Part shown: in pieces, positions 1 through 64,000 of the stretch
Position numbering within the stretch: position 1 is the stretch's first letter
Layout of the letters: each line of letters starts with the position of its first letter
NCBI GenBank assembly: GCA_017472305.1
Contig: JAFUQP010000034.1
Coordinates: 1 to 64,000, forward strand
DNA length: 64,000 bases
Direction: 5' to 3'
From: Clostridia bacterium
GTDB taxonomy: Bacteria; Bacillota; Clostridia; Oscillospirales; CAG-272
Program-made: the position numbers and the translations under genes
Notes under the pieces: generated by a model
Databases searched by the model: none
What the model saw: only the letters and a program-made list of their open reading frames with translations
Told to the model about the DNA's origin: nothing

Positions 1-206
1 ATCACTACCCATTCGGGTACTAACTATCTTTTTTCAGAGCTATTGTCTTAGCTTCTTCTTACTTTTTGAGTTTTTCTCAATGTGTTTCTTGACAAGATAG
101 CACTTCGTAACTATCGTTACTCTGTGCCGCACAATTTGTGCTTTTCTTCTTTTCGTGTTGTTCAATTTTCAATGAGCAATTTGCCTCCCCGAAAGTCGGC
201 TCGTCT
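1..206 (-). other. rRNA operon leader (5' part of rrn transcript)
   Basis: Read on the minus strand, this stretch follows a perfect promoter and contains a boxA-like antitermination segment (TTGCTCATTGAAAATTGAAC, about 159-181). Firmicutes rRNA leaders and spacers carry such a TGCT-CTTTGAAAACTGAAC signal. Further small dyads follow: TTGAG/CTCAA near 66-80 and TACCC/GGGTA near 7-20. No protein-coding frame is convincing. The 16S gene itself should start just beyond base 1, on the minus strand. The sequence supports the promoter directly; the rRNA assignment is inferred from boxA. Confidence 0.72.
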
Positions 207-235
207 ATTATACTACATTCTTTTTTAATTGTCAA
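207..235 (-). promoter_or_regulatory. rRNA-type sigma-A promoter
   Basis: On the minus strand the -35 is TTGACA (230-235) and the -10 is TATAAT (207-212), separated by exactly 17 bp. Both hexamers are full consensus. It drives leftward transcription into the boxA-containing leader. Confidence 0.9.
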
Positions 236-379
236 GAGGTTTTCAAAAAATTTTAATATTTTTTCAGAAATTATGATTTTCGACCAATGTTCTGCCCTAT
301 TGCGTTCTTTGCAACTACGGCTTGAAGCGTATTTCTCATACTAAATGCTACAATATTATATATACCTAATTCTATATAC

Positions 380-880
380 TTAACGCTGTAATATTATCTG
401 CATTATCAGTGCGTCGTAATATTTTCCGTCGATACAGAAATAATCCTTATAGGTGCCGATTAGGTCAAAGCCGAATTTTCTGTAGAGGGAAATTGCTCGC
501 ACGTTATCGGCGCGGACCTCGAGGGATACCGTGCGGAGTCCGCTGACGCGCGAAAAGTCGAGAAGCTCCTTCATAAGCGACGAGCCTATTCCCTGCCCCG
601 AGTATTCGGAAAGAACTGTCAGAGAAAGGGTTGCTCTGTGACTGTAGCGCGGTATTCTTTCGCGCTCTATTACACCGTTTCCAACGACAAGCTCACCGTC
701 GAGGGCTATCAGCATAAGGTCGCTTTCGCTCTCCGAAAAACGTCGGATAAAGCGCGCCTCGCGCTCCTCGCTTATATTAAACTCGGAAAATGACAGAAAA
801 TCGGTTTCCTTACCCACGGTATTGATATGAAGAAGCAACGCTCGGGCATCGGTCGGCTCGGCTTTACGGATTGATATCAT
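380..880 (-). CDS. GNAT family N-acetyltransferase
   Basis: This 166-residue protein spans one complete GNAT fold. The acetyl-CoA pyrophosphate-binding loop is recognisable in the middle (SGQGIGSSLMKELLDFSR, near residues 94-111). It is followed by the usual beta5/alpha4 segment (LEVRADNVRAISLYRKFGF), whose NxxAxxLYxKxGF pattern is typical of the family. The acceptor substrate cannot be read from the sequence; RimI-like, amine or antibiotic acetylation are all possible. The start is an ATG behind AGGAG with good spacing. It stands alone between the rRNA promoter and a spore-protein gene, with no shared operon. Confidence 0.85.
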   Translation of the reverse strand: MISIRKAEPTDARALLLHINTVGKETDFLSFSEFNISEEREARFIRRFSESESDLMLIALDGELVVGNGVIERERIPRYSHRATLSLTVLSEYSGQGIGSSLMKELLDFSRVSGLRTVSLEVRADNVRAISLYRKFGFDLIGTYKDYFCIDGKYYDALIMQIILQR

Positions 881-995
881 TATTTTTCTCCTAAAAAGTA
901 TATCGCATCAAGGCTTTTACAGCTAAATTAATTCCATTTTTTGTTTATAATATTTCGGGAATTTTGAGTTACAATAATAACAGAGTCAAGGGAAA

Positions 996-1028
996 CGAGC
1001 CCGACGGGCAAGCTTCCTTTCGGGCTCG
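996..1028 (+). promoter_or_regulatory. Hairpin in the leader of the spore-protein gene
   Basis: A perfect 9-bp inverted repeat, CGAGCCCGA (996-1004) and TCGGGCTCG (1020-1028), lies 24 nt upstream of the ribosome binding site of the small spore protein gene. It lacks a T-tract, so it is not a classical terminator. It probably stabilises the mRNA 5' end. I could not place a sigma-G promoter with confidence upstream of it. Confidence 0.5.
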
Positions 1029-1067
1029 ATAATATAGATTTGAAAAGAAAACAGGAGATTTATTCTT

Positions 1068-1268
1068 ATGTCTAAGAACAAAGTAAACGTTCCCGAAGCA
1101 CAGGCTGCTATGAACAAGTTCAAGATGGAGGCAGCAAACGAGGTAGGCGTTAACCTTAAGCAGGGATACAACGGTGACATCACCGCCCGTCAGGCTGGTA
1201 GCATCGGCGGTCAGATGGTTAAGAAGATGGTAGAGTCTTACGAGAACTCTATCAAGAACAACGGCTAA
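1068..1268 (+). CDS. Small acid-soluble spore protein, alpha/beta type
   Basis: This 66-residue protein belongs to the SASP family that coats and protects DNA in dormant endospores and supplies amino acids at germination. The C-terminal signature TARQAGSIGGQMVKKMV (residues 39-55) matches the conserved GxxTxRxxGxxGGxMxxxxI block. The first conserved block is MEAANEVGVNLKQGYNG (20-36). In this family the germination protease GPR cuts inside that block after Glu; here the residue after the putative cleaved Glu21 is Ala rather than the usual Ile or Phe. The ATG follows AGGAG. The gene is monocistronic, between a leader hairpin and a strong terminator. Its presence indicates an endospore former. 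Confidence 0.93.
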   Translation: MSKNKVNVPEAQAAMNKFKMEAANEVGVNLKQGYNGDITARQAGSIGGQMVKKMVESYENSIKNNG

Positions 1269-1338
1269 TTTTTAGTCTAATCTTCTCCTTTCCGAAAAAC
1301 CGAGAGCTGTAGGCTTCTGTTGACTGAAGCTTGCAGTG

Positions 1339-1374
1339 CGGGCTGTCGAGCAGTTGCTCGGCAGCCCGTTTTTT
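1339..1374 (+). terminator. Intrinsic terminator of spore-protein gene
   Basis: The stem is CGGGCTGTCGAGCA (1339-1352) against TGCTCGGCAGCCCG (1355-1368), 14 bp with one wobble, followed by six T residues (1369-1374). A smaller hairpin precedes it (about 1311-1336). Confidence 0.9.
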
Positions 1375-1383
1375 AGTGTTGAA

Positions 1384-2835
1384 TTATCGGAAAATCAAAA
1401 GAAGTATAATTGCGACGAGGGAAGAAAATACCGTGGAGAGGAAGTTGACGGTGTCGTTATTGACAGCGGAAATTCCCGAAATCCTCTCGGTAGCTGTGCC
1501 GCAGTGCTCCTCGACCTCGACCGTTCTCTTGCAGACAGGACATCTGTACTTAACCTGAAGAAGCGAACCGAGCATACTGTCAAATACCGCGCCAAGGAAG
1601 CCCGAGAGCGTAACAATAATCAACTCGAGCGGTGAAATTCTTCCAAAGAGGTATGCAGTAAGGGCAATTATAAACGAGGCAACAAGTGATGAAAGTGTAC
1701 CGAGAGGGGACATTCCGCCGCTTTCGCCTTTCTCACATCTTCTCATTCTGAATGGGTCGTAGACGTTGCCCGAAAATACACCGACGCCTGATGCTGTGGT
1801 ATCTGCAAAGGCTTCTGCTATTGCGGTACAGAACACAATTACGAGAATATGACTTAAGCTCTGCATATAGAGTAGTGCCGCGAGGAGCGCTACAAATCCG
1901 TTGGCGGCAACCTGCACGATATCGCGACATTCTCCGCGCTTCTCGGCTACCTCTCCGCTCTCGGAATGCTTTTCCTTATATCGTTTCTTGAATTTATCTA
2001 TGAATACGCTTCCGCCGAAGAAAATGCAGATAAGCAAAAATCCGAAGTTACCGAAAGCGAGTGAGGTTGCGAGGTCAAGAAAGAGTGCGCCGAAAATTCC
2101 GCCAACGGTAAGTGCGTTTTTCCTATAAGCCAGTGCGACTATTACAGGGGTAAGGATTATCGGAAGCACGTAATTTCCAACGGTCGGGAGTGTCATAAAG
2201 AGGTAGGAGAGTCCCGATACACCGAGCGTTACGGCAATATTATCAAGCCCGTAGCCGACAAACAGCTCAAGCTCGGTTGAGAAGAGCGCGATAATTATAC
2301 ACTGCCAAAGCTCAAGTCCCATACCGAAAATGCTGCTGAAGATTATCGGTGTGGCAAGCGACACGGCAAAGTTGGCAAGAGTACCGAAAAGTGTTTTGTT
2401 GCCGAGAATCTTGGGATTGCATTTCGTAATTCCCTGCCCTACAACTCCCGCAAGTCCGTCACCGAAGGACGTGCAGAAAACGCCTATTCCGAAGGGCAAA
2501 ATCATCTCGGGCAAAACGAGCGTTATTGCCGCCATTACGGTCATAGCGAGCGCGTAATAGACGGTTCCGGGGGCGTTATCCGAGTCCGAGGACATCATAG
2601 GAAGAAGCCGCATACGGTACTCGAGGTAAAGCGCGAGAAGGCATATTATACATACTGCGAGAAAATGCACTGACGCGCCGACAAAATGATAGAGTATCGC
2701 CCACTCAAAGCCGACGAGAATATGAACTACCTTACGCGTAAATCGCTTCGGTACACCGAGCTTATACAGCAGCGCGGCAAGCAAAATGCAAGCAAGTGCG
2801 TATCCAAGCGAAAACACATATCCCCAAAGTATCAC
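1384..2835 (-). CDS. Polyprenol/phytol kinase-like domain fused to DUF92 (VTE5-VTE6-like) membrane protein
   Basis: This 483-residue, highly hydrophobic protein has two recognisable halves. Residues about 1-210 resemble the dolichol/phytol kinase and CDP-DAG synthase-like superfamily: FTRKVVHI near the N-terminus, the GDGLAGVVGQ nucleotide-site motif, then NKTLFGTLANF. Residues about 225-450 match DUF92, with GALFLDLATSLAFGNFG, AEAFADTTASGVG, SPLGTLSS and FDSMLGSLLQ followed by a CPVC pair. In plants and cyanobacteria separate proteins of these families (VTE5, VTE6) phosphorylate phytol and phytyl-phosphate, so the fusion may convert an isoprenoid alcohol to its diphosphate; that is inference. 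A GTG start behind GGGAG is preferred, because the promoter at 2869-2897 would start transcription near 2862, inside any longer reading frame. Confidence 0.72.
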   Translation of the reverse strand: MILWGYVFSLGYALACILLAALLYKLGVPKRFTRKVVHILVGFEWAILYHFVGASVHFLAVCIICLLALYLEYRMRLLPMMSSDSDNAPGTVYYALAMTVMAAITLVLPEMILPFGIGVFCTSFGDGLAGVVGQGITKCNPKILGNKTLFGTLANFAVSLATPIIFSSIFGMGLELWQCIIIALFSTELELFVGYGLDNIAVTLGVSGLSYLFMTLPTVGNYVLPIILTPVIVALAYRKNALTVGGIFGALFLDLATSLAFGNFGFLLICIFFGGSVFIDKFKKRYKEKHSESGEVAEKRGECRDIVQVAANGFVALLAALLYMQSLSHILVIVFCTAIAEAFADTTASGVGVFSGNVYDPFRMRRCEKGESGGMSPLGTLSSLVASFIIALTAYLFGRISPLELIIVTLSGFLGAVFDSMLGSLLQVKYRCPVCKRTVEVEEHCGTATERISGISAVNNDTVNFLSTVFSSLVAIILLLIFR

Positions 2836-2868
2836 GGCAAAGCTCCCTTCTAAAGTTTCTACCAAGAT

Positions 2869-2897
2869 ATTTTACTACATTAATTATAAAAAGTCAA
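2869..2897 (-). promoter_or_regulatory. Sigma-A promoter of the kinase-DUF92 gene
   Basis: Minus-strand -35 TTGACT (2892-2897), 17-bp spacer, -10 TAAAAT (2869-2874). Predicted start near 2862 supports the GTG start at 2835. Confidence 0.75.
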
Positions 2898-2922
2898 GTG
2901 ATTATTCTTATTATATGAAAAG

Positions 2923-2948
2923 CGCCGTTGCCTCTTGCGGCAACGGCG
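2923..2948 (-). terminator. Hairpin terminator after the small hypothetical gene
   Basis: CGCCGTTGCC (2923-2932) pairs with GGCAACGGCG (2939-2948), a perfect 10-bp GC-rich stem. On the minus strand it is followed by CTTTTC, a short and weak T-tract. Confidence 0.65.
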
Positions 2949-2957
2949 TCTTCGTCC

Positions 2958-3305
2958 TCATATCTCTTCCTGCTCGGTGTTCTTGAAGCTTGCTTCCTCT
3001 TCATCAAGCTCGGGATTGAGGTTCTCCTTGCCCGGGATAACGATACCGCGGGTTCTTGCGCGCTCGTTCTCCTCGTGCTTCTTATCGAGTATCTTCTGCT
3101 TCTCTGCCTTTTCCTGCTTCAAATCCTCGAGAATGTCCGCTGAAACGGTTCCGTCCTCAAGTGTCAGGAATTTTTCAAAAATGTCGGGATATACGAAGAT
3201 TTTTTGCATGGTGTCGAATTTTACGGTGATGTATTTACCGCTCTTCGATACTACCGTTCCCGCGCCAAATGATTTGTGCTGAACCTTAAGATTATCAAAA
3301 ACCAT
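2958..3305 (-). CDS. Hypothetical protein, small beta-barrel domain plus charged coil
   Basis: This 115-residue protein is not recognised as a named family. The first ~45 residues (VQHKSFGAGTVVSKSG, then YITVKFDTMQKIFVYPDIF) follow the VxHxxFGxGxV pattern of an SH3-like barrel found at the ends of helicases and CarD-like proteins. Residues about 60-115 are highly charged and probably helical or disordered, rich in E, K and N. The ATG at 3305 is chosen because GGAGG sits 5 nt upstream; a TTG 12 nt earlier overlaps that ribosome binding site. It is a single gene with its own terminator. A nucleic-acid or protein-binding role is possible but not shown. Confidence 0.6.
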   Translation of the reverse strand: MVFDNLKVQHKSFGAGTVVSKSGKYITVKFDTMQKIFVYPDIFEKFLTLEDGTVSADILEDLKQEKAEKQKILDKKHEENERARTRGIVIPGKENLNPELDEEEASFKNTEQEEI

Positions 3306-3506
3306 ACTATCCTCCAAACAATTTATCTAATGAATTCTTCATCTTTATATATTCTATTCACGAGAGTCGAATTCATTCATACAAAACGTCGGTTATTATA
3401 GCAGAAAAATATGTCTAAAGTATGAATAAACGAAATATTTTTATAATTATTTTTTGGCAAGGGAAAAATTTAACAGTAGCGTTGATTTTTGGATATAATT
3501 TAAGGC

Positions 3507-3542
3507 AAAAAAACCTTCTCCGCGGAGGAGAAGGCTTTTTTT
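3507..3542 (-). terminator. Bidirectional intrinsic terminator
   Basis: CCTTCTCC (3514-3521) pairs with GGAGAAGG (3527-3534). It is flanked by seven A residues on the left and a T-run on the right, so it can stop transcripts from either side. It serves the four-helix-bundle gene on the minus strand. The rest of 3306-3600 is AT-rich and holds no gene that I can see. Confidence 0.85.
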
Positions 3543-3600
3543 AAAATGTTATAAGTTTGACTTCGTCAAGCGTTATGAGTTGCGCTTGGATTTATTATAC

Positions 3601-3954
3601 TCACAATTTGGATTTCAACGTGGTTACCGAGGAAATCAGCAAGCGACGAATTGATACGACCTCAGCATTAAGTCCGAGAAACTCTTCTTCGGTAATGCTG
3701 TTTACGTCCTTCAACAGCTCCAACCAATATTCACTTTCACTTATTTCTTTAAGAGCAATTTCCAATTTAGAAATAAAATCCTTCGCTCCTTGAGCATACT
3801 GTGCCTCATGAACGTTTGCGCCAACAGACGTTCCGGAACGCAAAAGCTGATTAACCAAGTCGTGTTCTATGCGCCTTTCTTTCAAAGCTCTGCATAGAAT
3901 AACTATGGATTTTGCGAAGGCTTTTGTTTTGTCCTTTAAGATGCTCTCAGACAT
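3601..3954 (-). CDS. Four-helix-bundle protein (23S rRNA intervening-sequence protein family)
   Basis: This 117-residue, all-helical protein matches the family named for proteins encoded in 23S rRNA intervening sequences, which also includes the Avd accessory protein of diversity-generating retroelements. Diagnostic stretches are KTKAFAKSIVILCRAL, LLRSGTSVGANVHEAQYAQ (the SSxSIxxNIxEG-like block) and FISKLEIALKEISESEYWL. Its molecular role is unknown; nucleic-acid binding is the usual proposal. A longer frame runs upstream through a hairpin-rich repeat patch and is rejected: the ATG at 3954 has a good GGGAG ribosome binding site. It lies downstream of gpmI on the same strand, separated by the repeat patch, and no retroelement is seen nearby. 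Confidence 0.82.
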   Translation of the reverse strand: MSESILKDKTKAFAKSIVILCRALKERRIEHDLVNQLLRSGTSVGANVHEAQYAQGAKDFISKLEIALKEISESEYWLELLKDVNSITEEEFLGLNAEVVSIRRLLISSVTTLKSKL

Positions 3955-3980
3955 AAACGACTCCCGTAATTCAAGTGATA

Positions 3981-4161
3981 AGTTCTCGCGCACGAGGCGC
4001 GAGAGTGATGGGTGAGGGGTGATGAGTGATGAGTTCTCGCGCACGTGGCGCGAGAGAGTGATGAGTGATGGGTGATGAGTGAGCGCGCTCTTCGAGCGCT
4101 GAGTTAAGCGTTGCTTGCGGGCAAGCATAGTTCAATGATTTCGCTTAAAGCAAAATCATTG
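3981..4161. repeat. Patch of nested hairpins and GATGAGT-type repeats
   Basis: Two near-identical 25-bp units (3981-4005 and 4032-4056) each form a hairpin with CTCGCGC/GCGCGAG arms and differ at one loop base. Between and after them lie degenerate GTGATGAGTGATGGGTGA runs. Further dyads follow: AGCGC/GCGCT near 4082-4100, GCTTGC/GCAAGC (4113-4126), and CAATGATTT/AAATCATTG (4133-4141/4153-4161) across the gpmI stop codon. No protein in this stretch is credible. It separates gpmI from the four-helix-bundle gene and may act as an mRNA processing or termination zone, or be a remnant of a small repeat element. Confidence 0.75.
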
Positions 4162-5797
4162 ACTCGTCCCAGATAGAGGGAGCGTTGAAGCCGAGAAGGT
4201 TGACGGTGGTTGCGGCGACGTTCGAGAGTCCGAAGTCGGTGCGGTCAGTCTTGAGGGTGTACTTATCGGCGGTGAAGTTATCGTAGATAATGAAGGGTAC
4301 GGGGTTTAAGGTATGGCTGGTCTTTGCCTTGTAGGAGCCGTCCTTACCTACCTTCGGAGCCTTAGTCTTCTTATCAATCTCGTACATCTCGTCTGCGTTA
4401 CCGTGGTCGGCGGTAATAAGCGCTGCGCCCTCTAGCTCGTCAACAACCTTAAGAAGTCTTGCAAGCTGAAGGTCAAGTGCCTCCATAGAGCACTCGGTAG
4501 CGAGGAAGGAGCCTGTGTGGCCTACCATATCGCCGTTCGGGAAGTTTACGCGAAGGTACTTATATTTGCCCGAGCGAAGGCACTCGATAAGCTTATCGGT
4601 TATCTCTGCACACTTCATCCAGGGGCGCTCTTCGAAGGGAACGACGTCGGAGGGGATTTCAATATAGGTTTCCAGCTCCTCGGAGAATTTACCCGACTTG
4701 TTACCGTTCCAGAAATAGGTTACGTGGCCGTACTTCTGCGTTTCGGAGATTGCAAGCTCGGTAACGCCTGCGCCTACGAGGTACTCGGTCATAGTGCCTG
4801 TGATTTCGGGGGGGCTTACGAGGTAGCGCGAGGGGATATGAAGGTCGCCGTCGTACTCGAGCATACCCGCATAAAGAACCTTGGGCGCGCGCTTTCTGTC
4901 GAACTTATCGAAGCTCTCGCCTTCCTCAAACGCCTTGGAAATCTCGATAGAGCGGTCACCGCGGAAATTGAAGAAGATAACGCTGTCGCCGTCCTCTACG
5001 GTGCCGACGGGCTTGCCGTCCTTAGCAATAACGAAGGGGGGAAGGTCCTGGTCGATAACCTTATACTCGTTTCTGTAGGCGGTGATTGCCTCCTCTGCCG
5101 AGGAGAATGCCCTGCCCTCGCCGAGCACGTGAGTCTTCCAACCTTCCTCAACCATAGCCCAGTTAGCCTCGTAACGGTCCATAGTAATCTTCATTCTGCC
5201 GCCGCCCGAGGCGATAGCGATATCGAAGGAGTCGGAGCGAAGTCCCGAGAGGAACTCCTCGAAGGGGCATACGTAGTCGAGAGCGCTTGTTTCGCCAACG
5301 TCACGGCCGTCAAGGAGAATGTGAATTCTTACCTTTTCTACTCCCTCGTCCTTTGCTTTAACGATAAGAGCCTTGAGGTGGTCGATATGCGAGTGAACGT
5401 TTCCGTCGGAGAAAAGACCGAGGAAATGAAGAGTTGACTTATTAGCCTTTACGCCGTCAACGAGGGTGCGCCAGGCGTCGGAAGAAAAGATTTTTCCCGT
5501 TTCGATAGACTGCGAAACGAGCTTTGCGCCCTGTGCAAACACCTGTCCCGAGCCGAGAGCGTTGTGTCCTACCTCGGAGTTACCCATATCGTCGTCACCC
5601 GGCAGACCTACGGCTGTGCCGTGTGCCTTGATTGCAACGGTGGGATAGTTCTTCATAAGCATATCAAGGGTGGGTGTGTGAGCGGCTGCAACCGCGTTGG
5701 CTCCGTTGTCGGGAGCTATGCCCACTCCGTCCATTACAATCGTAAGAAGGGGGCCCTTGACGCCTGCGAATTTTTCATTTCTTGTAAGAGTTGCCAT
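4145..5797 (-). CDS. gpmI: 2,3-bisphosphoglycerate-independent phosphoglycerate mutase
   Basis: This 550-residue cytosolic metalloenzyme interconverts 3- and 2-phosphoglycerate in glycolysis and gluconeogenesis. It shows the alkaline-phosphatase-superfamily Mn sites: Asp23 in VMDGVGIAP, the catalytic serine in MGNSEVGHNALGSG (Ser74), the DGRDVGETSA segment, and the C-terminal TADHGNADEM. It is somewhat longer than the usual ~510 residues. The ATG follows GAAAGG. It lies 25 nt downstream of the ParE-like gene on the same strand and probably shares its promoter at 7853-7881, since no separate promoter is visible. No other glycolytic gene is adjacent. Confidence 0.96.
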   Translation of the reverse strand: MATLTRNEKFAGVKGPLLTIVMDGVGIAPDNGANAVAAAHTPTLDMLMKNYPTVAIKAHGTAVGLPGDDDMGNSEVGHNALGSGQVFAQGAKLVSQSIETGKIFSSDAWRTLVDGVKANKSTLHFLGLFSDGNVHSHIDHLKALIVKAKDEGVEKVRIHILLDGRDVGETSALDYVCPFEEFLSGLRSDSFDIAIASGGGRMKITMDRYEANWAMVEEGWKTHVLGEGRAFSSAEEAITAYRNEYKVIDQDLPPFVIAKDGKPVGTVEDGDSVIFFNFRGDRSIEISKAFEEGESFDKFDRKRAPKVLYAGMLEYDGDLHIPSRYLVSPPEITGTMTEYLVGAGVTELAISETQKYGHVTYFWNGNKSGKFSEELETYIEIPSDVVPFEERPWMKCAEITDKLIECLRSGKYKYLRVNFPNGDMVGHTGSFLATECSMEALDLQLARLLKVVDELEGAALITADHGNADEMYEIDKKTKAPKVGKDGSYKAKTSHTLNPVPFIIYDNFTADKYTLKTDRTDFGLSNVAATTVNLLGFNAPSIWDESMILL

Positions 5798-5822
5798 AAT
5801 ATAAACCTTTCAAATTGATTAC

Positions 5823-7820
5823 TTAAATATCTGCATCCTTGATATAAAGGTGACCGTAGTCGGCGATAAAGCGCTTTCTGTCGGCGAGTGCGTCGCCAAG
5901 AAGAACGTCGAACATTCTTGCTGTTGCCTCTGCATCTGCGGGGGTTACTGCTATCAGTCTTCTCGTCTGGGGGCACATTGTTGTTCTCGACATCATCTCG
6001 GGGTCGTTCTCACCAAGTCCCTTTGAACGCTGTATCGTATACTTCTTCGTTCCGAGCTTCGAGAGTATTTCATTCTTCTCAAACTCGTTGTAGGCAAAGA
6101 AGGTTTCGCTTCCCGCGGTTATCTCAAACAGAGGCGTTTCGGCTATGAAAATCTTGCCCTTCTCTATAAGGGTTGGAAGGAGTCTGTAGAACATAGTCAG
6201 AAGCAGCGTTCTTATCTGGAAGCCGTCCTCGTCGGCATCGGTGCATATTATTATCTTGTTCCACTTGAGAAGATTATAGTCAAAGCTCGTAAGGTCGGTT
6301 TTCTTCGAGGTCTTGACCTCTACGCCGCAGCCGATAACACGGAGAAGGTCGACTATAATATCGCTCGCGAAAATCTTCTCGTAGCTCGACTTCATACAGT
6401 TAAGAGTTTTACCTCTTACGGGGATTATTGCCTGGAACTCCGCGTTTCTTGCAAGCTTACAGCTCGACATAGCCGAGTCACCCTCTACTATAAAGACCTC
6501 GCGGATTGAGGCGTCCTTTGAGTGGCAGGGGACGAACTTCTCTACCCTGTTAGACACGTCCATTGTGCCTATCAGCTTCTTTTTGACGTTGTCCTTTACC
6601 TTCTCAGCACTCTCTCTCGCTCTCTTGTTTGCGAGAGTCTGATTGACTATCGTAGCCGCCGCCGACTGATTCTCGGTAAGGTAAATCTCAAGATTTGTCT
6701 TGATAAACTCGGTCATTGCCTTCTGAATAAAGGCATTGGTTATCGCTTTCTTCGTCTGGTTCTCGTAAGAGGTCTGGGTCGAGGCGGAGTTTACTATAAT
6801 CGTGAGGTTGTCGGCGATATCGCTAAAGGATATCTTCGGCTCGTTTTTCTGATATTTATTGTGATTTTTTATATATTTATCTATTGCGTAGGTGAAGGCG
6901 TTCTTGACCGCCTTATCGGGTGCACCGCCATACTCGAGGAACGAGGAGTTGTGGTAATACTCTGCGCCGCCCGAGGAGCGAACGAAGGCGAAGGTAATCT
7001 CGCAGCGGAGCTTATAGTCTTCCATATCCTCTCTGTCGCGGCCCTTGGTTTCAAAGCTCCAGAGGACGGGTGAGGTAAGGGTTCTCTCCGCGGTTATTTC
7101 GGCAATATAGTCGGCAATTCCCTTTTCGTAATAGAACTCGGAGCGGTCAAACTTCCCCTTCTCATTCTCGAGCTCGAGAATGAAGTGAATACCCGCGTTT
7201 ACGAACGCCTGACGGCGAAGGGTGTTCTCAAGGAATTCGACGGGAATGTCAATTTCCTTAAAGACCTTAAGGTCGGGGCGCCACTTGATTACAGTGCCGC
7301 GGCGCTTCATTCCCGCTGCTATATCAGTCACCGAAAGCTCGCCTTTGACGTTACCCGACTTGAAGTTAATCTCCGAGAGGGTTTTGCCGTTATAGGAGCG
7401 AACGTTCATATATTCAGATGAATACTGCGTTGCGGTGGCTCCGAGTCCGTTAAGTCCGAGTGAGAACTCGTAGGCAGAGTTGCCGTCGTTGTTATCGTAC
7501 TTACCGCCTGCGTAAAGCTCACAGAAAACAAGCTCCCAGTTCCAGCGCTTCTCCTTTTCGTTATAGCCAAGAGGTACGCCTCGTCCGAAGTCCTCAACCT
7601 CGATAGACAGGTCGCGGTATTTCTTGACTATGATTTTATCTCCGTAGCCCTCACGCGCCTCGTCAACCGAGTTAGCGAGAATTTCTATAAAGGAATGCTG
7701 ACAGCCGATAATATCGTCCGAGCCGAAGATAACCGCAGGTCTTTTTCTTACCCTGTCGGCACCCTTCAGGCTCTTAATACTCTGGTCGTCGTATTCTCTC
7801 TTCGTTATTCGGGTCGCCAC
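5823..7820 (-). CDS. Divergent type IIA topoisomerase B subunit (ParE/GyrB-like)
   Basis: This 665-residue protein has the full GyrB/ParE order. The GHKL ATPase shows RVRKRPAVIFGSDD, an ILANSVDEAREGYGD helix, VEDFGRGVPLGYN and GLNGLGATATQYSS. The transducer carries the lysine in SYENQTKKAITN. The TOPRIM domain has FIVEGDSAMSS and CTDADEDGFQIRTLL, and the C-terminal block has RSKGLGENDPEMMSRTTM. Several normally invariant positions differ, for example RKRPGMYIG is RKRPAVIFG and GLHGVGAS is GLNGLGAT. No A subunit (ParC/GyrA) is adjacent; the downstream gene is gpmI. The GTG at 7820 is chosen over an ATG at 7847 because GGAGG lies 8 nt upstream and the promoter would start transcription around 7846. 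Confidence 0.88.
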   Translation of the reverse strand: MATRITKREYDDQSIKSLKGADRVRKRPAVIFGSDDIIGCQHSFIEILANSVDEAREGYGDKIIVKKYRDLSIEVEDFGRGVPLGYNEKEKRWNWELVFCELYAGGKYDNNDGNSAYEFSLGLNGLGATATQYSSEYMNVRSYNGKTLSEINFKSGNVKGELSVTDIAAGMKRRGTVIKWRPDLKVFKEIDIPVEFLENTLRRQAFVNAGIHFILELENEKGKFDRSEFYYEKGIADYIAEITAERTLTSPVLWSFETKGRDREDMEDYKLRCEITFAFVRSSGGAEYYHNSSFLEYGGAPDKAVKNAFTYAIDKYIKNHNKYQKNEPKISFSDIADNLTIIVNSASTQTSYENQTKKAITNAFIQKAMTEFIKTNLEIYLTENQSAAATIVNQTLANKRARESAEKVKDNVKKKLIGTMDVSNRVEKFVPCHSKDASIREVFIVEGDSAMSSCKLARNAEFQAIIPVRGKTLNCMKSSYEKIFASDIIVDLLRVIGCGVEVKTSKKTDLTSFDYNLLKWNKIIICTDADEDGFQIRTLLLTMFYRLLPTLIEKGKIFIAETPLFEITAGSETFFAYNEFEKNEILSKLGTKKYTIQRSKGLGENDPEMMSRTTMCPQTRRLIAVTPADAEATARMFDVLLGDALADRKRFIADYGHLYIKDADI

Positions 7821-7852
7821 TTGTATTCCTCCGATAATTTTTTCCAAATTAT

Positions 7853-7881
7853 ATTATAACACGCGAAATATAGTTTGTCAA
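7853..7881 (-). promoter_or_regulatory. Consensus sigma-A promoter of the parE-like/gpmI unit
   Basis: Minus-strand TTGACA (7876-7881), 17 bp, TATAAT (7853-7858). Both hexamers are perfect, which implies strong constitutive expression and fixes the start codon downstream at 7820. Confidence 0.88.
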
Positions 7882-7952
7882 GCAGAAATAAACACTATAT
7901 ATTGCTTTGAACGTCAAAAGCGGTGACTTTGTCATTCGGTCACAATAAAACG

Positions 7953-7991
7953 CAAAAAGAGCGAAGATACTTAACAAAGCTATCTTCGCTC
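7953..7991 (-). terminator. Terminator of the GH42-like gene
   Basis: GAGCGAAGATA (7959-7969) pairs perfectly with TATCTTCGCTC (7981-7991). On the minus strand the stem is followed by TTTTT. A second small dyad, GCTTTGC/GCAAAGC (8012-8034), lies between the gene end and this terminator. Confidence 0.85.
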
Positions 7992-8044
7992 AAGGGGTAT
8001 TCATATCAGAGGCTTTGCACTTGAAGGGCAAAGCTATTCAATCA

Positions 8045-10099
8045 TTACGTAACGGGTATGAAGAGCTTGCACTCGTCGGGCGCAAAGCTTACGGAAATAG
8101 GTGAGCCGTCGAAGGAATAGACCTCTCCCGAGAAGAACTCGCGGTATTCGCCCACTTCTCTGAAGCTGATATTACGAACGCCGCCCTTGTGGTCAAAGAA
8201 TGCTGCCATACGGCTGTTTGCATAGGTGGGAAGCCCTGCCGTCTGGTAGCGGAATACTCCCGCGCGCTCGACAAGCTTATCGAGGATTTCGTTTGGAAGA
8301 AGTCCTCTGAACGACCAAGCGTCAAAGGAATTGCCTCTATCCTTCAGCGCGAGCCTCGTAATACCCGACTTGAAGTCGGTGGCTACGGAAACAGCTTGGC
8401 TGTCGTCGGCATAAAGAAGGGGTCTTGGCGCCGCCTTTTGCGCTCCCGCAGGTCTGACGGCAGACGAGGTCGTGCCGCCGTAGATTTTCGGTATGCCGTC
8501 GGTGGTGTACTTTTCGTCAATAAGCGTAAAGAACTCCTCGCCAGAGTCTTCCGAAAGATTAATTCCTACAAGCTCCGAGGCACGCGACACGTCAATTCCC
8601 TTTTCAGTAACAAGCCCCGAGTGACCGAGGAACAGAAGGCTTATGCCCATTTCGCGAAGGCTTGAAACCTTCCTTCTCACCTCGTCAGAGGGGTAAATGA
8701 GGTTCGGGAAAATAACAAACTTATACTGCGAGAAATCAAAGCTATCCTTCAGGATATCCTTTACTGAGAAGCAATCGAAGGGGGCTCCCGTTCTGCCGAG
8801 CTTATCGACAAGTCCAAAGACGTTCTCTACTCTGTAGTAGCTACCCATATTAGTATAGTAGCAACAGGTCGGGTCAAGGACCATTGCTATCTCGGAATTG
8901 AAGCTCACGGGCCTTGAATAGACCTCGCCGTAGGCATCGAGTATTCGGTGAAGCTCGTAGAGGCTCGCCTTATCGGGATACCAACCGCCGTACTGGTCAA
9001 AGAACCAGAAGCCCGCGCCCTTGGACATAGCGAAAGCGCACTCGCGGCGGGCGTAGTTTATCGACTGCTCCATCGTTTCGTGGCGGCAGTGAGCGTTTTG
9101 TAAAATCTGCACGTAGGGATTTCCGTTTACCGCGGCGGTGGCGTTGTCTATCGAATGAACGAAGAGCTTGCCGTTATGGCGCACCGAGTCAAGAGCCGCC
9201 TGCGAATAGGTTACTCCGTCAAGCTTTCTGTGGAAATACGAGGCGGGACATGCGATAAGGTCGATATCGTCGATATCCATAACAGAGGCGACGTCGGAGC
9301 TTCCCGTGAGAGGGTTCTCGGCACAGAGAAGATATCCTGCCGCCGCGCCGACGAGAATTTTGCCGTCGGTAATTTTTTTAACGTAGGCGGCAAAATGTGC
9401 AAGCGTTTCGGTAATTATTTCGTTGAAATACTTCAAGAACCTGATTGTATTCGCCTCACGCTCGGGATTTCGGAAGCTTTGGTCGGTTGTTGACGAAATT
9501 TCCTCGGGCGTGGGAATATCTGCCGACGGGTCGCCGCACCACTCTCTGTAGTGACGGAGCGTTCCCTCGGTGCGCGGAAAATCGTTTGCCTTGTTATGCC
9601 ACTCGCAGGTTCCGCCCGCGGCAAGGAATATTGCGAAAAGCTTGTCGGGGTATTCCGTGAGAAGAAAGTCCACGGTATCCTTAAGCATTCTTTCCGCGCA
9701 CCTAATCCAGGGCTCGTATGATATGGCAGAGGAAAAATATATGAAGGAATTCGGGCAGTCGGGGTGGTCGCGAAGAAACCAATCGCGGGTATCGAGCATA
9801 AGGTTTACGGCAAGTCGGCAGCCCGGAGCATTCTCAGCGTAATCGTCAATCTGCCTCTTGAGTATGGAGAAGTCGTAAACACCGTCGCCCTGCCAATACT
9901 CGCCGTGAGGTGCGTAGGGGGTGCCGTGCGCGTTCTTTATACCGCTCGGAAGAACGGTCATAAGGTTGTAGCCCTCGTCCTCAAAGCCCTTTATGTATTC
10001 CGCATTCGGACGCCAGGTGCGATAGCCCGCATATCTTTGCTCCTTGCCGTCGAGCTTCAGAGCATATGCACCGTTCAGTTTAACGATTTCGGATTTCAT
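8045..10099 (-). CDS. Putative beta-galactosidase-like glycoside hydrolase (GH42/clan GH-A type)
   Basis: This 684-residue protein has no signal peptide and is likely cytoplasmic. The first ~400 residues read as a TIM-barrel hydrolase: GYRTWRPNAEYIKGFEDEGY at the N-terminus, LFAIFLAAGGTCEWHNK as a possible acid/base loop, and GAGFWFFDQYGGWY late in the barrel. The next ~200 residues resemble the trimerisation/glutamine-amidotransferase-like domain of GH42 enzymes (SVKDILKDSFDFSQYKFVIF, LREMGISLLFLGHSG). The family assignment is by overall layout, not by a decisive motif, and the substrate is unknown. It is transcribed alone from a promoter that carries a perfect palindrome in its spacer, which suggests substrate-responsive repression. 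Confidence 0.6.
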   Translation of the reverse strand: MKSEIVKLNGAYALKLDGKEQRYAGYRTWRPNAEYIKGFEDEGYNLMTVLPSGIKNAHGTPYAPHGEYWQGDGVYDFSILKRQIDDYAENAPGCRLAVNLMLDTRDWFLRDHPDCPNSFIYFSSAISYEPWIRCAERMLKDTVDFLLTEYPDKLFAIFLAAGGTCEWHNKANDFPRTEGTLRHYREWCGDPSADIPTPEEISSTTDQSFRNPEREANTIRFLKYFNEIITETLAHFAAYVKKITDGKILVGAAAGYLLCAENPLTGSSDVASVMDIDDIDLIACPASYFHRKLDGVTYSQAALDSVRHNGKLFVHSIDNATAAVNGNPYVQILQNAHCRHETMEQSINYARRECAFAMSKGAGFWFFDQYGGWYPDKASLYELHRILDAYGEVYSRPVSFNSEIAMVLDPTCCYYTNMGSYYRVENVFGLVDKLGRTGAPFDCFSVKDILKDSFDFSQYKFVIFPNLIYPSDEVRRKVSSLREMGISLLFLGHSGLVTEKGIDVSRASELVGINLSEDSGEEFFTLIDEKYTTDGIPKIYGGTTSSAVRPAGAQKAAPRPLLYADDSQAVSVATDFKSGITRLALKDRGNSFDAWSFRGLLPNEILDKLVERAGVFRYQTAGLPTYANSRMAAFFDHKGGVRNISFREVGEYREFFSGEVYSFDGSPISVSFAPDECKLFIPVT

Positions 10100-10146
10100 T
10101 GTAAACCTCGCTTTACATTTTTGGAGAATTCTATCAGTATATGATT

Positions 10147-10175
10147 ATTATAACACAGCTAGCTGTATTTTTCAA
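10147..10175 (-). promoter_or_regulatory. Promoter of GH42-like gene with 12-bp operator palindrome
   Basis: Minus-strand -35 TTGAAA (10170-10175), 17-bp spacer, -10 TATAAT (10147-10152). The perfect palindrome ACAGCTAGCTGT (10155-10166) fills the centre of the spacer, an ideal position for a dimeric repressor. No regulator gene is adjacent. Confidence 0.75.
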
Positions 10176-10208
10176 GGCTTTTGCTTCTACTATAGGTAGA
10201 CTTGGTTA

Positions 10209-10237
10209 TTGACTTTAACTTCTTTTTATGCTAAAAT
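10209..10237 (+). promoter_or_regulatory. Sigma-A promoter of first RluA gene
   Basis: TTGACT (10209-10214), 17 bp, TAAAAT (10232-10237). The predicted transcript start near 10244 rules out upstream in-frame start codons and supports TTG at 10260. Confidence 0.72.
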
Positions 10238-10259
10238 TTATATGTGTGGGGGTGAAGAA

Positions 10260-11087
10260 TTGGACAAGCTCGAATACACAATAGAAGGTGTTGTGGGAGA
10301 AATACTGCTAAGGGAGTATTTAAAAACCCTGGGACTTTCTGTTACGCTAATTAAAAAAGCAAAGCGCACAGGTATTTTTATTGACGGTGAGCCTGCGACT
10401 GTCAGAAGGCTTATAAAAAACGGAATGAGGCTCACTCTTATGCTTCCCGATGAGAGAAGCGAGGGGATAAGGGCTATCGATATTCCTCTCAAGGCATACT
10501 TTGAGGACGGGGAGCTTGCGGTGTTCTACAAGCCTACGAATATGCCTACCCACCCATCGAGGGGAAACAGTCTGCCGACGCTTGCCGAGGCGGTTATGGC
10601 AAGATACGGAGAAAATTTTGTTTTCCGCGCTATAACGAGGCTTGACCGAGATACCTCGGGGCTTGTGCTTGTCGCTAAAAATCCCGTCAGCGCCGCAAGG
10701 CTCTCGGAATCTATGAAGCGCGGAGAGATATTCAAGCGCTACGAGGCTACGGTCTGCGGTGTTCCCTCGCCAAGTCACGGAGTTATCGACAAGCCGATAA
10801 GGCGAGAGTGTGAGGGCTCGATAAAAAGAATTTGCGCCCCCGACGGAAAGCGAGCGATAACCGAATACACAGTTAAGGCGGTTATCGGAGAAAATGCCGT
10901 CTGCGACATCGTACTGCACACAGGAAGGACGCACCAGATAAGAGTGCATATGGCGAGCATCGGACACCCGCTCGACGGCGACTTTCTTTACGGTGAGCGC
11001 GGTGAGAGCAGCTATTATCTCGAATGCAAGGAGCTGCGCTTCCCTCACCCGAAGAGCGGCGAGATTATCACCGTAAAAATAGACTAA
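10260..11087 (+). CDS. RluA-family pseudouridine synthase
   Basis: This 275-residue enzyme isomerises uridine to pseudouridine in rRNA or tRNA. The catalytic-Asp motif is AITRLDRDTSGLVLVAK, the family HRLDxxTSG block with T in place of H. The C-terminal substrate-site block is TGRTHQIRVHMASIGHPLDG. The N-terminus (YLKTLGLSVTLIKK through MRLTLMLPD) looks like a weak S4-type RNA-binding domain. I favour the TTG at 10260: GGGGGTGA sits upstream, and an ATG at 10242 would lie before the predicted transcript start. The exact modified position cannot be told from sequence. A second paralogue lies at 43648-44334. Confidence 0.9.
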   Translation: MDKLEYTIEGVVGEILLREYLKTLGLSVTLIKKAKRTGIFIDGEPATVRRLIKNGMRLTLMLPDERSEGIRAIDIPLKAYFEDGELAVFYKPTNMPTHPSRGNSLPTLAEAVMARYGENFVFRAITRLDRDTSGLVLVAKNPVSAARLSESMKRGEIFKRYEATVCGVPSPSHGVIDKPIRRECEGSIKRICAPDGKRAITEYTVKAVIGENAVCDIVLHTGRTHQIRVHMASIGHPLDGDFLYGERGESSYYLECKELRFPHPKSGEIITVKID

Positions 11088-11134
11088 AACGCGTATTTTG
11101 TAAGTGTTTGTTTACAAAATACGCGTTTTCTTTA
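11087..11134. terminator. Strong bidirectional terminator between convergent genes
   Basis: AAAACGCGTATTTTGTAA (11087-11104) pairs perfectly over 18 bp with 11112-11129 around a 7-nt loop, followed by CTTTATCTTTTT. It ends the rluA transcript and, in the opposite direction, the ligA transcript. Confidence 0.92.
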
Positions 11135-11215
11135 TCTTTTTGGGGGTTGGACAAAAAAGTCCTTCAGATAATATTCGGTTGGATTGTTCATCTGCCCTTC
11201 AAGAAAAGAGCCCTA

Positions 11216-13249
<2,034 letters not shown>

Positions 13250-13311
13250 TTAGTTTGGTCAAGATCTGCGGTATTAATACACCGCTTGACACTCTTCTGT
13301 TTTACCTTTAT

Positions 13312-13341
13312 ATTGTACCACGCAGGGGGGGATGTTGTCAA
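13312..13341 (-). promoter_or_regulatory. Sigma-A promoter of ligA
   Basis: Minus-strand TTGACA (13336-13341), 18-bp spacer containing a C7 run, TACAAT (13312-13317). Confidence 0.72.
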
Positions 13342-13431
13342 GTTTAAAAATATGAATTAAGAGAGCTTTTTTAATTCATTTTCGTCTTGTAAAAGCCATT
13401 TGTGCGCCCGAAAATGAATTCAAATTTGGGA

Positions 13432-13459
13432 TTGACATTCACCGTTTTTGTGCTACAAT
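13432..13459 (+). promoter_or_regulatory. Sigma-A promoter of the YitT gene
   Basis: TTGACA (13432-13437), 16-bp spacer, TACAAT (13454-13459), 51 nt before the ATG. Confidence 0.75.
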
Positions 13460-13510
13460 ATAGTGGGTAAAAAAGAACCCGAAAATTTATAAAGAAAAGA
13501 GCATTTTCAA

Positions 13511-14404
13511 ATGACGGAAACAAAAAGCAAGGCGGCAAAAATCCGCGAATTTCTCTTCCTGAACCTCGGAATACTCCTTATGGCGGTGGGTATTTACTTC
13601 TTCAAGGCGCCAAACGGCTTTGCGACAGGCGGAGTTTCGGGTATAGCGGTAATTCTCGCAAACGTTTTCCCTACCTTCGGACAGGCATTCTATATGCTGA
13701 TAATCAACATGCTACTGCTCGGCGTCGGCGTTATTTTTCTCGGCAAGGAATGTACAGTTCTGACCTTCTACTGCTCAATCACCCTCTCGCTTGAAAATAT
13801 GCTCTTTGAGCTTCTCCTTCCTCTTTCGGCACCCCTGACGGCACAGCCGCTTCTCGAGCTTGTTTACGCGGTGCTTCTCACGGGTATCGGCTCGGCAATT
13901 ATCTTCAAGTGTCACGCCTCGTCGGGCGGCACAGACATCATTGCTCTTATACTGAAGAAGCATACCGATATGAACGTCGGTACTGCCCTGCTCTGCGCCG
14001 ACCTGCTTATAGCCGCTACGACCTTTATAAACTTCAACGGCGGAGAGTACATTTCCTTTGCGCCGACGACTGGCCTTTTCTCGCTTATCGGTCTGTTTGC
14101 GAAGGTGTTCGTGGTTGACGATATTATCGACTCTATAAACCTCTGCAAGGCGTTTACAATTATTACGACAAAGCCTGAAGAAATAGACAAATACATAACC
14201 GAGAAAATGCACAGAGGCGCAACCGTTTACGATGCCAGAGGCGCTTTCACAGGCGACGGAAGAACGGTAATTATGACTGTGTGCAGAAGAAGCGAGGCTA
14301 TAAAGCTTCGTAAAACAATCAAGGATATTGACCCTCACGCATTTATGATTATCACAAAGACGAGCGAAATTCTCGGCAAGGGCTTCAGAGATAACCTCAA
14401 TTAA
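13511..14404 (+). CDS. YitT family membrane protein (DUF161 + DUF2179)
   Basis: This 297-residue integral membrane protein has five or six predicted helices (for example FLFLNLGILLMAVGIYFF and FYMLIINMLLLGVGVIFLG). They carry the family signature GFATGGVSGIAVIL and GSAIIFKCHASSGGTDIIAL. The cytosolic C-terminal DUF2179 domain spans about residues 215-290 (KMHRGATVYDARGAFTG, then VICRRSEAIKL-like text and ILGKGF at the end). The family is widespread in Firmicutes, often in several copies, and its transport substrate is unknown. It is monocistronic, with its own promoter and a terminator shared with convergent pdxY. Confidence 0.9.
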   Translation: MTETKSKAAKIREFLFLNLGILLMAVGIYFFKAPNGFATGGVSGIAVILANVFPTFGQAFYMLIINMLLLGVGVIFLGKECTVLTFYCSITLSLENMLFELLLPLSAPLTAQPLLELVYAVLLTGIGSAIIFKCHASSGGTDIIALILKKHTDMNVGTALLCADLLIAATTFINFNGGEYISFAPTTGLFSLIGLFAKVFVVDDIIDSINLCKAFTIITTKPEEIDKYITEKMHRGATVYDARGAFTGDGRTVIMTVCRRSEAIKLRKTIKDIDPHAFMIITKTSEILGKGFRDNLN

Positions 14405-14506
14405 AGCGATATGCTCTTATAATGCTCACTCGGCAAGAGCATATTCCTCTGGGCGAAAAAGCAGATAAATAGCAGAAAACGAAAAGCAACAGAAATACAT
14501 AAAAAA

Positions 14507-14547
14507 GTCCACCGCGCGGCACAAAGCAGCCAAACGGTGGGCTTTTT
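14507..14547. terminator. Bidirectional terminator between yitT-like gene and pdxY
   Basis: GTCCACCG (14507-14514) pairs with CGGTGGGC (14535-14542), with one GU pair. It is preceded by A6 and followed by T5. Another dyad without a T-tract (ATATGCTCTT/AAGAGCATAT, about 14408-14443) lies just after the YitT stop codon. Confidence 0.75.
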
Positions 14548-14628
14548 GAATTATCAGGTGTTTTGGTTTATATCGATTTACCGGAGCAAGGGATTTCTGC
14601 CGTGCAGCGAGTCCTCTCGATATCGGGA

Positions 14629-15465
14629 TTATCTGTAGTTTAAGCGCATTAAGTAGTAAGGAATAGCCTCCTCAAAGTTTACACCGTAGCTTCTGCGGTT
14701 CTCATCCTCCATAGTAAGCCTTATACACTCGTAGGTATAGTCAACGGCTACGGAGAGCGCAGACTCGTAGGAGTGGTTTCGCATAAGAGCGCCGACTGTC
14801 GCAGAGGCAAAGATGTCGCCCGTGCCGTGATACGCGACGGGAAGCCTGTCGTTATAATACTGATAGAATTTATCGGTTGTGCTGTCGTAGAAGTATACGC
14901 CTAGCCTGCCCTCATCAAAGCTTATACCCGTAATCGCGGCACGCTTTGCCCCGAGAGCCGTCAGTCGTCGAAGGACGTCCTTGATATACTCCTCGTCGTA
15001 GTCTTGGGTATAAGGAATGTCAAGCATACAGCACGCCTCTGTAAGGTTGGGAATCACGAGGTCACTCTTTGCCACAAGTCCTGCCATAGCCCTTGCAAAT
15101 TCGGGAGTGAAGCCCCGATAGAGCTTTCCGTTATCTGCCATTGCGGGGTCTACGATAAGCAGTGTTTCGCTACTTGCGTTGCGCTCGAAGAGCTCGCTTA
15201 CAAGCTCTATCTGCTTGAATGAGCCAAGATAGCCTGTATAAATCGCGTCAAATCCGATATCAAGCTCACGGAAGGTCTTGGATATGGGCTCGATTTCGTC
15301 GGTCAGGTCCTTGAAGGTGAATTTCGGAAATGCTGTATGCGTGGAAAGCACGGCGGTAGGAAGCACTCCTGCCTCAACACCGGCAGCGGAAATAATCGGC
15401 AGTGCTACGGTGAGTGAGCATCTGCCGACACAGGAGATATCCTGAACCGTTAAAACTCTTTTCAT
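14629..15465 (-). CDS. pdxY: Pyridoxal/pyridoxamine kinase
   Basis: This 278-residue ribokinase-superfamily enzyme phosphorylates the 5'-OH of B6 vitamers in the salvage route to PLP. Hallmarks are the N-terminal VQDISCVGRCSLTVALPI, GYLGSFKQIELV, the VDPAMADNGKLY phosphate-site segment and the anion-hole/catalytic motif YHGTGDIFASATVGAL with the catalytic Asp. Length is typical. The start is an ATG behind AAAGGA. It lies just downstream of murA on the same strand (85 nt), and co-transcription is possible. PdxK rather than PdxY specificity cannot be excluded. Confidence 0.9.
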   Translation of the reverse strand: MKRVLTVQDISCVGRCSLTVALPIISAAGVEAGVLPTAVLSTHTAFPKFTFKDLTDEIEPISKTFRELDIGFDAIYTGYLGSFKQIELVSELFERNASSETLLIVDPAMADNGKLYRGFTPEFARAMAGLVAKSDLVIPNLTEACCMLDIPYTQDYDEEYIKDVLRRLTALGAKRAAITGISFDEGRLGVYFYDSTTDKFYQYYNDRLPVAYHGTGDIFASATVGALMRNHSYESALSVAVDYTYECIRLTMEDENRRSYGVNFEEAIPYYLMRLNYR

Positions 15466-15550
15466 TTTTTCGTCCTTTGCTTTAAAATATAGTTTGGGTG
15501 ATTTATTGACTTTTGAATTTGAGCTTTTGGGTTTTGTGCTTCGCTGTCGG

Positions 15551-16777
15551 TCAGCTTAAGATTTTTATATCGGCGCCGAGTGCCGAGAGCTTTTCGTCAA
15601 GGCTCTCGTAGCCGCGAAGAATCTTTTCTGCGGAGTATATTCTGCTCTCGCCGCGCGAATGAAGTGCTGATAGCACAAGCGACATTCCGCCGCGAAGGTC
15701 GGGGGAGCTTGCCGTGCCCGAATGCTGCTTGGATTTATATATCAGCGCTCCGTCGGTGAGCCTTGCGCTTTTAACACCGAGCCTTGCCAGCTCGTCAAGA
15801 TATCCAAATCTCTCGCGCCATACGGTATCGGTAATTTTTCCGCCCGAGAGTGACGCAAAAAGGGGCGCGAATATCGGCTGGAGGTCGGTCGGAAAGCCCG
15901 GATAGGGGCGCGCAACTATTTCCGTATAATATGAATATTCTCCTCGCTCGCAAACGAGGGCTTCACCTTCGTAAAGAAGTGAGAGTCCGAGTGCCGAAAA
16001 CGCGCGCGTGATGCTGTTCATGGCGTTAAAATCGACCCCGAGAACTCCTACACGCCCGTTTGTAATCGCGCCGGCTGTAAGAAACGTTGCCGCCTCGAGC
16101 ACATCACCGTCAATTCTTACTCTGCCGCCGTGAAGGTCGCCGCCCTCAACGGTAATTTCCCCGTCGGATAGCTCAATTTTTGCGCCGGCGGAGCGAAGAA
16201 AATCTATAAGAGTTAATATATGAGGCTCACGGGCAAAGCCGCGAATTACCGTTTTTCCCTTTATAGACGAGGCAAGAAGCAGCGTATTGACCGTCGCCCC
16301 CACAGAGGGCAGACGAAGGGTGATTTCAGCCGGGTGAAGGCTATTCGCCAAAAGAAGCTCGCCTTCTCTTATCGCGCCGAGCCGATACGCCGAGTCAAGG
16401 TGAATGTCTATCGGTCTGTCGGCAAAATTGCAGCCGCCAAAGGTGGACAGCCTGCATCTTCCGAATCTTGCAAGAAGCGAGCCGATAAGATAAGTAGATG
16501 CTCGAATGAGAGAGGTAAGCGCACTGCTCGGCTCGGAATAGACGAGGCTTTCGGTATTTATCCTCGCGGTATTTCCATCAAGGCGAATATCCGCTCCGAG
16601 CTCCGACAGTATGGTAAGCGCGGCCTCGGTGTCTCCGATTTTCGGAAGATTTTCAATAATGCTCTCCCCCCTTGCGATAACCGTCGCAAAAAGTATTGGA
16701 AGGGCTGAATTCTTCGAGCCGCTGACGGTGACATTACCGACAAGTGGCTTGCCGCCGAGGATAACGAAACTTTTCAT
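15551..16777 (-). CDS. murA: UDP-N-acetylglucosamine 1-carboxyvinyltransferase
   Basis: This 408-residue enzyme transfers enolpyruvyl from PEP to UDP-GlcNAc, the first committed step of peptidoglycan synthesis and the fosfomycin target. It shows GSKNSALPILFATVIA at the N-terminus (catalytic Lys of SKNxAL), the fosfomycin-reactive Cys in FGGCNFADRPIDIHL, and PSVGATVNTLLLAS, PGFPTDLQPIF and DLRGGMSLVLSAL. The presence of Cys (not Asp) implies fosfomycin sensitivity by family knowledge. The ATG at 16777 is chosen because GGAG lies 5 nt upstream; an extension of ten residues is unlikely. Many Firmicutes have two paralogues, and only one is seen here. Confidence 0.94.
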   Translation of the reverse strand: MKSFVILGGKPLVGNVTVSGSKNSALPILFATVIARGESIIENLPKIGDTEAALTILSELGADIRLDGNTARINTESLVYSEPSSALTSLIRASTYLIGSLLARFGRCRLSTFGGCNFADRPIDIHLDSAYRLGAIREGELLLANSLHPAEITLRLPSVGATVNTLLLASSIKGKTVIRGFAREPHILTLIDFLRSAGAKIELSDGEITVEGGDLHGGRVRIDGDVLEAATFLTAGAITNGRVGVLGVDFNAMNSITRAFSALGLSLLYEGEALVCERGEYSYYTEIVARPYPGFPTDLQPIFAPLFASLSGGKITDTVWRERFGYLDELARLGVKSARLTDGALIYKSKQHSGTASSPDLRGGMSLVLSALHSRGESRIYSAEKILRGYESLDEKLSALGADIKILS

Positions 16778-16935
16778 AACTGCTCCAAAAAAGATGATTG
16801 TTAACATCTTATTCGAAACAGCGGGTGTCGGTTACCGAGGGCGAGGACGCGGTCGGGTCTGAGAGAGCGGAGCGGGTGTCGGATAGGTTGCGCTGCTTTC
16901 CGAAAGCACGACTCAGGGCTTACAAAAAGCTGAAT

Positions 16936-18033
16936 TTACTGATTAAGGTAGGATACGGCGAGGGTTACGACTCTGCCGTAGGTTACGACACCGTCAGTGC
17001 CGTTGGTTTTAAGAAACAAGTCGTTAAAGAAGCTCGAGAGGTCGGCAAGGAAGGTGTCGCCGTACTTCTCGGTGACGGCGTTCGATGCAAGAATATCTCC
17101 TCTTGCCCGCTCTGAGAGTTCGCCTGCTATTTCATAGTATCGTTCTCTGTCGGTTCTGTAGAGAGCCGAAGCAACATATTCGTACATACTTAAGGCCGCA
17201 CTGTAGCGAAGGTATTTATCCTCGGAATGCGAGTTAACGAGGTACGCCATAAAGTTCGCCTCGTTCTCGCGGAGAATTCCGCGCTGGTGCGACAGCTCGT
17301 GAGCCGCGGTGAATGCCTTATCGTAGTAAGGGTAAGCGCTGTTAACGTTAGCCTCTCCCGTATAGAAGGTGTAAATTCCCGTCAGGCGGAAGTAGGACAT
17401 AACGTTGCCGAAGTATATCGGCTTTGCCGAGGAATTAAAGCTGCCCTTCAGGGAGTATTTTTCGTTTACCGTACCGAAAGAGGAGCAGATTTTCTCGCTC
17501 ATTTCACGAAAGCCGTATTCCGGAACAGAGGCACCGTCCTCACCGTAGCTGATATCTGCCGAGAGGGCGTTAACCTCGTCGCGGAGCTTAATCATAGCAG
17601 ACGAAAGGCTTTCGGCATTTACCTCGACGTCCTTAAGTCCGAGGCGGCGGTCAAGAGTCGTTGTATTATAAGCTATCGAAAGAGTAAGAATATAAAGGGT
17701 TGCTATCGCAAAAACAAGCGACGAGAGCCCGAGGAGAAACCGAGCTCGCCCCTCGCGGGAGCGAAAGCGTCTGACGGCAAGAATTACGACGAGCGTAATA
17801 ATTATCGGTAAAAGAATTATAAGCAGCTCAAAGAGCGAAAACGGAACGAGGCTTGAAGGAATCGCGAGCAGCATTCTTACGTAGTAGCAGAGGTTGTCGT
17901 TCAGAAAATCTGCCGCCGCGGTAGATATCTTGGAAAAAATCAAAAGTATAACCGAAAGGATAAGAAGCGCCGACGTAACGTAAAAGACTGCGGGCACGCG
18001 TTTTCTGCCGTATTTGTATTTTGAATATCGCAT
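16936..18033 (-). CDS. DUF3810 family membrane metallopeptidase-like protein
   Basis: This 365-residue protein has three N-terminal membrane helices (VFYVTSALLILSVILLIF, a second near 65-85, a third near 100-120). A large extracytoplasmic domain follows, with the gluzincin-type motif AAHELSHQRGI and the glutamate in ENEANFMAYL. This HExxH plus ExxxF arrangement is the DUF3810 pattern. Activity has not been established to my knowledge. A cell-envelope role is inferred from topology and from the position upstream of murA on the same strand. The ATG follows GGGAGAGAG. Confidence 0.82.
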   Translation of the reverse strand: MRYSKYKYGRKRVPAVFYVTSALLILSVILLIFSKISTAAADFLNDNLCYYVRMLLAIPSSLVPFSLFELLIILLPIIITLVVILAVRRFRSREGRARFLLGLSSLVFAIATLYILTLSIAYNTTTLDRRLGLKDVEVNAESLSSAMIKLRDEVNALSADISYGEDGASVPEYGFREMSEKICSSFGTVNEKYSLKGSFNSSAKPIYFGNVMSYFRLTGIYTFYTGEANVNSAYPYYDKAFTAAHELSHQRGILRENEANFMAYLVNSHSEDKYLRYSAALSMYEYVASALYRTDRERYYEIAGELSERARGDILASNAVTEKYGDTFLADLSSFFNDLFLKTNGTDGVVTYGRVVTLAVSYLNQ

Positions 18034-18097
18034 ACGCTCTCTCCCTTTCGGTTTGTTTTAGTGTATTATCTGCATTTTCGACTATTATTATTTACAT

Positions 18098-19705
18098 TTA
18101 TGCGCTGAAACGCTCGAATTTCCTTGCAGATGCAGTGAACATAACGAAGGTGAGCGCACAAAGCACAACAATTCTCAACACAAGTCCGAGAACAGCCGAA
18201 AGCAGCGCGAGTCCTATTACAGACATAATGAAGGTGCCGACGGCTATGAGCGCCTCAAACAGAAGAAGTGCCATCATAACGAGGAAGGTTGAGAGTGACT
18301 GCTTTATCGGCTCCGCCTCGTTTTTAAATTCAAACTTCGGGAAGGCGGTATTTATAACGCTGCCGAAAACGGCAGAAACAGCACAGGTGAGAAGCGGCGA
18401 GAGTATATAGAACGCCATATATTCGGGCGCGACACCGAGTGCTATAATGAGGAGTACAGATGACAAGAGAGTCGGTATGCCTGCGATAATAATATGCGCG
18501 AGTGTCTTTGACAGCAGCACCTCTCTGCCCGATATAGGCATTGTTCTCGGTATCCAGAGGGATTTTCCCTCAAGCGATACGCTCGCAGCCGATATATAGG
18601 TCATAGAGCCGAGTAGCGAGAGGAGAGCCGCGCCAAGCGCGTAGAGCGCACCGAAGCCGTCTATGCCATCAAGAGAGAGCATCTCTGCAAAAAGTATAAG
18701 CTCGCCGCCGCTAAAGAGCGCCACTACCGAAAGCATTACGGCAAAAATCAAGCCCATTGCCGAGTTGAGTATATAGGTTGACGAGGAGAAGAAGCGTGAA
18801 AGCTCTTTCTTTGTAAATGCATAAACCGCACTTCTCTTCTCAAGCCTTTCGGCGCGGTATTTATTTTTCTTAACCTTGCCGCCGGAGGTCACAATGGAAA
18901 CGTAGCTATGTGATATTAGCATATACGCTCCGAAGGAAATTCCTGCCGAAAGAATGACAAACAGCGGCGTATAGAATGGGTGAAGGGTTGCTACCGAGCC
19001 GAGTATACCGATAAAACCGAGCTTTGCTGCGAGCTCCCCCATAGCCTCGGGAGTCATATCCTCGGTGCCGCTCTCCATAAGCCAGCTGTAGAAAACGAAA
19101 TACAGAGCTATAAAGGCAATTGAAATCACCGTCGTGAAGAGCGTGTTTCTCTTGAATTTTTTCGAGAGTATCGCCACAAGATAGCCGAATGCCGCGGAAA
19201 CCGTCAGGGCAAGAAGCGGAAGGAAGAGAAATACGATAACACCGCCGATAATACCGAGGGGCGAGCCGCCAAGCGCCGCGTAACACGCAATACAGGGTAA
19301 CATAACGAGCGCACATTCAAGATAGTTATAAATAAGAAGCGTAAATACTCTTGATAAGACGATATGCTCCGGCTTAATCGGCATCGAGAGCAAGAGCTCG
19401 TTATCCTTGCAGTCAAAGAGGTGCGACTTCGTTTCGAATATACCGAAAACGAAAATCACCATAAAGGATATAAGCATAAAGAGCGCAAAGTAAAGGTTAT
19501 CGAGCCCTGCGGGAATCATCACCGACGCCATACCGAGCGCCATTAAGGTAAACATACCCGCAAAAACGACTATGACGTAGAGGTAAAGAATACCGTAGAG
19601 AATAAGCTTTGGTACAGACAGGGGCTTTCTTGTGCCGTCCTTTTTCTTTCCGCCGAGAGAGGACAGGGTCTGCCTGAGCCTTAGCCCTATAAGTGTTTTA
19701 ATCAT
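18098..19705 (-). CDS. ABC-2-type exporter permease
   Basis: This 535-residue protein has about 12 hydrophobic helices in two halves (first ~35-250, second ~300-530). The cytoplasmic linker is basic (GGKVKKNKYRAERLEKRS). The pattern fits large ABC-2 permeases of Firmicutes that pair with a single ATPase. The substrate is not deducible; antimicrobial peptide, polysaccharide or lipid export are all seen in related systems. Its start overlaps the ATPase stop by 4 nt (ATGA), so translation is coupled and the two proteins almost certainly form one transporter. Confidence 0.8.
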   Translation of the reverse strand: MIKTLIGLRLRQTLSSLGGKKKDGTRKPLSVPKLILYGILYLYVIVVFAGMFTLMALGMASVMIPAGLDNLYFALFMLISFMVIFVFGIFETKSHLFDCKDNELLLSMPIKPEHIVLSRVFTLLIYNYLECALVMLPCIACYAALGGSPLGIIGGVIVFLFLPLLALTVSAAFGYLVAILSKKFKRNTLFTTVISIAFIALYFVFYSWLMESGTEDMTPEAMGELAAKLGFIGILGSVATLHPFYTPLFVILSAGISFGAYMLISHSYVSIVTSGGKVKKNKYRAERLEKRSAVYAFTKKELSRFFSSSTYILNSAMGLIFAVMLSVVALFSGGELILFAEMLSLDGIDGFGALYALGAALLSLLGSMTYISAASVSLEGKSLWIPRTMPISGREVLLSKTLAHIIIAGIPTLLSSVLLIIALGVAPEYMAFYILSPLLTCAVSAVFGSVINTAFPKFEFKNEAEPIKQSLSTFLVMMALLLFEALIAVGTFIMSVIGLALLSAVLGLVLRIVVLCALTFVMFTASARKFERFSA

Positions 19706-20415
19706 TCCGCGTCGCCTCCGAGAAGCTCAAGGAACACCTCTTCAAGCGAGTCGTCACCCTTGACGGTTTCCATATCTCCGGTAATTACAAGCTTACCGTC
19801 CTTGATAATTGCAATTTTGTCGCAGAGCTTCTCCGCGACGTCAAGAACGTGCGTTGAGAAGAATATCGAGCCACCCTCGGCGCAGTGCTCGTGCATCATT
19901 TCCTTAAGAATAAAGGCTGCCTTCGGGTCAAGTCCCACAAACGGCTCGTCCATAATTATGAGCTTCGGGGAGTGAAGCCAGGCAGAGATGATAGCCAGCT
20001 TCTGCTTCATTCCGTGGGAGTATGCTGAAATAGGCTCTGCAAGGTCCCCCGTGAGTCCGAGCTTATCGGCATAAAAGGCAATCTTAATGTTGCGCTCCTC
20101 TGTGCTGACTCCGTATACGTCGGCAACGAAATCGAGGTATTTGATTCCCGAGAGAAATTCGTAAAGGTCGGGGTTGTCGGGAATATAGGCAACGCGCCTC
20201 TTTGACTCTATGGGATTTTCGCGCACGTTCACACCGTCAACGTATATTTCACCGTCAAACGATATAAGTCCCATACACGCCTTAAGCGTCGTTGTTTTAC
20301 CTGCTCCGTTGTGGCCGATAAAGCCGTATATTTCGCCTTCCTTGATTTCAAGAGAGAGGTTGTCAACGGCACATTTTTCACCGTACTTTTTTGTCAGATT
20401 TTCAATTTTTAGCAT
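19702..20415 (-). CDS. ABC transporter ATP-binding protein
   Basis: This 237-residue nucleotide-binding subunit has Walker A GHNGAGKTTTLKACMGL, the signature helix region SAYSHGMKQKLAIISAW (SHGMKQK in place of LSGGQ, usual in this exporter class), Walker B KLIIMDEPFVGLDPKA, and the H-loop in IFFSTHVLDVAEKL. It energises the permease encoded immediately downstream with a 4-nt overlap. The start ATG follows AAGGTG. No regulator (GntR or two-component pair) is adjacent. Confidence 0.94.
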   Translation of the reverse strand: MLKIENLTKKYGEKCAVDNLSLEIKEGEIYGFIGHNGAGKTTTLKACMGLISFDGEIYVDGVNVRENPIESKRRVAYIPDNPDLYEFLSGIKYLDFVADVYGVSTEERNIKIAFYADKLGLTGDLAEPISAYSHGMKQKLAIISAWLHSPKLIIMDEPFVGLDPKAAFILKEMMHEHCAEGGSIFFSTHVLDVAEKLCDKIAIIKDGKLVITGDMETVKGDDSLEEVFLELLGGDAE

Positions 20416-20456
20416 AATTTCACACCTTTATGTAAATATTTGTTGTCTTATTGTGT

Positions 20457-21263
20457 CTATTTTCCAAGTATTTTAAGATTTCGCTCGACAGTCTTTCGCC
20501 CGCGCCACGCGAATGCGCGCTCCGAAAAATCAGTGTCGTTCATACCCGAAAGCGTGTCGGAGTCAAGCTCACAAATTCTGTCCTCAAGGAAAAATTCTAT
20601 AGGAGTGAGTCTTGGCTCTCTGTTATAAGGACACACCCTCTGACATTCGTCGCAGCCCCAAAGCGTATTGTATTTTCGCATAAGGCGGCACTCCTCATCA
20701 GAAAGCTCGCCCTTCCTCTGCGTTATCATAGAGAGGCAGGAGTCACCCTCTCCCGAAAGTATCCCCGTCGGGCAGGCTGCCTTGCAGGCTCCGCAGTGGT
20801 GACAGTAACGCACATCTGCCGGGGCGCTTGCCTCGAGAAGCTCGGGCTCGACGTCGGTTATCAGCTCACCGATAAAAACGTAGCTTCCATATTTTTCGTT
20901 AATAAGAAGTCCGTTATCGCCGAGGATACCGAGTCTCCCGACAAGCGCTGCGCTCCTCTCATCTATCGGGCTGTGGTCGCCGTAGCCGCGCGAGACCGAA
21001 TTCGGAAAGCATTCGCCGATAAGCGAGGAAAGCCTCAAGTTCACCTCTTTAATAATTAAATGGTAGTCGCGCGAGGCGGCGTATCTTGAAAGATTTACGG
21101 TTTCTCCTCCGTAGTACGGCAGAAGATACAGTATCACCGTTTTGGGCGTAATAGCTGCGCGCTCGATTATCCTCGGTACGCTTTCCCTTAAGGCAGAATA
21201 CGGAAGAACCGTGAAATACTCAATATTCATTTCGGCCAAAAGCCGTTCTATTCGTTCTCTCAC
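20457..21263 (-). CDS. queG: Epoxyqueuosine reductase-like iron-sulfur protein (short QueG)
   Basis: This 268-residue protein matches the cobalamin-dependent reductase that completes queuosine in tRNA wobble position 34. The N-terminal DUF1730 part has RYAASRDYHLIIKE and GDHSPIDERSAALVGRLG, aligning with the catalytic-Asp region. Two 4Fe-4S sites follow: CHHCGACKAACPTG (Cys154, 157, 160, 164) and Cys176 plus CDECQRVCPYN (Cys204, 207, 211). It lacks the C-terminal HEAT repeats of the ~380-residue E. coli enzyme, which help bind tRNA; shortened forms are common in Clostridia. The GTG start follows AGGAGG. A QueT transporter gene lies 5 kb away. Confidence 0.87.
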   Translation of the reverse strand: MRERIERLLAEMNIEYFTVLPYSALRESVPRIIERAAITPKTVILYLLPYYGGETVNLSRYAASRDYHLIIKEVNLRLSSLIGECFPNSVSRGYGDHSPIDERSAALVGRLGILGDNGLLINEKYGSYVFIGELITDVEPELLEASAPADVRYCHHCGACKAACPTGILSGEGDSCLSMITQRKGELSDEECRLMRKYNTLWGCDECQRVCPYNREPRLTPIEFFLEDRICELDSDTLSGMNDTDFSERAFAWRGRKTVERNLKILGK

Positions 21264-21295
21264 TGCAACCTCCTATCCTACAGGTATTTTGTTTT

Positions 21296-21324
21296 ATTAT
21301 ACAATAGTATAGGCGAAATTACAA
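21296..21324 (-). promoter_or_regulatory. Sigma-A promoter of queG
   Basis: Minus-strand TTGTAA (21319-21324), 17 bp, TATAAT (21296-21301). It is divergent from the plsY promoter, 29 bp away. Confidence 0.72.
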
Positions 21325-21352
21325 GTACTTGCTTTTAAATTTTATATTATTC

Positions 21353-21381
21353 TTGACTTTCGCGGCTCGGTTTGCTATAAT
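21353..21381 (+). promoter_or_regulatory. Sigma-A promoter of plsY operon
   Basis: TTGACT (21353-21358), 17 bp, TATAAT (21376-21381). It drives plsY and probably the four genes that follow in tight array. Confidence 0.8.
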
Positions 21382-21458
21382 TAAACTGGTTATTTATGAT
21401 ATCCAAACAATCCTTGCCTTACGCGCCATGAGCGCTTGGCAGACTTGAGGTGCCCTTT

Positions 21459-22229
21459 ATGAACCTTTTCAAGCTATTAAACGAAGGTCTTATTTATTCA
21501 ATTCACGTCGAGGAATGGCAGTTCTACGTGCTTATTGCCGCATTTCTCATTTTCGGTATTGCCGCGGCGTATCTTCTCGGCAGCGTTAACTCGGCTATAA
21601 TTATTTCAAAGCTTATTTACCGTGACGATATTAGACGTCACGGCAGCGGTAACGCCGGCACAACGAATATGCTGCGTACATACGGCAAGGGCGCGGCGGT
21701 GCTTACCCTTCTCGGGGATATGGTTAAAACCGCGCTTGCAATTCTGATTATGGCGGTATTCTTCGGATTCCGCTACAATATGGGTATAAGCCTGAACGAG
21801 GGATACTGCTATATTGCGGGACTGTTTGCGGTTCTCGGCCACGTATTCCCGATTTATTATGGCTTCAAGGGCGGCAAGGGAGTTCTTTGTATTTCCACAA
21901 TGGCGCTCATTCTGACTCCTATTATTTTCCTTATTCTTTTGGTTGTATTCATCGCAATAGTCGCGGTATCAAAGTACGTATCGCTCGGCTCGGTAAGCGT
22001 TGCGGTGCTCTACCCCATTATGGTAACCAGCTACGTCAAGCTCGTGTTCGGAGGTATGCCGACTCCCGGTCTTATCACGCTTTGCACGATTCTTCTCGCT
22101 ATCTTCATTGTATGGTGTCACAGACACAATCTCCAGAGAATTTCCGACAGAACAGAGAGTAAGATTTCCTTTAAGAAAAAGGCTATCCCCGCTCCCGCCG
22201 AAGACGAAAAGTCTGAAGATGATGAATAA
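21459..22229 (+). CDS. plsY: Glycerol-3-phosphate acyltransferase PlsY
   Basis: This 256-residue polytopic enzyme transfers acyl groups from acyl-phosphate to glycerol-3-phosphate, the first step of phosphatidic acid synthesis. All three PlsY blocks are visible: AYLLGSVNSAIIISK, RHGSGNAGTTNMLRTYGK, and GHVFPIYYGFKGGKGV. The family's usual length is ~200 residues; here a hydrophilic C-terminal tail (KKAIPAPAEDEKSEDDE) is added. The ATG at 21459 is chosen over a GTG nine bases earlier because GAGG lies 8 nt upstream of it. It overlaps the next gene by a few bases. Confidence 0.94.
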   Translation: MNLFKLLNEGLIYSIHVEEWQFYVLIAAFLIFGIAAAYLLGSVNSAIIISKLIYRDDIRRHGSGNAGTTNMLRTYGKGAAVLTLLGDMVKTALAILIMAVFFGFRYNMGISLNEGYCYIAGLFAVLGHVFPIYYGFKGGKGVLCISTMALILTPIIFLILLVVFIAIVAVSKYVSLGSVSVAVLYPIMVTSYVKLVFGGMPTPGLITLCTILLAIFIVWCHRHNLQRISDRTESKISFKKKAIPAPAEDEKSEDDE

Positions 22230-23403
22230 GGACGGCTTCCTTTCCCTGATACGTGATGCCTTTGACAAGGAAATAATCAAGAAGCTTGTATTCTCACGCC
22301 CGATTTCGGGTGAGGTTGAAAAAATTTCGTCAAGGCTCTCCTCTCACAGAGGAAGAAAGCTGCTTATTCTTGAGTATTTTCTTCCCGGCAACACGGTGTC
22401 ACACAAAAACCTTTCCTCGGAGGAGCTTTGCGAGGTCCTCTCGCCGCTTATCGACGGATACAGACAGATTAACCTGTTAACCTCTATGGGCAATGCCGAG
22501 TACAAGATTTCAAAAAGCGGCTCGCCTGTGGTGCTTGGCGGTGACGCGCTGCAGAGAAAGCTATCGGGCGGCGAGCTTTTCACAGTGAAGCTTGAGCCGA
22601 TAGACCGAGAGAAAAGCTATATTCTCTCAGGCACAGAGCCATTCTTAAGAGAGCTTGGAATAAGCTCGTCGGACGGCAGAGTTCACGACAAAAAGCAGGG
22701 AAAATTCAGACAGATAAACAAGTTTCTCGAGCATATTGAGGAGCTGTACGCGCGTCTTCCAAAGGACGGGGAGCTTTGTATTTACGACCTGTGCTGCGGA
22801 AAGAGCTATCTCAGCTTTGCGGTCTATCATTTCCTTACCGAAATCAAGGGGCGAAGCGTTTATATGCTCGGCATTGACCTCAAGCGCGACGTTATTCTTT
22901 GGTGCGAGTCGCTTGCCAAAAAGCTCGGATACTCGGGTATGCACTTTGAGGTCGGGGATATTCTCGCGCTCTCGAGTGACAGAAAGCCCGACATGGTTAT
23001 CTCGCTTCACGCCTGCGATATAGCTACGGACATCGTGCTCTCTACCGCAACACGCCTCGGTGCCGATATCATTCTTTCGACTCCCTGCTGTCACAAGTAT
23101 TTAAGTAAGCGTGTGGACGCTCCTGAGCTCGGCTTCGTGCTTGCATATCCGCACCTGAAAAACAAAATTTCAGAAATTCTGACCGACGCTCTGCGAATAT
23201 CCTACCTTCGCTCCGAGGGCTATTCGGTTACTGCTCCAGAGCTTACCGACCCCGAAAACACGCCGAAAAACACTCTTATCCGCGCTGTAAAGCAGAGGGA
23301 GGCTTCGGCAGCTCTGCTTGACAGGCTTAAGGCTGAATACAGGCGTTGCCTTGAATTCGTACTGGGCGAGGGTGCTGACGACTATTTAAAGGAAATAAGG
23401 TAA
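22219..23403 (+). CDS. SAM-dependent methyltransferase, PF13679-like
   Basis: This 394-residue protein has a C-terminal Rossmann methyltransferase domain. Motif I reads YDLCCGKSYLSFAVYHFL, an acidic motif II is in MLGIDLKRDVI, and the late motif is ISLHACDIATD with LSTPCCHKYL. The HACxxATD text is typical of a group that includes RNA methyltransferases (Methyltransf_32). The N-terminal ~150 residues are a distinct region I do not recognise. An RNA substrate is therefore likely but unproven. The start is one of two adjacent ATGs inside the end of plsY, with only a weak ribosome binding site, so translation is probably coupled. Confidence 0.75.
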   Translation: MMNKDGFLSLIRDAFDKEIIKKLVFSRPISGEVEKISSRLSSHRGRKLLILEYFLPGNTVSHKNLSSEELCEVLSPLIDGYRQINLLTSMGNAEYKISKSGSPVVLGGDALQRKLSGGELFTVKLEPIDREKSYILSGTEPFLRELGISSSDGRVHDKKQGKFRQINKFLEHIEELYARLPKDGELCIYDLCCGKSYLSFAVYHFLTEIKGRSVYMLGIDLKRDVILWCESLAKKLGYSGMHFEVGDILALSSDRKPDMVISLHACDIATDIVLSTATRLGADIILSTPCCHKYLSKRVDAPELGFVLAYPHLKNKISEILTDALRISYLRSEGYSVTAPELTDPENTPKNTLIRAVKQREASAALLDRLKAEYRRCLEFVLGEGADDYLKEIR

Positions 23404-23411
23404 TTTTTCAA

Positions 23412-23852
23412 ATGCTTTTTTATACTGACTCACCCGAAGAAACCGAAAAAATCGGCGCGAGGCTTGCCTCGGCGCTCGACGGCAGGAATATCCCCCGTGC
23501 CTTCATTGCGATGCGCGGCGAGATGGGTGTTGGAAAGACCGCGTTTACTCGCGGCTTTGCACTTGCTCTCGGTGTTTCGGGGGTCAAAAGCCCGACTTAC
23601 ACCATAGTGAACGAATACCGTGGCAAGCGAAGGATATTCCACTTTGATACCTACAGAATATCCGATGGTGACGACCTCTATTCCACGGGCTTTGACGATT
23701 ATATTGAAACCGACGGATACACCGTAGTGGAGTGGTCGGAAAACATTGAGGATTATATCCCCGAGGATGCAATCTTCGTCACTATCTCACGCGAGGGCGG
23801 TGAGTGCGGAAGGCGAATAGAAATCACCTCGAAAAAGGAACTTGAAATATGA
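23412..23852 (+). CDS. tsaE: tRNA threonylcarbamoyladenosine ATPase TsaE
   Basis: This 146-residue P-loop protein is part of the TsaB-TsaD-TsaE complex that makes t6A37 in ANN-decoding tRNAs. Walker A is GEMGVGKT (36-43), followed by SPTYTIVNEY, HFDTYRI and VVEWSENI. All are hallmarks of the family. It is followed with a 4-nt overlap by tsaB. tsaD and tsaC are not in the window. Confidence 0.95.
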   Translation: MLFYTDSPEETEKIGARLASALDGRNIPRAFIAMRGEMGVGKTAFTRGFALALGVSGVKSPTYTIVNEYRGKRRIFHFDTYRISDGDDLYSTGFDDYIETDGYTVVEWSENIEDYIPEDAIFVTISREGGECGRRIEITSKKELEI

Positions 23853-24568
23853 AAATACTCGCACTGGATACCACCGCCAAGGTTGCATCGGTTGCCGTCC
23901 TTGAGGACGGTCGGGCTCTTGCCGAATACTCTGTCGACAACGGACTGACGCAGAGTGAGCTGATTCTCCCGATGGCAGAGGATATTTTAAAGAAGCTGAA
24001 GCTTGAATTTTCGGACATCGAGCTATACGCGGTCACGACAGGTCCCGGCTCGTTTACCGGTGTCAGAATCGGTGTGTCGCTCGTCAAGGGGCTTGCCTTT
24101 GGCAGAAGCACTCCCATAGTCGAGGTTTCAACCCTTGAAGCTCTTGCCGAAAACATATCCCCACTCGACGGCATACTCGTCCCCTGTATGGATGCAAGGC
24201 GCGGCGAGGTATATAACGCGCTTTTCACCTCTGACGGAGAGTGCGTAACAAGACTTACGGACGACCGAGCAATCTCGCTTGACAGACTTGCAGCGGAGCT
24301 TTCGGAATACGGTGCTGACAGAAAAATATACCTTTCCGGCGACGGATACGGCGTTGCAAGACGCCGGCTGTTAGCAAACGGCTTAAAAATCGAAGCCACC
24401 CCGCCCCTTCTGATAAACGAAAATGCCGCCTCGGTGGGCAGGGTTGCTTACAGAAAATTTTTGTCGAGAAGCTCTGTTTCCGACCTTGAGCTTTCCCCCT
24501 CATACTTAAGGCTTCCCCAAGCCGAGAGAGAACGTCTTGAAAAAGAAAAATCACCCGACAGGAGCTAA
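23849..24568 (+). CDS. tsaB: tRNA threonylcarbamoyladenosine protein TsaB
   Basis: This 239-residue ASKHA-fold partner of TsaD is required for t6A synthesis. Diagnostic text: ILALDTTAKVASVAVL at the N-terminus, LTQSELILPMAEDIL, and VTTGPGSFTGVRIGVSL (the GPGSFTGxR block). MDARRGEVYNALF follows. Length is normal. The start ATGA overlaps the tsaE stop, so the two are translationally coupled, and the pair is conserved across Firmicutes. rpiB begins 2 nt after its stop codon. Confidence 0.95.
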   Translation: MKILALDTTAKVASVAVLEDGRALAEYSVDNGLTQSELILPMAEDILKKLKLEFSDIELYAVTTGPGSFTGVRIGVSLVKGLAFGRSTPIVEVSTLEALAENISPLDGILVPCMDARRGEVYNALFTSDGECVTRLTDDRAISLDRLAAELSEYGADRKIYLSGDGYGVARRRLLANGLKIEATPPLLINENAASVGRVAYRKFLSRSSVSDLELSPSYLRLPQAERERLEKEKSPDRS

Positions 24569-24570
24569 AA

Positions 24571-25020
24571 ATGAAAAGAATTATTTACATAGGAGCAGAT
24601 AGTGCGGGCTATACGCTAAAGGAAGAGGTAAAAGCGCACCTTGCAGAGCTTGGCTACGAGGTCAAGGATTTGGGCACTGACAGCACCGCATCCTGCCACT
24701 ATCCCGAGTTTGCTATAAAGGTATGCGAGTGCGTGCAGAGGGAGCTTGACACCAGCTTCGGAATTCTTATCTGCGGCACCGGCATCGGTATGTCAATGTC
24801 CGCCAACAAGCATAAGGGTATACGCGCGGCTCTTTGCGGTGACACCTATTCCGCAAAGATGACAAGATGTCACAACGATGCAAACGTTCTCTGTATGGGC
24901 GCAAGGGTTATTGGCTCTTGCCTTGCTCTGGATATCGTTGACGCCTTTCTTTCAGCGGAGTACGAGGGCGGAAGACACGCAATTCGCGTGAGGATGATTG
25001 ATGAGCTTGATAACAAATAA
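24571..25020 (+). CDS. rpiB: Ribose-5-phosphate isomerase B
   Basis: This 149-residue RpiB/LacAB-family enzyme interconverts ribose-5-P and ribulose-5-P. The N-terminal phosphate loop reads IGADSAGYTLKEEV, where most members have GSDHAG; the His-to-Ser change is notable. The catalytic Cys lies in GILICGTGIGMSMSANK and the ring-opening His in MTRCHNDANVL, both present. Allose-6-P isomerase activity is an alternative for this superfamily. It is last in the plsY-tsaB operon, followed by a terminator. Confidence 0.92.
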   Translation: MKRIIYIGADSAGYTLKEEVKAHLAELGYEVKDLGTDSTASCHYPEFAIKVCECVQRELDTSFGILICGTGIGMSMSANKHKGIRAALCGDTYSAKMTRCHNDANVLCMGARVIGSCLALDIVDAFLSAEYEGGRHAIRVRMIDELDNK

Positions 25021-25177
25021 TACCCATATCACAATGCACTATTCTCTGAATCAAGCAAAGCGCGCAGAGTAGCCGTAGCGGAATCGAACGCACAAGGTTT
25101 TGAATGGCGGATTTTCCCATATACTTCACCGATTTTTTCTTAAATATGCAGAGTAACAAATCTAATACATAAAGAAC

Positions 25178-25228
25178 AAGGATATAGCGTGATTTGCCGA
25201 TTTTCCTCATCACGTTATATCCTTTTAA
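25178..25228. terminator. Terminator between rpiB and the convergent mecA-like gene
   Basis: AAGGATATAGCGTGAT (25178-25193) pairs with ATCACGTTATATCCTT (25209-25224), with one mismatch, followed by TTAATA. The rest of 25021-25280 shows no gene or other clear signal. Confidence 0.72.
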
Positions 25229-25280
25229 TATTATAATAAAGCTGACTGTTTTCTATCGAAAAGGGCTTACGCACTCGCCG

Positions 25281-25892
25281 CTATGACGGTCCGTCGGGGG
25301 TGGGCTTTGACCCGAACATCAAAAGCGCATCTCCGTCTGTAAGCTTATCAAAATGCTCGTTTACGTAGAGCTGCAAATCAGTGCCTATGCTTTTTCCAAA
25401 TTCCAGAATAGACGGAAATTCAAGCGATTCCCCGCCCTTACCGTATTCCTCTATCGAGAGATAATACTTTCCGTTATCCGAGCTGTAGACGTCGGCGCGG
25501 GGACTAAAGCCGCCAAGCGTTCTTTTGAGTGCTGAAATTGCTCCAACAAGCTCACCGACACCGTCAAAGGAATAATAGCTCTTTTTACGGGAGAGCATTG
25601 ATACCTTATCAGACTTGGAAACGAGCCTTGCGCTGCTTTCGGGGAGTATTCCGAGCTTGGTAACGAACACCTCGCAGCCCCCCGACTTCAACGGATAAAA
25701 CTGTATCAAAACCTTATCTCCCGCAGGGTCGAAGCCGACCTCGCTTTTTGCCATATCCAAGACCTGCCAGAAGGCGCGTCTTCCCTCGGCGGTATTGCAC
25801 TCCGTACCAAGTGAATTCAGCTTGTAGCGCACCGATTCCTCCTCGGTCATAATTATCTTCAGCTTTGCCTCGCCAATAAGTAAAAATTCCAC
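25281..25892 (-). CDS. MecA-like adaptor protein
   Basis: This 203-residue protein resembles MecA/YpbH adaptors that deliver substrates (such as ComK in Bacillus) to ClpCP. The N-terminal domain starts VEFLLIGEAKLKIIMTEEE. The linker is acidic or charged. The C-terminal domain contains LDMAKSEVGFDPAGDKVLIQ, FYPLKSGGCEVFVTKLG and a final two-helix region. The GTG at 25892 is preceded by GGGAGGTG, and the promoter -10 at 25912-25917 lies so close upstream that the longer reading frame cannot be used. ClpC is not in the window. The target is unknown in this organism. Confidence 0.8.
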   Translation of the reverse strand: MEFLLIGEAKLKIIMTEEESVRYKLNSLGTECNTAEGRRAFWQVLDMAKSEVGFDPAGDKVLIQFYPLKSGGCEVFVTKLGILPESSARLVSKSDKVSMLSRKKSYYSFDGVGELVGAISALKRTLGGFSPRADVYSSDNGKYYLSIEEYGKGGESLEFPSILEFGKSIGTDLQLYVNEHFDKLTDGDALLMFGSKPTPDGPS

Positions 25893-25911
25893 CTTGCACC
25901 TCCCTTTTAAC

Positions 25912-25940
25912 ATTATACTGTAGGGGAAGCTCTTTTGCCA
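25912..25940 (-). promoter_or_regulatory. Probable promoter of the mecA-like gene
   Basis: Minus-strand -10 TATAAT (25912-25917) with a 17-bp spacer to TGGCAA (25935-25940), a 4/6 match to the -35 consensus. Confidence 0.6.
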
Positions 25941-26077
25941 CCTTAACTTTTTAGAAGATAAGGCAGGATTTTCCGCCCTTTTATTATAAATTACCAGCAG
26001 AATACTTGTCAGGATTATTTTTACAGAGGCAAAAAGCAAATTATTTGCAAAAGATGAGAATTTTTATTAAAAACCGC

Positions 26078-26106
26078 TTGCATTTTCGGTTTTGTTATGC
26101 TAAAAT
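26078..26106 (+). promoter_or_regulatory. Promoter of the queT leader
   Basis: TTGCAT (26078-26083), 17 bp, TAAAAT (26101-26106). Transcription should start near 26113, giving a ~150-nt untranslated leader. Confidence 0.7.
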
Positions 26107-26112
26107 ATTTTC

Positions 26113-26263
26113 TGCCTAACGGTGATGAGTTCGTGACCTTCCTCATCTAAAACAAAACTACAGGAGTTAGTCGGTTATTCCTTGGTGCTGGGTCGGCACC
26201 CTTATTTTTTTCTCGGGGCACTCTGCCTCGGTGAGAAAAAATGCGAAATGCGACGGTAGAACT
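26113..26263 (+). promoter_or_regulatory. Structured 5' leader of queT: candidate preQ1-type riboswitch with terminator
   Basis: CTAAC (26116-26120) pairs with GTTAG (26166-26170) and encloses the hairpin GATGAG/CTCATC (26124-26129/26142-26147). Downstream, GGTGC/GCACC (26184-26188/26196-26200) is followed by a T-run (26202-26211) and looks like an intrinsic terminator placed before the gene. Genes for QueT are known targets of preQ1 riboswitches, including class III in Clostridia. I could not match the exact consensus of class I, II or III by eye, so the class is open. Confidence 0.55.
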
Positions 26264-26764
26264 ATGAAAAGAAAAAACTATGCTCTCTATCTTTCAAGAG
26301 GCGCAATAATCGCGGCTCTGTACGTTATCCTTACCTGGGTATCTACCCTTCTTGGTCTTTCAAGCGGCGTTATTCAGCTTCGAATTTCAGAGGCGCTCTG
26401 CGTTTTACCTCTGTTCTTACCTGAGGCTGTGCCTGCGCTCTTTATAGGCTGCATAATATCGAATATTATGGCAGGGGGCGTTTTTGTAGACGTGCTGTTT
26501 GGCAGCTTCGCGACGCTTATCGGCGCAGCACTTGCAAGACTTTTCTGTAAGCTTCCCGAGGGGCTTCGCCCGCTTGCCGGATTACCGACGGTTATTTCAA
26601 ACGCGCTTATCATTCCGCCCGTGCTGATTTTCGCATACGGAGCGAGCGAGGGATATTTCTTTATTCTCTTTACAGTATTTCTCGGAGAGCTGATTTCGGC
26701 AGGAATATTCGGCACTGTTCTCTACTACGCCTTAAAAAATCACGGAATTGAAAAATTGATGTAA
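26264..26764 (+). CDS. queT: QueT family queuosine-precursor transporter
   Basis: This 166-residue ECF-type S component has about five helices and is predicted to import a queuosine precursor (preQ1 or queuine) together with a shared energising module. Family text: GAIIAALYVILTWVS, SSGVIQLRISEALCVLPLF, CIISNIMAGGVFVDVLFGS, and SNALIIPPVLIFAYG. The ATG at 26264 fits the family N-terminus; a GTG 33 nt upstream is less likely. The leader with a built-in terminator implies ligand control. QueG, encoded at 20457-21263, would use the imported precursor's product. Confidence 0.9.
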   Translation: MKRKNYALYLSRGAIIAALYVILTWVSTLLGLSSGVIQLRISEALCVLPLFLPEAVPALFIGCIISNIMAGGVFVDVLFGSFATLIGAALARLFCKLPEGLRPLAGLPTVISNALIIPPVLIFAYGASEGYFFILFTVFLGELISAGIFGTVLYYALKNHGIEKLM

Positions 26765-26825
26765 CGAATTGATAAACCGACGCAACGGATTAAGGTTACT
26801 GAATGCTTAAAATCATTATTTAAAG

Positions 26826-26866
26826 AAAAATCACGGCTATCTTGCATTGAGATGCCGTGATTTTTT
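26826..26866. terminator. Bidirectional terminator after queT
   Basis: AAAAATCACGGC (26826-26837) pairs with GCCGTGATTTTT (26854-26865), a perfect 12-bp stem with A- and T-tracts. It serves convergent queT and the aminotransferase gene. Confidence 0.9.
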
Positions 26867-26905
26867 CGATTTTCCAAAAAATTACTTACGAACAACTTGG
26901 CTTCG

Positions 26906-28183
26906 TCATACCGAGAGAAGCTTTTCAAGTGCGGCAAGGCGAACTGTAAGAGCGAGAATAGCCGTCGCGCACTTAAGCTCGTCGTCCGTGGGATAGGTCG
27001 GAGCTATTCGTAGGTTCTCGTCGCGCGGGTCTATGCCGTAGGGGAAGGTTGCGCCGACTGAGGTAAGGGTTACTCCCGCCTCTGCCATTAGGGTGTAGAC
27101 ACGCTTTGCCGTTCCGGGCATTACGTTAAGCGATACAAAGTAACCGCCGCGAGGCTTAGTCCACTCGGCAATTCCAAGCCCCTCGAGAGTATCGAGAGCC
27201 GCGAGGGTAATCTCAAATTTCTTACCGATAAAGCCTGCAAGCGTCATCATATGGTCGTGAACCGCTGCGGCATTCTTGAAATACGAGGTGTGTCTTAACT
27301 GATTAAGCTTATCGTAGCCGATAGTCTGGACACCGAGGTACTTTGAAATCTGCTTAAGGTTTGCGGGAGATGCTGCCATAAGAGCAACGCCTGCACCCGG
27401 GAATGTAATCTTTGAGGTAGAGGAGAAGTAGAATATTCTGTCGAGGTTGCCGTACTTCTCTGCCTCGCCAAAGATATCGAGAAGCTCATCGCCCTCCTCG
27501 TAGAGGTCGTGAACAGCGTACGCGTTATCCCACATAATACGGAAATCAGGGGCAGCGCACTTCATTTTTGCAAGGCGGGTAACGGTTTCGTCGGAGTAAG
27601 TATTGCCCGTGGGGTTGGAATATTTCGGTACGCACCAGATGCCCTTGACCTCGGGGTCAAGAACGAGGCGCTCTACCTCGTCCATATCGGGGCCCGTGGG
27701 AGTCATATTGACGGTGAGAAGCTCGAAGCCGAGTACCTCGGTCATCTTGAAATGTCTGTCATAGCCGGGGGCTACGCATATCCACTTGCGGCGCTCCTCA
27801 CGGCACCAGGGACGGGGAGAATTCAGTACGCCAAAGAGCATTGCTCTCGTGAGGGTATCGTACATAAGCTGAAGCGAGGAATTACCGCCGACGGCAATAT
27901 ACTCCTCCTTAAGTCCAAGCGTTTCGGCAAAGAGGCGCTTCATCTCGGGGATACCGTCAAGCACACCGTAGTTACGGCAGTCTATTCCGTTTTCCGAGAA
28001 GCACTTCTCCCTCGGTCTTGCCTCCGAGAGAAGCGGAAGGCTTATATCGAGCTGGTCGGAGTTTGGCTTGCCTCTGGAGAGGTCGAGCTTAAGCCCTTGA
28101 CTCTTGTATTCATTGTACTCTCTGAGGAGCTTTTCGTATTCTTTCTGAAGTTCTTCTTTTGCGAGTTCGGTGTATTTCTTCAT
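26906..28183 (-). CDS. Aspartate aminotransferase, MocR-like type (PF12897)
   Basis: This 425-residue PLP enzyme belongs to the aminotransferase group characterised as AspT in Corynebacterium. Its start reads LDLSRGKPNSDQLDISL. It shows YGVLDGIPEMKRLFAE, KYSNPTGNTYSDETV, the Asp/Tyr PLP contacts in MWDNAYAVHDLY, and the Schiff-base lysine in FSSTSKITFPGAG. There is no GntR DNA-binding domain, so it is an enzyme and not a regulator. It likely makes aspartate from oxaloacetate and glutamate, which would feed the argG step encoded in this window. The ATG follows AAGGAAG, with its own promoter. Confidence 0.88.
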   Translation of the reverse strand: MKKYTELAKEELQKEYEKLLREYNEYKSQGLKLDLSRGKPNSDQLDISLPLLSEARPREKCFSENGIDCRNYGVLDGIPEMKRLFAETLGLKEEYIAVGGNSSLQLMYDTLTRAMLFGVLNSPRPWCREERRKWICVAPGYDRHFKMTEVLGFELLTVNMTPTGPDMDEVERLVLDPEVKGIWCVPKYSNPTGNTYSDETVTRLAKMKCAAPDFRIMWDNAYAVHDLYEEGDELLDIFGEAEKYGNLDRIFYFSSTSKITFPGAGVALMAASPANLKQISKYLGVQTIGYDKLNQLRHTSYFKNAAAVHDHMMTLAGFIGKKFEITLAALDTLEGLGIAEWTKPRGGYFVSLNVMPGTAKRVYTLMAEAGVTLTSVGATFPYGIDPRDENLRIAPTYPTDDELKCATAILALTVRLAALEKLLSV

Positions 28184-28255
28184 TTTTCTTCCTTTTTGAA
28201 TAATTTTGAAGGGAAAGCGACAAAATTATTCGTTTTTTGCGTAAATTACCCTTCT

Positions 28256-28284
28256 ATTATAGTATATTATGAAGGATTTTTCAA
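28256..28284 (-). promoter_or_regulatory. Sigma-A promoter of the aminotransferase gene
   Basis: Minus-strand TTGAAA (28279-28284), 17 bp, TATAAT (28256-28261). Confidence 0.75.
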
Positions 28285-28391
28285 GTGATTTTGCAAAATT
28301 TATCAAAAAACATTCTTTATTTTTCAAAAGCAAGCGAAAGAAGCATCAAGAACCTCATTTTCTCATTTGTCATAAAAGATTATAAGAATGC

Positions 28392-28420
28392 TTGACAAAT
28401 AGAAAAATTTGTTATATAAT
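28392..28420 (+). promoter_or_regulatory. Consensus sigma-A promoter of proS
   Basis: TTGACA (28392-28397), 17 bp, TATAAT (28415-28420), both full consensus. The leader to the ATG at 28467 is only about 40 nt, too short for a T-box. Confidence 0.85.
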
Positions 28421-28466
28421 TTAGTGTGACATATTATTTATATATAAGAGAGGTTTTATCCAAGCT

Positions 28467-29909
28467 ATGGCAAAGAACGACAAGAAGCTCGTGACAGAGA
28501 TTACCTCAATGGACGAGGACTTCGCCAAATGGTACACCGATATAGTTAAGAAGGCAGACCTTATCGACTACTCGAGCGTTAAGGGCTGTATGGTTATCCG
28601 CCCCTACGGATACGCTATATGGGAGAACATACAGAAAATACTCGATGCCCGCTTCAAGGAGACGGGTGTTGAGAACGTATATATGCCGATGTTTATTCCC
28701 GAATCCTTACTCAAGAAGGAAAAGGACCACGTCGAGGGCTTCGCCCCCGAGGTTGCGTGGGTTACTCACGGCGGTGAGGAGAGGCTTGCCGAGCGCCTTT
28801 GCGTTCGTCCTACCTCAGAGACACTTTTCTGCGAGCATTACTCCAATATAATCAAGTCCTACAGAGACCTTCCGAAGGTTTATAACCAGTGGTGCTCTGT
28901 GGTTCGTTGGGAAAAGACCACCCGCCCCTTCCTTCGTTCAAGAGAGTTCCTCTGGCAGGAGGGCCACACAATGCACAGAACCGCCGAGGAGGCAGAGGCA
29001 AGAACCGTTCAGATGCTTAACGTTTACGCCGATTTCTTCGAGGGCGAGCTTGGTATTCCCGTAATCAAGGGACAAAAAACCGACAAGGAAAAGTTTGCGG
29101 GCGCTGAGGCAACCTACACCGTTGAGGCTCTTATGCACGACGGAAAGGCGCTCCAGGGCGGTACATCGCACAACTTCGGCTGCGGCTTCGCAAAGGCGTT
29201 TGATATTCAGTTCCTTGACAGTGATAACACACTCAAGTATGCATACGAAACCTCTTGGGGCGTTTCCACCCGTATCATCGGCGGTATCATTATGACTCAC
29301 GGCGACGACTCGGGACTCGTTCTTCCCCCTTCGGTTGCTCCTATTCAGGTTGTTATTATCCCCGTTCAGCAACACAAGGAGGGTGTTCTTGACGCGGCTT
29401 ATGCTCTGCGCGATACCCTTAAAGCAGCAGGTATTCGCGTTAAGGTTGACGACAGCGACCAGTCGCCCGGATGGAAGTTCTCGGAGTACGAGATGAAGGG
29501 TGTTCCGCTTCGCGTTGAGATTGGTCCTCGCGATATTGCGGAGGGCAAGTGCGTAATTGTCAGACGTGACAACAGAGAGAAGAGCTTTGTTCAGGTTGCA
29601 AATATTGTTGAGGATGTTAACTCGGGGCTTTCCGCGCTTCGCGATGCAATCTACGAGAAGGCACTTAAGAACCGCGAGAACAGAACCTTCAGCGCTACCT
29701 CTCTTGAAGAGCTTTGCGAGATTGCAGGCTCGAAGAGTGGCTACATCAAGGCTATGTGGTGTGGCGACCTTGAATGCGAGCTCAAGCTTAAGGAGTGCGC
29801 TGACGTTTCCTCGCGTTGTATTCCCTTCGAGGGCGAGGCAATTTCCGACAAGTGCGTATGCTGCGGCAGAGAGGCTAAAAAGCTCGTTTACTGGGGCAAG
29901 GCGTACTGA
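28467..29909 (+). CDS. proS: Prolyl-tRNA synthetase, short (archaeal/eukaryote-like) type
   Basis: This 480-residue class II synthetase charges tRNA-Pro. It shows motif 1 around [14 protein letters not shown], motif 2 in [24 protein letters not shown] and motif 3 near [12 protein letters not shown]. It lacks the INS editing domain of the long bacterial form. It carries instead the C-terminal domain of the type-3 form with a Cys-rich end ([18 protein letters not shown], terminal Tyr). The AlaX protein at 42382-43539 edits a different mischarged tRNA, so this short ProRS may rely on a free-standing trans-editing factor not seen here. Confidence 0.96.
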
Positions 29910-29926
29910 TTTATAAAACGAAAGCC

Positions 29927-29960
29927 GAAGAAAGCGGGATAAGCTCCGCTTTCTTCAATT
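29927..29960 (+). terminator. Hairpin terminator after proS
   Basis: GAAGAAAGCGG (29927-29937) pairs perfectly with CCGCTTTCTTC (29946-29956). The T-tract is weak (AATTAAT), so read-through into the next gene is possible. Confidence 0.65.
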
Positions 29961-30032
29961 AATATGGCTAGCCGCGTTTTTCGAAAGAAAAAAGAGCCCG
30001 CGCTCTAAAAACAAACGAGAAAGGAGTATTCC

Positions 30033-30824
30033 GTGGACGATATAATCAGCTTCAGAGCCTCTGACGGAAGCTCCGTTAAGCTCGAGTGCAGAAGCACTCT
30101 ACACTCGACTCTTGAGCTTGCAAGAGAGTATGCAAAAGCGGGATATCCCGACAAATACGTTGTTTTCACCGAAAGGCAGGCAACAAGCTCGCTTACCGCG
30201 GCAAAGCATACAAGCGGCGAATATGAAAACGGAATATTTATGTCCTGCATATTAAGGCCAACCTTCTTCTCGAGCCAAGCGGGTCCTCTCGGACCTCTCT
30301 CGGCGGTTGCGCTTTGTACGGCACTTGAGCAGCATACGACAAAGAAGCCGGGTATCGGCTGGGTGTCTGATATTTACTGCGGCGGACGGCGTATTGGCGG
30401 TACGGCTATTGAGGGCAAGCTTAACGACTACACGTCATACGAATACCTTATTGTTTCCTTCGCGGTCAGAACCGACGGCGATAACTTCCCCGGCAGGCTC
30501 TCGGATATGGTGAAAAAGGTATTTGAGAGCGACGACCTGTCGGTCGGTACTATTATAGCAAAGTCGATACTGAACAAATTCTTCACCGTTTACTCGGCTT
30601 ATAAATCTCCTGAAAAGTATATGGATATATACAAGGACAGATTTATGCTCTACGGTAAGAAAATCAAGTATATCGAGGACGGGCGTAAAAGAGGCTGCCG
30701 AGTTCTTGACGTTGACAAGTCAAGCTGCTCGCTTCTTGTGGAAACCTCAAGCGGTATTAAGGAAATCCGCTCTCCGAGAGCAGTTATCATTCCCGACCGC
30801 TTCAAGCCGGAAAAATGTGAATAG
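30033..30824 (+). CDS. Biotin/lipoate ligase-fold protein with altered active-site motifs
   Basis: This 263-residue protein follows the BirA catalytic layout: a start of the fold around KYVVFTERQATSS, GPLSAVALCTAL, then GWVSDIYCGGRRIGGTAIEG, and a C-terminal SH3-like barrel (RGCRVLDVDKSSCSLLVET, LYGKKIKYIEDGR). The hallmark GRGRxGR loop is not recognisable, and the KWPNDI block reads GWVSDI, so the biotin-contacting lysine is missing. It may be a ligase with another acyl substrate, a very divergent BirA, or an inactive paralogue. The N-terminal DNA-binding domain is absent. The GTG start follows AAAGGAG. No biotin gene is adjacent. Confidence 0.6.
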   Translation: MDDIISFRASDGSSVKLECRSTLHSTLELAREYAKAGYPDKYVVFTERQATSSLTAAKHTSGEYENGIFMSCILRPTFFSSQAGPLGPLSAVALCTALEQHTTKKPGIGWVSDIYCGGRRIGGTAIEGKLNDYTSYEYLIVSFAVRTDGDNFPGRLSDMVKKVFESDDLSVGTIIAKSILNKFFTVYSAYKSPEKYMDIYKDRFMLYGKKIKYIEDGRKRGCRVLDVDKSSCSLLVETSSGIKEIRSPRAVIIPDRFKPEKCE

Positions 30825-30866
30825 ACGGTTCTCTGTATTTCAGGCTGCGGAGAGCCGTTTTTCTTT
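30825..30866 (+). terminator. Terminator after the ligase-fold gene
   Basis: ACGGTTCTC (30825-30833) pairs with GAGAGCCGT (30850-30858) with one wobble, followed by TTTTCTTTT. Confidence 0.75.
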
Positions 30867-30940
30867 TGCGATATGTTTTCCTATACTGCCGCTATAATCA
30901 ACACTCGCTATTTATTCACGAGGATATCTTTCAATTATAT

Positions 30941-30977
30941 TATAAAGAAAGGGCTGAAGCGTTTGCTTCAGCCCTTT
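30941..30977 (-). terminator. Terminator of the BspA-like lipoprotein gene
   Basis: AAAGGGCTGAAGC (30948-30960) pairs with GCTTCAGCCCTTT (30965-30977), a perfect 13-bp stem with a 4-nt loop. On the minus strand it is followed by CTTTATAATAT. Confidence 0.85.
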
Positions 30978-30993
30978 CGGGTATTGATTAAAA

Positions 30994-33900
30994 TTAGTTC
31001 TTGGTGGTTTCGATATCAACGGTGATATTTGCCTCTGCATCTGTAGTATTGAAGATAACGAGAAGTGCAATACCCTTCCTGTCACCATCAAGAACAGGTT
31101 CAATGGGAGTATGGTAAATCATATAACCGGGTGCCGGCTCGTGACCTCTACCGTCGCTTTCCTTGCCGTTGTAAATCACTCTTACAAGATTTTCCTGGTC
31201 AACAAAGATTTTTCCGGTTTCAACGTACTCGAATGCTACAAGCTGGAAGCCGTTAGCCTCGATAGTAAGAGCCTGATCGTCACCGTCCTCGAGAACTGTT
31301 AATTCATCATCACTGACAGAAACGAAATTGATTGTTGCAGTCACACTCGCGTTGCCGGCAACATCAATACCAACGAAGGCTTCGTTTCCTTTAAATGCGT
31401 TGAGAGGAACGAAGATCTTGCCGCCAAGTATTATCTCGTCATTATACTTAACAGAAGCGTAGGTTTCTGCACCGTGCTTAACCGCAACATTCGCTGCAGC
31501 ATCGCCCGCAACCTCTATTACAAGGAATCCGCTCTCGGTGTAAGGAACGTTGAACCAGTTGGTCTGTCCCGAAGGAAGAACTACGGTGTTATTTGCGCCT
31601 TCGAGAGTAACAACACCCTCGAGGTATCTCTTCTCGGACGCACCGCAAGTGCAGTTACGAGTTTCGTGTGCAGCATCCTCGGCAGTAGTAGGGATTACGC
31701 TCCAAGAGCTCCAATCGTGAGCCTGCGATTTTTCAATAACCTCATAATCCACATGAGTGCTGTCATATATGCAGTAGCGCTTCTTCTGACCCTCAAGCGA
31801 GCAGGTAGCCTCGGTTTCAACAATCCACTCACCCCATACGTGCGAGCAGCCCCAAACTACGAACTCGTTACCGTTCTTGTAGTAGAAATCGTACTGTGCG
31901 TCATCCTCTGCGCTGGGAGCGTTGGATGCATTGTAGAAGGTAGCAGCTCCGGAAATGTTAACATCCTTTGCAACCGACGTTGCCCAAGCCGCGGGAATAA
32001 CCTCAGTGTAAACCGTCTTAATGTTAGCGTCGTTATAGAACGCGCCGCTATTGATGTAAAGAAGGCTGGATGCGAAGAATACGCTTTCAAGCTTATCAAG
32101 ACGGGCACGCGCGCCCTCAGCAATAACCGTTACGCCGTAGTTGACATCGAGATGCTTGTTGTTCATTCTTGCCTCGTCTACGTTGAGAAGGCATCCGTCA
32201 ACCACGAGAATACCGCTTGCATAGCCTGCGCCCGCATAGTTATCAAAAATGTCGGTTCCTACGAATGCATCCGCAGGGATTGAACGAAGGTTAAGAGCAA
32301 GCTTAAGCTCCTTAACTCCTGCGTATCCGTTAAGAACGTTCTTACCAAGCTTCGCGATGTTATCCTTAAAGGTTACCTTGGTAACGGTTTCCTTCGCGCC
32401 TACCCAATACCAGGGTGCGTGCTCGGACTTAACGAAGTCAACCATTTCATCGGCGCCGCCGACAGTGATGTTGTGGGTTACTGTAGTAACGTTATCTACC
32501 GTTACGCTCTGCTCCTCAACCGTCCAAGCAAGCTTCTTATCGGTAACGTCGCACCAATAGCTGCCAAGTGCGGGAACGGTATTGTCTTCAAGTGCGGAAG
32601 CCTTAGTGTAAACAACCGCGGGAGTACCTCCTTCAAGAATGCCCTTAACTGTGATATTGATTGCATTGTTATCGCCATCAAGCTTAACAGAAGAATCGGA
32701 ATAGAAGTAGGTATCGGAAGCATCAGTGCCGTTGTAATAGATATACTCGAGCTTGGTGTTACCGCCAAACGCATTAATATCAATTCCGTTGATGCTCTCG
32801 GGAAGAATTACGTTAGTGATAGATGCAAGACCGAAGAATGTGTACTTACCTATGTACTCAACGCCCTCGTTAATGATAAGAGTCTTGATGTTAATAACAT
32901 CGGCAATCTTTCCGGTCCATATCGACTGAGTGGATGCGGTGCTCTCAAAGTCCCAAATCTTGAATGCCTTATCAAGTCTGTCTGCTATCGACTTATTAAG
33001 TTCGCTGTTTGCATTGCCAAGCTCCTCGTTGAGCGCTACGGTTGCCTCATTTGTCCACTTAGGCCATGCGATCTTATGGTTGAAATCGGAGTAGTACGTA
33101 TCTTTAAGTCCCTGAAGCTCTTTAGCGCTGGGAGTTTCGCCCTCTGCCTTAGACTCTACGAGCGACTTAAGGTCTGCATTATACTTATCAAGAATATAGT
33201 TGTAGATAAAGTCTGCCTTCTCGTCCTCGATAATCTTGGTCTCAACAGCTTCATCCTTCGAAACCGTGATGGTAACTTCCTTGGTTTCGCTGTTCTCTGT
33301 CTTTGCAAAGACTATACCGCCGTCGTCAGAAAGCCAAGCACCTCTTTCGCAGGTAAGAATCTTGTCGTCCTGAATGTAATCACCCTCGACGAGTGCGCCG
33401 CCGGTGAAGGAAGCAAACTTGTAGCCCTGATAGGAGAGAGCCTCCTGAGCATCAACGTGCTTACGCTCAACGAGCGCCTGAAGCTCGGGAACTCCGTCCT
33501 CGTCTACGATGAGGTTGCCGTTCTTATCAAGCTTCTCGGATACGGGAATATAGAAGGTAGCAATAGGAGTTGCGTTACCGCTCATAGTGTACTGAACGGA
33601 GAAGCAGTACTGAATCGGAATACCCGTTACGGCACCGCCGGTCTCTGCGTAACGCCAATAGCCCTCGCCGTTCTCATTACCGGCAGGAAGGTCGCTCTTC
33701 TTCTGTGCATAGGAGTAAACTACGGGTGTAGCCTTCTTATCAAGGTTATCGTAAATTACGTCGTTGCCGCTTTCGAAGTAAACACCCCTTGCATCGTCTG
33801 CAAGCTTATCCTTAAGCTCAATGAATTGCGAAGCATCGCCCTGGTAGAATACCTTACCGGTTGCAAGAACGTGGGTATTGTTGCTCGAGCCTACTGCACC

Positions 33901-35028
33901 GGGGTGGAAGGCATCCTTTGCAACCTTAAGCAGTATCTTACCGTCGGGCATTGTGCCGGGGATAAGAAGAAGCTGCTTTATCTTATTGGAGTTCTTGAAT
34001 GCACTGTCTTCAATATAATTAACACCGCGGAGAGAAACTTCCTTAAGCAGAGTATTGTAGAATGCGTTCTTGGAAATGGTCTTAACGTTTGCGGGAATAT
34101 CAATCTTGGTGAAGCTCTTGCCTGCACAGTCTCTGAATGCCGCCTCACCTATAACGGTAACGCCCGTACCTATCTCAACGGTCTTAAGTCTGGAGAAGCC
34201 GCCGAAGGAATTCGAGCCGATGGTGGTAATCTTGTCACCGATAACGATTTTGGTTACGCTGCTTGCGTACTTGTACCAGGGAACGTCAATCTCGTTCGCG
34301 TTGGCAAAATTGAACATAGCGCCCTCGCCCTCAATGGTAAGGATTACGTCAGAGGTTTCAAGGTTCTTATATTTCTTAAGTTCGTCCTCCGAAACATTGG
34401 GGTAAGTTAAGATAGGCGCAGTAAGATCGCCGTTCTCGTCTATGTAAACGGTTTCAACCTTGAAGGTTGCGTTAGCACCCGCCTTAGCCTCTCTGTAGCC
34501 GTAGAGGGTTATATCAGCGGTTATGGGAGTGGTGCCGGGAACAAACTCCTCGCCCGCGGGCTTCTGATTGGTCTTATCCCACGAGGTATACCACTTATCA
34601 AAGGTATAGCCGTGATATTCGATAGAGTTCATCTCAGCAATAGTATCCGCGGTAAAGCCCTGATTGTCAAGAGGAAGCGCGATAGTATAAACCGTCTTCT
34701 GCTCCTTCTTGTTCTCGGTTCTGCCGTTGGAGTTCTTTACCTTTGCGGTATAGCTGTAAACGAAGCGAATGAGGTAATCGTCCTCATCATCGTATACGTC
34801 GCCGCCGGGAACACTGTCGGCAGAGCCGCCTGAGGAATCGCCGGAGCCGGTGTCACCGCTTCCGGTATCACCCGAGCCGCCTGCGCCGTTTCCGGTATCG
34901 CCCGAGCCTGTATCTCCCGAGCCGCCGTCGCCGCCGTCGCCGCCGTCATCGCCGCCGCATGCAACGAATGCGAATACGGTTGCAAGGGCAAGCAGTAAAG
35001 CAATCAATGTCTTAAGATAGTTTTTCAT
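30994..35028 (-). CDS. Large BspA-like leucine-rich-repeat lipoprotein
   Basis: This 1,344-residue exported protein begins with a lipoprotein signal peptide (LLLALATVFAFVAC, lipobox Cys at 24). A low-complexity Gly/Ser/Asp linker made of GSGDTGSGDTG repeats follows (residues ~25-75). BspA-type LRR_5 units are clear around residues 250-350 (TIGSNSFGGFSRLKTVEIG, VIGEAAFRDCAG, TISKNAFYN), again near 750 (IGKYTFFGLASITNVILP) and near 900-1000. An FDKWYTSWDK stretch near residue 145 suggests an InlB-type B-repeat. There is a Cys-containing ATCSLEGQKKRYC segment near 1125. Adhesion or matrix binding is known for BspA relatives; here it is inference. The ATG follows GGAGAG. Confidence 0.85.
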   Translation of the reverse strand: MKNYLKTLIALLLALATVFAFVACGGDDGGDGGDGGSGDTGSGDTGNGAGGSGDTGSGDTGSGDSSGGSADSVPGGDVYDDEDDYLIRFVYSYTAKVKNSNGRTENKKEQKTVYTIALPLDNQGFTADTIAEMNSIEYHGYTFDKWYTSWDKTNQKPAGEEFVPGTTPITADITLYGYREAKAGANATFKVETVYIDENGDLTAPILTYPNVSEDELKKYKNLETSDVILTIEGEGAMFNFANANEIDVPWYKYASSVTKIVIGDKITTIGSNSFGGFSRLKTVEIGTGVTVIGEAAFRDCAGKSFTKIDIPANVKTISKNAFYNTLLKEVSLRGVNYIEDSAFKNSNKIKQLLLIPGTMPDGKILLKVAKDAFHPGAVGSSNNTHVLATGKVFYQGDASQFIELKDKLADDARGVYFESGNDVIYDNLDKKATPVVYSYAQKKSDLPAGNENGEGYWRYAETGGAVTGIPIQYCFSVQYTMSGNATPIATFYIPVSEKLDKNGNLIVDEDGVPELQALVERKHVDAQEALSYQGYKFASFTGGALVEGDYIQDDKILTCERGAWLSDDGGIVFAKTENSETKEVTITVSKDEAVETKIIEDEKADFIYNYILDKYNADLKSLVESKAEGETPSAKELQGLKDTYYSDFNHKIAWPKWTNEATVALNEELGNANSELNKSIADRLDKAFKIWDFESTASTQSIWTGKIADVINIKTLIINEGVEYIGKYTFFGLASITNVILPESINGIDINAFGGNTKLEYIYYNGTDASDTYFYSDSSVKLDGDNNAINITVKGILEGGTPAVVYTKASALEDNTVPALGSYWCDVTDKKLAWTVEEQSVTVDNVTTVTHNITVGGADEMVDFVKSEHAPWYWVGAKETVTKVTFKDNIAKLGKNVLNGYAGVKELKLALNLRSIPADAFVGTDIFDNYAGAGYASGILVVDGCLLNVDEARMNNKHLDVNYGVTVIAEGARARLDKLESVFFASSLLYINSGAFYNDANIKTVYTEVIPAAWATSVAKDVNISGAATFYNASNAPSAEDDAQYDFYYKNGNEFVVWGCSHVWGEWIVETEATCSLEGQKKRYCIYDSTHVDYEVIEKSQAHDWSSWSVIPTTAEDAAHETRNCTCGASEKRYLEGVVTLEGANNTVVLPSGQTNWFNVPYTESGFLVIEVAGDAAANVAVKHGAETYASVKYNDEIILGGKIFVPLNAFKGNEAFVGIDVAGNASVTATINFVSVSDDELTVLEDGDDQALTIEANGFQLVAFEYVETGKIFVDQENLVRVIYNGKESDGRGHEPAPGYMIYHTPIEPVLDGDRKGIALLVIFNTTDAEANITVDIETTKN

Positions 35029-35072
35029 TTTTCTCTCCTTTGGGGGAATTCCCTATTTCTTAAGGTAATATA

Positions 35073-35101
35073 ATTTTAACATAAAGAATTTCAAATTGCA
35101 A
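35073..35101 (-). promoter_or_regulatory. Promoter of the BspA-like gene
   Basis: Minus-strand TTGCAA (35096-35101), 17 bp, TAAAAT (35073-35078). Confidence 0.6.
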
Positions 35102-35160
35102 GAAAAATCGTTAATTCTTTCGGTTTTCTGCCTTTTGCACATTTGCTCCGAGGATTTTTT

Positions 35161-35802
35161 ATGCATAATAACGAAATAAAATCAAAGGTTTTATATATTA
35201 TAAAGAATTTTGAGCGGTTTTTACCTCTTATTTTCTGGTTGTTCTTCTTGTACGGATTTGACGAGCCTTATATCGCGGGGCTGACGGTTATCGCCGCTCT
35301 GATACACGAATGCGGTCACGAGGGCCTGCTTCTTTGGCGCACAGGGAGCACTTCGCCCATAAAAAGCGTGCTTTCGGGTATGAGAATAACAAAATCCCGC
35401 ACGCTGTCCTACCGCGATGAAGTGTTGCTTTATCTTTTCGGCCCGCTCGCTAATATTCTTGCGGCGGCAATATCTCTTTTGCTGTTCCCTATCTTCGGAG
35501 ATACCGTTTTTCCGTTCTCGGTTATCAACATTGCTTCGGCTGTCGCAAACCTCTTGCCAATTGAGGGATACGACGGCTACGGCGCTATCCGCGCGCTTCT
35601 GCTTCAGCGCGACGCCCGCGAATTCGCTTACCGTGTACTCTCGGCAATATCGCTTTCGCTTATCAGTCTTCTCGCTTTTCTCTCGCTCTATCTTATGGAC
35701 AGACTCGACGGCGGATATTGGATTTACGCGGTCTTTATATCTCTGCTGATATCTCGGTTCTCGCGGGACAACTCCGCAGAAAAGATATCACCCAAAGGCT
35801 GA
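35161..35802 (+). CDS. M50 family intramembrane metalloprotease-like protein
   Basis: This 213-residue polytopic protein has the site-2-protease zinc motif ALIHECGHEGLLL (HExxH) in the second helix and the distal ligand motif NLLPIEGYDGYGAI (NxxPxxxxDG). These proteases cut substrates inside the membrane; SpoIVFB, which activates sigma-K during sporulation, is one member. This protein lacks a CBS or PDZ domain and its partner is not visible, so the SpoIVFB role is only a possibility in this spore former. The ATG at 35161 has GAGGA upstream; a TTG 18 nt earlier is less likely. Confidence 0.83.
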   Translation: MHNNEIKSKVLYIIKNFERFLPLIFWLFFLYGFDEPYIAGLTVIAALIHECGHEGLLLWRTGSTSPIKSVLSGMRITKSRTLSYRDEVLLYLFGPLANILAAAISLLLFPIFGDTVFPFSVINIASAVANLLPIEGYDGYGAIRALLLQRDAREFAYRVLSAISLSLISLLAFLSLYLMDRLDGGYWIYAVFISLLISRFSRDNSAEKISPKG

Positions 35803-35860
35803 TTTTCCCCTGTATTTTCCGAGTGTCGGCACCCCGCCGAAAAAAATATTCAAAAAGGTA

Positions 35861-35889
35861 TTGCAAAACGGAAACGTTTTTGTTATAAT
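35861..35889 (+). promoter_or_regulatory. Sigma-A promoter of potABCD
   Basis: TTGCAA (35861-35866), 17 bp, TATAAT (35884-35889). The leader of ~110 nt holds small dyads (AAAGCG/CGCTTT near 35910-35933) but no recognised riboswitch. The best AAAGGA match lies 15 nt from the potA ATG, an unusually long spacing. Confidence 0.75.
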
Positions 35890-36008
35890 AACGCTGTCGA
35901 ATTATATCAAAGCGCAGGTATACGCACGCTTTTTCGTGACGTTTGCCGTGCTTTTTCAACGAGTGAAGGTGCTTTGCACTGTAAGAAAGGATCTGAGATT
36001 TTAAGAAA

Positions 36009-37127
36009 ATGGCAAAACTCATTGAGTTGAAAGGAATTACAAAATCCTACGACGGTCAGAAGGTCATTGATTCAATGGACCTCTATATCAGAGACGGAGA
36101 ATTTATTACGCTTCTCGGTCCGTCGGGCTGCGGAAAAACAACAACCCTCAGGATTATAGGCGGATTTGAAACTGCCGACGAGGGCAAGCTTTATTTTGAC
36201 GGCGCGGAGATTTCCGACGTCCCCGCATACAAAAGGAACGTAAACACGGTGTTCCAGAAGTATGCGCTATTCCCTCATCTTAATGTTTATGAGAACATAG
36301 CCTTCCCCCTTCGACTTAAGAAGGTTGCGGAGGATGATATAAAAAAGAGAGTCGGCGAGATGCTGAAGATGGTTGCGCTCCTCGGATTTGAAAACAAGAG
36401 CGTCAGCACTCTTTCGGGCGGTCAGCAGCAGCGTGTTGCAATTGCCAGAGCTTTGATTTCTCACCCGAAGGTGCTGCTTCTCGACGAGCCGCTCGGCGCT
36501 CTCGACCTTAAGCTCAGAAAGGATATGCAGAACGAGCTTAAGACTATACAGCAGGCTATAGGAATCACCTTTATTTACGTTACTCACGACCAAGAGGAGG
36601 CGCTCTCGATGTCGGATACCGTCGTCGTTATGGCTGACGGAGAAATCCAGCAGATAGGCACTCCGACCGATATTTATAACGAACCGAAGAACGCCTTCGT
36701 TGCGGATTTCATAGGCGAGAGTAACATCATTGACGGCATTATGCTCGAGGACAGGCGTGTCAAGTTCTCCCAGCACATATTCGACTGCGTTGACGGCGGA
36801 TTTGGCAAGGGCGAGGCGGTTGACGTTGTGGTACGCCCCGAGGACGTGGACGTGGTTGCGCCCGAGGCGGGTATGCTTACAGGTCAGGTTACCGCCGTTA
36901 CCTTCAAGGGCGTTCATTACGAAATAATCGTTGACATCAAGGGCTTCAAATGGATGATTCAGTCCACCGATTTCGTTGCCGAGGGCGCGATTATCGGTTT
37001 GTATATTGAGCCCGATGCCATACATATTATGAAAAAGTCGAAATACTCCGGCAAATTCGGCGACTACTCGTCCTTCTCCGACGAGATGGACAGGCTATCC
37101 GACGCGGATAGCGCGGAGGAATTCTGA
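36009..37127 (+). CDS. potA: Spermidine/putrescine ABC transporter ATP-binding protein
   Basis: This 372-residue ATPase energises polyamine uptake. Walker A is [20 protein letters not shown], the signature is [16 protein letters not shown], Walker B is [15 protein letters not shown], and the H-loop is [14 protein letters not shown]. Residues from about 240 onward form the TOBE regulatory domain ([11 protein letters not shown]). It is first of four genes potA-B-C-D transcribed together, with 2-nt spacing to potB. Confidence 0.96.
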
Positions 37128-37129
37128 AG

Positions 37130-37942
37130 ATGAAGAAAAGGCATTCGTTTATGCGTTCGATAGCGGCGGCTCCGCACATCTTCTGGTCAGTGCTTTTCAT
37201 AATTCTGCCGCTGCTTATCGTTCTTTACTATGCGTTCACCGATGCGTCGGGGGCTTTCTCGTTTGAGAACATTCTTTCGCTCACGGAATACGCACCGATT
37301 TTCGCGCTTTCGCTCGAGCTTTCAATTATTGCGACTGCAATTTGCCTCGTTATAGGCTATCCCCTGGCTTATATAATCGCAAAGGCAAAGCCCGAAAGGC
37401 AGAAGCTCTACATTATGCTTCTTATGCTCCCTATGTGGACAAACCTTCTTATCAGAACCTACTCAATAATGGCAATTCTCGATGACGGCGGTATTCTCAA
37501 TACCCTGCTCGGCACGACGATGCATATCGTTGGAACGAAGGGCGCGGTTATCTTCGGTATGGTTTACGATTTCCTTCCCTATATGGTGCTTCCGATTTAC
37601 ACCTGCGTGTCGAAGATTGACAAAAATATGTGGGAGGCGGCAAGCGACCTCGGCTGCAGTCCCGTAAAGGTTATGACGAAGGTTATCCTTCCTCTTTCTA
37701 TGTCGGGTATTATTTCGGGTGTTACGATGGTTCTCGTTCCGTCAATCAGCACCTTCTATATCTCTCAGAAGCTTGGCGGCGGTACGTTTGAGCTTATCGG
37801 AGATACCATTGAGCGTCAGTTCGTCACAGGAGCACTCAACGTCGGCGCGGCAATATCGCTCGTTATGATGATACTGATTCTTCTTTCACTTTCGGTTATG
37901 AACAAGTTCACCGATTCCGACGAGGGAGGTATTATCGTATGA
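37130..37942 (+). CDS. potB: Spermidine/putrescine ABC transporter permease
   Basis: This 270-residue permease has six helices and the binding-protein-dependent EAA loop (MWEAASDLGCSPVKVMTKVILPLSMSG region, near residues 165-190) that docks on PotA. The N-terminal IFWSVLFIILPLLIVLYYAF is the first helix. It overlaps potC by 4 nt. Confidence 0.95.
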   Translation: MKKRHSFMRSIAAAPHIFWSVLFIILPLLIVLYYAFTDASGAFSFENILSLTEYAPIFALSLELSIIATAICLVIGYPLAYIIAKAKPERQKLYIMLLMLPMWTNLLIRTYSIMAILDDGGILNTLLGTTMHIVGTKGAVIFGMVYDFLPYMVLPIYTCVSKIDKNMWEAASDLGCSPVKVMTKVILPLSMSGIISGVTMVLVPSISTFYISQKLGGGTFELIGDTIERQFVTGALNVGAAISLVMMILILLSLSVMNKFTDSDEGGIIV

Positions 37943-38751
37943 AGCACCTCTCAAGAGCCTATCTTATACTCATTTTCGGAATTCTGTATATTCCGATACT
38001 CACGCTCATTCTGTTTTCCTTCAATTCCTCGAACAGCACAGCCTCATTCACCGGCTTCAGCCTTGAATGGTACGCCGAGCTGTTTGCCTCCGCCGAAACC
38101 TTTATTGCGTTGAGGAATTCTTTGATTCTCGCGGTGCTTTCGGCTCTGATATCAACCGTTATCGGTACTGCCGCGGCAGAGGGAATCTACAAAATGAGAA
38201 GCAAATTTATGAAATCCGCGGTAAATTCGGTTACCAATATTCCGATGATGAACCCAGACATCGTTACGGGTATGTCGATGATGCTCTTCTTCGTCGCTGT
38301 CGCGGCGATAATCGGACTCGAATACGAATCTATCGGCTTCACGGCTATGCTGATTTCACACACTACCTTCTGTCTGCCCTACGTTATTCTCTCGGTTCTG
38401 CCGAGAATAAACGAGCTTGGCGACTCGCTCTCCGAGGCGGCACTTGACCTCGGCTGTACTCCTATTCAGGCATTCTTCAAGGTTAAGCTGCCGAATATTA
38501 TGCCCGGTGTTCTTTCGGGTATGATTATGGCGTTCACGATGTCGCTTGACGATTTCGTTATCTCCTATTTCGTCGGCTCGTCGAATTTCCAGACGCTTCC
38601 CCTTCTTATCTACTCGATGACGAAGAAGAAGGTTACCCCCGATATGTACGCGCTCTCAACGCTGATTATCGTAACCGTTTTCGTTCTTCTCGTTCTGTCA
38701 AATATCAAGAGCGGAAAGAAGCTTGACGCAAAGAAGAAAGGGGGAAAATGA
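37939..38751 (+). CDS. potC: Spermidine/putrescine ABC transporter permease
   Basis: This 270-residue six-helix permease is the partner of PotB. The EAA loop reads LSEAALDLGCTPIQAFFKVK and is followed by LPNIMPGVLSGMIMAFTMSL. SLDDFVISYFV is a PotC hallmark. Start ATGA overlaps potB's stop and its own stop overlaps potD's start, so the four proteins are translationally coupled. Confidence 0.95.
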   Translation: MKHLSRAYLILIFGILYIPILTLILFSFNSSNSTASFTGFSLEWYAELFASAETFIALRNSLILAVLSALISTVIGTAAAEGIYKMRSKFMKSAVNSVTNIPMMNPDIVTGMSMMLFFVAVAAIIGLEYESIGFTAMLISHTTFCLPYVILSVLPRINELGDSLSEAALDLGCTPIQAFFKVKLPNIMPGVLSGMIMAFTMSLDDFVISYFVGSSNFQTLPLLIYSMTKKKVTPDMYALSTLIIVTVFVLLVLSNIKSGKKLDAKKKGGK

Positions 38752-40064
38752 AAGTGAAAAAAAGACTTTTCCCCATACTGCTTTTGTTGCTCCTCACAGT
38801 CCTGACTCTTGCGTCCTGCGGTGAAAAAGCCCCAAAAATGACAATAAACGTTTACAATTGGGGCGAATATATCTCAGACGGCTCCTACGGCGAGCTTGAC
38901 ACGAACAAGGCGTTCGAGGAATATTTCAACACCAAAATACAGTCCGACGGCAAAACGCTTGCCGAGAAATACGGATTCGAGATTGAGGTGAGCTATTCCA
39001 CCTACGCAACGAACGAGGATATGTACTCAAAGCTAACGAGCGGCGCGGGAAGCTACGACGTCGTAGTTCCCTCGGACTATATGATTGAGCAGATGATTGA
39101 TGCCGAAATGCTCCTTCCGCTTGACTTCGGCATTATCAAGAATTACTCCTACATTTCAGAGGATTTCAAGGGCGAGAGCGTTTACTACGACCCCGAAAAC
39201 CTCTACTCTGTTCCCTACACCTACGGTATGACGGGAATAATTTACAACACCGCCCTCGTTGACGAAGAGGACATCGACGGCAGCTGGTCGCTTCTCTGGA
39301 ACGAGAAGTACAAGGGCAAGATTCTTCAGTTCAACAACCCACGCGACGCCTTTGGCTCTGCTATGTATCTTCTTGGAATCAACGTAAATTCCACAAGTGA
39401 TGCCGACTGGCAGACAGCACTCGCAAAGCTTTCGGAGCAGAAGCCTCTAGTTCAGGCATACGTCAACGATGAGATTTTCAATAAGATGACCACCGCCTCG
39501 GCGGCTATCGCTCCATATTTTGCCGGTGACTTTGTCACAATGGCTGAGCAGAACGAGGACCTCGCATTCTACTACCCGAAAGAGGGCGTTAACTACTTCG
39601 TTGACGCGTTCTGTATTCCAAAATCCTCAAAGCACCCCGACGTTGCCTGCGAGTATATCAACTTTATGCTCTCCGAGGAGCCCGCGGTTGCTAACGCAAA
39701 ATACGTTGGCTACGCTTCACCGAACGAGCTTGTAAAGAACAATGCAGACTATATCGACTATATGGGCGAGGACGCAATGGCAATTCTCTACGATACTCCC
39801 CCGTCAGTCGTAAACGAAAGCTACGACAAGAGCTTCGGCACGGCTTGCTACAGAAGCCTTGAGGTGCTTGGTATTCAGGACAAAGTAAACACCCTCTGGG
39901 AGAGCCTCAAAACAGAGAACGCAACCGAGCTATGGATACACGTGACGTGCATTGTTATAGTTGGCGGCGTGCTTGCTCTCGGAATATACACGGTGTATAT
40001 CAAGAAAAAGCGTTCGCGTCATTACAGATTGCGTGACAGAGAACAAAAATCCTTGAAAAAGTAA
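38748..40064 (+). CDS. potD: Spermidine/putrescine-binding lipoprotein with C-terminal membrane helix
   Basis: This 438-residue substrate-binding component has lipobox LTLASC (Cys at ~24). It then shows INVYNWGEYISDG, SYDVVVPSDYMIEQM, YSVPYTYGMTGIIYN, YFVDAFCIPKSSKHPDVACEYINFML, all typical of PotD/PotF. Residues around 400-420 (IHVTCIVIVGGVLALGIYTVY) form an added transmembrane helix followed by a basic tail (KKKRSRHYRLRDR). Family proteins normally end after the binding domain (~350 residues), so this one appears anchored at both ends. It is last in the pot operon, ending at a strong terminator. Confidence 0.92.
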   Translation: MKVKKRLFPILLLLLLTVLTLASCGEKAPKMTINVYNWGEYISDGSYGELDTNKAFEEYFNTKIQSDGKTLAEKYGFEIEVSYSTYATNEDMYSKLTSGAGSYDVVVPSDYMIEQMIDAEMLLPLDFGIIKNYSYISEDFKGESVYYDPENLYSVPYTYGMTGIIYNTALVDEEDIDGSWSLLWNEKYKGKILQFNNPRDAFGSAMYLLGINVNSTSDADWQTALAKLSEQKPLVQAYVNDEIFNKMTTASAAIAPYFAGDFVTMAEQNEDLAFYYPKEGVNYFVDAFCIPKSSKHPDVACEYINFMLSEEPAVANAKYVGYASPNELVKNNADYIDYMGEDAMAILYDTPPSVVNESYDKSFGTACYRSLEVLGIQDKVNTLWESLKTENATELWIHVTCIVIVGGVLALGIYTVYIKKKRSRHYRLRDREQKSLKK

Positions 40065-40101
40065 ATTTCGGTTTACATTTTCTTGCGTTTTAACAAAAAA
40101 G

Positions 40102-40154
40102 ACCGAGCAACAGTAGTTCGCTTTGATGCAGGCTACGCTTGTTGCTCGGTTTTT
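40102..40154 (+). terminator. Terminator of the pot operon
   Basis: ACCGAGCAAC (40102-40111) pairs perfectly with GTTGCTCGGT (40141-40150), followed by TTTT; six A residues precede it. Confidence 0.88.
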
Positions 40155-40218
40155 AATTACCTTTGAGTATCGGGTTAGGAACGTTTTTTGAGGTGAAAGA
40201 GGCTTTGGGAAATTCCAG

Positions 40219-40338
40219 AAAGCAGAATAGAGATTATTCTAAAAGTTAAAAGCAGAGCGGCGGTTATTCTCAATGCTAAAAGGATAGCGGCAGTTATTCT
40301 CAAAGCAAAGAGAAGAACGAAGGTTTTACTTAAAGAGG
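40219..40338. repeat. Four degenerate 30-bp tandem repeats
   Basis: Units run 40219-40248, 40249-40278, 40279-40308 and 40309-40338, all exactly 30 bp with no gap. Units 1-3 share an AAAG start, and units 2 and 3 share AGCGGC-GTTATTCTCAA (with an A/G difference). Unit 4 is more degenerate and enters the 3' end of the radical SAM gene. No reading frame is convincing across units 1-3. Confidence 0.7.
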
Positions 40339-41238
40339 GATTTCCAGTGATTTGAAGTCGGGGATAAAGGCTTCGCTTGAAGAGCTTATATCCTGGATAA
40401 AGCAGTTTTCCACACCGAGCCTTGCGGCGTAGTCGGTGAGCTGACGGTATTCCTCTCTGGTTACCCTGCGGTCGAGGGGCGGCGGCATTTTTCCTATCGG
40501 GGTGTACTGACTCATAAGGCTTACAAAAATTTCATTACCGTAGGCTTCATAGAGATACTTCAGCGAGAGCTTTGCTTCCGCGACGTGCCCCGGTAAAAGA
40601 AGTATTCTGACGACGGTGCCTCTCCTGATTAGTCCGTCCTCGCCGATAACGGGCGCACCCGTCTGCCTATGCATTTCGGCAATCGCTTGCCTAGCGACAC
40701 TCGGATAATCCTCAGCACAGGAAAGTGCGCGAGCAGTTTCGGAGCGGTAATACTTCAGGTCCGGCAGATACACGTCAACAAGTCCCGACATAAGCGAGAG
40801 TGCCTCTTGTGAGTCATAGCTCCCCGTGTTGTAGACTATCGGCAGCGAGAGCCCGTTGCTCTTTGCTATCAGTATTGCCTCTCTGACAGAGGGGACAAAG
40901 TGCGTTGGCGTTACGAGGTTTACGTTGTGCGCGCCTCGCTCCTCGAGTCGAAGCATAACGGCAGCCAGTGCCTCGGGTGTCAGCTCACGGCCGAGCTGCG
41001 CGCCGCTTATCTCGTGATTCTGGCAGTATATGCAGCCGAGTGAGCAGCCCGAGAAGAATATTGTACCCGAGCCGCGAGTGCCTGAAATTATCGGCTCTTC
41101 CCAAAGGTGAAGGGCGGCACGCGCGACAGAGAGCGAGGCTGTGGATTTACAGTAGCCCTTTGCCTCGTAGCGGTTAATTTTGCACCGCCTTTGGCATAGC
41201 GTGCAACAGAAATAGTCATTGAGGATATCCGCTTTCAA
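40330..41238 (-). CDS. Radical SAM protein, PflX-like (COG1313)
   Basis: This 302-residue protein resembles putative pyruvate formate-lyase activating enzymes of the PflX group. The radical SAM cluster is CSLGCIYC in FFSGCSLGCIYCQNHEISG. An extra N-terminal Cys set is CCTLCQRRCKINRYEAKGYC, as usual for the group. VDVYLPDLKYYRS and LLPGHVAEAKLSLKYL follow. The natural substrate is unknown; glycyl-radical activation is the family guess and no glycyl-radical enzyme is adjacent. TTG at 41238 is preferred because GAAAGGAG is placed correctly before it. The 3' end overlaps the last 30-bp repeat unit. Confidence 0.82.
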   Translation of the reverse strand: MKADILNDYFCCTLCQRRCKINRYEAKGYCKSTASLSVARAALHLWEEPIISGTRGSGTIFFSGCSLGCIYCQNHEISGAQLGRELTPEALAAVMLRLEERGAHNVNLVTPTHFVPSVREAILIAKSNGLSLPIVYNTGSYDSQEALSLMSGLVDVYLPDLKYYRSETARALSCAEDYPSVARQAIAEMHRQTGAPVIGEDGLIRRGTVVRILLLPGHVAEAKLSLKYLYEAYGNEIFVSLMSQYTPIGKMPPPLDRRVTREEYRQLTDYAARLGVENCFIQDISSSSEAFIPDFKSLEIPL

Positions 41239-41399
41239 TTTATTCTCCTTTCTCCGAGGTTTGTCAGAATTTAAATACAAGAATTTTAACGGCAAATTGC
41301 TTGGGTATCTAAAGGTTATTTGAATATGTGCTTAAAGGTAATTTGCTTGCTCCTTACCTCTTTAGTGCGATTTAGGATTATTTTCTGCTCATTAACGTA

Positions 41400-41428
41400 T
41401 TGACAAGGGTGTCGCTTTATGGTAAAAT
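41400..41428 (+). promoter_or_regulatory. Sigma-A promoter of the dCMP deaminase gene
   Basis: TTGACA (41400-41405), 17 bp, TAAAAT (41423-41428), 54 nt before the ATG. Confidence 0.78.
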
Positions 41429-41482
41429 TATTTCAATATTAGTCGAAATGCCGAGATAACTCTACGGCGGAACGGAGAAGAT

Positions 41483-41971
41483 ATGAAAAGAGAAGGCTAC
41501 ATATCCTGGGACGAATACTTTATGGGAGTTGCCCTGCTTGCCGCAGAGCGCTCGAAGGACCCGAACACGCAGGTAGGTGCCTGCATTGTTGACGAGAATA
41601 ACAGAATACTTTCCACAGGCTACAACGGCTTCCCCTACGGCTGCTCCGACGATGAGTTCCCGTGGAACAGAGATGAGGCGCTTGGCGAAACGAAATATCA
41701 GTTCGTCGTTCACGCAGAGCTTAACGCAATACTTAACGCTCGCGGTAAGGCGCTCGCAGGCTCAAGGGTATACGTTGCGCTCTTCCCCTGTAACGAGTGC
41801 GCGAAGGCTATCATTCAGGCAGGAATAAAAGAGGTTGTTTACCTCTCGGATAAATACCACGATACCCCCTCGACCACCGCATCAAGAAGAATGCTTATTG
41901 CCGCAGGGGTCAAGCTGACAAGGCTCGAGCCGACTAAGGATAGCATAACCCTTTCCTTCAAGGCCGATTGA
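41483..41971 (+). CDS. Deoxycytidylate deaminase (ComEB/dCMP deaminase family)
   Basis: This 162-residue zinc enzyme deaminates dCMP to dUMP for dTMP synthesis. Zinc and catalytic motifs are VVHAELNAILNA (HAE) and ALFPCNECAKAIIQ (PCxxC). The N-terminus has WDEYFMGVALLAAERSKDPNTQVGA. Other deoxycytidylate deaminases are named ComEB when located in competence loci, but here it stands alone. The ATG follows GGAG. Confidence 0.92.
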   Translation: MKREGYISWDEYFMGVALLAAERSKDPNTQVGACIVDENNRILSTGYNGFPYGCSDDEFPWNRDEALGETKYQFVVHAELNAILNARGKALAGSRVYVALFPCNECAKAIIQAGIKEVVYLSDKYHDTPSTTASRRMLIAAGVKLTRLEPTKDSITLSFKAD

Positions 41972-42381
41972 CCGCCTTGCCTTCGGTTAGCTGTCGGTAG
42001 GCGCCGCAAAAATAATTTCACTTTGAATTATTGCAGCTTTATTTAAATCCCGCCTTGTGGCGGGATTTTGTTATTTCGTGCTACAGATACTCTGGCTTTC
42101 GGCTTGTTGGATAACGCTTATTTTACGTGAGTGCCTTTCCACTTACTTTTGTCGGAAAATTATATTTTAGCACGGAAAATTTCGGGTAATTGTTTGTTTC
42201 GTCATAGAAAGGATTGGCTTAAATGCTGATTTTAAGCTTCGCGGTCGGTTATACTTTTCCGTTATGCAGCTTTTCGCCTGCGAGTCATCGGGCGGCGCAA
42301 CTGTTGCGTGTCGGGCGACTTTTGTTGAATACCGTTGACGCCCATTCGCATCTCAAAGCGCTATAAAACAGTCGGGGAGCT
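41972..42381. other. 410-bp intergenic region
   Basis: Apart from the terminator at 42045-42068, I see no supported gene. A 47-codon frame from 42222 (ATG, AAAGGA 9 nt upstream) exists but has no recognisable features. The region from 42200 to 42381 contains several short GC-rich dyads of no clear meaning. Confidence 0.5.
42045..42068 (+). terminator. Terminator after the dCMP deaminase gene
   Basis: AAATCCCGCC (42045-42054) pairs perfectly with GGCGGGATTT (42059-42068) around a TTGT loop, then TG. Confidence 0.82.
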
Positions 42382-43539
42382 TTAAAGGGTAATTATATCG
42401 GTATCGAAATACGAGGCAATTTCGGAGAGGCTTGCATTGAAGCTTCCCTGCACCATATTAGGTCTGCCTCCGCCCCTGCCCGAGAGCTTCGCGTTTGCTT
42501 CCTTTATAAGTACCGAAAGGTTTTCCTTTTCCGAGGCTATGACGTAGCTATAACCTTCACCGCAGTCCGATAGCGCGAGGAGTATGCCGCCGACGCTTTT
42601 CACCGCGATATTGGCAAAAGCGCGAAGCTCGTCGTAGCCGAAGCCGTCAAGAAGATAGAGTGCGTTGCCTTCGCTTTCCGAGATGCCCTTCGCCTTCACT
42701 TCAGCAAGCTTGATTTTTATCTGCTTGTGCGCCGTGCGAAGCGCTTCGGTGTCAGCGACGTATTTCTCGAGCGCGTCTGCCGTCGTGTGCTGTGGCTCGG
42801 AGAGAAGTGCCGAAATTCTTCTCAAATTCGCATATTTTATTCTGTAATCGGCTACCGCCCTTCTGCCTGCGCTCATAATAATGCGAAGCCCGCCCTTGTG
42901 CTTTGCGAAATCGAGAATTTTTATCATTCCAATCTCACCGGTATAGGCAACGTGCGGAGCGCAACAGGCGCAGGTATCTACCTCTCCTATTTTTACAAGT
43001 CTTATGTTCTCCTTGAGGTCAAGCTTTGAGCGATAGGATATTTTCTCTGCCTCCTCACTTGTCGGGAAGCTTACGTCAACCCTGATATTCGCGAAAACCG
43101 CCTCGTTTGCAAGGTCCTCTACTCTGTCAAGCTCCTCACGGGTGAGAACACCCGAGATATCGAAGGTTACCTCGTCGGTACCAAGATGAAATCCGACGTT
43201 TTCAAGCCCGAAGAGTCTATGTATAATGCCGCAGAGTATATGCTCGGCGGTGTGAAGCTGCATTTTCTCAAACCGAGTGTTAAAATCAAGCTCGCACTGA
43301 ACGTGCGAGATTTCGGGACGGGATTTCAGTATATGGTGAACTACGCTGTCTTCCTCGTAAACGTCGAGCACCTCTATGCCCGATATTTTACCGCCGTCTG
43401 CCGACTGTCCTCCCTCCTCGGGGAAGAAGGCAGTACGGTCAAGAACCGTATCGTAGCCTCTCTCGCACTCGTTTATACTGATTATGTTTGCGGAGAACTC
43501 CTTTATGTAGGCATCCTCGTAGTACAGCTTTTCGGTCAT
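42382..43539 (-). CDS. Long AlaX-type alanyl-tRNA editing protein
   Basis: This 385-residue protein is related to the editing half of AlaRS and hydrolyses Ser- or Gly-mischarged tRNA-Ala in trans. The N-terminal part has TAFFPEEGGQSADGG. The zinc motif is LHTAEHILCG (HxxxH), completed by CACCAPHVAYTGEIG (CxxxH). The C-terminal ~100 residues (YLLDGFGYDELRAFA and LSGRGGGRPNMVQGS) form the DHHA1-like RNA-binding domain, so this is the long AlaX-II/III form. Together with the short ProRS and TsaB/TsaE, it adds to the translation-fidelity genes of the window. Confidence 0.92.
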   Translation of the reverse strand: MTEKLYYEDAYIKEFSANIISINECERGYDTVLDRTAFFPEEGGQSADGGKISGIEVLDVYEEDSVVHHILKSRPEISHVQCELDFNTRFEKMQLHTAEHILCGIIHRLFGLENVGFHLGTDEVTFDISGVLTREELDRVEDLANEAVFANIRVDVSFPTSEEAEKISYRSKLDLKENIRLVKIGEVDTCACCAPHVAYTGEIGMIKILDFAKHKGGLRIIMSAGRRAVADYRIKYANLRRISALLSEPQHTTADALEKYVADTEALRTAHKQIKIKLAEVKAKGISESEGNALYLLDGFGYDELRAFANIAVKSVGGILLALSDCGEGYSYVIASEKENLSVLIKEANAKLSGRGGGRPNMVQGSFNASLSEIASYFDTDIITL

Positions 43540-43647
43540 TTTTGTTCCTCTGTAATGAGTTTTAAATTAATTAATAATGGGGTATGGGATTGAACGAAGA
43601 AATCAGGCATAGGCTCGCGCAAAGCCTTTTAGGCTTGAAAATGCGTA

Positions 43648-44334
43648 TCAGTCAGTCAAAGCCGTCAATTCCTCGGCAAACAGCGCCCACGGGTACTTGT
43701 CGAGCGGCGGCAGTGCCGAGCCGACGAGCCGAGTGCCGTTTATTTCTACCTCCAGCCTATGGCAAAAGAGCGACGGAGTACGCGCAAATCTGTCGGTGCT
43801 GCCATATTTTGAGTCACCGACAAGCGGCATTCCGCGAAGCGACATTTGCGCGCGTATTTGGTGAAACCTGCCGGTATCAAGTGTGACGGACAGTAATGAT
43901 ACCCTGCCCTTTTTACCCTCTGCGGTGGCTATCACTCGGTAGGATAGGCGTGCCTCCTTTGCCGTAGCGTCGCTCGCGAGAGCACTCACAGCCATTGAGC
44001 AAAGCTTATCCTTTTTCAGATAGTCGAAAAGCTCGCCTTCCTTTTCCTTCGGCTCGCCCTCGACAAGTGCAAGATACTCCTTGCCGAAACCTTCCTCGCT
44101 GACAAGGCTCGAAAGATTTTTGGCGGCAGATTTCGTCCTTGCAAGGACAAGAAGCCCCGAAACGGCTCTGTCGAGCCTATGGACCGTGTAAAGCTCGGTT
44201 GGCTCGCCGAGTGCCGAAAGCTCTTTGCATACGAGGCTCACTATATTGTTTTCGTCCTCTGAGTGCTCCGAGAGAACACCGACGGGCTTGTAGGCTATCA
44301 GCGCCTCGCGGCATTTTGCGACGGTATACGACAT
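43648..44334 (-). CDS. RluA-family pseudouridine synthase (second copy)
   Basis: This 228-residue enzyme carries the catalytic block YTVHRLDRAVSGLLVLART (HRLDxxxSG) and the C-terminal TGRFHQIRAQMSLRGMPLVGD. There is no S4 domain, so it is a short RluA-type form. The start is uncertain. The ATG at 44373 has its AAAGGAG directly abutting with no spacer. The ATG at 44334 is 39 nt from that ribosome binding site, with a 9-bp hairpin between them. I list the second because the family homology begins only after it. The upstream gene (ECF S component) is 57 nt away, so they may form one operon. Confidence 0.85.
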   Translation of the reverse strand: MSYTVAKCREALIAYKPVGVLSEHSEDENNIVSLVCKELSALGEPTELYTVHRLDRAVSGLLVLARTKSAAKNLSSLVSEEGFGKEYLALVEGEPKEKEGELFDYLKKDKLCSMAVSALASDATAKEARLSYRVIATAEGKKGRVSLLSVTLDTGRFHQIRAQMSLRGMPLVGDSKYGSTDRFARTPSLFCHRLEVEINGTRLVGSALPPLDKYPWALFAEELTALTD

Positions 44335-44349
44335 AATATAATCAATCGT

Positions 44350-44371
44350 GGGCTGCCGATTTCGGCAGCCC
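44350..44371 (-). promoter_or_regulatory. Hairpin between ribosome binding site and start codon of second RluA gene
   Basis: GGGCTGCCG and CGGCAGCCC form a perfect 9-bp stem around a 4-nt loop (44350-44358/44363-44371). No T-tract follows, so it is not a typical terminator. It sits between AAAGGAG (44374-44380) and the ATG at 44334. Confidence 0.55.
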
Positions 44372-44391
44372 ATCTCCTTTTTCGGTTTTAG

Positions 44392-44922
44392 CTATACTTT
44401 CTTAAGCTTGATTACTCTTACCACCACGGGCACGAGAACCACGTTAACTATAAGCTCGATAATGAAATTGATGCTGATAAACACACCGATAACGGTAGCG
44501 ATATCCATAGCGAAGAATATCATAGAGCCAAGAAGGAACACGCCTGTATTGGTAAAGGTTGCGGCAACCGCCGATACAAGCGAGGCTACGAGCACTCCAA
44601 AGCGAGAAAGTGCCTTGTAAACGACTCCTGCGACAAGTCCCGCAAGCGTGCCCTTCAGAAGCACCGTAAGAAGCGTACCAACAACACTGAAGGAAAGATA
44701 CGCCGCGGTTCCCGGAAGGAACATTACTACAACGCTGAACACAAGTCCAAGCCACGCTCCTGCGCCTATACCGCAGATTGCCGCTCCGATAATCATCACC
44801 GGGACTGAAAGCGCAAGCTCAAAGGGTCCGAGCTTAATAGGTATGCACTGAAGCACAACGACGAGAGCCGTCAGAAGCGCAAGGGTGATAATTTTTTTCA
44901 AATCCGTCGATTGCTTTTTCAT
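44392..44922 (-). CDS. ECF transporter S component
   Basis: This 176-residue integral membrane protein has about six helices and belongs to the substrate-binding S units of energy-coupling-factor vitamin transporters (PF12822-like). The N-terminal ITLALLTALVVVLQCIPI carries the Ala-rich helix that docks EcfT. GPFELALSVPVMIIGAAICG and GAWLGLVFSVVVMFLPG follow. Substrate cannot be assigned; folate and pantothenate carriers share this look. EcfA and EcfT are elsewhere. It has its own promoter and an ~80-nt leader with small dyads. Confidence 0.85.
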   Translation of the reverse strand: MKKQSTDLKKIITLALLTALVVVLQCIPIKLGPFELALSVPVMIIGAAICGIGAGAWLGLVFSVVVMFLPGTAAYLSFSVVGTLLTVLLKGTLAGLVAGVVYKALSRFGVLVASLVSAVAATFTNTGVFLLGSMIFFAMDIATVIGVFISINFIIELIVNVVLVPVVVRVIKLKKV

Positions 44923-45002
44923 TCAAAACCTCTGATTTGCCAGTATATTCAAGGCAGCCCGAGCTTTGACACCGAAGGAGTGCCAATAGCGGTTAGCCCT
45001 GT
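44923..45002 (-). promoter_or_regulatory. Structured leader of the ECF S-component gene
   Basis: In the RNA, GCTAA/TTGGC (about 44982-44998) and GGCAC/GTGTC (about 44969-44985) can form short stems that share bases and so exclude each other. Such leaders often hold vitamin riboswitches, but I cannot match any known class. No terminator T-tract is present, so control, if any, would be at translation initiation. Confidence 0.35.
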
Positions 45003-45008
45003 AAATTT

Positions 45009-45037
45009 ATTTTAGCACAAATCGGGAGCTTTTTCAA
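45009..45037 (-). promoter_or_regulatory. Sigma-A promoter of the ECF S-component gene
   Basis: Minus-strand TTGAAA (45032-45037), 17 bp, TAAAAT (45009-45014). The -35 overlaps the stop codon region of the upstream surface-protein gene. Confidence 0.7.
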
Positions 45038-48000
45038 GTATTATCAGTAAAATCGCGCGTATTCTTTTTAACAGTAACAACCTTTACCGCCTCGCCGCCT
45101 GTCAGAGCTATCATTTTCACCGCAGAAAGGCTGAAGTCGTTGGCGTATACCGAGAGCGGCTTATCTATAGAGCCTCGGGCAAGCACCTTAAGGTATGCCG
45201 TATTATCCGAGAGGAGTCCCTTCGATTTGAGAATATTGATATCAACGCGCTCGCCGTCCGTAAAGCTCTCTGAGAGGGTATCTACGTTGATTATTCCCTT
45301 CTGATAGCCGCCCGTTATTACGCTTTCCCTGCTCTTTTTGACAAGCTCCTTTGCAAGAGAGTCGCTGATAAGCTCGTCGGCGCGCTCCATATCGACCGAG
45401 AGAGCCTCGAGTGCTTCGCCTATATGGTGACTTGCAAACAGGTCAGGGTCGTCGTGCGCCTCGCCGTGTGCCTCTCTTGGGGGTTGATTTTCAACGCTGT
45501 TTTTTCTTTCCGCTCCGTCCGTAAGCTCTGTCGGATATGCCTCGGTACAAGGCTTCTCCGACTTTTCCTCAGGAGCTTCGGCGTTTCTTGAAGAAGAATT
45601 ATCACTTCGGTCATTTTGCGGTAGCTCGGGGCGTGCGGAATACTCCTCGGGATAGCTTGAAAGTGTCCTCGGGGGCGGTATTCTGAGCCTTCTGTTATGC
45701 CACCTGCAAGAGGCTGCGGCAAAGCCTGCACGGATATTTTCCCTTCCCCGAATTGCAAGGAGCAAAAGAAGGACGAAAATAGCAAGCGAGAATGCCGACA
45801 GTAGGATTATTCGAGTTACGCGGGGCGAGGGATAGGGACGCTCGGTAACGCTTCCCGATGCAGAGGAAAGCTCGTAGTTCGGGTTGGTTGACACAAGATA
45901 CACCCGTCCGTCGCGGATAATTTGGGTATAGGTCAGCTCGTCCCCCTCGACCGGAGCGCCGTCCGTAATGCACAAATCCGCCTTGTCGCACTCGCCGCCA
46001 AGATAGCGCGAGATGTCGCCGACCGTCACAGAGAGCCTTCGCGGCAAGACTGTATACGACAGTGTGTCGTATTCGAGCCTGTAGTTATCGGGGTCTGTAA
46101 GCTTCAGCTTCAATAGATAATTCCCCGCATTCAGGATTTCGCCCTCATACGATAAGGTATATAAAGGACTTCCGCTTTCGGGTATCTTTGCGCGTCCGTC
46201 GTATACCGAGGGGGCGGGGACTGTGGGGGTGACGGTTGCCTTGTTTATAACGAACTCGCAGGGCGGGAGTGTCGGCTTGTTATAATTCTTAGTGTCATAT
46301 AGGAGCTGTGCCGTGACAGTATACCGCCCCGCAGCGGTACGCTCCGCGCCCTCATAGCCGACAACACTTATTCCCTCGGGCAGTCCCGAAAGCGTGGGCG
46401 ACTGAGGTGTGCCGTTATACTCGGTGACGGTGCTTTGCCACTTAATGCCCGAAAGGTCATAGTCGGCATAGCCGACACTGACGGGAATCGTTAACGTCTT
46501 CCCGCCGTAGCTCACGGATATTTCACTGTCGCCTCGCTCGGGAAGAGCCTTGCCGTTATAGCTGACAGTCAAATCCGAAAGAAGAAGCGGAATTTCTTCT
46601 CCGTCGTTATATAGCGCAACCGCCAGAAAATCACTGTCGGTCAATGGCGAGAGCGCGACGAGCGAGCTGTTATTCAGCGTTACTCGAAGCTCTGTTAATA
46701 CAACCTCCAAAACGGTGAAGGCAACCGGGGTATAAAAGAGGGGCAAATAGTTCTCGCTCTCGGGTATGCTCGCCCTCATATAATACCTTCCTGCCGAAAG
46801 CGGAAGCGTAGCAAAAAGACTGCAGGCTTCATCTGTGTAATAGTCGAAATTCGGTTCTCCAAAGTACGCAGAGGCGGTTGGTGCGGGGCTCTTACTGCTG
46901 TAGAAATCGCCGATTTTCGGTAGCTCAGTCCAGCTGTTTTCCGCCTTGAAAATCTCGAACTCCGCCTCGGGATTGGTTACTCTGTAATTTGGAGATACCG
47001 CTCTCGCCGTGGCGGTGTATTTGCCTGCATTGACCGCGGCTCCCGACACCTCGATTTCGCACTCAAGAGAGTGAGCCGAGGGAAGCTGCTCCCGTCCGTT
47101 ATAGGTGTATCTGTCAATCTCCCAGATAACGGCAACTCCCTTCGGAAGCACTCTTACAAATGCCGAAAGAGGCGCAGGGGCGCGGTAGTTCGGGCTGTTG
47201 CTGACAAAGACGAGCTTCACCTCGCACGCACCGTCCGAAACGTTAGTTGCCGAGCCGTCTATTCTGTAGGACAGCGGTATGCCGTCGGCTCCGACGGGCA
47301 TTTCTCCGACAACGCTCGGCGTATGCGCCCCACCGTCATAGACTGCCTCGGTATCCTCAAATTTTATACCTGAAATATCGTAGTCAGCCTTGTGAATTGT
47401 CCAGACGAGGCTTAGAGGCTTAGGGGGATTGTAATTCTTCTCGTCGTAGGAAAGAATCACCGTTGCGGTGTAGCTTCCTGCCTCGGTAGCCGAGCCGTCT
47501 GTGTAGCCTACGGCAACAAGACCGTCGGGAAGATTTTGTACGTAGACCTCTTTTTTCTCTCCGTCATAGACGAAGGAGGACGAGGAGAAGCTGACACCCG
47601 AGAGGTCGTAGTTGGCACGCTTTATACAAAAGAGGTGAGTCGGGTTTGTTATCACGTAATTTTTCGAATAGCTCTCTGCCGTAGCCGTGTATCCGTCGCC
47701 CGCGTCGGTTTTTGCGCCGAGGACGCTGAGAGGTCGGCTCACGCCGAGAACGTCGACAAAGGTTGCTGTCGGGCACTTTGCCGTGCCGTCGTAAACGAAC
47801 TCTTCTATGCCCCACAGTGCCTCTACCGAAAGCGGCTTTATTTCGAGGGAATAGCTCTTAGAAGGGGGACTGTTGTAGTTTGTGCTTTGTGTGTAGAAAT
47901 CGACGGTGACGTTATAGACTCCGACGTCGGTGCCGCCGCCGCTTATTTCTACCTTCAAGGGATAGCCGTCCTCCCCGACAATCTCACTTATGGCAGGTAC

Positions 48001-50151
48001 AAGCGTTCTGTAGCTTCCGTTATATACGAGCACAAGGTCGGATAGAGATAGCCCTGAGAGGTCGTACTCAGCGGCGGATACGATGACCGAAATTCTGCAG
48101 CTCTTGCCGCCGTATCCTATGTTTACAGCGTTATCGCCGTAAAGGAAGGTGTCGCCTCTCTGATAGCTGACGGTCAGCTCAGATGCCCCAAGCTCCTCTT
48201 CCCTACCGCCCGAATAGCTTGCAACAAGCAAAAGTCCCGTGCAGTCAAAGCTTTCGAAGGCGGTGTATGACAGTCTTTCGGGGCTTGATTTTACGGTGAG
48301 TGAGAGCAATCTCTCCTCCAACACGCAGAATTCTATGGGCTCTGACAAAAGCCCTGTGTAATTTGCGCTTTCCTCTACCGAGGCTACCATAAATCTTGTG
48401 CCTATACCCGAGGGAAGCGATGGTAAATATTCGCCCTCGCGCGATGCGGAATAGGAAAATACGACCTCACCGAATGCCGCGAATGCCTCGGGTGCGGGCG
48501 ACTGTCCCTCATAGATATCCGAAACCGAGGGAGAAACCGTCCAAGAGTTTTCCGCCTTCAGTATCTCAAACGGGACAGAAACGCGCCTCTCCGAGGTGCC
48601 CTCAAAGCTATAGTTATCGGGGTCGGTGAGTATAAGCTCGACTGGATATACCCCCGCATCTGTTGCACTGACGCGGCTTACCGAGTAGTAGGGGCTTTTC
48701 TGTATTGTCGGCGACTGATTTTCTCCGTTATAGTATTTTGCCCGAACCGTCGGCAGAGGCACCTTTGCTTTATTAATAACAAATGATACGTTTTCGGCTC
48801 TCACCGTCACCGAGTCACTGGAATAATAGAAGGTCACCTCGAGCGAATACACTCCGCTATCGCTATGTCGGCACAGCTCGAGGCTCTCGTCGTAGGACAC
48901 GACCTTACCGTCCTTATACCACCTGTAGCCAAAGAAGCCGCCCTCGTCAAGGAGGGTGTGCGTCAGCACGTCCGGGGCAAGAGTGTGAGAGGCTCCGTTG
49001 TAGTCGGCAAGGTAGGAAGAAATTTTAAGCGTGGGCGGCTTTAGCCTGTAGCCCGCGAAGAGCGAGAGGTCGGAGGTGACCGGCTCACCAAAGGAATATG
49101 CGTGCGAGGAGTCCTTGTCGGTATAGTAGCCCGAGTGACTGTAGCCCTTGATTTCGGGAGCGGTCGGTGCTGACAGTATTTCCCCCGAAAGAACCTCCTC
49201 GGTTCTGAACACTCCGGTTTTTCCGTAGTAGGTTACCCTATACGGAAGGTAGACCGCTGAGAAATTTTTCTCGTCGGAATAGGGTGACGAGGCAAAATGC
49301 GTCAGCCCGTATTCCCTTCCCTCTCGGTCGAAAATTCTGACAGCTTGCGCCCTCTCACTGTCGGAGCTATACAGCACCTCGGTAAGCGTACCGACCCGAA
49401 AGACGTCGGAGAGCATCACACAAAGCTCCTCGGTTGAGGAGTAGGCGACACCGCCCGCGGATAGCGTCAGAGGTCTGTCGGTTACAATATCGTAGCCTAC
49501 ACCGCTAATTTTTGGCGAGCCGGCGAGAAGAAGCGATGCAGAACAGCTTACGGCACTGCCCTTTGTGTTTACAATCTCTCCTCCGAGGGCGCAAAAAGTA
49601 CCGACCTCGGCTCTTACCGCGGCCAAATCGGACTCCGAGGTTATCTCCCCCGAGTACACCGTCAATTCGGACGAGGAGAGATAATCAAGAAGCACCGCAC
49701 CCGACGGCGAGCCGAGAAGTTTGGAATCGCGAAGCATAACAGCGCCGCCCTTGATACGCATATATGAACCTGAGGAGTCCGAAAAATCAAGAGTTAATGA
49801 ATCGAGAGTCAAGGCACAACCTTCGGGTACTGTAAATATTCCTTCGGTGACCGACAGCGCGCCGACGAGAGTATATTTTCCCTCGGGAAGCTTTGGCGGC
49901 TTGTCCGTCCTAATATTTTCAAGGATTACCGTAGCCTCGCTCGGCAGTAAAGAAAAACACTCTGTAAGAGTATCGGCAGACACGCTGCTGCTTCCGTCTG
50001 TAAAGGAGAGAGTATAAGAGTCCCCCGACTCCTTTATAATATATTCACCCGTACTGCGCCCGCCTTCGTTCGCGTCTTTGGCAGATGCGGAAAAACAGAA
50101 GGCACAAATAACAGTACAGAGCATTATTAAAGCACAAGTCAGCCTCTTCAT
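45034..50151 (-). CDS. Giant MBG/Ig-repeat surface protein with intracellular ribosomal L15-like domain
   Basis: This 1,705-residue protein begins with a signal peptide (CALIMLCTVICAFCFSASA). The long exterior part holds an InlB-type repeat (PEIKGYSHSGYYTDKDSS), MBG-type repeats that each start YDLSG or YDISG and contain VYNG or VYDG (such as YDLSGIKWQSTVTEYNGTPQ), and two bacterial Ig-like segments (LTVKSSPERLSYTAFESF). Near residue 1450-1470 a membrane helix follows (IILLSAFSLAIFVLLLLLAI). After it comes a ~145-residue charged linker and then an L15/L18e-like domain (last ~87 residues): GIINVDTLSESFTDGERV, KVLARGSIDKPLSVYAN, FSLSAVKMIALTGGEA. These align position by position with the C-terminal half of uL15. 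The ATG at 50151 has GGAG upstream. Confidence 0.88.
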   Translation of the reverse strand: MKRLTCALIMLCTVICAFCFSASAKDANEGGRSTGEYIIKESGDSYTLSFTDGSSSVSADTLTECFSLLPSEATVILENIRTDKPPKLPEGKYTLVGALSVTEGIFTVPEGCALTLDSLTLDFSDSSGSYMRIKGGAVMLRDSKLLGSPSGAVLLDYLSSSELTVYSGEITSESDLAAVRAEVGTFCALGGEIVNTKGSAVSCSASLLLAGSPKISGVGYDIVTDRPLTLSAGGVAYSSTEELCVMLSDVFRVGTLTEVLYSSDSERAQAVRIFDREGREYGLTHFASSPYSDEKNFSAVYLPYRVTYYGKTGVFRTEEVLSGEILSAPTAPEIKGYSHSGYYTDKDSSHAYSFGEPVTSDLSLFAGYRLKPPTLKISSYLADYNGASHTLAPDVLTHTLLDEGGFFGYRWYKDGKVVSYDESLELCRHSDSGVYSLEVTFYYSSDSVTVRAENVSFVINKAKVPLPTVRAKYYNGENQSPTIQKSPYYSVSRVSATDAGVYPVELILTDPDNYSFEGTSERRVSVPFEILKAENSWTVSPSVSDIYEGQSPAPEAFAAFGEVVFSYSASREGEYLPSLPSGIGTRFMVASVEESANYTGLLSEPIEFCVLEERLLSLTVKSSPERLSYTAFESFDCTGLLLVASYSGGREEELGASELTVSYQRGDTFLYGDNAVNIGYGGKSCRISVIVSAAEYDLSGLSLSDLVLVYNGSYRTLVPAISEIVGEDGYPLKVEISGGGTDVGVYNVTVDFYTQSTNYNSPPSKSYSLEIKPLSVEALWGIEEFVYDGTAKCPTATFVDVLGVSRPLSVLGAKTDAGDGYTATAESYSKNYVITNPTHLFCIKRANYDLSGVSFSSSSFVYDGEKKEVYVQNLPDGLVAVGYTDGSATEAGSYTATVILSYDEKNYNPPKPLSLVWTIHKADYDISGIKFEDTEAVYDGGAHTPSVVGEMPVGADGIPLSYRIDGSATNVSDGACEVKLVFVSNSPNYRAPAPLSAFVRVLPKGVAVIWEIDRYTYNGREQLPSAHSLECEIEVSGAAVNAGKYTATARAVSPNYRVTNPEAEFEIFKAENSWTELPKIGDFYSSKSPAPTASAYFGEPNFDYYTDEACSLFATLPLSAGRYYMRASIPESENYLPLFYTPVAFTVLEVVLTELRVTLNNSSLVALSPLTDSDFLAVALYNDGEEIPLLLSDLTVSYNGKALPERGDSEISVSYGGKTLTIPVSVGYADYDLSGIKWQSTVTEYNGTPQSPTLSGLPEGISVVGYEGAERTAAGRYTVTAQLLYDTKNYNKPTLPPCEFVINKATVTPTVPAPSVYDGRAKIPESGSPLYTLSYEGEILNAGNYLLKLKLTDPDNYRLEYDTLSYTVLPRRLSVTVGDISRYLGGECDKADLCITDGAPVEGDELTYTQIIRDGRVYLVSTNPNYELSSASGSVTERPYPSPRVTRIILLSAFSLAIFVLLLLLAIRGRENIRAGFAAASCRWHNRRLRIPPPRTLSSYPEEYSARPELPQNDRSDNSSSRNAEAPEEKSEKPCTEAYPTELTDGAERKNSVENQPPREAHGEAHDDPDLFASHHIGEALEALSVDMERADELISDSLAKELVKKSRESVITGGYQKGIINVDTLSESFTDGERVDINILKSKGLLSDNTAYLKVLARGSIDKPLSVYANDFSLSAVKMIALTGGEAVKVVTVKKNTRDFTDNT

Positions 50152-50282
50152 ACAAATCTCCATTTGGTAATATTTGTTAGTAATTATACCACCGGAAGCT
50201 ATGTTTATCAAGGCTTCGGAGCGTTAAGATTTCTCGCTATCCGACACACTCTCCAAGCTTTATGCAAAAGCCGAGAAAATAA

Positions 50283-50324
50283 AAGAAAAAGAGCGGGCAA
50301 ACAAGATTTTTCTTATCCTGCGCT
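50283..50324 (-). terminator. Probable terminator of the trxA operon
   Basis: On the minus strand GAGCG (50320-50324) pairs with CGCTC (50290-50294), extended by partial pairing inward, then TTTTTCTTTT follows. Confidence 0.55.
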
Positions 50325-50344
50325 CGCTCTGTGTATTCGTGATA

Positions 50345-50542
50345 CTACTTTTCTTTATAATAAAGGTAGCAATGGCAGTAGCCCTCAAAATTCTCATCCT
50401 TTATCTGGTCGCGGAATTCCTTGCACATACATTTATTATCCTCTGTGCGCTCAAGTCGGCAGGGGCAGTAGCCGCCCGTGCGAACGAGTCCTTCCTTAAT
50501 CGCCGCGACGACCTCGGCGTTTTCGTTAAGCCTTATCTTCAT
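50345..50542 (-). CDS. Ferredoxin-thioredoxin reductase catalytic-chain-like protein
   Basis: This 65-residue protein shows the FTR catalytic pattern of three Cys pairs: GGYCPCRL (Cys26, 28), NKCMCKEF (Cys38, 40) and GYCHCYLY (Cys56, 58). In FTR these hold a 4Fe-4S cluster beside a redox-active disulfide that passes electrons from ferredoxin to thioredoxin. At 65 residues it is shorter than plant-type FTRc (~115). Its start overlaps the trxA stop by 4 nt (ATGA), so the two are coupled and probably physical partners. No variable FTR chain gene is seen. Function as a thioredoxin reductase is inferred from motif and context. Confidence 0.82.
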   Translation of the reverse strand: MKIRLNENAEVVAAIKEGLVRTGGYCPCRLERTEDNKCMCKEFRDQIKDENFEGYCHCYLYYKEK

Positions 50543-50850
50543 CTGTACTTCTCAATAAGACGCGAAATACTTGCCTTAGGAACGTAGCCGACCGACATAT
50601 CCACAAAAACGTTATCCTTGACAAGGGCGACGAAGGGTATACTCTGTACCTTGAAGAGTCTTGCAAGCTCGGGCTCATTATCAACGTTAATCTTACCGAA
50701 CTTTACCTCGGGATATTCCGCCTCAAGCTCGTCAAGAGTAGGTGCAAGCATACGGCAGGGTCCGCACCACTCTGCCCAAAGGTCGATTACGACAAGGCCC
50801 TCTGCCTCCTCTACTTCTTTTTTGAAATTATCTTTCGTTATATTAAGCAT
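50539..50850 (-). CDS. trxA: Thioredoxin
   Basis: This 103-residue thioredoxin has the active site AEWCGPCRM (Cys29, Cys32) and the cis-Pro loop in QSIPFVAL, where most thioredoxins have IPT. It reduces protein disulfides in the cytosol. It is transcribed from a promoter at 50901-50929 and overlaps the FTR-like gene. Confidence 0.95.
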   Translation of the reverse strand: MLNITKDNFKKEVEEAEGLVVIDLWAEWCGPCRMLAPTLDELEAEYPEVKFGKINVDNEPELARLFKVQSIPFVALVKDNVFVDMSVGYVPKASISRLIEKYR

Positions 50851-50900
50851 ATCCGTTATCCTTTCTTTAATCGGGCTATATTTCAGCCTATTACGGTTTT

Positions 50901-50929
50901 ATTTTATCATATTATTTGCCGTTTGTCTA
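50901..50929 (-). promoter_or_regulatory. Sigma-A promoter of trxA
   Basis: Minus-strand TAGACA (50924-50929), 17 bp, TAAAAT (50901-50906). Confidence 0.65.
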
Positions 50930-50970
50930 CAAAAAGAGCAAAATTTAACATTTTGTTTTCGTTTTTTCAA

Positions 50971-50999
50971 TTGACAAAGCCAACGGATTGATTTATCAT
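50971..50999 (+). promoter_or_regulatory. Sigma-A promoter of the acyl-ACP thioesterase gene
   Basis: TTGACA (50971-50976), 17 bp, TATCAT (50994-50999), 33 nt before the ATG. Confidence 0.7.
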
Positions 51000-51031
51000 A
51001 TTAGCATAAAGCGCATAAAAAGGAGAAAGCT

Positions 51032-51742
51032 ATGAAGCCATTTGAGGTAAGAGGAGAGGTTGACGTCCACGAGGTAGACTACAACGGAATCGCAAAAACC
51101 TCGTCGATAATGAAATATATACAGACAGCTGCACAAAGTCAGCTCACCGAGCGCGGATACTCCTACGACGGACTTCGCTCAATGAGCCGCGCCTTTATTC
51201 TCTCAAAATTCAGACTTGAAATAGCTGCACCCCTCCACGCATACGCACCCTACAAGGCGATTTCCTTCCCCTGCGAGAGCCGCGGGTACAGCTTCCTTCG
51301 CTGCTATGGGCTTGAGTGCGACGGAGTGACGGTCGCGAGGGCTGTGTCGGTGTGGGCGCTGATTGATACCGAGAGCCGCGCGCTTGTCAAGGTTGACGAC
51401 TTCGAGCTTGGGCTTCCCCTGCTTCCGCCGCTTGATTTGTCACTCGGGCACATAAGACTCCCCTCGGAGCTTACAGAGGTCGGAAACTACGGCGTGCATT
51501 ACGGCGACGTGGACCAGAATATGCATATGAATAATACAAAATACCCCGATATGTACTCAAATTTCCTTCCCCTTAAGGGTAAAATGATAAGCTCGATTAC
51601 AGTAAACTACCAAAGCGAAGCCGAGATTGGCGAGAGGCTGCGTGTTGAGCGCGCCGAGTCGTCGGGAAGATATTTCTTCCGTACAACCAGAAGCGACGGC
51701 AAGGTTAATTCGCTTGCCGAGATAAGACTTTCGGATATTTGA
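51032..51742 (+). CDS. Acyl-ACP thioesterase
   Basis: This 236-residue double-hotdog enzyme releases fatty acids from acyl-ACP. It shows VDVHEVDYNGIAKTSSIMKY in the N-terminal hotdog and the conserved DVDQNMHMNNTKYPDMY (Asn/His catalytic region, NxxxxxHxNN type) in the second. YQSEAEIGERLRV follows. Length matches bacterial FatA-like proteins. The ATG follows AAAGGAG. It is monocistronic, with its own promoter and terminator. Confidence 0.9.
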   Translation: MKPFEVRGEVDVHEVDYNGIAKTSSIMKYIQTAAQSQLTERGYSYDGLRSMSRAFILSKFRLEIAAPLHAYAPYKAISFPCESRGYSFLRCYGLECDGVTVARAVSVWALIDTESRALVKVDDFELGLPLLPPLDLSLGHIRLPSELTEVGNYGVHYGDVDQNMHMNNTKYPDMYSNFLPLKGKMISSITVNYQSEAEIGERLRVERAESSGRYFFRTTRSDGKVNSLAEIRLSDI

Positions 51743-51821
51743 TTGCAAATCTTGCTTTCCGACCTTCAAAATGTCATAAAGTACGATTTATTTCGACTTT
51801 TAATACTTTTTCCGTCCTGCA

Positions 51822-51856
51822 TTTGACGTTTTTTCTTGCAGGACGGTTTTCTTTTT
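51822..51856 (+). terminator. Terminator of the thioesterase gene
   Basis: CCGTCCTGCA (51822-51831) pairs perfectly with TGCAGGACGG (51837-51846), followed by TTTTCTTTTT. Confidence 0.92.
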
Positions 51857-52080
51857 CTCCTGTTTTATCCTTATACTTACCGAAAGAGCAAGATTTGCAA
51901 TGCACAGGTTTTATTTTACTTTCGGGTGACAAAAAACGGCAGATTTCCAAACGACAAAAGTCATATTATTATGGTAAAATACTATTGTTATATTCGGGTG
52001 CAATAAGGCTTACATAAGCTAAACTGTCGCGTTTCTCAACGCCGTTCAGGCTCTGCCCCGAGAACAGAATGGAGAAAATT

Positions 52081-52377
52081 ATGAGAAGCAAGGAAAGAAC
52101 GAAGGACACTGTTATAAGGCGCGACGAGAGGAGCGACAGGGGCTACGTATACAGATACGAGTTAATCAGCCGCGAGAGCGAGTCGGTGGCAAGCTTCGGT
52201 ATTGCACTGTATTCGGTAAGAGTTGAGCTTACCGCGCCGAGCGGAGAGGTTACCTCGGCGGAGGCAAACGACGTTTTCGCCGATGCGGGACGCGCGATAC
52301 TGTTTTACGAAAAGCTCGTAAGAAACCTCGCAACACCCGTAGACCTTGCATACGTTGCAGAGGACGAATTGAAATAG
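52081..52377 (+). CDS. Hypothetical protein, DUF6514-like
   Basis: This 98-residue protein is charged at the N-terminus and then has a beta-rich core (YVYRYELISRES, FGIALYSVRVEL, FADAGRAILFYEKLVRNLATP). The layout resembles small Clostridia proteins grouped as DUF6514, a tentative match by memory only. Function is unknown. The ATG at 52081 is chosen because GGAG lies 6-7 nt upstream; an ATG 12 nt earlier lacks a good ribosome binding site. A -10-like TAAAAT at 51975-51980 has no convincing -35 partner. Confidence 0.6.
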   Translation: MRSKERTKDTVIRRDERSDRGYVYRYELISRESESVASFGIALYSVRVELTAPSGEVTSAEANDVFADAGRAILFYEKLVRNLATPVDLAYVAEDELK

Positions 52378-52457
52378 TTTTTTAGAAACCGAATGAGCTT
52401 TTTTGCGTTTGCATCAAGCGTTTTGCATAGGGAAAATCATATTATTGAGCCGAGCTC

Positions 52458-52486
52458 TTGAATTTTCTCTCGCTTTGTGCTACAAT
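52458..52486 (+). promoter_or_regulatory. Sigma-A promoter of gpsA
   Basis: TTGAAT (52458-52463), 17 bp, TACAAT (52481-52486), followed by GGAGG (52512-52516) and ATG at 52523. Confidence 0.75.
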
Positions 52487-52522
52487 ATATTCGTAAAATA
52501 TGGCTACTTTCGGAGGTCCGAT

Positions 52523-53533
52523 ATGAATATATGCGTGCTTGGCGCAGGTACTTGGGGCATTGCTCTCTCCTCGCTTCTTTCAAAAAACTCTCACTCCGTG
52601 TCGGTTTGGTCGGCTATTCCCGAGGAAATCGAGATGCTAAGGGAAACACGGACACACAAGAATCTGCCCGGTGTTACTCTCCCCGATGATATAAGCTACT
52701 ATACAGATATAGGCGAGGCTATCTTTGGCGCGGAGATTGTTCTCTACGTTACCCCCTCTGAGTTTATCAGAGCTACGGCACACAGCTCACTTCCCTATCT
52801 TCGCGACGGTGTGGTGCTTGTAAATGCCGCAAAGGGTATCGAGAAGCAGACGCTCTTAACTATGACCGAGGTAATTTCCGACGAGATTAGCTCGAATGCA
52901 CCCGACCTTAAATACAGTATAGTCGCGCTCTCGGGCCCGACTCACGCAGAGGAGGTTGCGAGAGGTCTGCCGACCTCTATCGTTTCCGCCTGCGAGGACG
53001 AGAGGATTGCTATGAAGGTAGCAAACGTATTCTTCAATACCTGTATGAGAGTATATACCAACACCGACGTCAAGGGCGTTGAGATTGCGGGAGCGTTCAA
53101 GAACATTATCGCCCTTGCGGCAGGTATTAACCGCGGAATGGGCTACGGCGACAACTCGGGAGCTATGCTTATGACTCGCGGAATTGCCGAGATTACGAGA
53201 ATGGGACTTGCGCTCGGCTGCGAGGCGAGAACCTTTATGGGACTTGCGGGAATTGGCGACCTTATAGTTACCTGTACCTCGCGCCACAGCCGAAACAACC
53301 GCTGCGGAGAGCTTATCGGTATGGGCAAGAGCTACGAGGAGGCGTCGCGCGAGATAGGAATGGTCGTTGAGGGCTACCACGCACTCGAGGCGGCTATGGC
53401 ACTCTCGAGGAAGTACGGCGTCGAGATGCCTATTACCGCGGCGGTCTATTCGGTTATCAAGAAAGGCACGTCAATTTACGATGCTATGTACGCTCTTATG
53501 AACAGAGATATCAAGAGCGAGCTTAAGATTTAA
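52523..53533 (+). CDS. gpsA: NAD(P)+-dependent glycerol-3-phosphate dehydrogenase
   Basis: This 336-residue enzyme reduces dihydroxyacetone phosphate to sn-glycerol-3-phosphate, the backbone that PlsY (21459-22229) acylates. The Rossmann start is ICVLGAGTWGIALSSLL. VNAAKGIEKQTL, ALSGPTHAEEVARGLPTS, the catalytic lysine in EIAGAFKNIIALAAG, and GLAGIGDLIVTCTS are all canonical. The ATG at 52523 fits the fold and has GGAGG upstream, while a longer frame starts before the promoter. Confidence 0.96.
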   Translation: MNICVLGAGTWGIALSSLLSKNSHSVSVWSAIPEEIEMLRETRTHKNLPGVTLPDDISYYTDIGEAIFGAEIVLYVTPSEFIRATAHSSLPYLRDGVVLVNAAKGIEKQTLLTMTEVISDEISSNAPDLKYSIVALSGPTHAEEVARGLPTSIVSACEDERIAMKVANVFFNTCMRVYTNTDVKGVEIAGAFKNIIALAAGINRGMGYGDNSGAMLMTRGIAEITRMGLALGCEARTFMGLAGIGDLIVTCTSRHSRNNRCGELIGMGKSYEEASREIGMVVEGYHALEAAMALSRKYGVEMPITAAVYSVIKKGTSIYDAMYALMNRDIKSELKI

Positions 53534-53557
53534 GAGGCAGAACAAAAACATATTTCG

Positions 53558-53596
53558 GGACAGAGAATTCCTTTTGTGTTCTCTGTCCTTTCTCTT
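53558..53596 (+). terminator. Terminator of gpsA
   Basis: GGACAGAGAA (53558-53567) pairs perfectly with TTCTCTGTCC (53579-53588), then TTTCTCTTT. Confidence 0.9.
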
Positions 53597-53621
53597 TAGC
53601 TGATGTCAAAAGCGTCTCGAA

Positions 53622-53635
53622 TGCATAATTATTCA
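53622..53635 (+). promoter_or_regulatory. ARG-box-like site 1
   Basis: TGCATAATTATTCA matches the ArgR/AhrC half-site TGAATWWWWATTCA at 13 of 14 positions. Confidence 0.5.
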
Positions 53636-53652
53636 GAATATTACGAATTTTA

Positions 53653-53666
53653 TGCATATTTTGGCA
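53653..53666 (+). promoter_or_regulatory. ARG-box-like site 2
   Basis: TGCATATTTTGGCA lies in an 18-bp dyad (TATGCATATTTTGGCATA) 31 bp after site 1. It is a weaker match to the ARG box. Confidence 0.4.
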
Positions 53667-53714
53667 TAAAAAATATGTTAATTATTAAGAGGACGAATAT
53701 TTTTTGCATTTTTT

Positions 53715-53728
53715 TGAAAAAATATTCA
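53715..53728 (+). promoter_or_regulatory. ARG-box-like site 3 next to argG promoter
   Basis: TGAAAAAATATTCA matches TGAATWWWWATTCA at 13 of 14 positions and ends 8 bp before the argG -35, a position suited to repression by arginine-bound ArgR. Confidence 0.55.
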
Positions 53729-53736
53729 AAAAGGGG

Positions 53737-53765
53737 TTGACTTTTCGAAGGAGAGGTATTACAAT
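53737..53765 (+). promoter_or_regulatory. Sigma-A promoter of the arginine cluster
   Basis: TTGACT (53737-53742), 17 bp, TACAAT (53760-53765), 40 nt before the argG ATG. Confidence 0.8.
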
Positions 53766-53805
53766 ATATAGCGTTATTAAATTTTCCGCAAGGAGGCTTA
53801 TCAAA

Positions 53806-55032
53806 ATGGATAAGAAATCAATCAAAAAGGTAGTACTCGCTTACTCGGGCGGTCTTGATACCTCTATTATTATTCCGTGGCTCAAGGAGAACTACAACAA
53901 CTGCGAGGTTATCGCGGTTTCGGGTAACGTCGGTCAGGCCGACGAGCTTGAGGGACTTGAGGAGAAGGCTCTTAAGACAGGTGCCTCGAAGCTCTACGTT
54001 GAGGACCTCACCGAGGAGTTCGTTAACGACTACATAATCCCCACCGTTAAGGCGGGCGCACTCTACGAGGAGTATATGCTCGGTACGTCCTTTGCACGTC
54101 CGATTATCGCAAAGAGAATAGTTGAAATTGCTCTTGCAGAGGGCGCTGACGCTATCTGCCACGGCTGCACCGGTAAGGGTAACGACCAGGTACGCTTCGA
54201 GCTTGCTATCAAGGCATTTGCTCCCAACATGCCTATTATCGCTCCCTGGCGTGAGTGGAGCATCAAGTCGCGTGAGGAGGAAATTGAGTACGCAGAAGCG
54301 CATAACGTTCCTCTTAAGATTAACCGCGAGACCAACTACTCCAAGGACAAGAACCTCTGGCACCTCTCTCACGAGGGACTCGACCTCGAGGATGCGGGCA
54401 ATGAGCCTCTCTACGAGAAGGATGGCTTCCTTGAGATGGGTGTTTCCCCTCTTATGGCTCCCGACAAGCCCACCTATATTACTCTTGATTTCGAAAAGGG
54501 TGTTCCCGTTGCTCTTGACGGTAAGAAGATGAGCGCCAAGGAAATAATTCTCGCCCTTAACAAGGTTGGCGGCGAGAACGGAATCGGACTTCTCGACATC
54601 GTCGAGAACCGTCTTGTAGGTATGAAGTGCCGCGGCGTATACGAAACTCCCGGCGGAGCTATTCTCTACTTCGCTCACAACTACCTTGAAACCCTTTGCC
54701 TTGACAAGATGACAATGCACGAGAAGCAGAAGCTCTCGATTACCTTCGCGGAGCTCGTTTACAACGGTCAGTGGTTCACTCCCCTTCGCGAGGCTCTCTC
54801 GGCATTCGTTGACAAGACCCAGGAGAACGTTACCGGTAAGGTTAAGATTAAGCTCTACAAGGGCAATATGATTAAGGCAGGCGCATGGAGCGACTACTCG
54901 CTCTACTCCGAGGAGATTGCGACCTTCGGCGAGGACAACGTTTACAACCAGGCAGACAGCGCAGGATTTATCAACCTCTTCGGTCTTCCCATCAAGGTTC
55001 AGGCGCAGGTCAACGCTAAAAACAACAAGTGA
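53806..55032 (+). CDS. argG: Argininosuccinate synthase
   Basis: This 408-residue enzyme joins citrulline and aspartate using ATP. The ATP pyrophosphatase P-loop is [51 protein letters not shown], and [20 protein letters not shown] follow. Length is typical. The ATG at 53806 follows AGGAGG. It is the first gene of the argGHCJBDF cluster, behind ARG-box-like sites. Confidence 0.97.
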
Positions 55033-55033
55033 T

Positions 55034-55107
55034 AAATTCGCACAAGTGGGCAACAGTCCGCTTGCGCGTTAGGCGGGCGTGAGTTTTGCTCACGCCTTGC
55101 CGAATTT
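55034..55107 (+). promoter_or_regulatory. Three-way-junction RNA element between argG and argH
   Basis: Closing stem P1 is AAATTCG (55034-55040) with CGAATTT (55101-55107). Inside, P2 is CAAGTGG/CCGCTTG (55043-55049/55058-55064, one GU). P3 is GGGCGTGAG with CTCACGCCT (55075-55083/55089-55097). The T-run after P1 (TTTTTG) could make it a partial terminator. It may set the ratio of argG to downstream mRNA. Confidence 0.55.
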
Positions 55108-55137
55108 TTGTGAAAAAACATAAAAGGAACTTTCGAT

Positions 55138-56508
55138 ATGGAAAAAATGTGGGCGGGAAGGTTTGAGAAGGCATCCGACAGGCTTGCTGACGATTTCAAT
55201 TCCTCAATTCACTTTGACAAAAAGCTTTATAAGCAGGATATAAAGGGCTCTATGGAGCACGCGGCTATGCTCTGCCGCTCGGGTATTCTCAATATCCAGG
55301 AGCTTGCGAAAATCAGCGACGGACTTGCCTCGATACTCGAGGACCTTGAGTCGGGCGCGCTTGACTTTGACGAAAACGCTGAGGACATACATATGTTCGT
55401 TGAGGCGGAGCTGACCAAAAGAATAGGCGACACAGGCAAGAAGCTTCACACCGCACGCTCAAGAAACGACCAGGTAGCACTCGACTTAAGGCTTTATATG
55501 CGCGAGGAAACCATTGAGGTCGTTGAGCTTCTGAAAAAGCTGACCGCGGCAACGCTTTCACTTGCAAAGAAGAACACCGAAACAATAATGCCCGGCTACA
55601 CGCATCTGCAAAGAGCGCAGCCTATTACCTTCGCTCACCATCTGCTTGCATACTGTATGATGTTCCTTCGCGACATATCGAGGCTCGTTGACGCGCTTCT
55701 GCGTATGAACTACTCGCCTCTCGGCTCCTGCGCTCTCGCCGGAACGACCTACAACACCGACCGTGACTCGGTGGCGGCAGCTCTCGGCTTTGACGGCATT
55801 ATGATGAACTCGATTGACGGAGTATCCGACAGAGATTACTGCATTGAGCTTGAGGCGGCATTCGCTACGGTTATGATGCACCTCTCCCGCTTCTCCGAGG
55901 AGATTATCCTATGGTCAAGCTGGGAATTCAAGTTTGTGGAGCTTGACGACGCGTACACGACGGGCTCGTCTATTATGCCGCAGAAGAAGAACCCCGATAT
56001 GGCGGAGCTTGTTCGCGGAAAGTGCGGAAGAGTTTACGGCGACCTTATGGCGACACTCACTATGCTGAAGGGACTTCCTCTCGCCTACAACAAGGATATG
56101 CAGGAGGACAAGGAGGCGGTATTTGACAGCGTTGAAACCGTCAAGAAGTGCCTCACCATCTTTATCCCGATGCTTGAAACAATGAAGCCGATTCCCGAAA
56201 ATATGCTCGCGGCGGCAAAGCGCGGATTTATTAACGCTACTGACCTTGCCGACTATCTTACGAAGAAGGGTATCCCCTTCAGAACGGCATATAAGATTGT
56301 CGGAACTATCGTAGGTGAGTGCGTAAGGAGCGGAAGAACGCTTGACGAGGTTCCGCTTGAAGAATACAAGGCGCACTCAGAGGTGTTCGACACCGACCTT
56401 TACGGCGAGATTTCGCTAGAAACCTGTATAAGAAAGCGCATTTCGCGCGGCAGCACGGGCTATGAGTCTGTCAAGGAGCAGATTGCATACGTTGAGGCAC
56501 AGCTTTAA
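55138..56508 (+). CDS. argH: Argininosuccinate lyase
   Basis: This 456-residue fumarase-superfamily enzyme cleaves argininosuccinate to arginine and fumarate. It shows MWAGRFEKASDRLADDFN at the start, LHTARSRNDQVALDLRLY, GYTHLQRAQPITFAHHLLAY and the family signature GSSIMPQKKNPD with the catalytic serine. The ATG follows AAAGGAAC. It is separated from argG by a structured 105-nt spacer. Confidence 0.97.
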   Translation: MEKMWAGRFEKASDRLADDFNSSIHFDKKLYKQDIKGSMEHAAMLCRSGILNIQELAKISDGLASILEDLESGALDFDENAEDIHMFVEAELTKRIGDTGKKLHTARSRNDQVALDLRLYMREETIEVVELLKKLTAATLSLAKKNTETIMPGYTHLQRAQPITFAHHLLAYCMMFLRDISRLVDALLRMNYSPLGSCALAGTTYNTDRDSVAAALGFDGIMMNSIDGVSDRDYCIELEAAFATVMMHLSRFSEEIILWSSWEFKFVELDDAYTTGSSIMPQKKNPDMAELVRGKCGRVYGDLMATLTMLKGLPLAYNKDMQEDKEAVFDSVETVKKCLTIFIPMLETMKPIPENMLAAAKRGFINATDLADYLTKKGIPFRTAYKIVGTIVGECVRSGRTLDEVPLEEYKAHSEVFDTDLYGEISLETCIRKRISRGSTGYESVKEQIAYVEAQL

Positions 56509-56531
56509 TCACTTTAAGAATAACGGTTGAT

Positions 56532-57461
56532 ATGAAAAAGAAGATATTTATTGACGGCAGGGCGGGAACGACCGGTCTGCAAATAGAGGAGAGGCTTAAG
56601 GGACGCGACGACGTGGAGCTTATCGCACTTCCCGACGAGCTTCGAAAGGACCTCTCGGCAAGAGAGAAGATACTTAACGAGGCAGACGTCGTATTCCTCT
56701 GCCTTCCCGACGCGGCGGCAGTTGAGGCGGTATCGCTTATAAAGAACGACAGAACCGTCGTTATCGACGCCTCGACGGCGCACAGGACAAACCCCGACTG
56801 GGCATACGGCTTTGCCGAGCTTGGCGATGAGTTCTACGAAAAAATCAAGGGTGGCAAGAGAATTGCAAATCCCGGCTGTCACGCAAGCGGATTTATCGCT
56901 CTCGTATACCCTCTTATCAAGAGCGGTATGCTATCGCCGAGCGCTAAGCTCTCGGCTCACTCGGTTACAGGCTACAGCGGAGGCGGAAAGTCTATGATTG
57001 CCGACTACGAAAGCGTGGAGCGCTCGCCGCTCTTATCGGCTCCGAGGCAGTACGGAATTGCCCAGGCGCACAAGCATCTGCCCGAGATGGTAAAGATAAC
57101 CGGGCTTGAGTGCGCGCCGATATTCTCCCCGATAGTAGCCGACTTCTACTCGGGTATGGAGGTTACAGTCCCCTTGTTTTCAGACCAGCTTAACTACGGC
57201 GGCATCGAGGACGTAAAGGCGCTCTACAAAAAATGCTATAACGACGAAATTATTTACTACTCCGACGAGAGCGAGGGCGGCTTCCTTTCCGCCGCTTCCC
57301 TGTCGGGCAAGGACTGTATGCAGATTGGCGTTTACGGAAACGACGAGAGAATGATACTCGTGGCAAGATACGACAATCTTGGCAAGGGAGCTTCGGGCTC
57401 TGCGGTTGAGTGTCTAAACATAGTGCTCGGCTGCGACAAGACGAAAACGCTAGTGCTGTAA
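56532..57461 (+). CDS. argC: N-acetyl-gamma-glutamyl-phosphate reductase, short type
   Basis: This 309-residue NADPH enzyme reduces N-acetylglutamyl-phosphate. The N-terminus has IFIDGRAGTTGLQIEERL, which is the type-2 (short) AGPR pattern instead of GxxGYxG. The catalytic Cys is in ANPGCHASGFIALVYPL. A ribosome binding site is weak (TAACGGTTGATATG), so coupling with argH (23 nt upstream) is likely. Confidence 0.95.
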   Translation: MKKKIFIDGRAGTTGLQIEERLKGRDDVELIALPDELRKDLSAREKILNEADVVFLCLPDAAAVEAVSLIKNDRTVVIDASTAHRTNPDWAYGFAELGDEFYEKIKGGKRIANPGCHASGFIALVYPLIKSGMLSPSAKLSAHSVTGYSGGGKSMIADYESVERSPLLSAPRQYGIAQAHKHLPEMVKITGLECAPIFSPIVADFYSGMEVTVPLFSDQLNYGGIEDVKALYKKCYNDEIIYYSDESEGGFLSAASLSGKDCMQIGVYGNDERMILVARYDNLGKGASGSAVECLNIVLGCDKTKTLVL

Positions 57462-57489
57462 GGACATAAACATTTCAGAGGAAAATAAA

Positions 57490-58710
57490 ATGGAGATAAA
57501 AATAACAAGTGGCGGCGTTTGTGCCGCGAAGGGCTTTACTGCTAACGGAATTCACGCGGGAATAAGAAAGAACAAGACGAAAAAGGACCTCTCGCTCATT
57601 TATTCGGAGGTGCCTGCAAGCTGCGCCGCAGTATATACCACAAACAGGGTTAAAGGCGCGCCTCTTACAGTTACCAAATCGAATATTTCAAACGGTGTAG
57701 CACAGGCGGTTATCTGTAACAGCGGTAACGCAAACACCTGTAACGCAAACGGCGTGGAGATTGCTACCGAAACCTGCGAGCTTCTCGGCGCGGCACTCGG
57801 TATTCCCGCAACCGACGTCGTGGTAGCGTCTACCGGCGTTATCGGCCTTCCGCTTGACATCACCCCGATAAAGGACGGCATTCCCGCGCTCGTCGAGGGA
57901 CTTTCCTGCGATGGCAGCGAGGCGGCAGCCGAAGGAATTATGACTACCGACGTCAAGAAAAAAGAGGTTGCGGTCAGCTTCGAGATTGGCGGCAAGCTAT
58001 GCAAGATGGGCGGTATTGCAAAGGGCTCGGGTATGATTCACCCGAATATGGCAACTATGCTCGTCTTTATAACCACCGACTGCGCTATCAGCTCCGAGAT
58101 GCTCTCCAAGGCTCTCTCGGGTGACGTGCAGAACACCTTCAATATGATAAGCATTGACGGCGACACCTCGACAAACGATATGGTTACGGTGCTCGCAAAC
58201 GGACTTGCAGGCAATGAGAAAATCACCGCCGAGGGCGAGGACTTCGACTGCTTTATGAAGGCTCTTAACACCGTTACCGTTAATCTCTGCAGAAGCATTG
58301 CGGCAGACGGCGAGGGCGCAACCAAGCTCCTCGAGTGCGAGGTTACGGGAGCGGTCGACGAGAAAAACGCAAAGATTATCGCAAAGAGCGTTATCTGCTC
58401 CTCTCTTGTGAAGGCGGCAATGTTCGGCGCTGATGCTAACTGGGGACGCGTGCTCTGCGCTATCGGCTACAGCGGTGCCGAGGTTGACGTTTCGGGCGTT
58501 GACGTTGCGTTCCGTTCAAGGAAGGGTGAAATTCCCGTTTGCTCTAAGGGCTCGGGGGTAAACTTCTCCGAGGAATTCGCAAAGGAAATTCTTCTCGAGG
58601 ACGAGATTACCATAGCTGTAAAGCTTTCTGACGGTAACGCCTCGAGCGTTGCGTGGGGCTGCGACCTCACCTACGATTACGTTAAGATTAACGGCGACTA
58701 CAGAACGTGA
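57490..58710 (+). CDS. argJ: Glutamate N-acetyltransferase (bifunctional ornithine acetyltransferase)
   Basis: This 406-residue self-cleaving Ntn-type enzyme recycles the acetyl group from acetylornithine to glutamate, and may also use acetyl-CoA. It shows the cleavage motif HPNMATMLVFITTD, with the nucleophile Thr after Ala. GIMTTDVKKKEVAV and the C-terminal WGRVLCAIGYSG and AWGCDLTYDYVKING also match. Because argA and argE are absent from the cluster, the pathway is the economical cyclic form. Confidence 0.97.
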   Translation: MEIKITSGGVCAAKGFTANGIHAGIRKNKTKKDLSLIYSEVPASCAAVYTTNRVKGAPLTVTKSNISNGVAQAVICNSGNANTCNANGVEIATETCELLGAALGIPATDVVVASTGVIGLPLDITPIKDGIPALVEGLSCDGSEAAAEGIMTTDVKKKEVAVSFEIGGKLCKMGGIAKGSGMIHPNMATMLVFITTDCAISSEMLSKALSGDVQNTFNMISIDGDTSTNDMVTVLANGLAGNEKITAEGEDFDCFMKALNTVTVNLCRSIAADGEGATKLLECEVTGAVDEKNAKIIAKSVICSSLVKAAMFGADANWGRVLCAIGYSGAEVDVSGVDVAFRSRKGEIPVCSKGSGVNFSEEFAKEILLEDEITIAVKLSDGNASSVAWGCDLTYDYVKINGDYRT

Positions 58711-58718
58711 GGATAGCT

Positions 58719-59600
58719 ATGTCACTTAAAATTACCAACGCACAGAGAGCAGAGGTGCTAACCCAGGCACTTCCCTACATACAGAAATACTACGGCAAGA
58801 TAATCGTTATCAAGTACGGCGGCAACGCTATGATAAACGAGGAGCTCAAGGAGCAGGTTATGGAGGACGTAGTTCTGCTTCACCTTATCGGTGTTGACGT
58901 CGTTCTCGTTCACGGAGGCGGCCCCGAGATTACCGACACCCTTAAGAGAATGGGCAAGGAGTCTGTGTTCCACAACGGACTTCGCGTAACCGACAAGGAA
59001 ACCGCTGACGTCGTTCAGATGGTGCTTGCGGGCAAGATTAACAAGACGCTTGTAAATCTTCTTGAGATTAACGGCGGTCACGCCGTTGGACTTTCGGGAC
59101 TTGACGGTCACATGATTGAGGCGGAAATGAAGGACGAGGCCCTCGGCTACGTCGGCAAAATCACAAAGGTTGACGTAAAGCCTGTTCGCGACCTTCTCGA
59201 GAAGGATTATATCCCTGTTATCTCGACTGTCGGCTGTGACAAGGAAGGCAACGTATACAACATCAACGCGGACACAGCGGCGGCATACATTGCAGGTGCT
59301 ATCGGCGCGGAGAGGCTTATTACTATGACCGATATTGCGGGAATTCTCGAGAACAAGGACGACCCGAGCTCGATTATCCCGAATATTGACATCAAGGAAG
59401 CTCGCGCGCTCTTTGACTCGGGTGTTATTTCGGGCGGTATGGTACCGAAGGTTGAGTGCTGCATCGAGGCTATTGAGCACGGTGTCAAGACCGTTACTAT
59501 CCTTGACGGTCGCGTTCCTCACGCAATTCTTATAGAGATGCTGACAAACGAGGGCGCCGGTACTATGGTTATTAAGGACAGAGAGAAAATCAATGAGTAA
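58719..59600 (+). CDS. argB: Acetylglutamate kinase
   Basis: This 293-residue kinase phosphorylates N-acetylglutamate. It shows IVIKYGGNAMINEELK, VLVHGGGPEITDTLKRMG, GLSGLDGHMIEAEM, and ISGGMVPKVECCIEAIEHG. The last resembles arginine-inhibited forms, which also carry an extended N-terminal helix like QALPYIQKYYGK here, so feedback inhibition by arginine is likely. The ATG at 58719 has GAGGA upstream; a GTG 12 nt earlier overlaps argJ. It overlaps argD by 8 nt. Confidence 0.96.
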   Translation: MSLKITNAQRAEVLTQALPYIQKYYGKIIVIKYGGNAMINEELKEQVMEDVVLLHLIGVDVVLVHGGGPEITDTLKRMGKESVFHNGLRVTDKETADVVQMVLAGKINKTLVNLLEINGGHAVGLSGLDGHMIEAEMKDEALGYVGKITKVDVKPVRDLLEKDYIPVISTVGCDKEGNVYNINADTAAAYIAGAIGAERLITMTDIAGILENKDDPSSIIPNIDIKEARALFDSGVISGGMVPKVECCIEAIEHGVKTVTILDGRVPHAILIEMLTNEGAGTMVIKDREKINE

Positions 59601-60759
59601 TACAAAAGAGCTTGACAAAAAATACGTGGCGAACACCTACGCGCGCTTCGATATTGAGCCTGTTTCGGGACGCGGCTCGCGCGTCTTTGACGAGTGCGGC
59701 AAGGAATACATCGACCTTTCGACGGGTATCGCGGTGAACACCTTCGGCTACTGCGACGAGGAATGGATAAAGGCCGTTACCGAGCAGATGAATAAGTTCC
59801 AGCACACCTCAAACCTCTATTACAGCGCGCCCTGCGCGCGCCTTGCGGAGCTGCTCTGCAAGAGAACGGGGGCTAAAAAGGTATTCTTCGGTAACTCGGG
59901 CGCTGAAGCAAACGAGTGCGCCATCAAGGTTGCAAGAAAGTGGGCGCAGGACACGAAGGGCGAGGGCGACTATTACATTATCACCCTCAAAAACAGCTTC
60001 CACGGAAGAACGGTTACAACCCTTAAGGCGACGGGACAGGACGTGTTCCATAAGGACTTCGGTCCCTTCCCCGAGGGCTTCGTTTATGCGGATAGTGACT
60101 CTGTAGACTCGGTAAGAGAGCTTTGTGAGAAGTACCCCTGCTGTGCGGTGCTTATGGAGCCTGTGCAGGGCGAGGGCGGTGTCGTACCGCTTTCCGTCGA
60201 GTTTGTAAAGGGCGTCAAAAAGCTCTGTGACGAATTCGGAATGCTTCTTATGGTGGACGAGGTCCAGACCGGAAACGGACGTACGGGCACGCTCTACGCA
60301 TACGAGCAGTTCGGAATTACCCCCGACGTCGTTACTACCGCAAAGGGGCTTGGCGGTGGGCTTCCTATCGGTGCGTGTATGCTCTTTGAAAGAGTGGAAA
60401 ATACTCTCGGGGCAGGCTCGCACGGCTCGACCTTCGGCGGAAATCCGATTGCGGCGGCAGGCGCTCTGAATATCATTTCAAGAATAGACGAAAATCTTCT
60501 CGCGGGAGTACGCGAGAGGAGCAAATATATTTTCTCGGCACTCGAGGGCAAGAAGGGCATAAAGAGTGTCACGGGACTTGGACTTATGATAGGAATTGAA
60601 ACCGAGAGGGACTCCTCACTTGTGCTCGCGGAATGCATTGAGCGCGGAATTCTGCCTATCAAGGCAAAGTCGAAGATTAGACTGCTCCCTGCACTCAATA
60701 TTCCTATGGACGACTTAAAGCGTGCGGTGGAAATTATTGCAGAATGTGCCGGAGCGTGA
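59593..60759 (+). CDS. argD: Acetylornithine aminotransferase
   Basis: This 388-residue PLP enzyme makes acetylornithine from acetylglutamate semialdehyde. It shows GSRVFDECGKEYIDLSTGIA, FFGNSGAEANECAIKVARK, LLMVDEVQTGNGRTGTLYAY and the lysine site in VVTTAKGLGGGLPIGACM. Its start lies inside argB, so translation is coupled. Confidence 0.95.
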   Translation: MSNTKELDKKYVANTYARFDIEPVSGRGSRVFDECGKEYIDLSTGIAVNTFGYCDEEWIKAVTEQMNKFQHTSNLYYSAPCARLAELLCKRTGAKKVFFGNSGAEANECAIKVARKWAQDTKGEGDYYIITLKNSFHGRTVTTLKATGQDVFHKDFGPFPEGFVYADSDSVDSVRELCEKYPCCAVLMEPVQGEGGVVPLSVEFVKGVKKLCDEFGMLLMVDEVQTGNGRTGTLYAYEQFGITPDVVTTAKGLGGGLPIGACMLFERVENTLGAGSHGSTFGGNPIAAAGALNIISRIDENLLAGVRERSKYIFSALEGKKGIKSVTGLGLMIGIETERDSSLVLAECIERGILPIKAKSKIRLLPALNIPMDDLKRAVEIIAECAGA

Positions 60760-60801
60760 AATACACCTCATCTAATCATAAGCTTTAGTGTTCACGCCCC
60801 C

Positions 60802-60861
60802 AAATTTTCGCGATTTGGAGCCTTTATCCAAATCGTCGCAGACTTGCGATACCGAAAATTT
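60802..60861 (+). promoter_or_regulatory. Three-way-junction RNA element between argD and argF
   Basis: P1 is AAATTTTCG (60802-60810) with CGAAAATTT (60853-60861), 9 bp. P2 is CGATTTGGA/TCCAAATCG (60811-60819/60827-60835), 9 bp. P3 is TCGCA/TGCGA (60836-60840/60845-60849), 5 bp. All pairings are perfect and stack without gaps except TAC. CAAATTT (60801-60807) can alternatively pair with AAATTTG (60866-60872). A further hairpin, GTCGCC/GGCGAC (60877-60882/60886-60891), abuts the argF ribosome binding site. Confidence 0.6.
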
Positions 60862-60906
60862 ACTTAAATTTGTGCAGTCGCCTCTGGCGACGGAATGGAG
60901 ATATAT

Positions 60907-61902
60907 ATGAAAAAGGTTAATTTTTTGAAGGGCAAGGACTTTCTGAAGCTCCTTGATTTTACACCCGAACAGATAGAAAAGCTCATAGACCTTGCCGCCG
61001 ATTTCAAGAAAATGAAGAAGGAAGGCAAGGCACACAAATACTGCGAGGGAAAGAACATCGCGCTTATCTTTGAAAAAACCAGCACGAGAACACGTTGCAG
61101 CTTTGAGGTTGCGGCGTATGACCTCGGCATGAACGTTACCTATCTTGACCCGACAGGCTCACAGATTGGTAAGAAGGAATCTATTGCAGACACCGCGCGC
61201 GTGCTTGCCTCTATATACGACGGAATTGAATACCGCGGCTACGGTCAGGAGCTTGTAGAGGAGCTGGCAAAATACTCGAAGGTTCCGGTATGGAACGGAC
61301 TTACCAACGAGTTCCACCCGACGCAGATTCTCGCGGATTTCCTCACCATCAAGGAGCATCTCGGCACACTTCGCGGCGTAAAGTTCGTGTATATGGGCGA
61401 TGCGAGATACAATATGGGCAACTCGCTTATGGTTGGCTGTGCGAAGATGGGAATGAACTTCGTTGCCTGCGCTCCGAAAAAGTATTTCCCCGATGCGGCA
61501 CTTGTTGCAGAATGTAAGAAAATCGCAGAGGAAACCGGCGCTACGATAACGCTCGAGGAGTGCCCCGAGAAGGCTCTGTCGGGTGCTGACGTAATCTATA
61601 CCGACGTGTGGGTTTCTATGGGCGAGCCTGCCGAGGTATGGGAGGAGCGTATTCGCGAGCTCTCGCCCTACAGGGTTGACACAGAGAAAATGAAGATGGC
61701 AAAGGACTCCGCCGTCTTTATGCACTGCCTTCCCTCCTTCCACGACCTTAAGACACAGGTCGGCCGCGAGATTGGCGAGAAGTTCGGCATTACCGCTATG
61801 GAGGTTACCGACGAGGTATTTGAGAGCGATGCCTCGATAGTCTTTGAGGAAGCCGAAAACAGAATGCATACAATCAAGGCGGTTATGGCGGCAACTCTTT
61901 AA
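60907..61902 (+). CDS. argF: Ornithine carbamoyltransferase
   Basis: This 331-residue enzyme makes citrulline from ornithine and carbamoyl-phosphate. It shows the carbamoyl-phosphate site [49 protein letters not shown], and the ornithine site MHCLPSFHD. The ATG at 60907 has GGAG 6 nt upstream. It is last in the cluster. A catabolic ArcB role is less likely because no arcA or arcC is present. Confidence 0.96.
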
Positions 61903-61976
61903 AAAAGAGCGGCTTGATACCGAATTTACCGCATTTTTGTAAAGTTTTATTAGCAAATAACGCGCATATTGAATAT

Positions 61977-62032
61977 AATCCAAGGTGAAGAGGATTTTGT
62001 TTTTGAAATTTCGCCTTGGATTTTTTATTTTA
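61977..62032 (+). terminator. Terminator of the arginine cluster
   Basis: AATCCAAGGTGAA (61977-61989) pairs with TTCGCCTTGGATT (62010-62022) over 13 bp with one GU, followed by TTTTATTTT. Confidence 0.88.
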
Positions 62033-62062
62033 CTGCGAATTTTCGGGCTTAAAATGCTGTAA

Positions 62063-62148
62063 AAATACTAGTTGGTTTTATAAATTATTTTTCTTTTTTT
62101 GTTGATTTTTCTCTTAAATTATGATATACTTTAATAGTGCTAGTATTT
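62063..62148. repeat. Inverted repeat flanking the helicase promoter
   Basis: AAATACTAG (62063-62071) and CTAGTATTT (62140-62148) are perfect 9-bp inverted copies that bracket the promoter at 62102-62130. They may be operator half-sites, recombinase sites of an invertible promoter, or chance in AT-rich DNA. Confidence 0.4.
62102..62130 (+). promoter_or_regulatory. Promoter of the DUF4011-type helicase gene
   Basis: TTGATT (62102-62107), 17 bp, TATACT (62125-62130). A leader of ~105 nt follows, ending in AAAGGAG before GTG at 62242. Apart from this promoter, the argF terminator and the inverted repeat, 61903-62241 holds nothing I recognise. Confidence 0.6.
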
Positions 62149-62241
62149 ATTTACAAAACTTGCAGAAAATATCGGTGAGAGAGTAATGCGAGGATTTGCT
62201 TTTCAAAGAGCGCATATTCATTCTCGGAAAGGAGTCATAAC

Positions 62242-64000
62242 GTGGGAAAGAGCATTTTTACCTACTACAAAGAGCGTCTTATTGAAATAGGCGGAAAGAA
62301 CAAGTGCCTGTATCTTAAGAGCATCGTAAGGCGCGGAGCATACGACATCGGCAAGCTCTTTGAGGGACGTGACTCCAAGGTTTCCGAGCTTATCGAGTTC
62401 CTTTGGTCGGGCACTACCGACTCACTCACCCTCATTACCTCAAAGGAGCGCGACGATATTGCCGAGAACATAGGACTTCCCGACCGCTCGAAGGCACTCC
62501 CCGAAACAGCAAGGCTCACCATAGAGGAAGCCGAGAACGCTTATGCAAAATACAAAAAGCAGCTCTCCCAGGACACCGCGAGAATTCTCGAGGGCGAGAT
62601 TTCAAAGGTTAAGGAGCTTAAGAGAGAGGTCGAGGAAATTGAGAAGGAAACCGGCAGGTACGAGCTTTATATCGGTTACCCCTTCGTCTTTGGCTCTATA
62701 AATCAAGGCCCGTCGAAAACGCTTATAAAAGCACCGCTTCTTCTCTTCCCTGTCAAGATTGAGATTGGTGATGACGATACCGTTGAAATACGCAGAAACG
62801 GCGCAGAGAAAATACAGCTCAACCGCGCCTTGATATTCGCTTACGCCCAGTCAAAGCACCTTGATATTGAGGAGCTGGAGCTGGAGTTTGACGACCTTTC
62901 GGCATTCAAGAACGTAAAGGCGGTCGTTGATTACCTCAAGGAGAAAAAGATAAGAATCGACTGTCAGGGCTCAAAGACGGTCTATAACTACTCACGCTTC
63001 AAGGAGCCCGACGGAAGAGGCGAGCTTTCGATAAGACACGCTGCCGTTCTTGCAAGGCTTTCGCTCTCCAATTCAATTTACACCGATTATACCCTTCTTG
63101 AAAAGAAAAATCTCACAAACGATGCCATTGCAGAGCTTCTTCGCAACCATAAGAAAAACAAGACCGTTGCTCAAAAGAAGCGCGACAAGAGGCGTCTTGC
63201 AAAGCGCGCAAAGAGGCGCGTGGGCACAGGAAGCACTTACGCCGTAAAGATGCTCGACTACTCGCAGTCCGAGGTTATACGCAAGGTTGACGAGATGGGC
63301 AATATGGTTATTTACGGCCCTCCCGGCACAGGTAAATCGCAAACAATAGTTAACATTATAACCGACGCTATAGCAAAAAACAAGCGCGTGCTGGTCGTTT
63401 CGCAGAAGAAGGCGGCGCTCGACGTGGTTTACTCCCGTCTTGGCACGCTCAACGCGAAGGCTATGTATTTAAGCGACGAGTCGAAGGAGAAGCGCGCGTT
63501 CTACGACCGCTGCTTCACAGCTCACCAGCGCGACGAGGTTGAGAGCCTCGTTGACGTCGAGGGACTTCAGCGCGAGTACGATGCCCTCGAGGAAAAGATA
63601 AACCGCGAGGTCGCAACGCTCGACGGAATCCAACACCTTCTGACAGACATTCGTCCCTTCGGGCTTTCGCTTGCACAAATGTACCGCTCCTCGTATATTC
63701 TCTCAAAGAATTCGAGCGACTACGCGGTATATCTGGCAATGCTCGAAAACAAGTCGATGATGCTCCTTCGCTATAAGGATATCAGTGAGGCGCTCTTTGC
63801 AATCAAGGCAAAGAATCTCGGCGAGATGTACTACAAGTTCGTCGAGGTCAAGGATAAAAACCCCATCATCGATATGATGCTTCCCGACCTTGATATCAGC
63901 ACCCTCTCCGAGGTCAAGGCAATTCTCGAGAACACGCAGAAATCGAGGCGCGGCTACTTCAACATTTCAAAATATCCCTACACAAGGCAGGTGCTTGCTC
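62242..64000 (+). CDS. Large DUF4011-type superfamily 1 helicase/ATPase, 5' part (runs off the window)
   Basis: An open frame without stop runs from GTG 62242 (AAAGGAG upstream) to the window end, giving at least 586 residues. The N-terminal start, IFTYYKERLIEIGGKNKCLY, resembles DUF4011 (RLIDLSxRNxLL-like). GRYELYIGYPFVFGS and KAPLLLFPVKIEIG are typical of the region ahead of the helicase core. Walker A is YGPPGTGKSQTIVNII (GPPGTGKS at residues 359-366), and LVVSQKKAALDVVYSRL is motif Ia. A long helical insertion begins after residue ~400. Such proteins can be >1,500 residues, often ending in a nuclease domain, and several are in defence islands. The remaining motifs lie beyond the window. 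Confidence 0.8.
   Translation, partial: MGKSIFTYYKERLIEIGGKNKCLYLKSIVRRGAYDIGKLFEGRDSKVSELIEFLWSGTTDSLTLITSKERDDIAENIGLPDRSKALPETARLTIEEAENAYAKYKKQLSQDTARILEGEISKVKELKREVEEIEKETGRYELYIGYPFVFGSINQGPSKTLIKAPLLLFPVKIEIGDDDTVEIRRNGAEKIQLNRALIFAYAQSKHLDIEELELEFDDLSAFKNVKAVVDYLKEKKIRIDCQGSKTVYNYSRFKEPDGRGELSIRHAAVLARLSLSNSIYTDYTLLEKKNLTNDAIAELLRNHKKNKTVAQKKRDKRRLAKRAKRRVGTGSTYAVKMLDYSQSEVIRKVDEMGNMVIYGPPGTGKSQTIVNIITDAIAKNKRVLVVSQKKAALDVVYSRLGTLNAKAMYLSDESKEKRAFYDRCFTAHQRDEVESLVDVEGLQREYDALEEKINREVATLDGIQHLLTDIRPFGLSLAQMYRSSYILSKNSSDYAVYLAMLENKSMMLLRYKDISEALFAIKAKNLGEMYYKFVEVKDKNPIIDMMLPDLDISTLSEVKAILENTQKSRRGYFNISKYPYTRQVLA

Follow-up and report, generated by a model that had tools for sequence, protein, structure and literature searches.

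Why should a giant bacterial surface protein end in a domain that resembles a core protein of the ribosome? The question arises from one gene in the window, the 64,000-nucleotide stretch of a Clostridia bacterium contig (JAFUQP010000034.1) that we analyzed. The gene lies at 45034-50151 on the minus strand and is single and intact, with its ATG at 50151, 1705 aa, and a stop codon that ends at 45034. A putative ribosome-binding site, GGAG, can be read 6 bases 5' of the ATG (50158-50161, minus strand), and a consensus scan places a candidate sigma-70-like promoter, TTGATA-17-TATAAT with 11 of 12 matches, at 50183-50211 on the same strand. This promoter-like site is the best of eight in the stretch (shuffles gave a mean of 3.7), and by itself it is no evidence of function. 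Neighboring genes are common to the loci L033, L034, L035, L037 and, in part, L050. From their sequences we take them to be genes for an ECF-like membrane protein, a pseudouridine synthase, an AlaX-like protein, a thioredoxin and a thioesterase. They look like housekeeping genes, and the comparison with these loci yields no clue to the role of the window protein.

The protein begins with a predicted signal peptide (residues 1-24; 50080-50151), which has a basic start and a hydrophobic core at a hydropathy peak, and whose cleavage site is a presumed one. An extracellular repeat region of 1423 residues follows (residues 25-1447; 45811-50079), delimited by a Pfam scan and by self-comparison, which also reveals large internal duplications, such as that of residues about 500-680 with 1060-1250. 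The original prediction called this an MBG/Ig/InlB ectodomain. The InlB-type repeat Flg_new scores 28.1 bits against a Pfam cut-off of 27, whereas MBG_3 (21.1 bits, cut-off 25) and Big_3 (19.4 bits, cut-off 21.2) both fall below theirs. A membrane helix (residues 1448-1466; 45754-45810), recognized by a hydropathy of 3.0 and by the lysine and arginine counts around it, leads into a fast-diverging linker of 121 residues (1467-1587; 45391-45753) that is basic near the membrane and acidic overall. Alignment of related tails then defines a conserved stretch that we call motif A (residues 1588-1605; 45337-45390), and the L15-like domain closes the series (residues 1618-1690; 45082-45300), carrying the tail signature AVKMIALTGG. 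The predicted reading frame was correct, its helix and domain boundaries were right to a few residues, and the signal peptide, single helix and charged linker ahead of the L15-like domain are all apparent in the sequence and its hydropathy. Signal peptide, repeats and a C-terminal membrane helix are also the plan of MBG/InlB-type surface proteins of Bacillota. In those proteins the chain usually stops soon after the anchor in the membrane, or it closes with a sortase signal. Unlike them, the window protein continues for 239 residues beyond the helix, and these include the conserved domain.

The resemblance of the last ~87 residues to the C-terminal half of uL15, noted from the letters alone, is borne out by profile searches. 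PF00828 (uL15/L18e) matches the whole protein at 44.2 bits (E 2.7e-11) against a gathering cut-off of 21.5, and the C-terminal 128 aa alone at 49.8 bits (E 4.8e-13). The match spans residues 1620-1689 and model positions 1-72 of 72, and all 22 tail proteins that were scanned match the same family above its cut-off. In the PDB, the top match of the single window sequence is the uL15 of 6o8w (E 8.1e-8), and a tail profile again places uL15 chains at the top (E 9.1e-15). When 25 tails were aligned to 10 rplO sequences with hhalign, the probability was 99.6 and the E-value 1.8e-23, with 36% identity over 74 columns, so the likeness of the tail to L15 goes beyond chance. This value counts against spurious or convergent similarity, and the same order of surface protein, membrane helix and L15 domain, for which a survey of genomes had been proposed, recurs in the separate assemblies of L033-L035 and L037, which counts against an assembly or gene-fusion artefact. 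We give explanations of this kind next to no chance of being right. Archaeal L18e and eukaryotic L27A align with the domain in part (8hku_L18E at 26.6 bits; NF003079 at 21.3 bits against a cut-off of 85), with weaker matches than the best bacterial uL15. Judged from these profile matches, the tail has a predicted L15/L18e fold.

A predicted L15 fold does not make the tail a ribosomal protein. Bacterial uL15, encoded by rplO, shares the domain with the tails over all 72 Pfam positions, and its commonest residue is also that of the tails at N11, F19, G22, V25, L30, K45, L47, G52, K56, L58, V60, A62, S66, A69, G77 and G78. In rplO, however, a basic, glycine-rich N-terminal arm precedes the domain, while the tails lack this arm, are membrane-anchored and have motif A in front. 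The rplO equivalog model TIGR01071 has a cut-off of 77.95 bits; the window protein reaches 31.8 bits and its C-terminal 128 aa 37.7 bits, and the match starts only at position 74-75 of 144. The window's genome also has a separate rplO elsewhere (G000:C2, 75.5 bits), as had been anticipated. The missed cut-off, the absent arm and the separate rplO together argue against the tail as a component of the ribosome, a reading that we set aside. Among the readings first offered for it, that of a reused L18e/L15 fold fits best.

As to the side of the membrane on which the domain lies, it had been placed in the cytosol. Lysine and arginine number eight in the 30 residues after the window helix and three in the 30 before it, which agrees with that placement by the charge rule without proving it, and within 15 residues the counts tie at three each. 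The charges are thus consistent with a cytosolic C-terminus. Across 45 tail proteins, tallying these residues over 15 positions on either side of the last helix puts the tail inside in 31 and outside in 8, with 4 tied and 2 lacking a helix; some of the eight outward scores, such as that of L064, look like misplaced helix ends.

How widely is such a tail distributed? We took a census with a profile of motif A plus the domain (A1), which tails lacking motif A could escape, using cut-offs of E <= 1e-20 within the family and E <= 1e-13 within the order. In the window's family, 34 of the 196 genomes, from 15 of 71 genera, have the combination, at 41 places altogether. Wider samples, which overlap one another, comprised 295 genomes of the order, 391 of the class and 398 of the phylum. 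Among the matches listed for the order, full-length ones (>85 bits) are confined to the window's family; the other listed matches we take as rplO from their length and span, since they span just the domain and lie in frames some 145-200 residues long. Full-length matches in the class sample are those of the window and of three genomes from one other family (f90), and in the phylum sample the window is the only one. A census with PF00828 alone, over 128 class and 129 phylum genomes, returned no frame longer than 233 residues besides that of the window. The tail module is lineage-restricted in the genomes sampled. A viral origin was also considered and rejected: when viral contigs were scanned with the tail profile, 22 stretches matched a pattern, and none was confirmed as a relative.

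A tree built from 85 domains over 81 columns, whose bootstrap had not fully settled, separates 36 rplO sequences from 49 tails, 46 with motif A and 3 without, by one branch with 100/100 support. The motif-A tails in this tree need three changes, and the AU test does not reject their forming a single clade (p-AU 0.468). We do not take it as established that all tails share one origin, because the motif-A-less tails in the tree sit on long branches. The tails of f90 cluster with a single tail from the window's family (support 98/88), and this grouping hints at a possible transfer between the two families.

In 45 tail proteins, that of the window and those of 44 loci, the tail domain sits at the C-terminus, L056 being the one clear exception. 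Ahead of it, 43 of the 45 have between one and three hydrophobic segments, a count that includes signal peptides. What else precedes the tail varies: InlB/MBG-like ectodomains, DUF1508 (in L051 and L059), long linkers of acidic or EPEPEP type, or hardly more than the helix. By eye, a further recurrent domain to which the Pfam scans gave no name is present in several tail proteins, for example L036, L054 and L127.

Conservation indicates where the constraint on these proteins lies. Between the window protein and four relatives, identity is 71-79% in the L15-like domain and 67-83% in motif A. It drops to 38-44% over the ectodomain (with 682 to 1441 of 1447 residues in the alignment), to 11-32% over the helix and to 18-20% over the linker, which makes the tail the most strongly constrained part of the protein. 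With identical C-termini merged, we compared 46 tails with 36 rplO sequences residue by residue. Tails have K71 in 98%, M72 in 100% and L75 in 96%; the corresponding residues of rplO are E (78%), K (97%, otherwise R) and A (61%), and E81, which is invariant in rplO, is kept in 4% of tails.

Motif A and the hydrophobic pair at 72/75 occur together. In a count of 56 tails merged in the same way, all 46 motif-A proteins have M72 and L, I or M at 75 on the last helix, and all nine motif-A-less tails of the window's family lack the pair (Fisher 1.3e-9, without correction for kinship). Our pattern for motif A was composed once the alignment had been seen, and it also matches 30 of 892 control stretches; it misses the motif of L040, which does have the pair. 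An earlier count by another criterion found the pair in 43 of 43 tails with motif A and in 4 of 13 without it, and those four do have motif A, set 29 to 55 residues ahead of the domain and so farther from it. We read motif A, which is probably helical, and the pair as what may be a two-part device whose elements belong together.

Taken together, these observations suggest to us that the tail is a domesticated, arm-less uL15 C-terminal domain that serves as a putative cytosolic protein-docking module common to several kinds of surface protein, a proposal to which we assign roughly even chances. The globular C-terminal domain of uL15 would have been copied, with loss of the N-terminal arm, and placed beyond a membrane helix on a usually acidic linker in the cytosol. 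The Met/Leu pair, at positions that in rplO hold Lys and mostly Ala, would then work together with motif A, either with the motif folded onto the pair or with both forming one interface. Because several kinds of surface and membrane protein in one family carry the same tail, we infer one common partner: giant repeat proteins, small membrane proteins and DUF1508 proteins would all dock to it in the cytosol by this tail. The partner may anchor or organize the assembly of surface structures, partly in concert with SipW-type signal peptidases.

Another account would make the domain an inert folded knob, a stable body that only resists extraction of the protein from the membrane or aids its folding and has no specific partner. 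That the domain is carried by very different proteins, nearly always at their extreme C-terminus, fits this account. An inert knob, however, would have no need of the constraint seen here, where the domain is far better conserved than the ectodomain and the tail-specific K71, M72 and motif A are conserved with it, and we regard this account as unlikely.

The origin of the domain in a 50S protein raises a different prospect, already part of the original prediction, in which the tail would hold ribosomes or RNA at the membrane and so couple translation with the export of surface proteins. Mitochondria offer a precedent in the ribosomal-protein-like membrane ribosome receptors Mba1 and mL45. The charges of the tail give this idea a mixed reception. 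The N-terminal arm averages a net charge of +15.2 in 21 rplO sequences, whereas the mean for the 90 residues ahead of the tail domain is -14.4, with a maximum of +6 (54 rows, duplicates included), so that the arm is not only absent but has an acidic stretch in its place. Within the domain, a basic residue at column 72 goes from 36 of 36 rplO sequences to 0 of 46 tails and one at column 38 from a fraction of 0.81 to 0.02, basic residues are thinned at columns 57, 61 and 79, and the hydrophobic pair at 72/75 is new. The uL15 site of the 50S subunit, moreover, should already hold rplO. On the other side, basic residues are gained in tails at columns 7, 31, 49 and 71 and kept at 45 and 56, with column 33 counted as gained or kept, and the core is slightly positive, with a net charge of +1.65 as against -0.33 in rplO (total K+R 9.6 and 10.6). 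The argument that lost positive charge speaks against RNA binding is thus only half true, and because the tail core is more positive than that of rplO, it could still bind nucleic acid. With the basic arm absent, an acidic stretch before the domain and the basic columns 38 and 72 lost, the proposal of a tether for ribosomes or rRNA did not gain support, and we judge it quite improbable. The bolder form, in which the tail is a ribosome or RNA receptor and adhesin-like proteins and SipW/TasA-type fibers are translated at their sites of assembly, seems to us very unlikely; if true, it would be an independently made bacterial analogue of membrane ribosome receptors such as Mba1.

The cytosolic docking module that we favor could have some connection to fiber export, and the neighborhoods of related tail genes speak to this. 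A SipW-like signal peptidase gene lies within 100 bp on the same strand at 9 of 50 tail loci, compared with 8 of 277 other ORFs there (p 2e-4), in a set that requires at least 600 bp on both sides, leaves out L044, L050, L058, L061 and L126, and does not contain the window. The long motif-A-less matches L130-L135 were added to the analysis after the SipW neighbors of L064, L069 and L072 had come to notice. The nine loci, which come from eight genomes and four genera, are all those of the set in which a SipW-like gene is present, and in each of them one abuts the tail gene. Five of the nine neighbors pass the TIGR02228 signal peptidase cut-off, and the tails beside those five lack motif A and the pair; the neighbors of L064, L072 and L084 (the same gene as in L128) are below curated cut-offs, and that of L069 was called by similarity to that of L064. 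Among the five loci with a motif-A-less tail, four have SipW-like genes flanking the tail gene on both sides. Camelysin-like PF12389 genes are nearby in four loci; those of L064 and L069 score over cut-off, while those of L072 and L084 were identified only by similarity to the genes of L064.

These neighborhoods recall the tapA-sipW-tasA fiber operon of Bacillus, in that a SipW-like gene abuts the tail gene at nine related loci and camelysin/TasA-like genes are near four; the window gene itself is in no such operon, and to our knowledge the Bacillus operon has no L15-like protein. One could then suppose that the tail is a membrane-side adaptor of a SipW/TasA-type fiber export machine, with the giant repeat proteins as further substrates or anchors. 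The abutting SipW-like genes, those flanking motif-A-less tails on both sides and the nearby camelysin-like genes count in favor of such an adaptor. Against it, 41 of the 50 loci and the window have no SipW-like gene within 100 bp. In the window's genome, which is 86% complete, the search for SipW genes gave one weak match of 44.9 bits on another contig, and that for PF12389 proteins gave none. With no adjacent SipW gene and no PF12389 protein in this incomplete genome, the fiber link is indirect for the window protein, and as a general account of the tail we hold the adaptor to be distinctly unlikely.

As a docking module or otherwise, a core ribosomal domain was apparently duplicated, lost its basic arm and took on a second use as the common cytoplasmic tail of surface proteins that are otherwise unrelated, within one clostridial family, which makes it a clean case for how a ribosomal protein turns into something else. 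In an open-access library we found no publication on a fusion of this kind, with a membrane-tethered, arm-less L15 tail that has its own motif and sits on unrelated surface proteins of one bacterial family; the PF00828 domain family itself is known. Motif A together with KMIxLTGG provides a sequence tag for seeking the putative cytosolic partner of the surface structures. There is also a consequence for annotation: at least one paper (PMC10102025) uses PF00828 as a single-copy marker, and the tail proteins match this marker as well.

At five of the related loci (L075, L130, L131, L132 and L135) the L15-like tail belongs to a membrane protein with two helices, and motif A, the short element that can precede this domain, is absent. 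An EPEPEP-like linker is present in all of these proteins except that of L131. Together with their neighbors, these tail genes form recurrent operons that contain SipW-type signal peptidase genes and encode small secreted proteins, TasA-like by eye, and four of the five loci have another SipW-like gene on the opposite side of the tail gene. The window's own genome has one SipW-like signal peptidase gene, a divergent one (L136:79-1890, contig C39), whose product appears by eye to have extra membrane segments and which sits beside a gene for a small secreted protein.

Often positioned ahead of the L15-like tail is a recurring domain with an end resembling PYETTEALIERGLIK (L127:6772-7908, L036:7101-8306 and L054:5012-6382, and also in L133 and L134), for which scans of the L036 and L127 proteins returned no Pfam name. 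Two further tail proteins, from L051 and L059, carry DUF1508 (YegP-like) repeats C-terminal to the membrane helix. The tails of L097-L099, which belong to the second family, f90, cluster with one tail from the window's family, and this clustering suggests a possible transfer between the two families; two of these f90 tails are carried by proteins of about 3000 residues.

In the window, a short cysteine-rich reading frame (50345-50542, minus strand) resembles ferredoxin-thioredoxin reductase and adjoins a thioredoxin-like gene (50539-50850, minus strand), both named by sequence reading.
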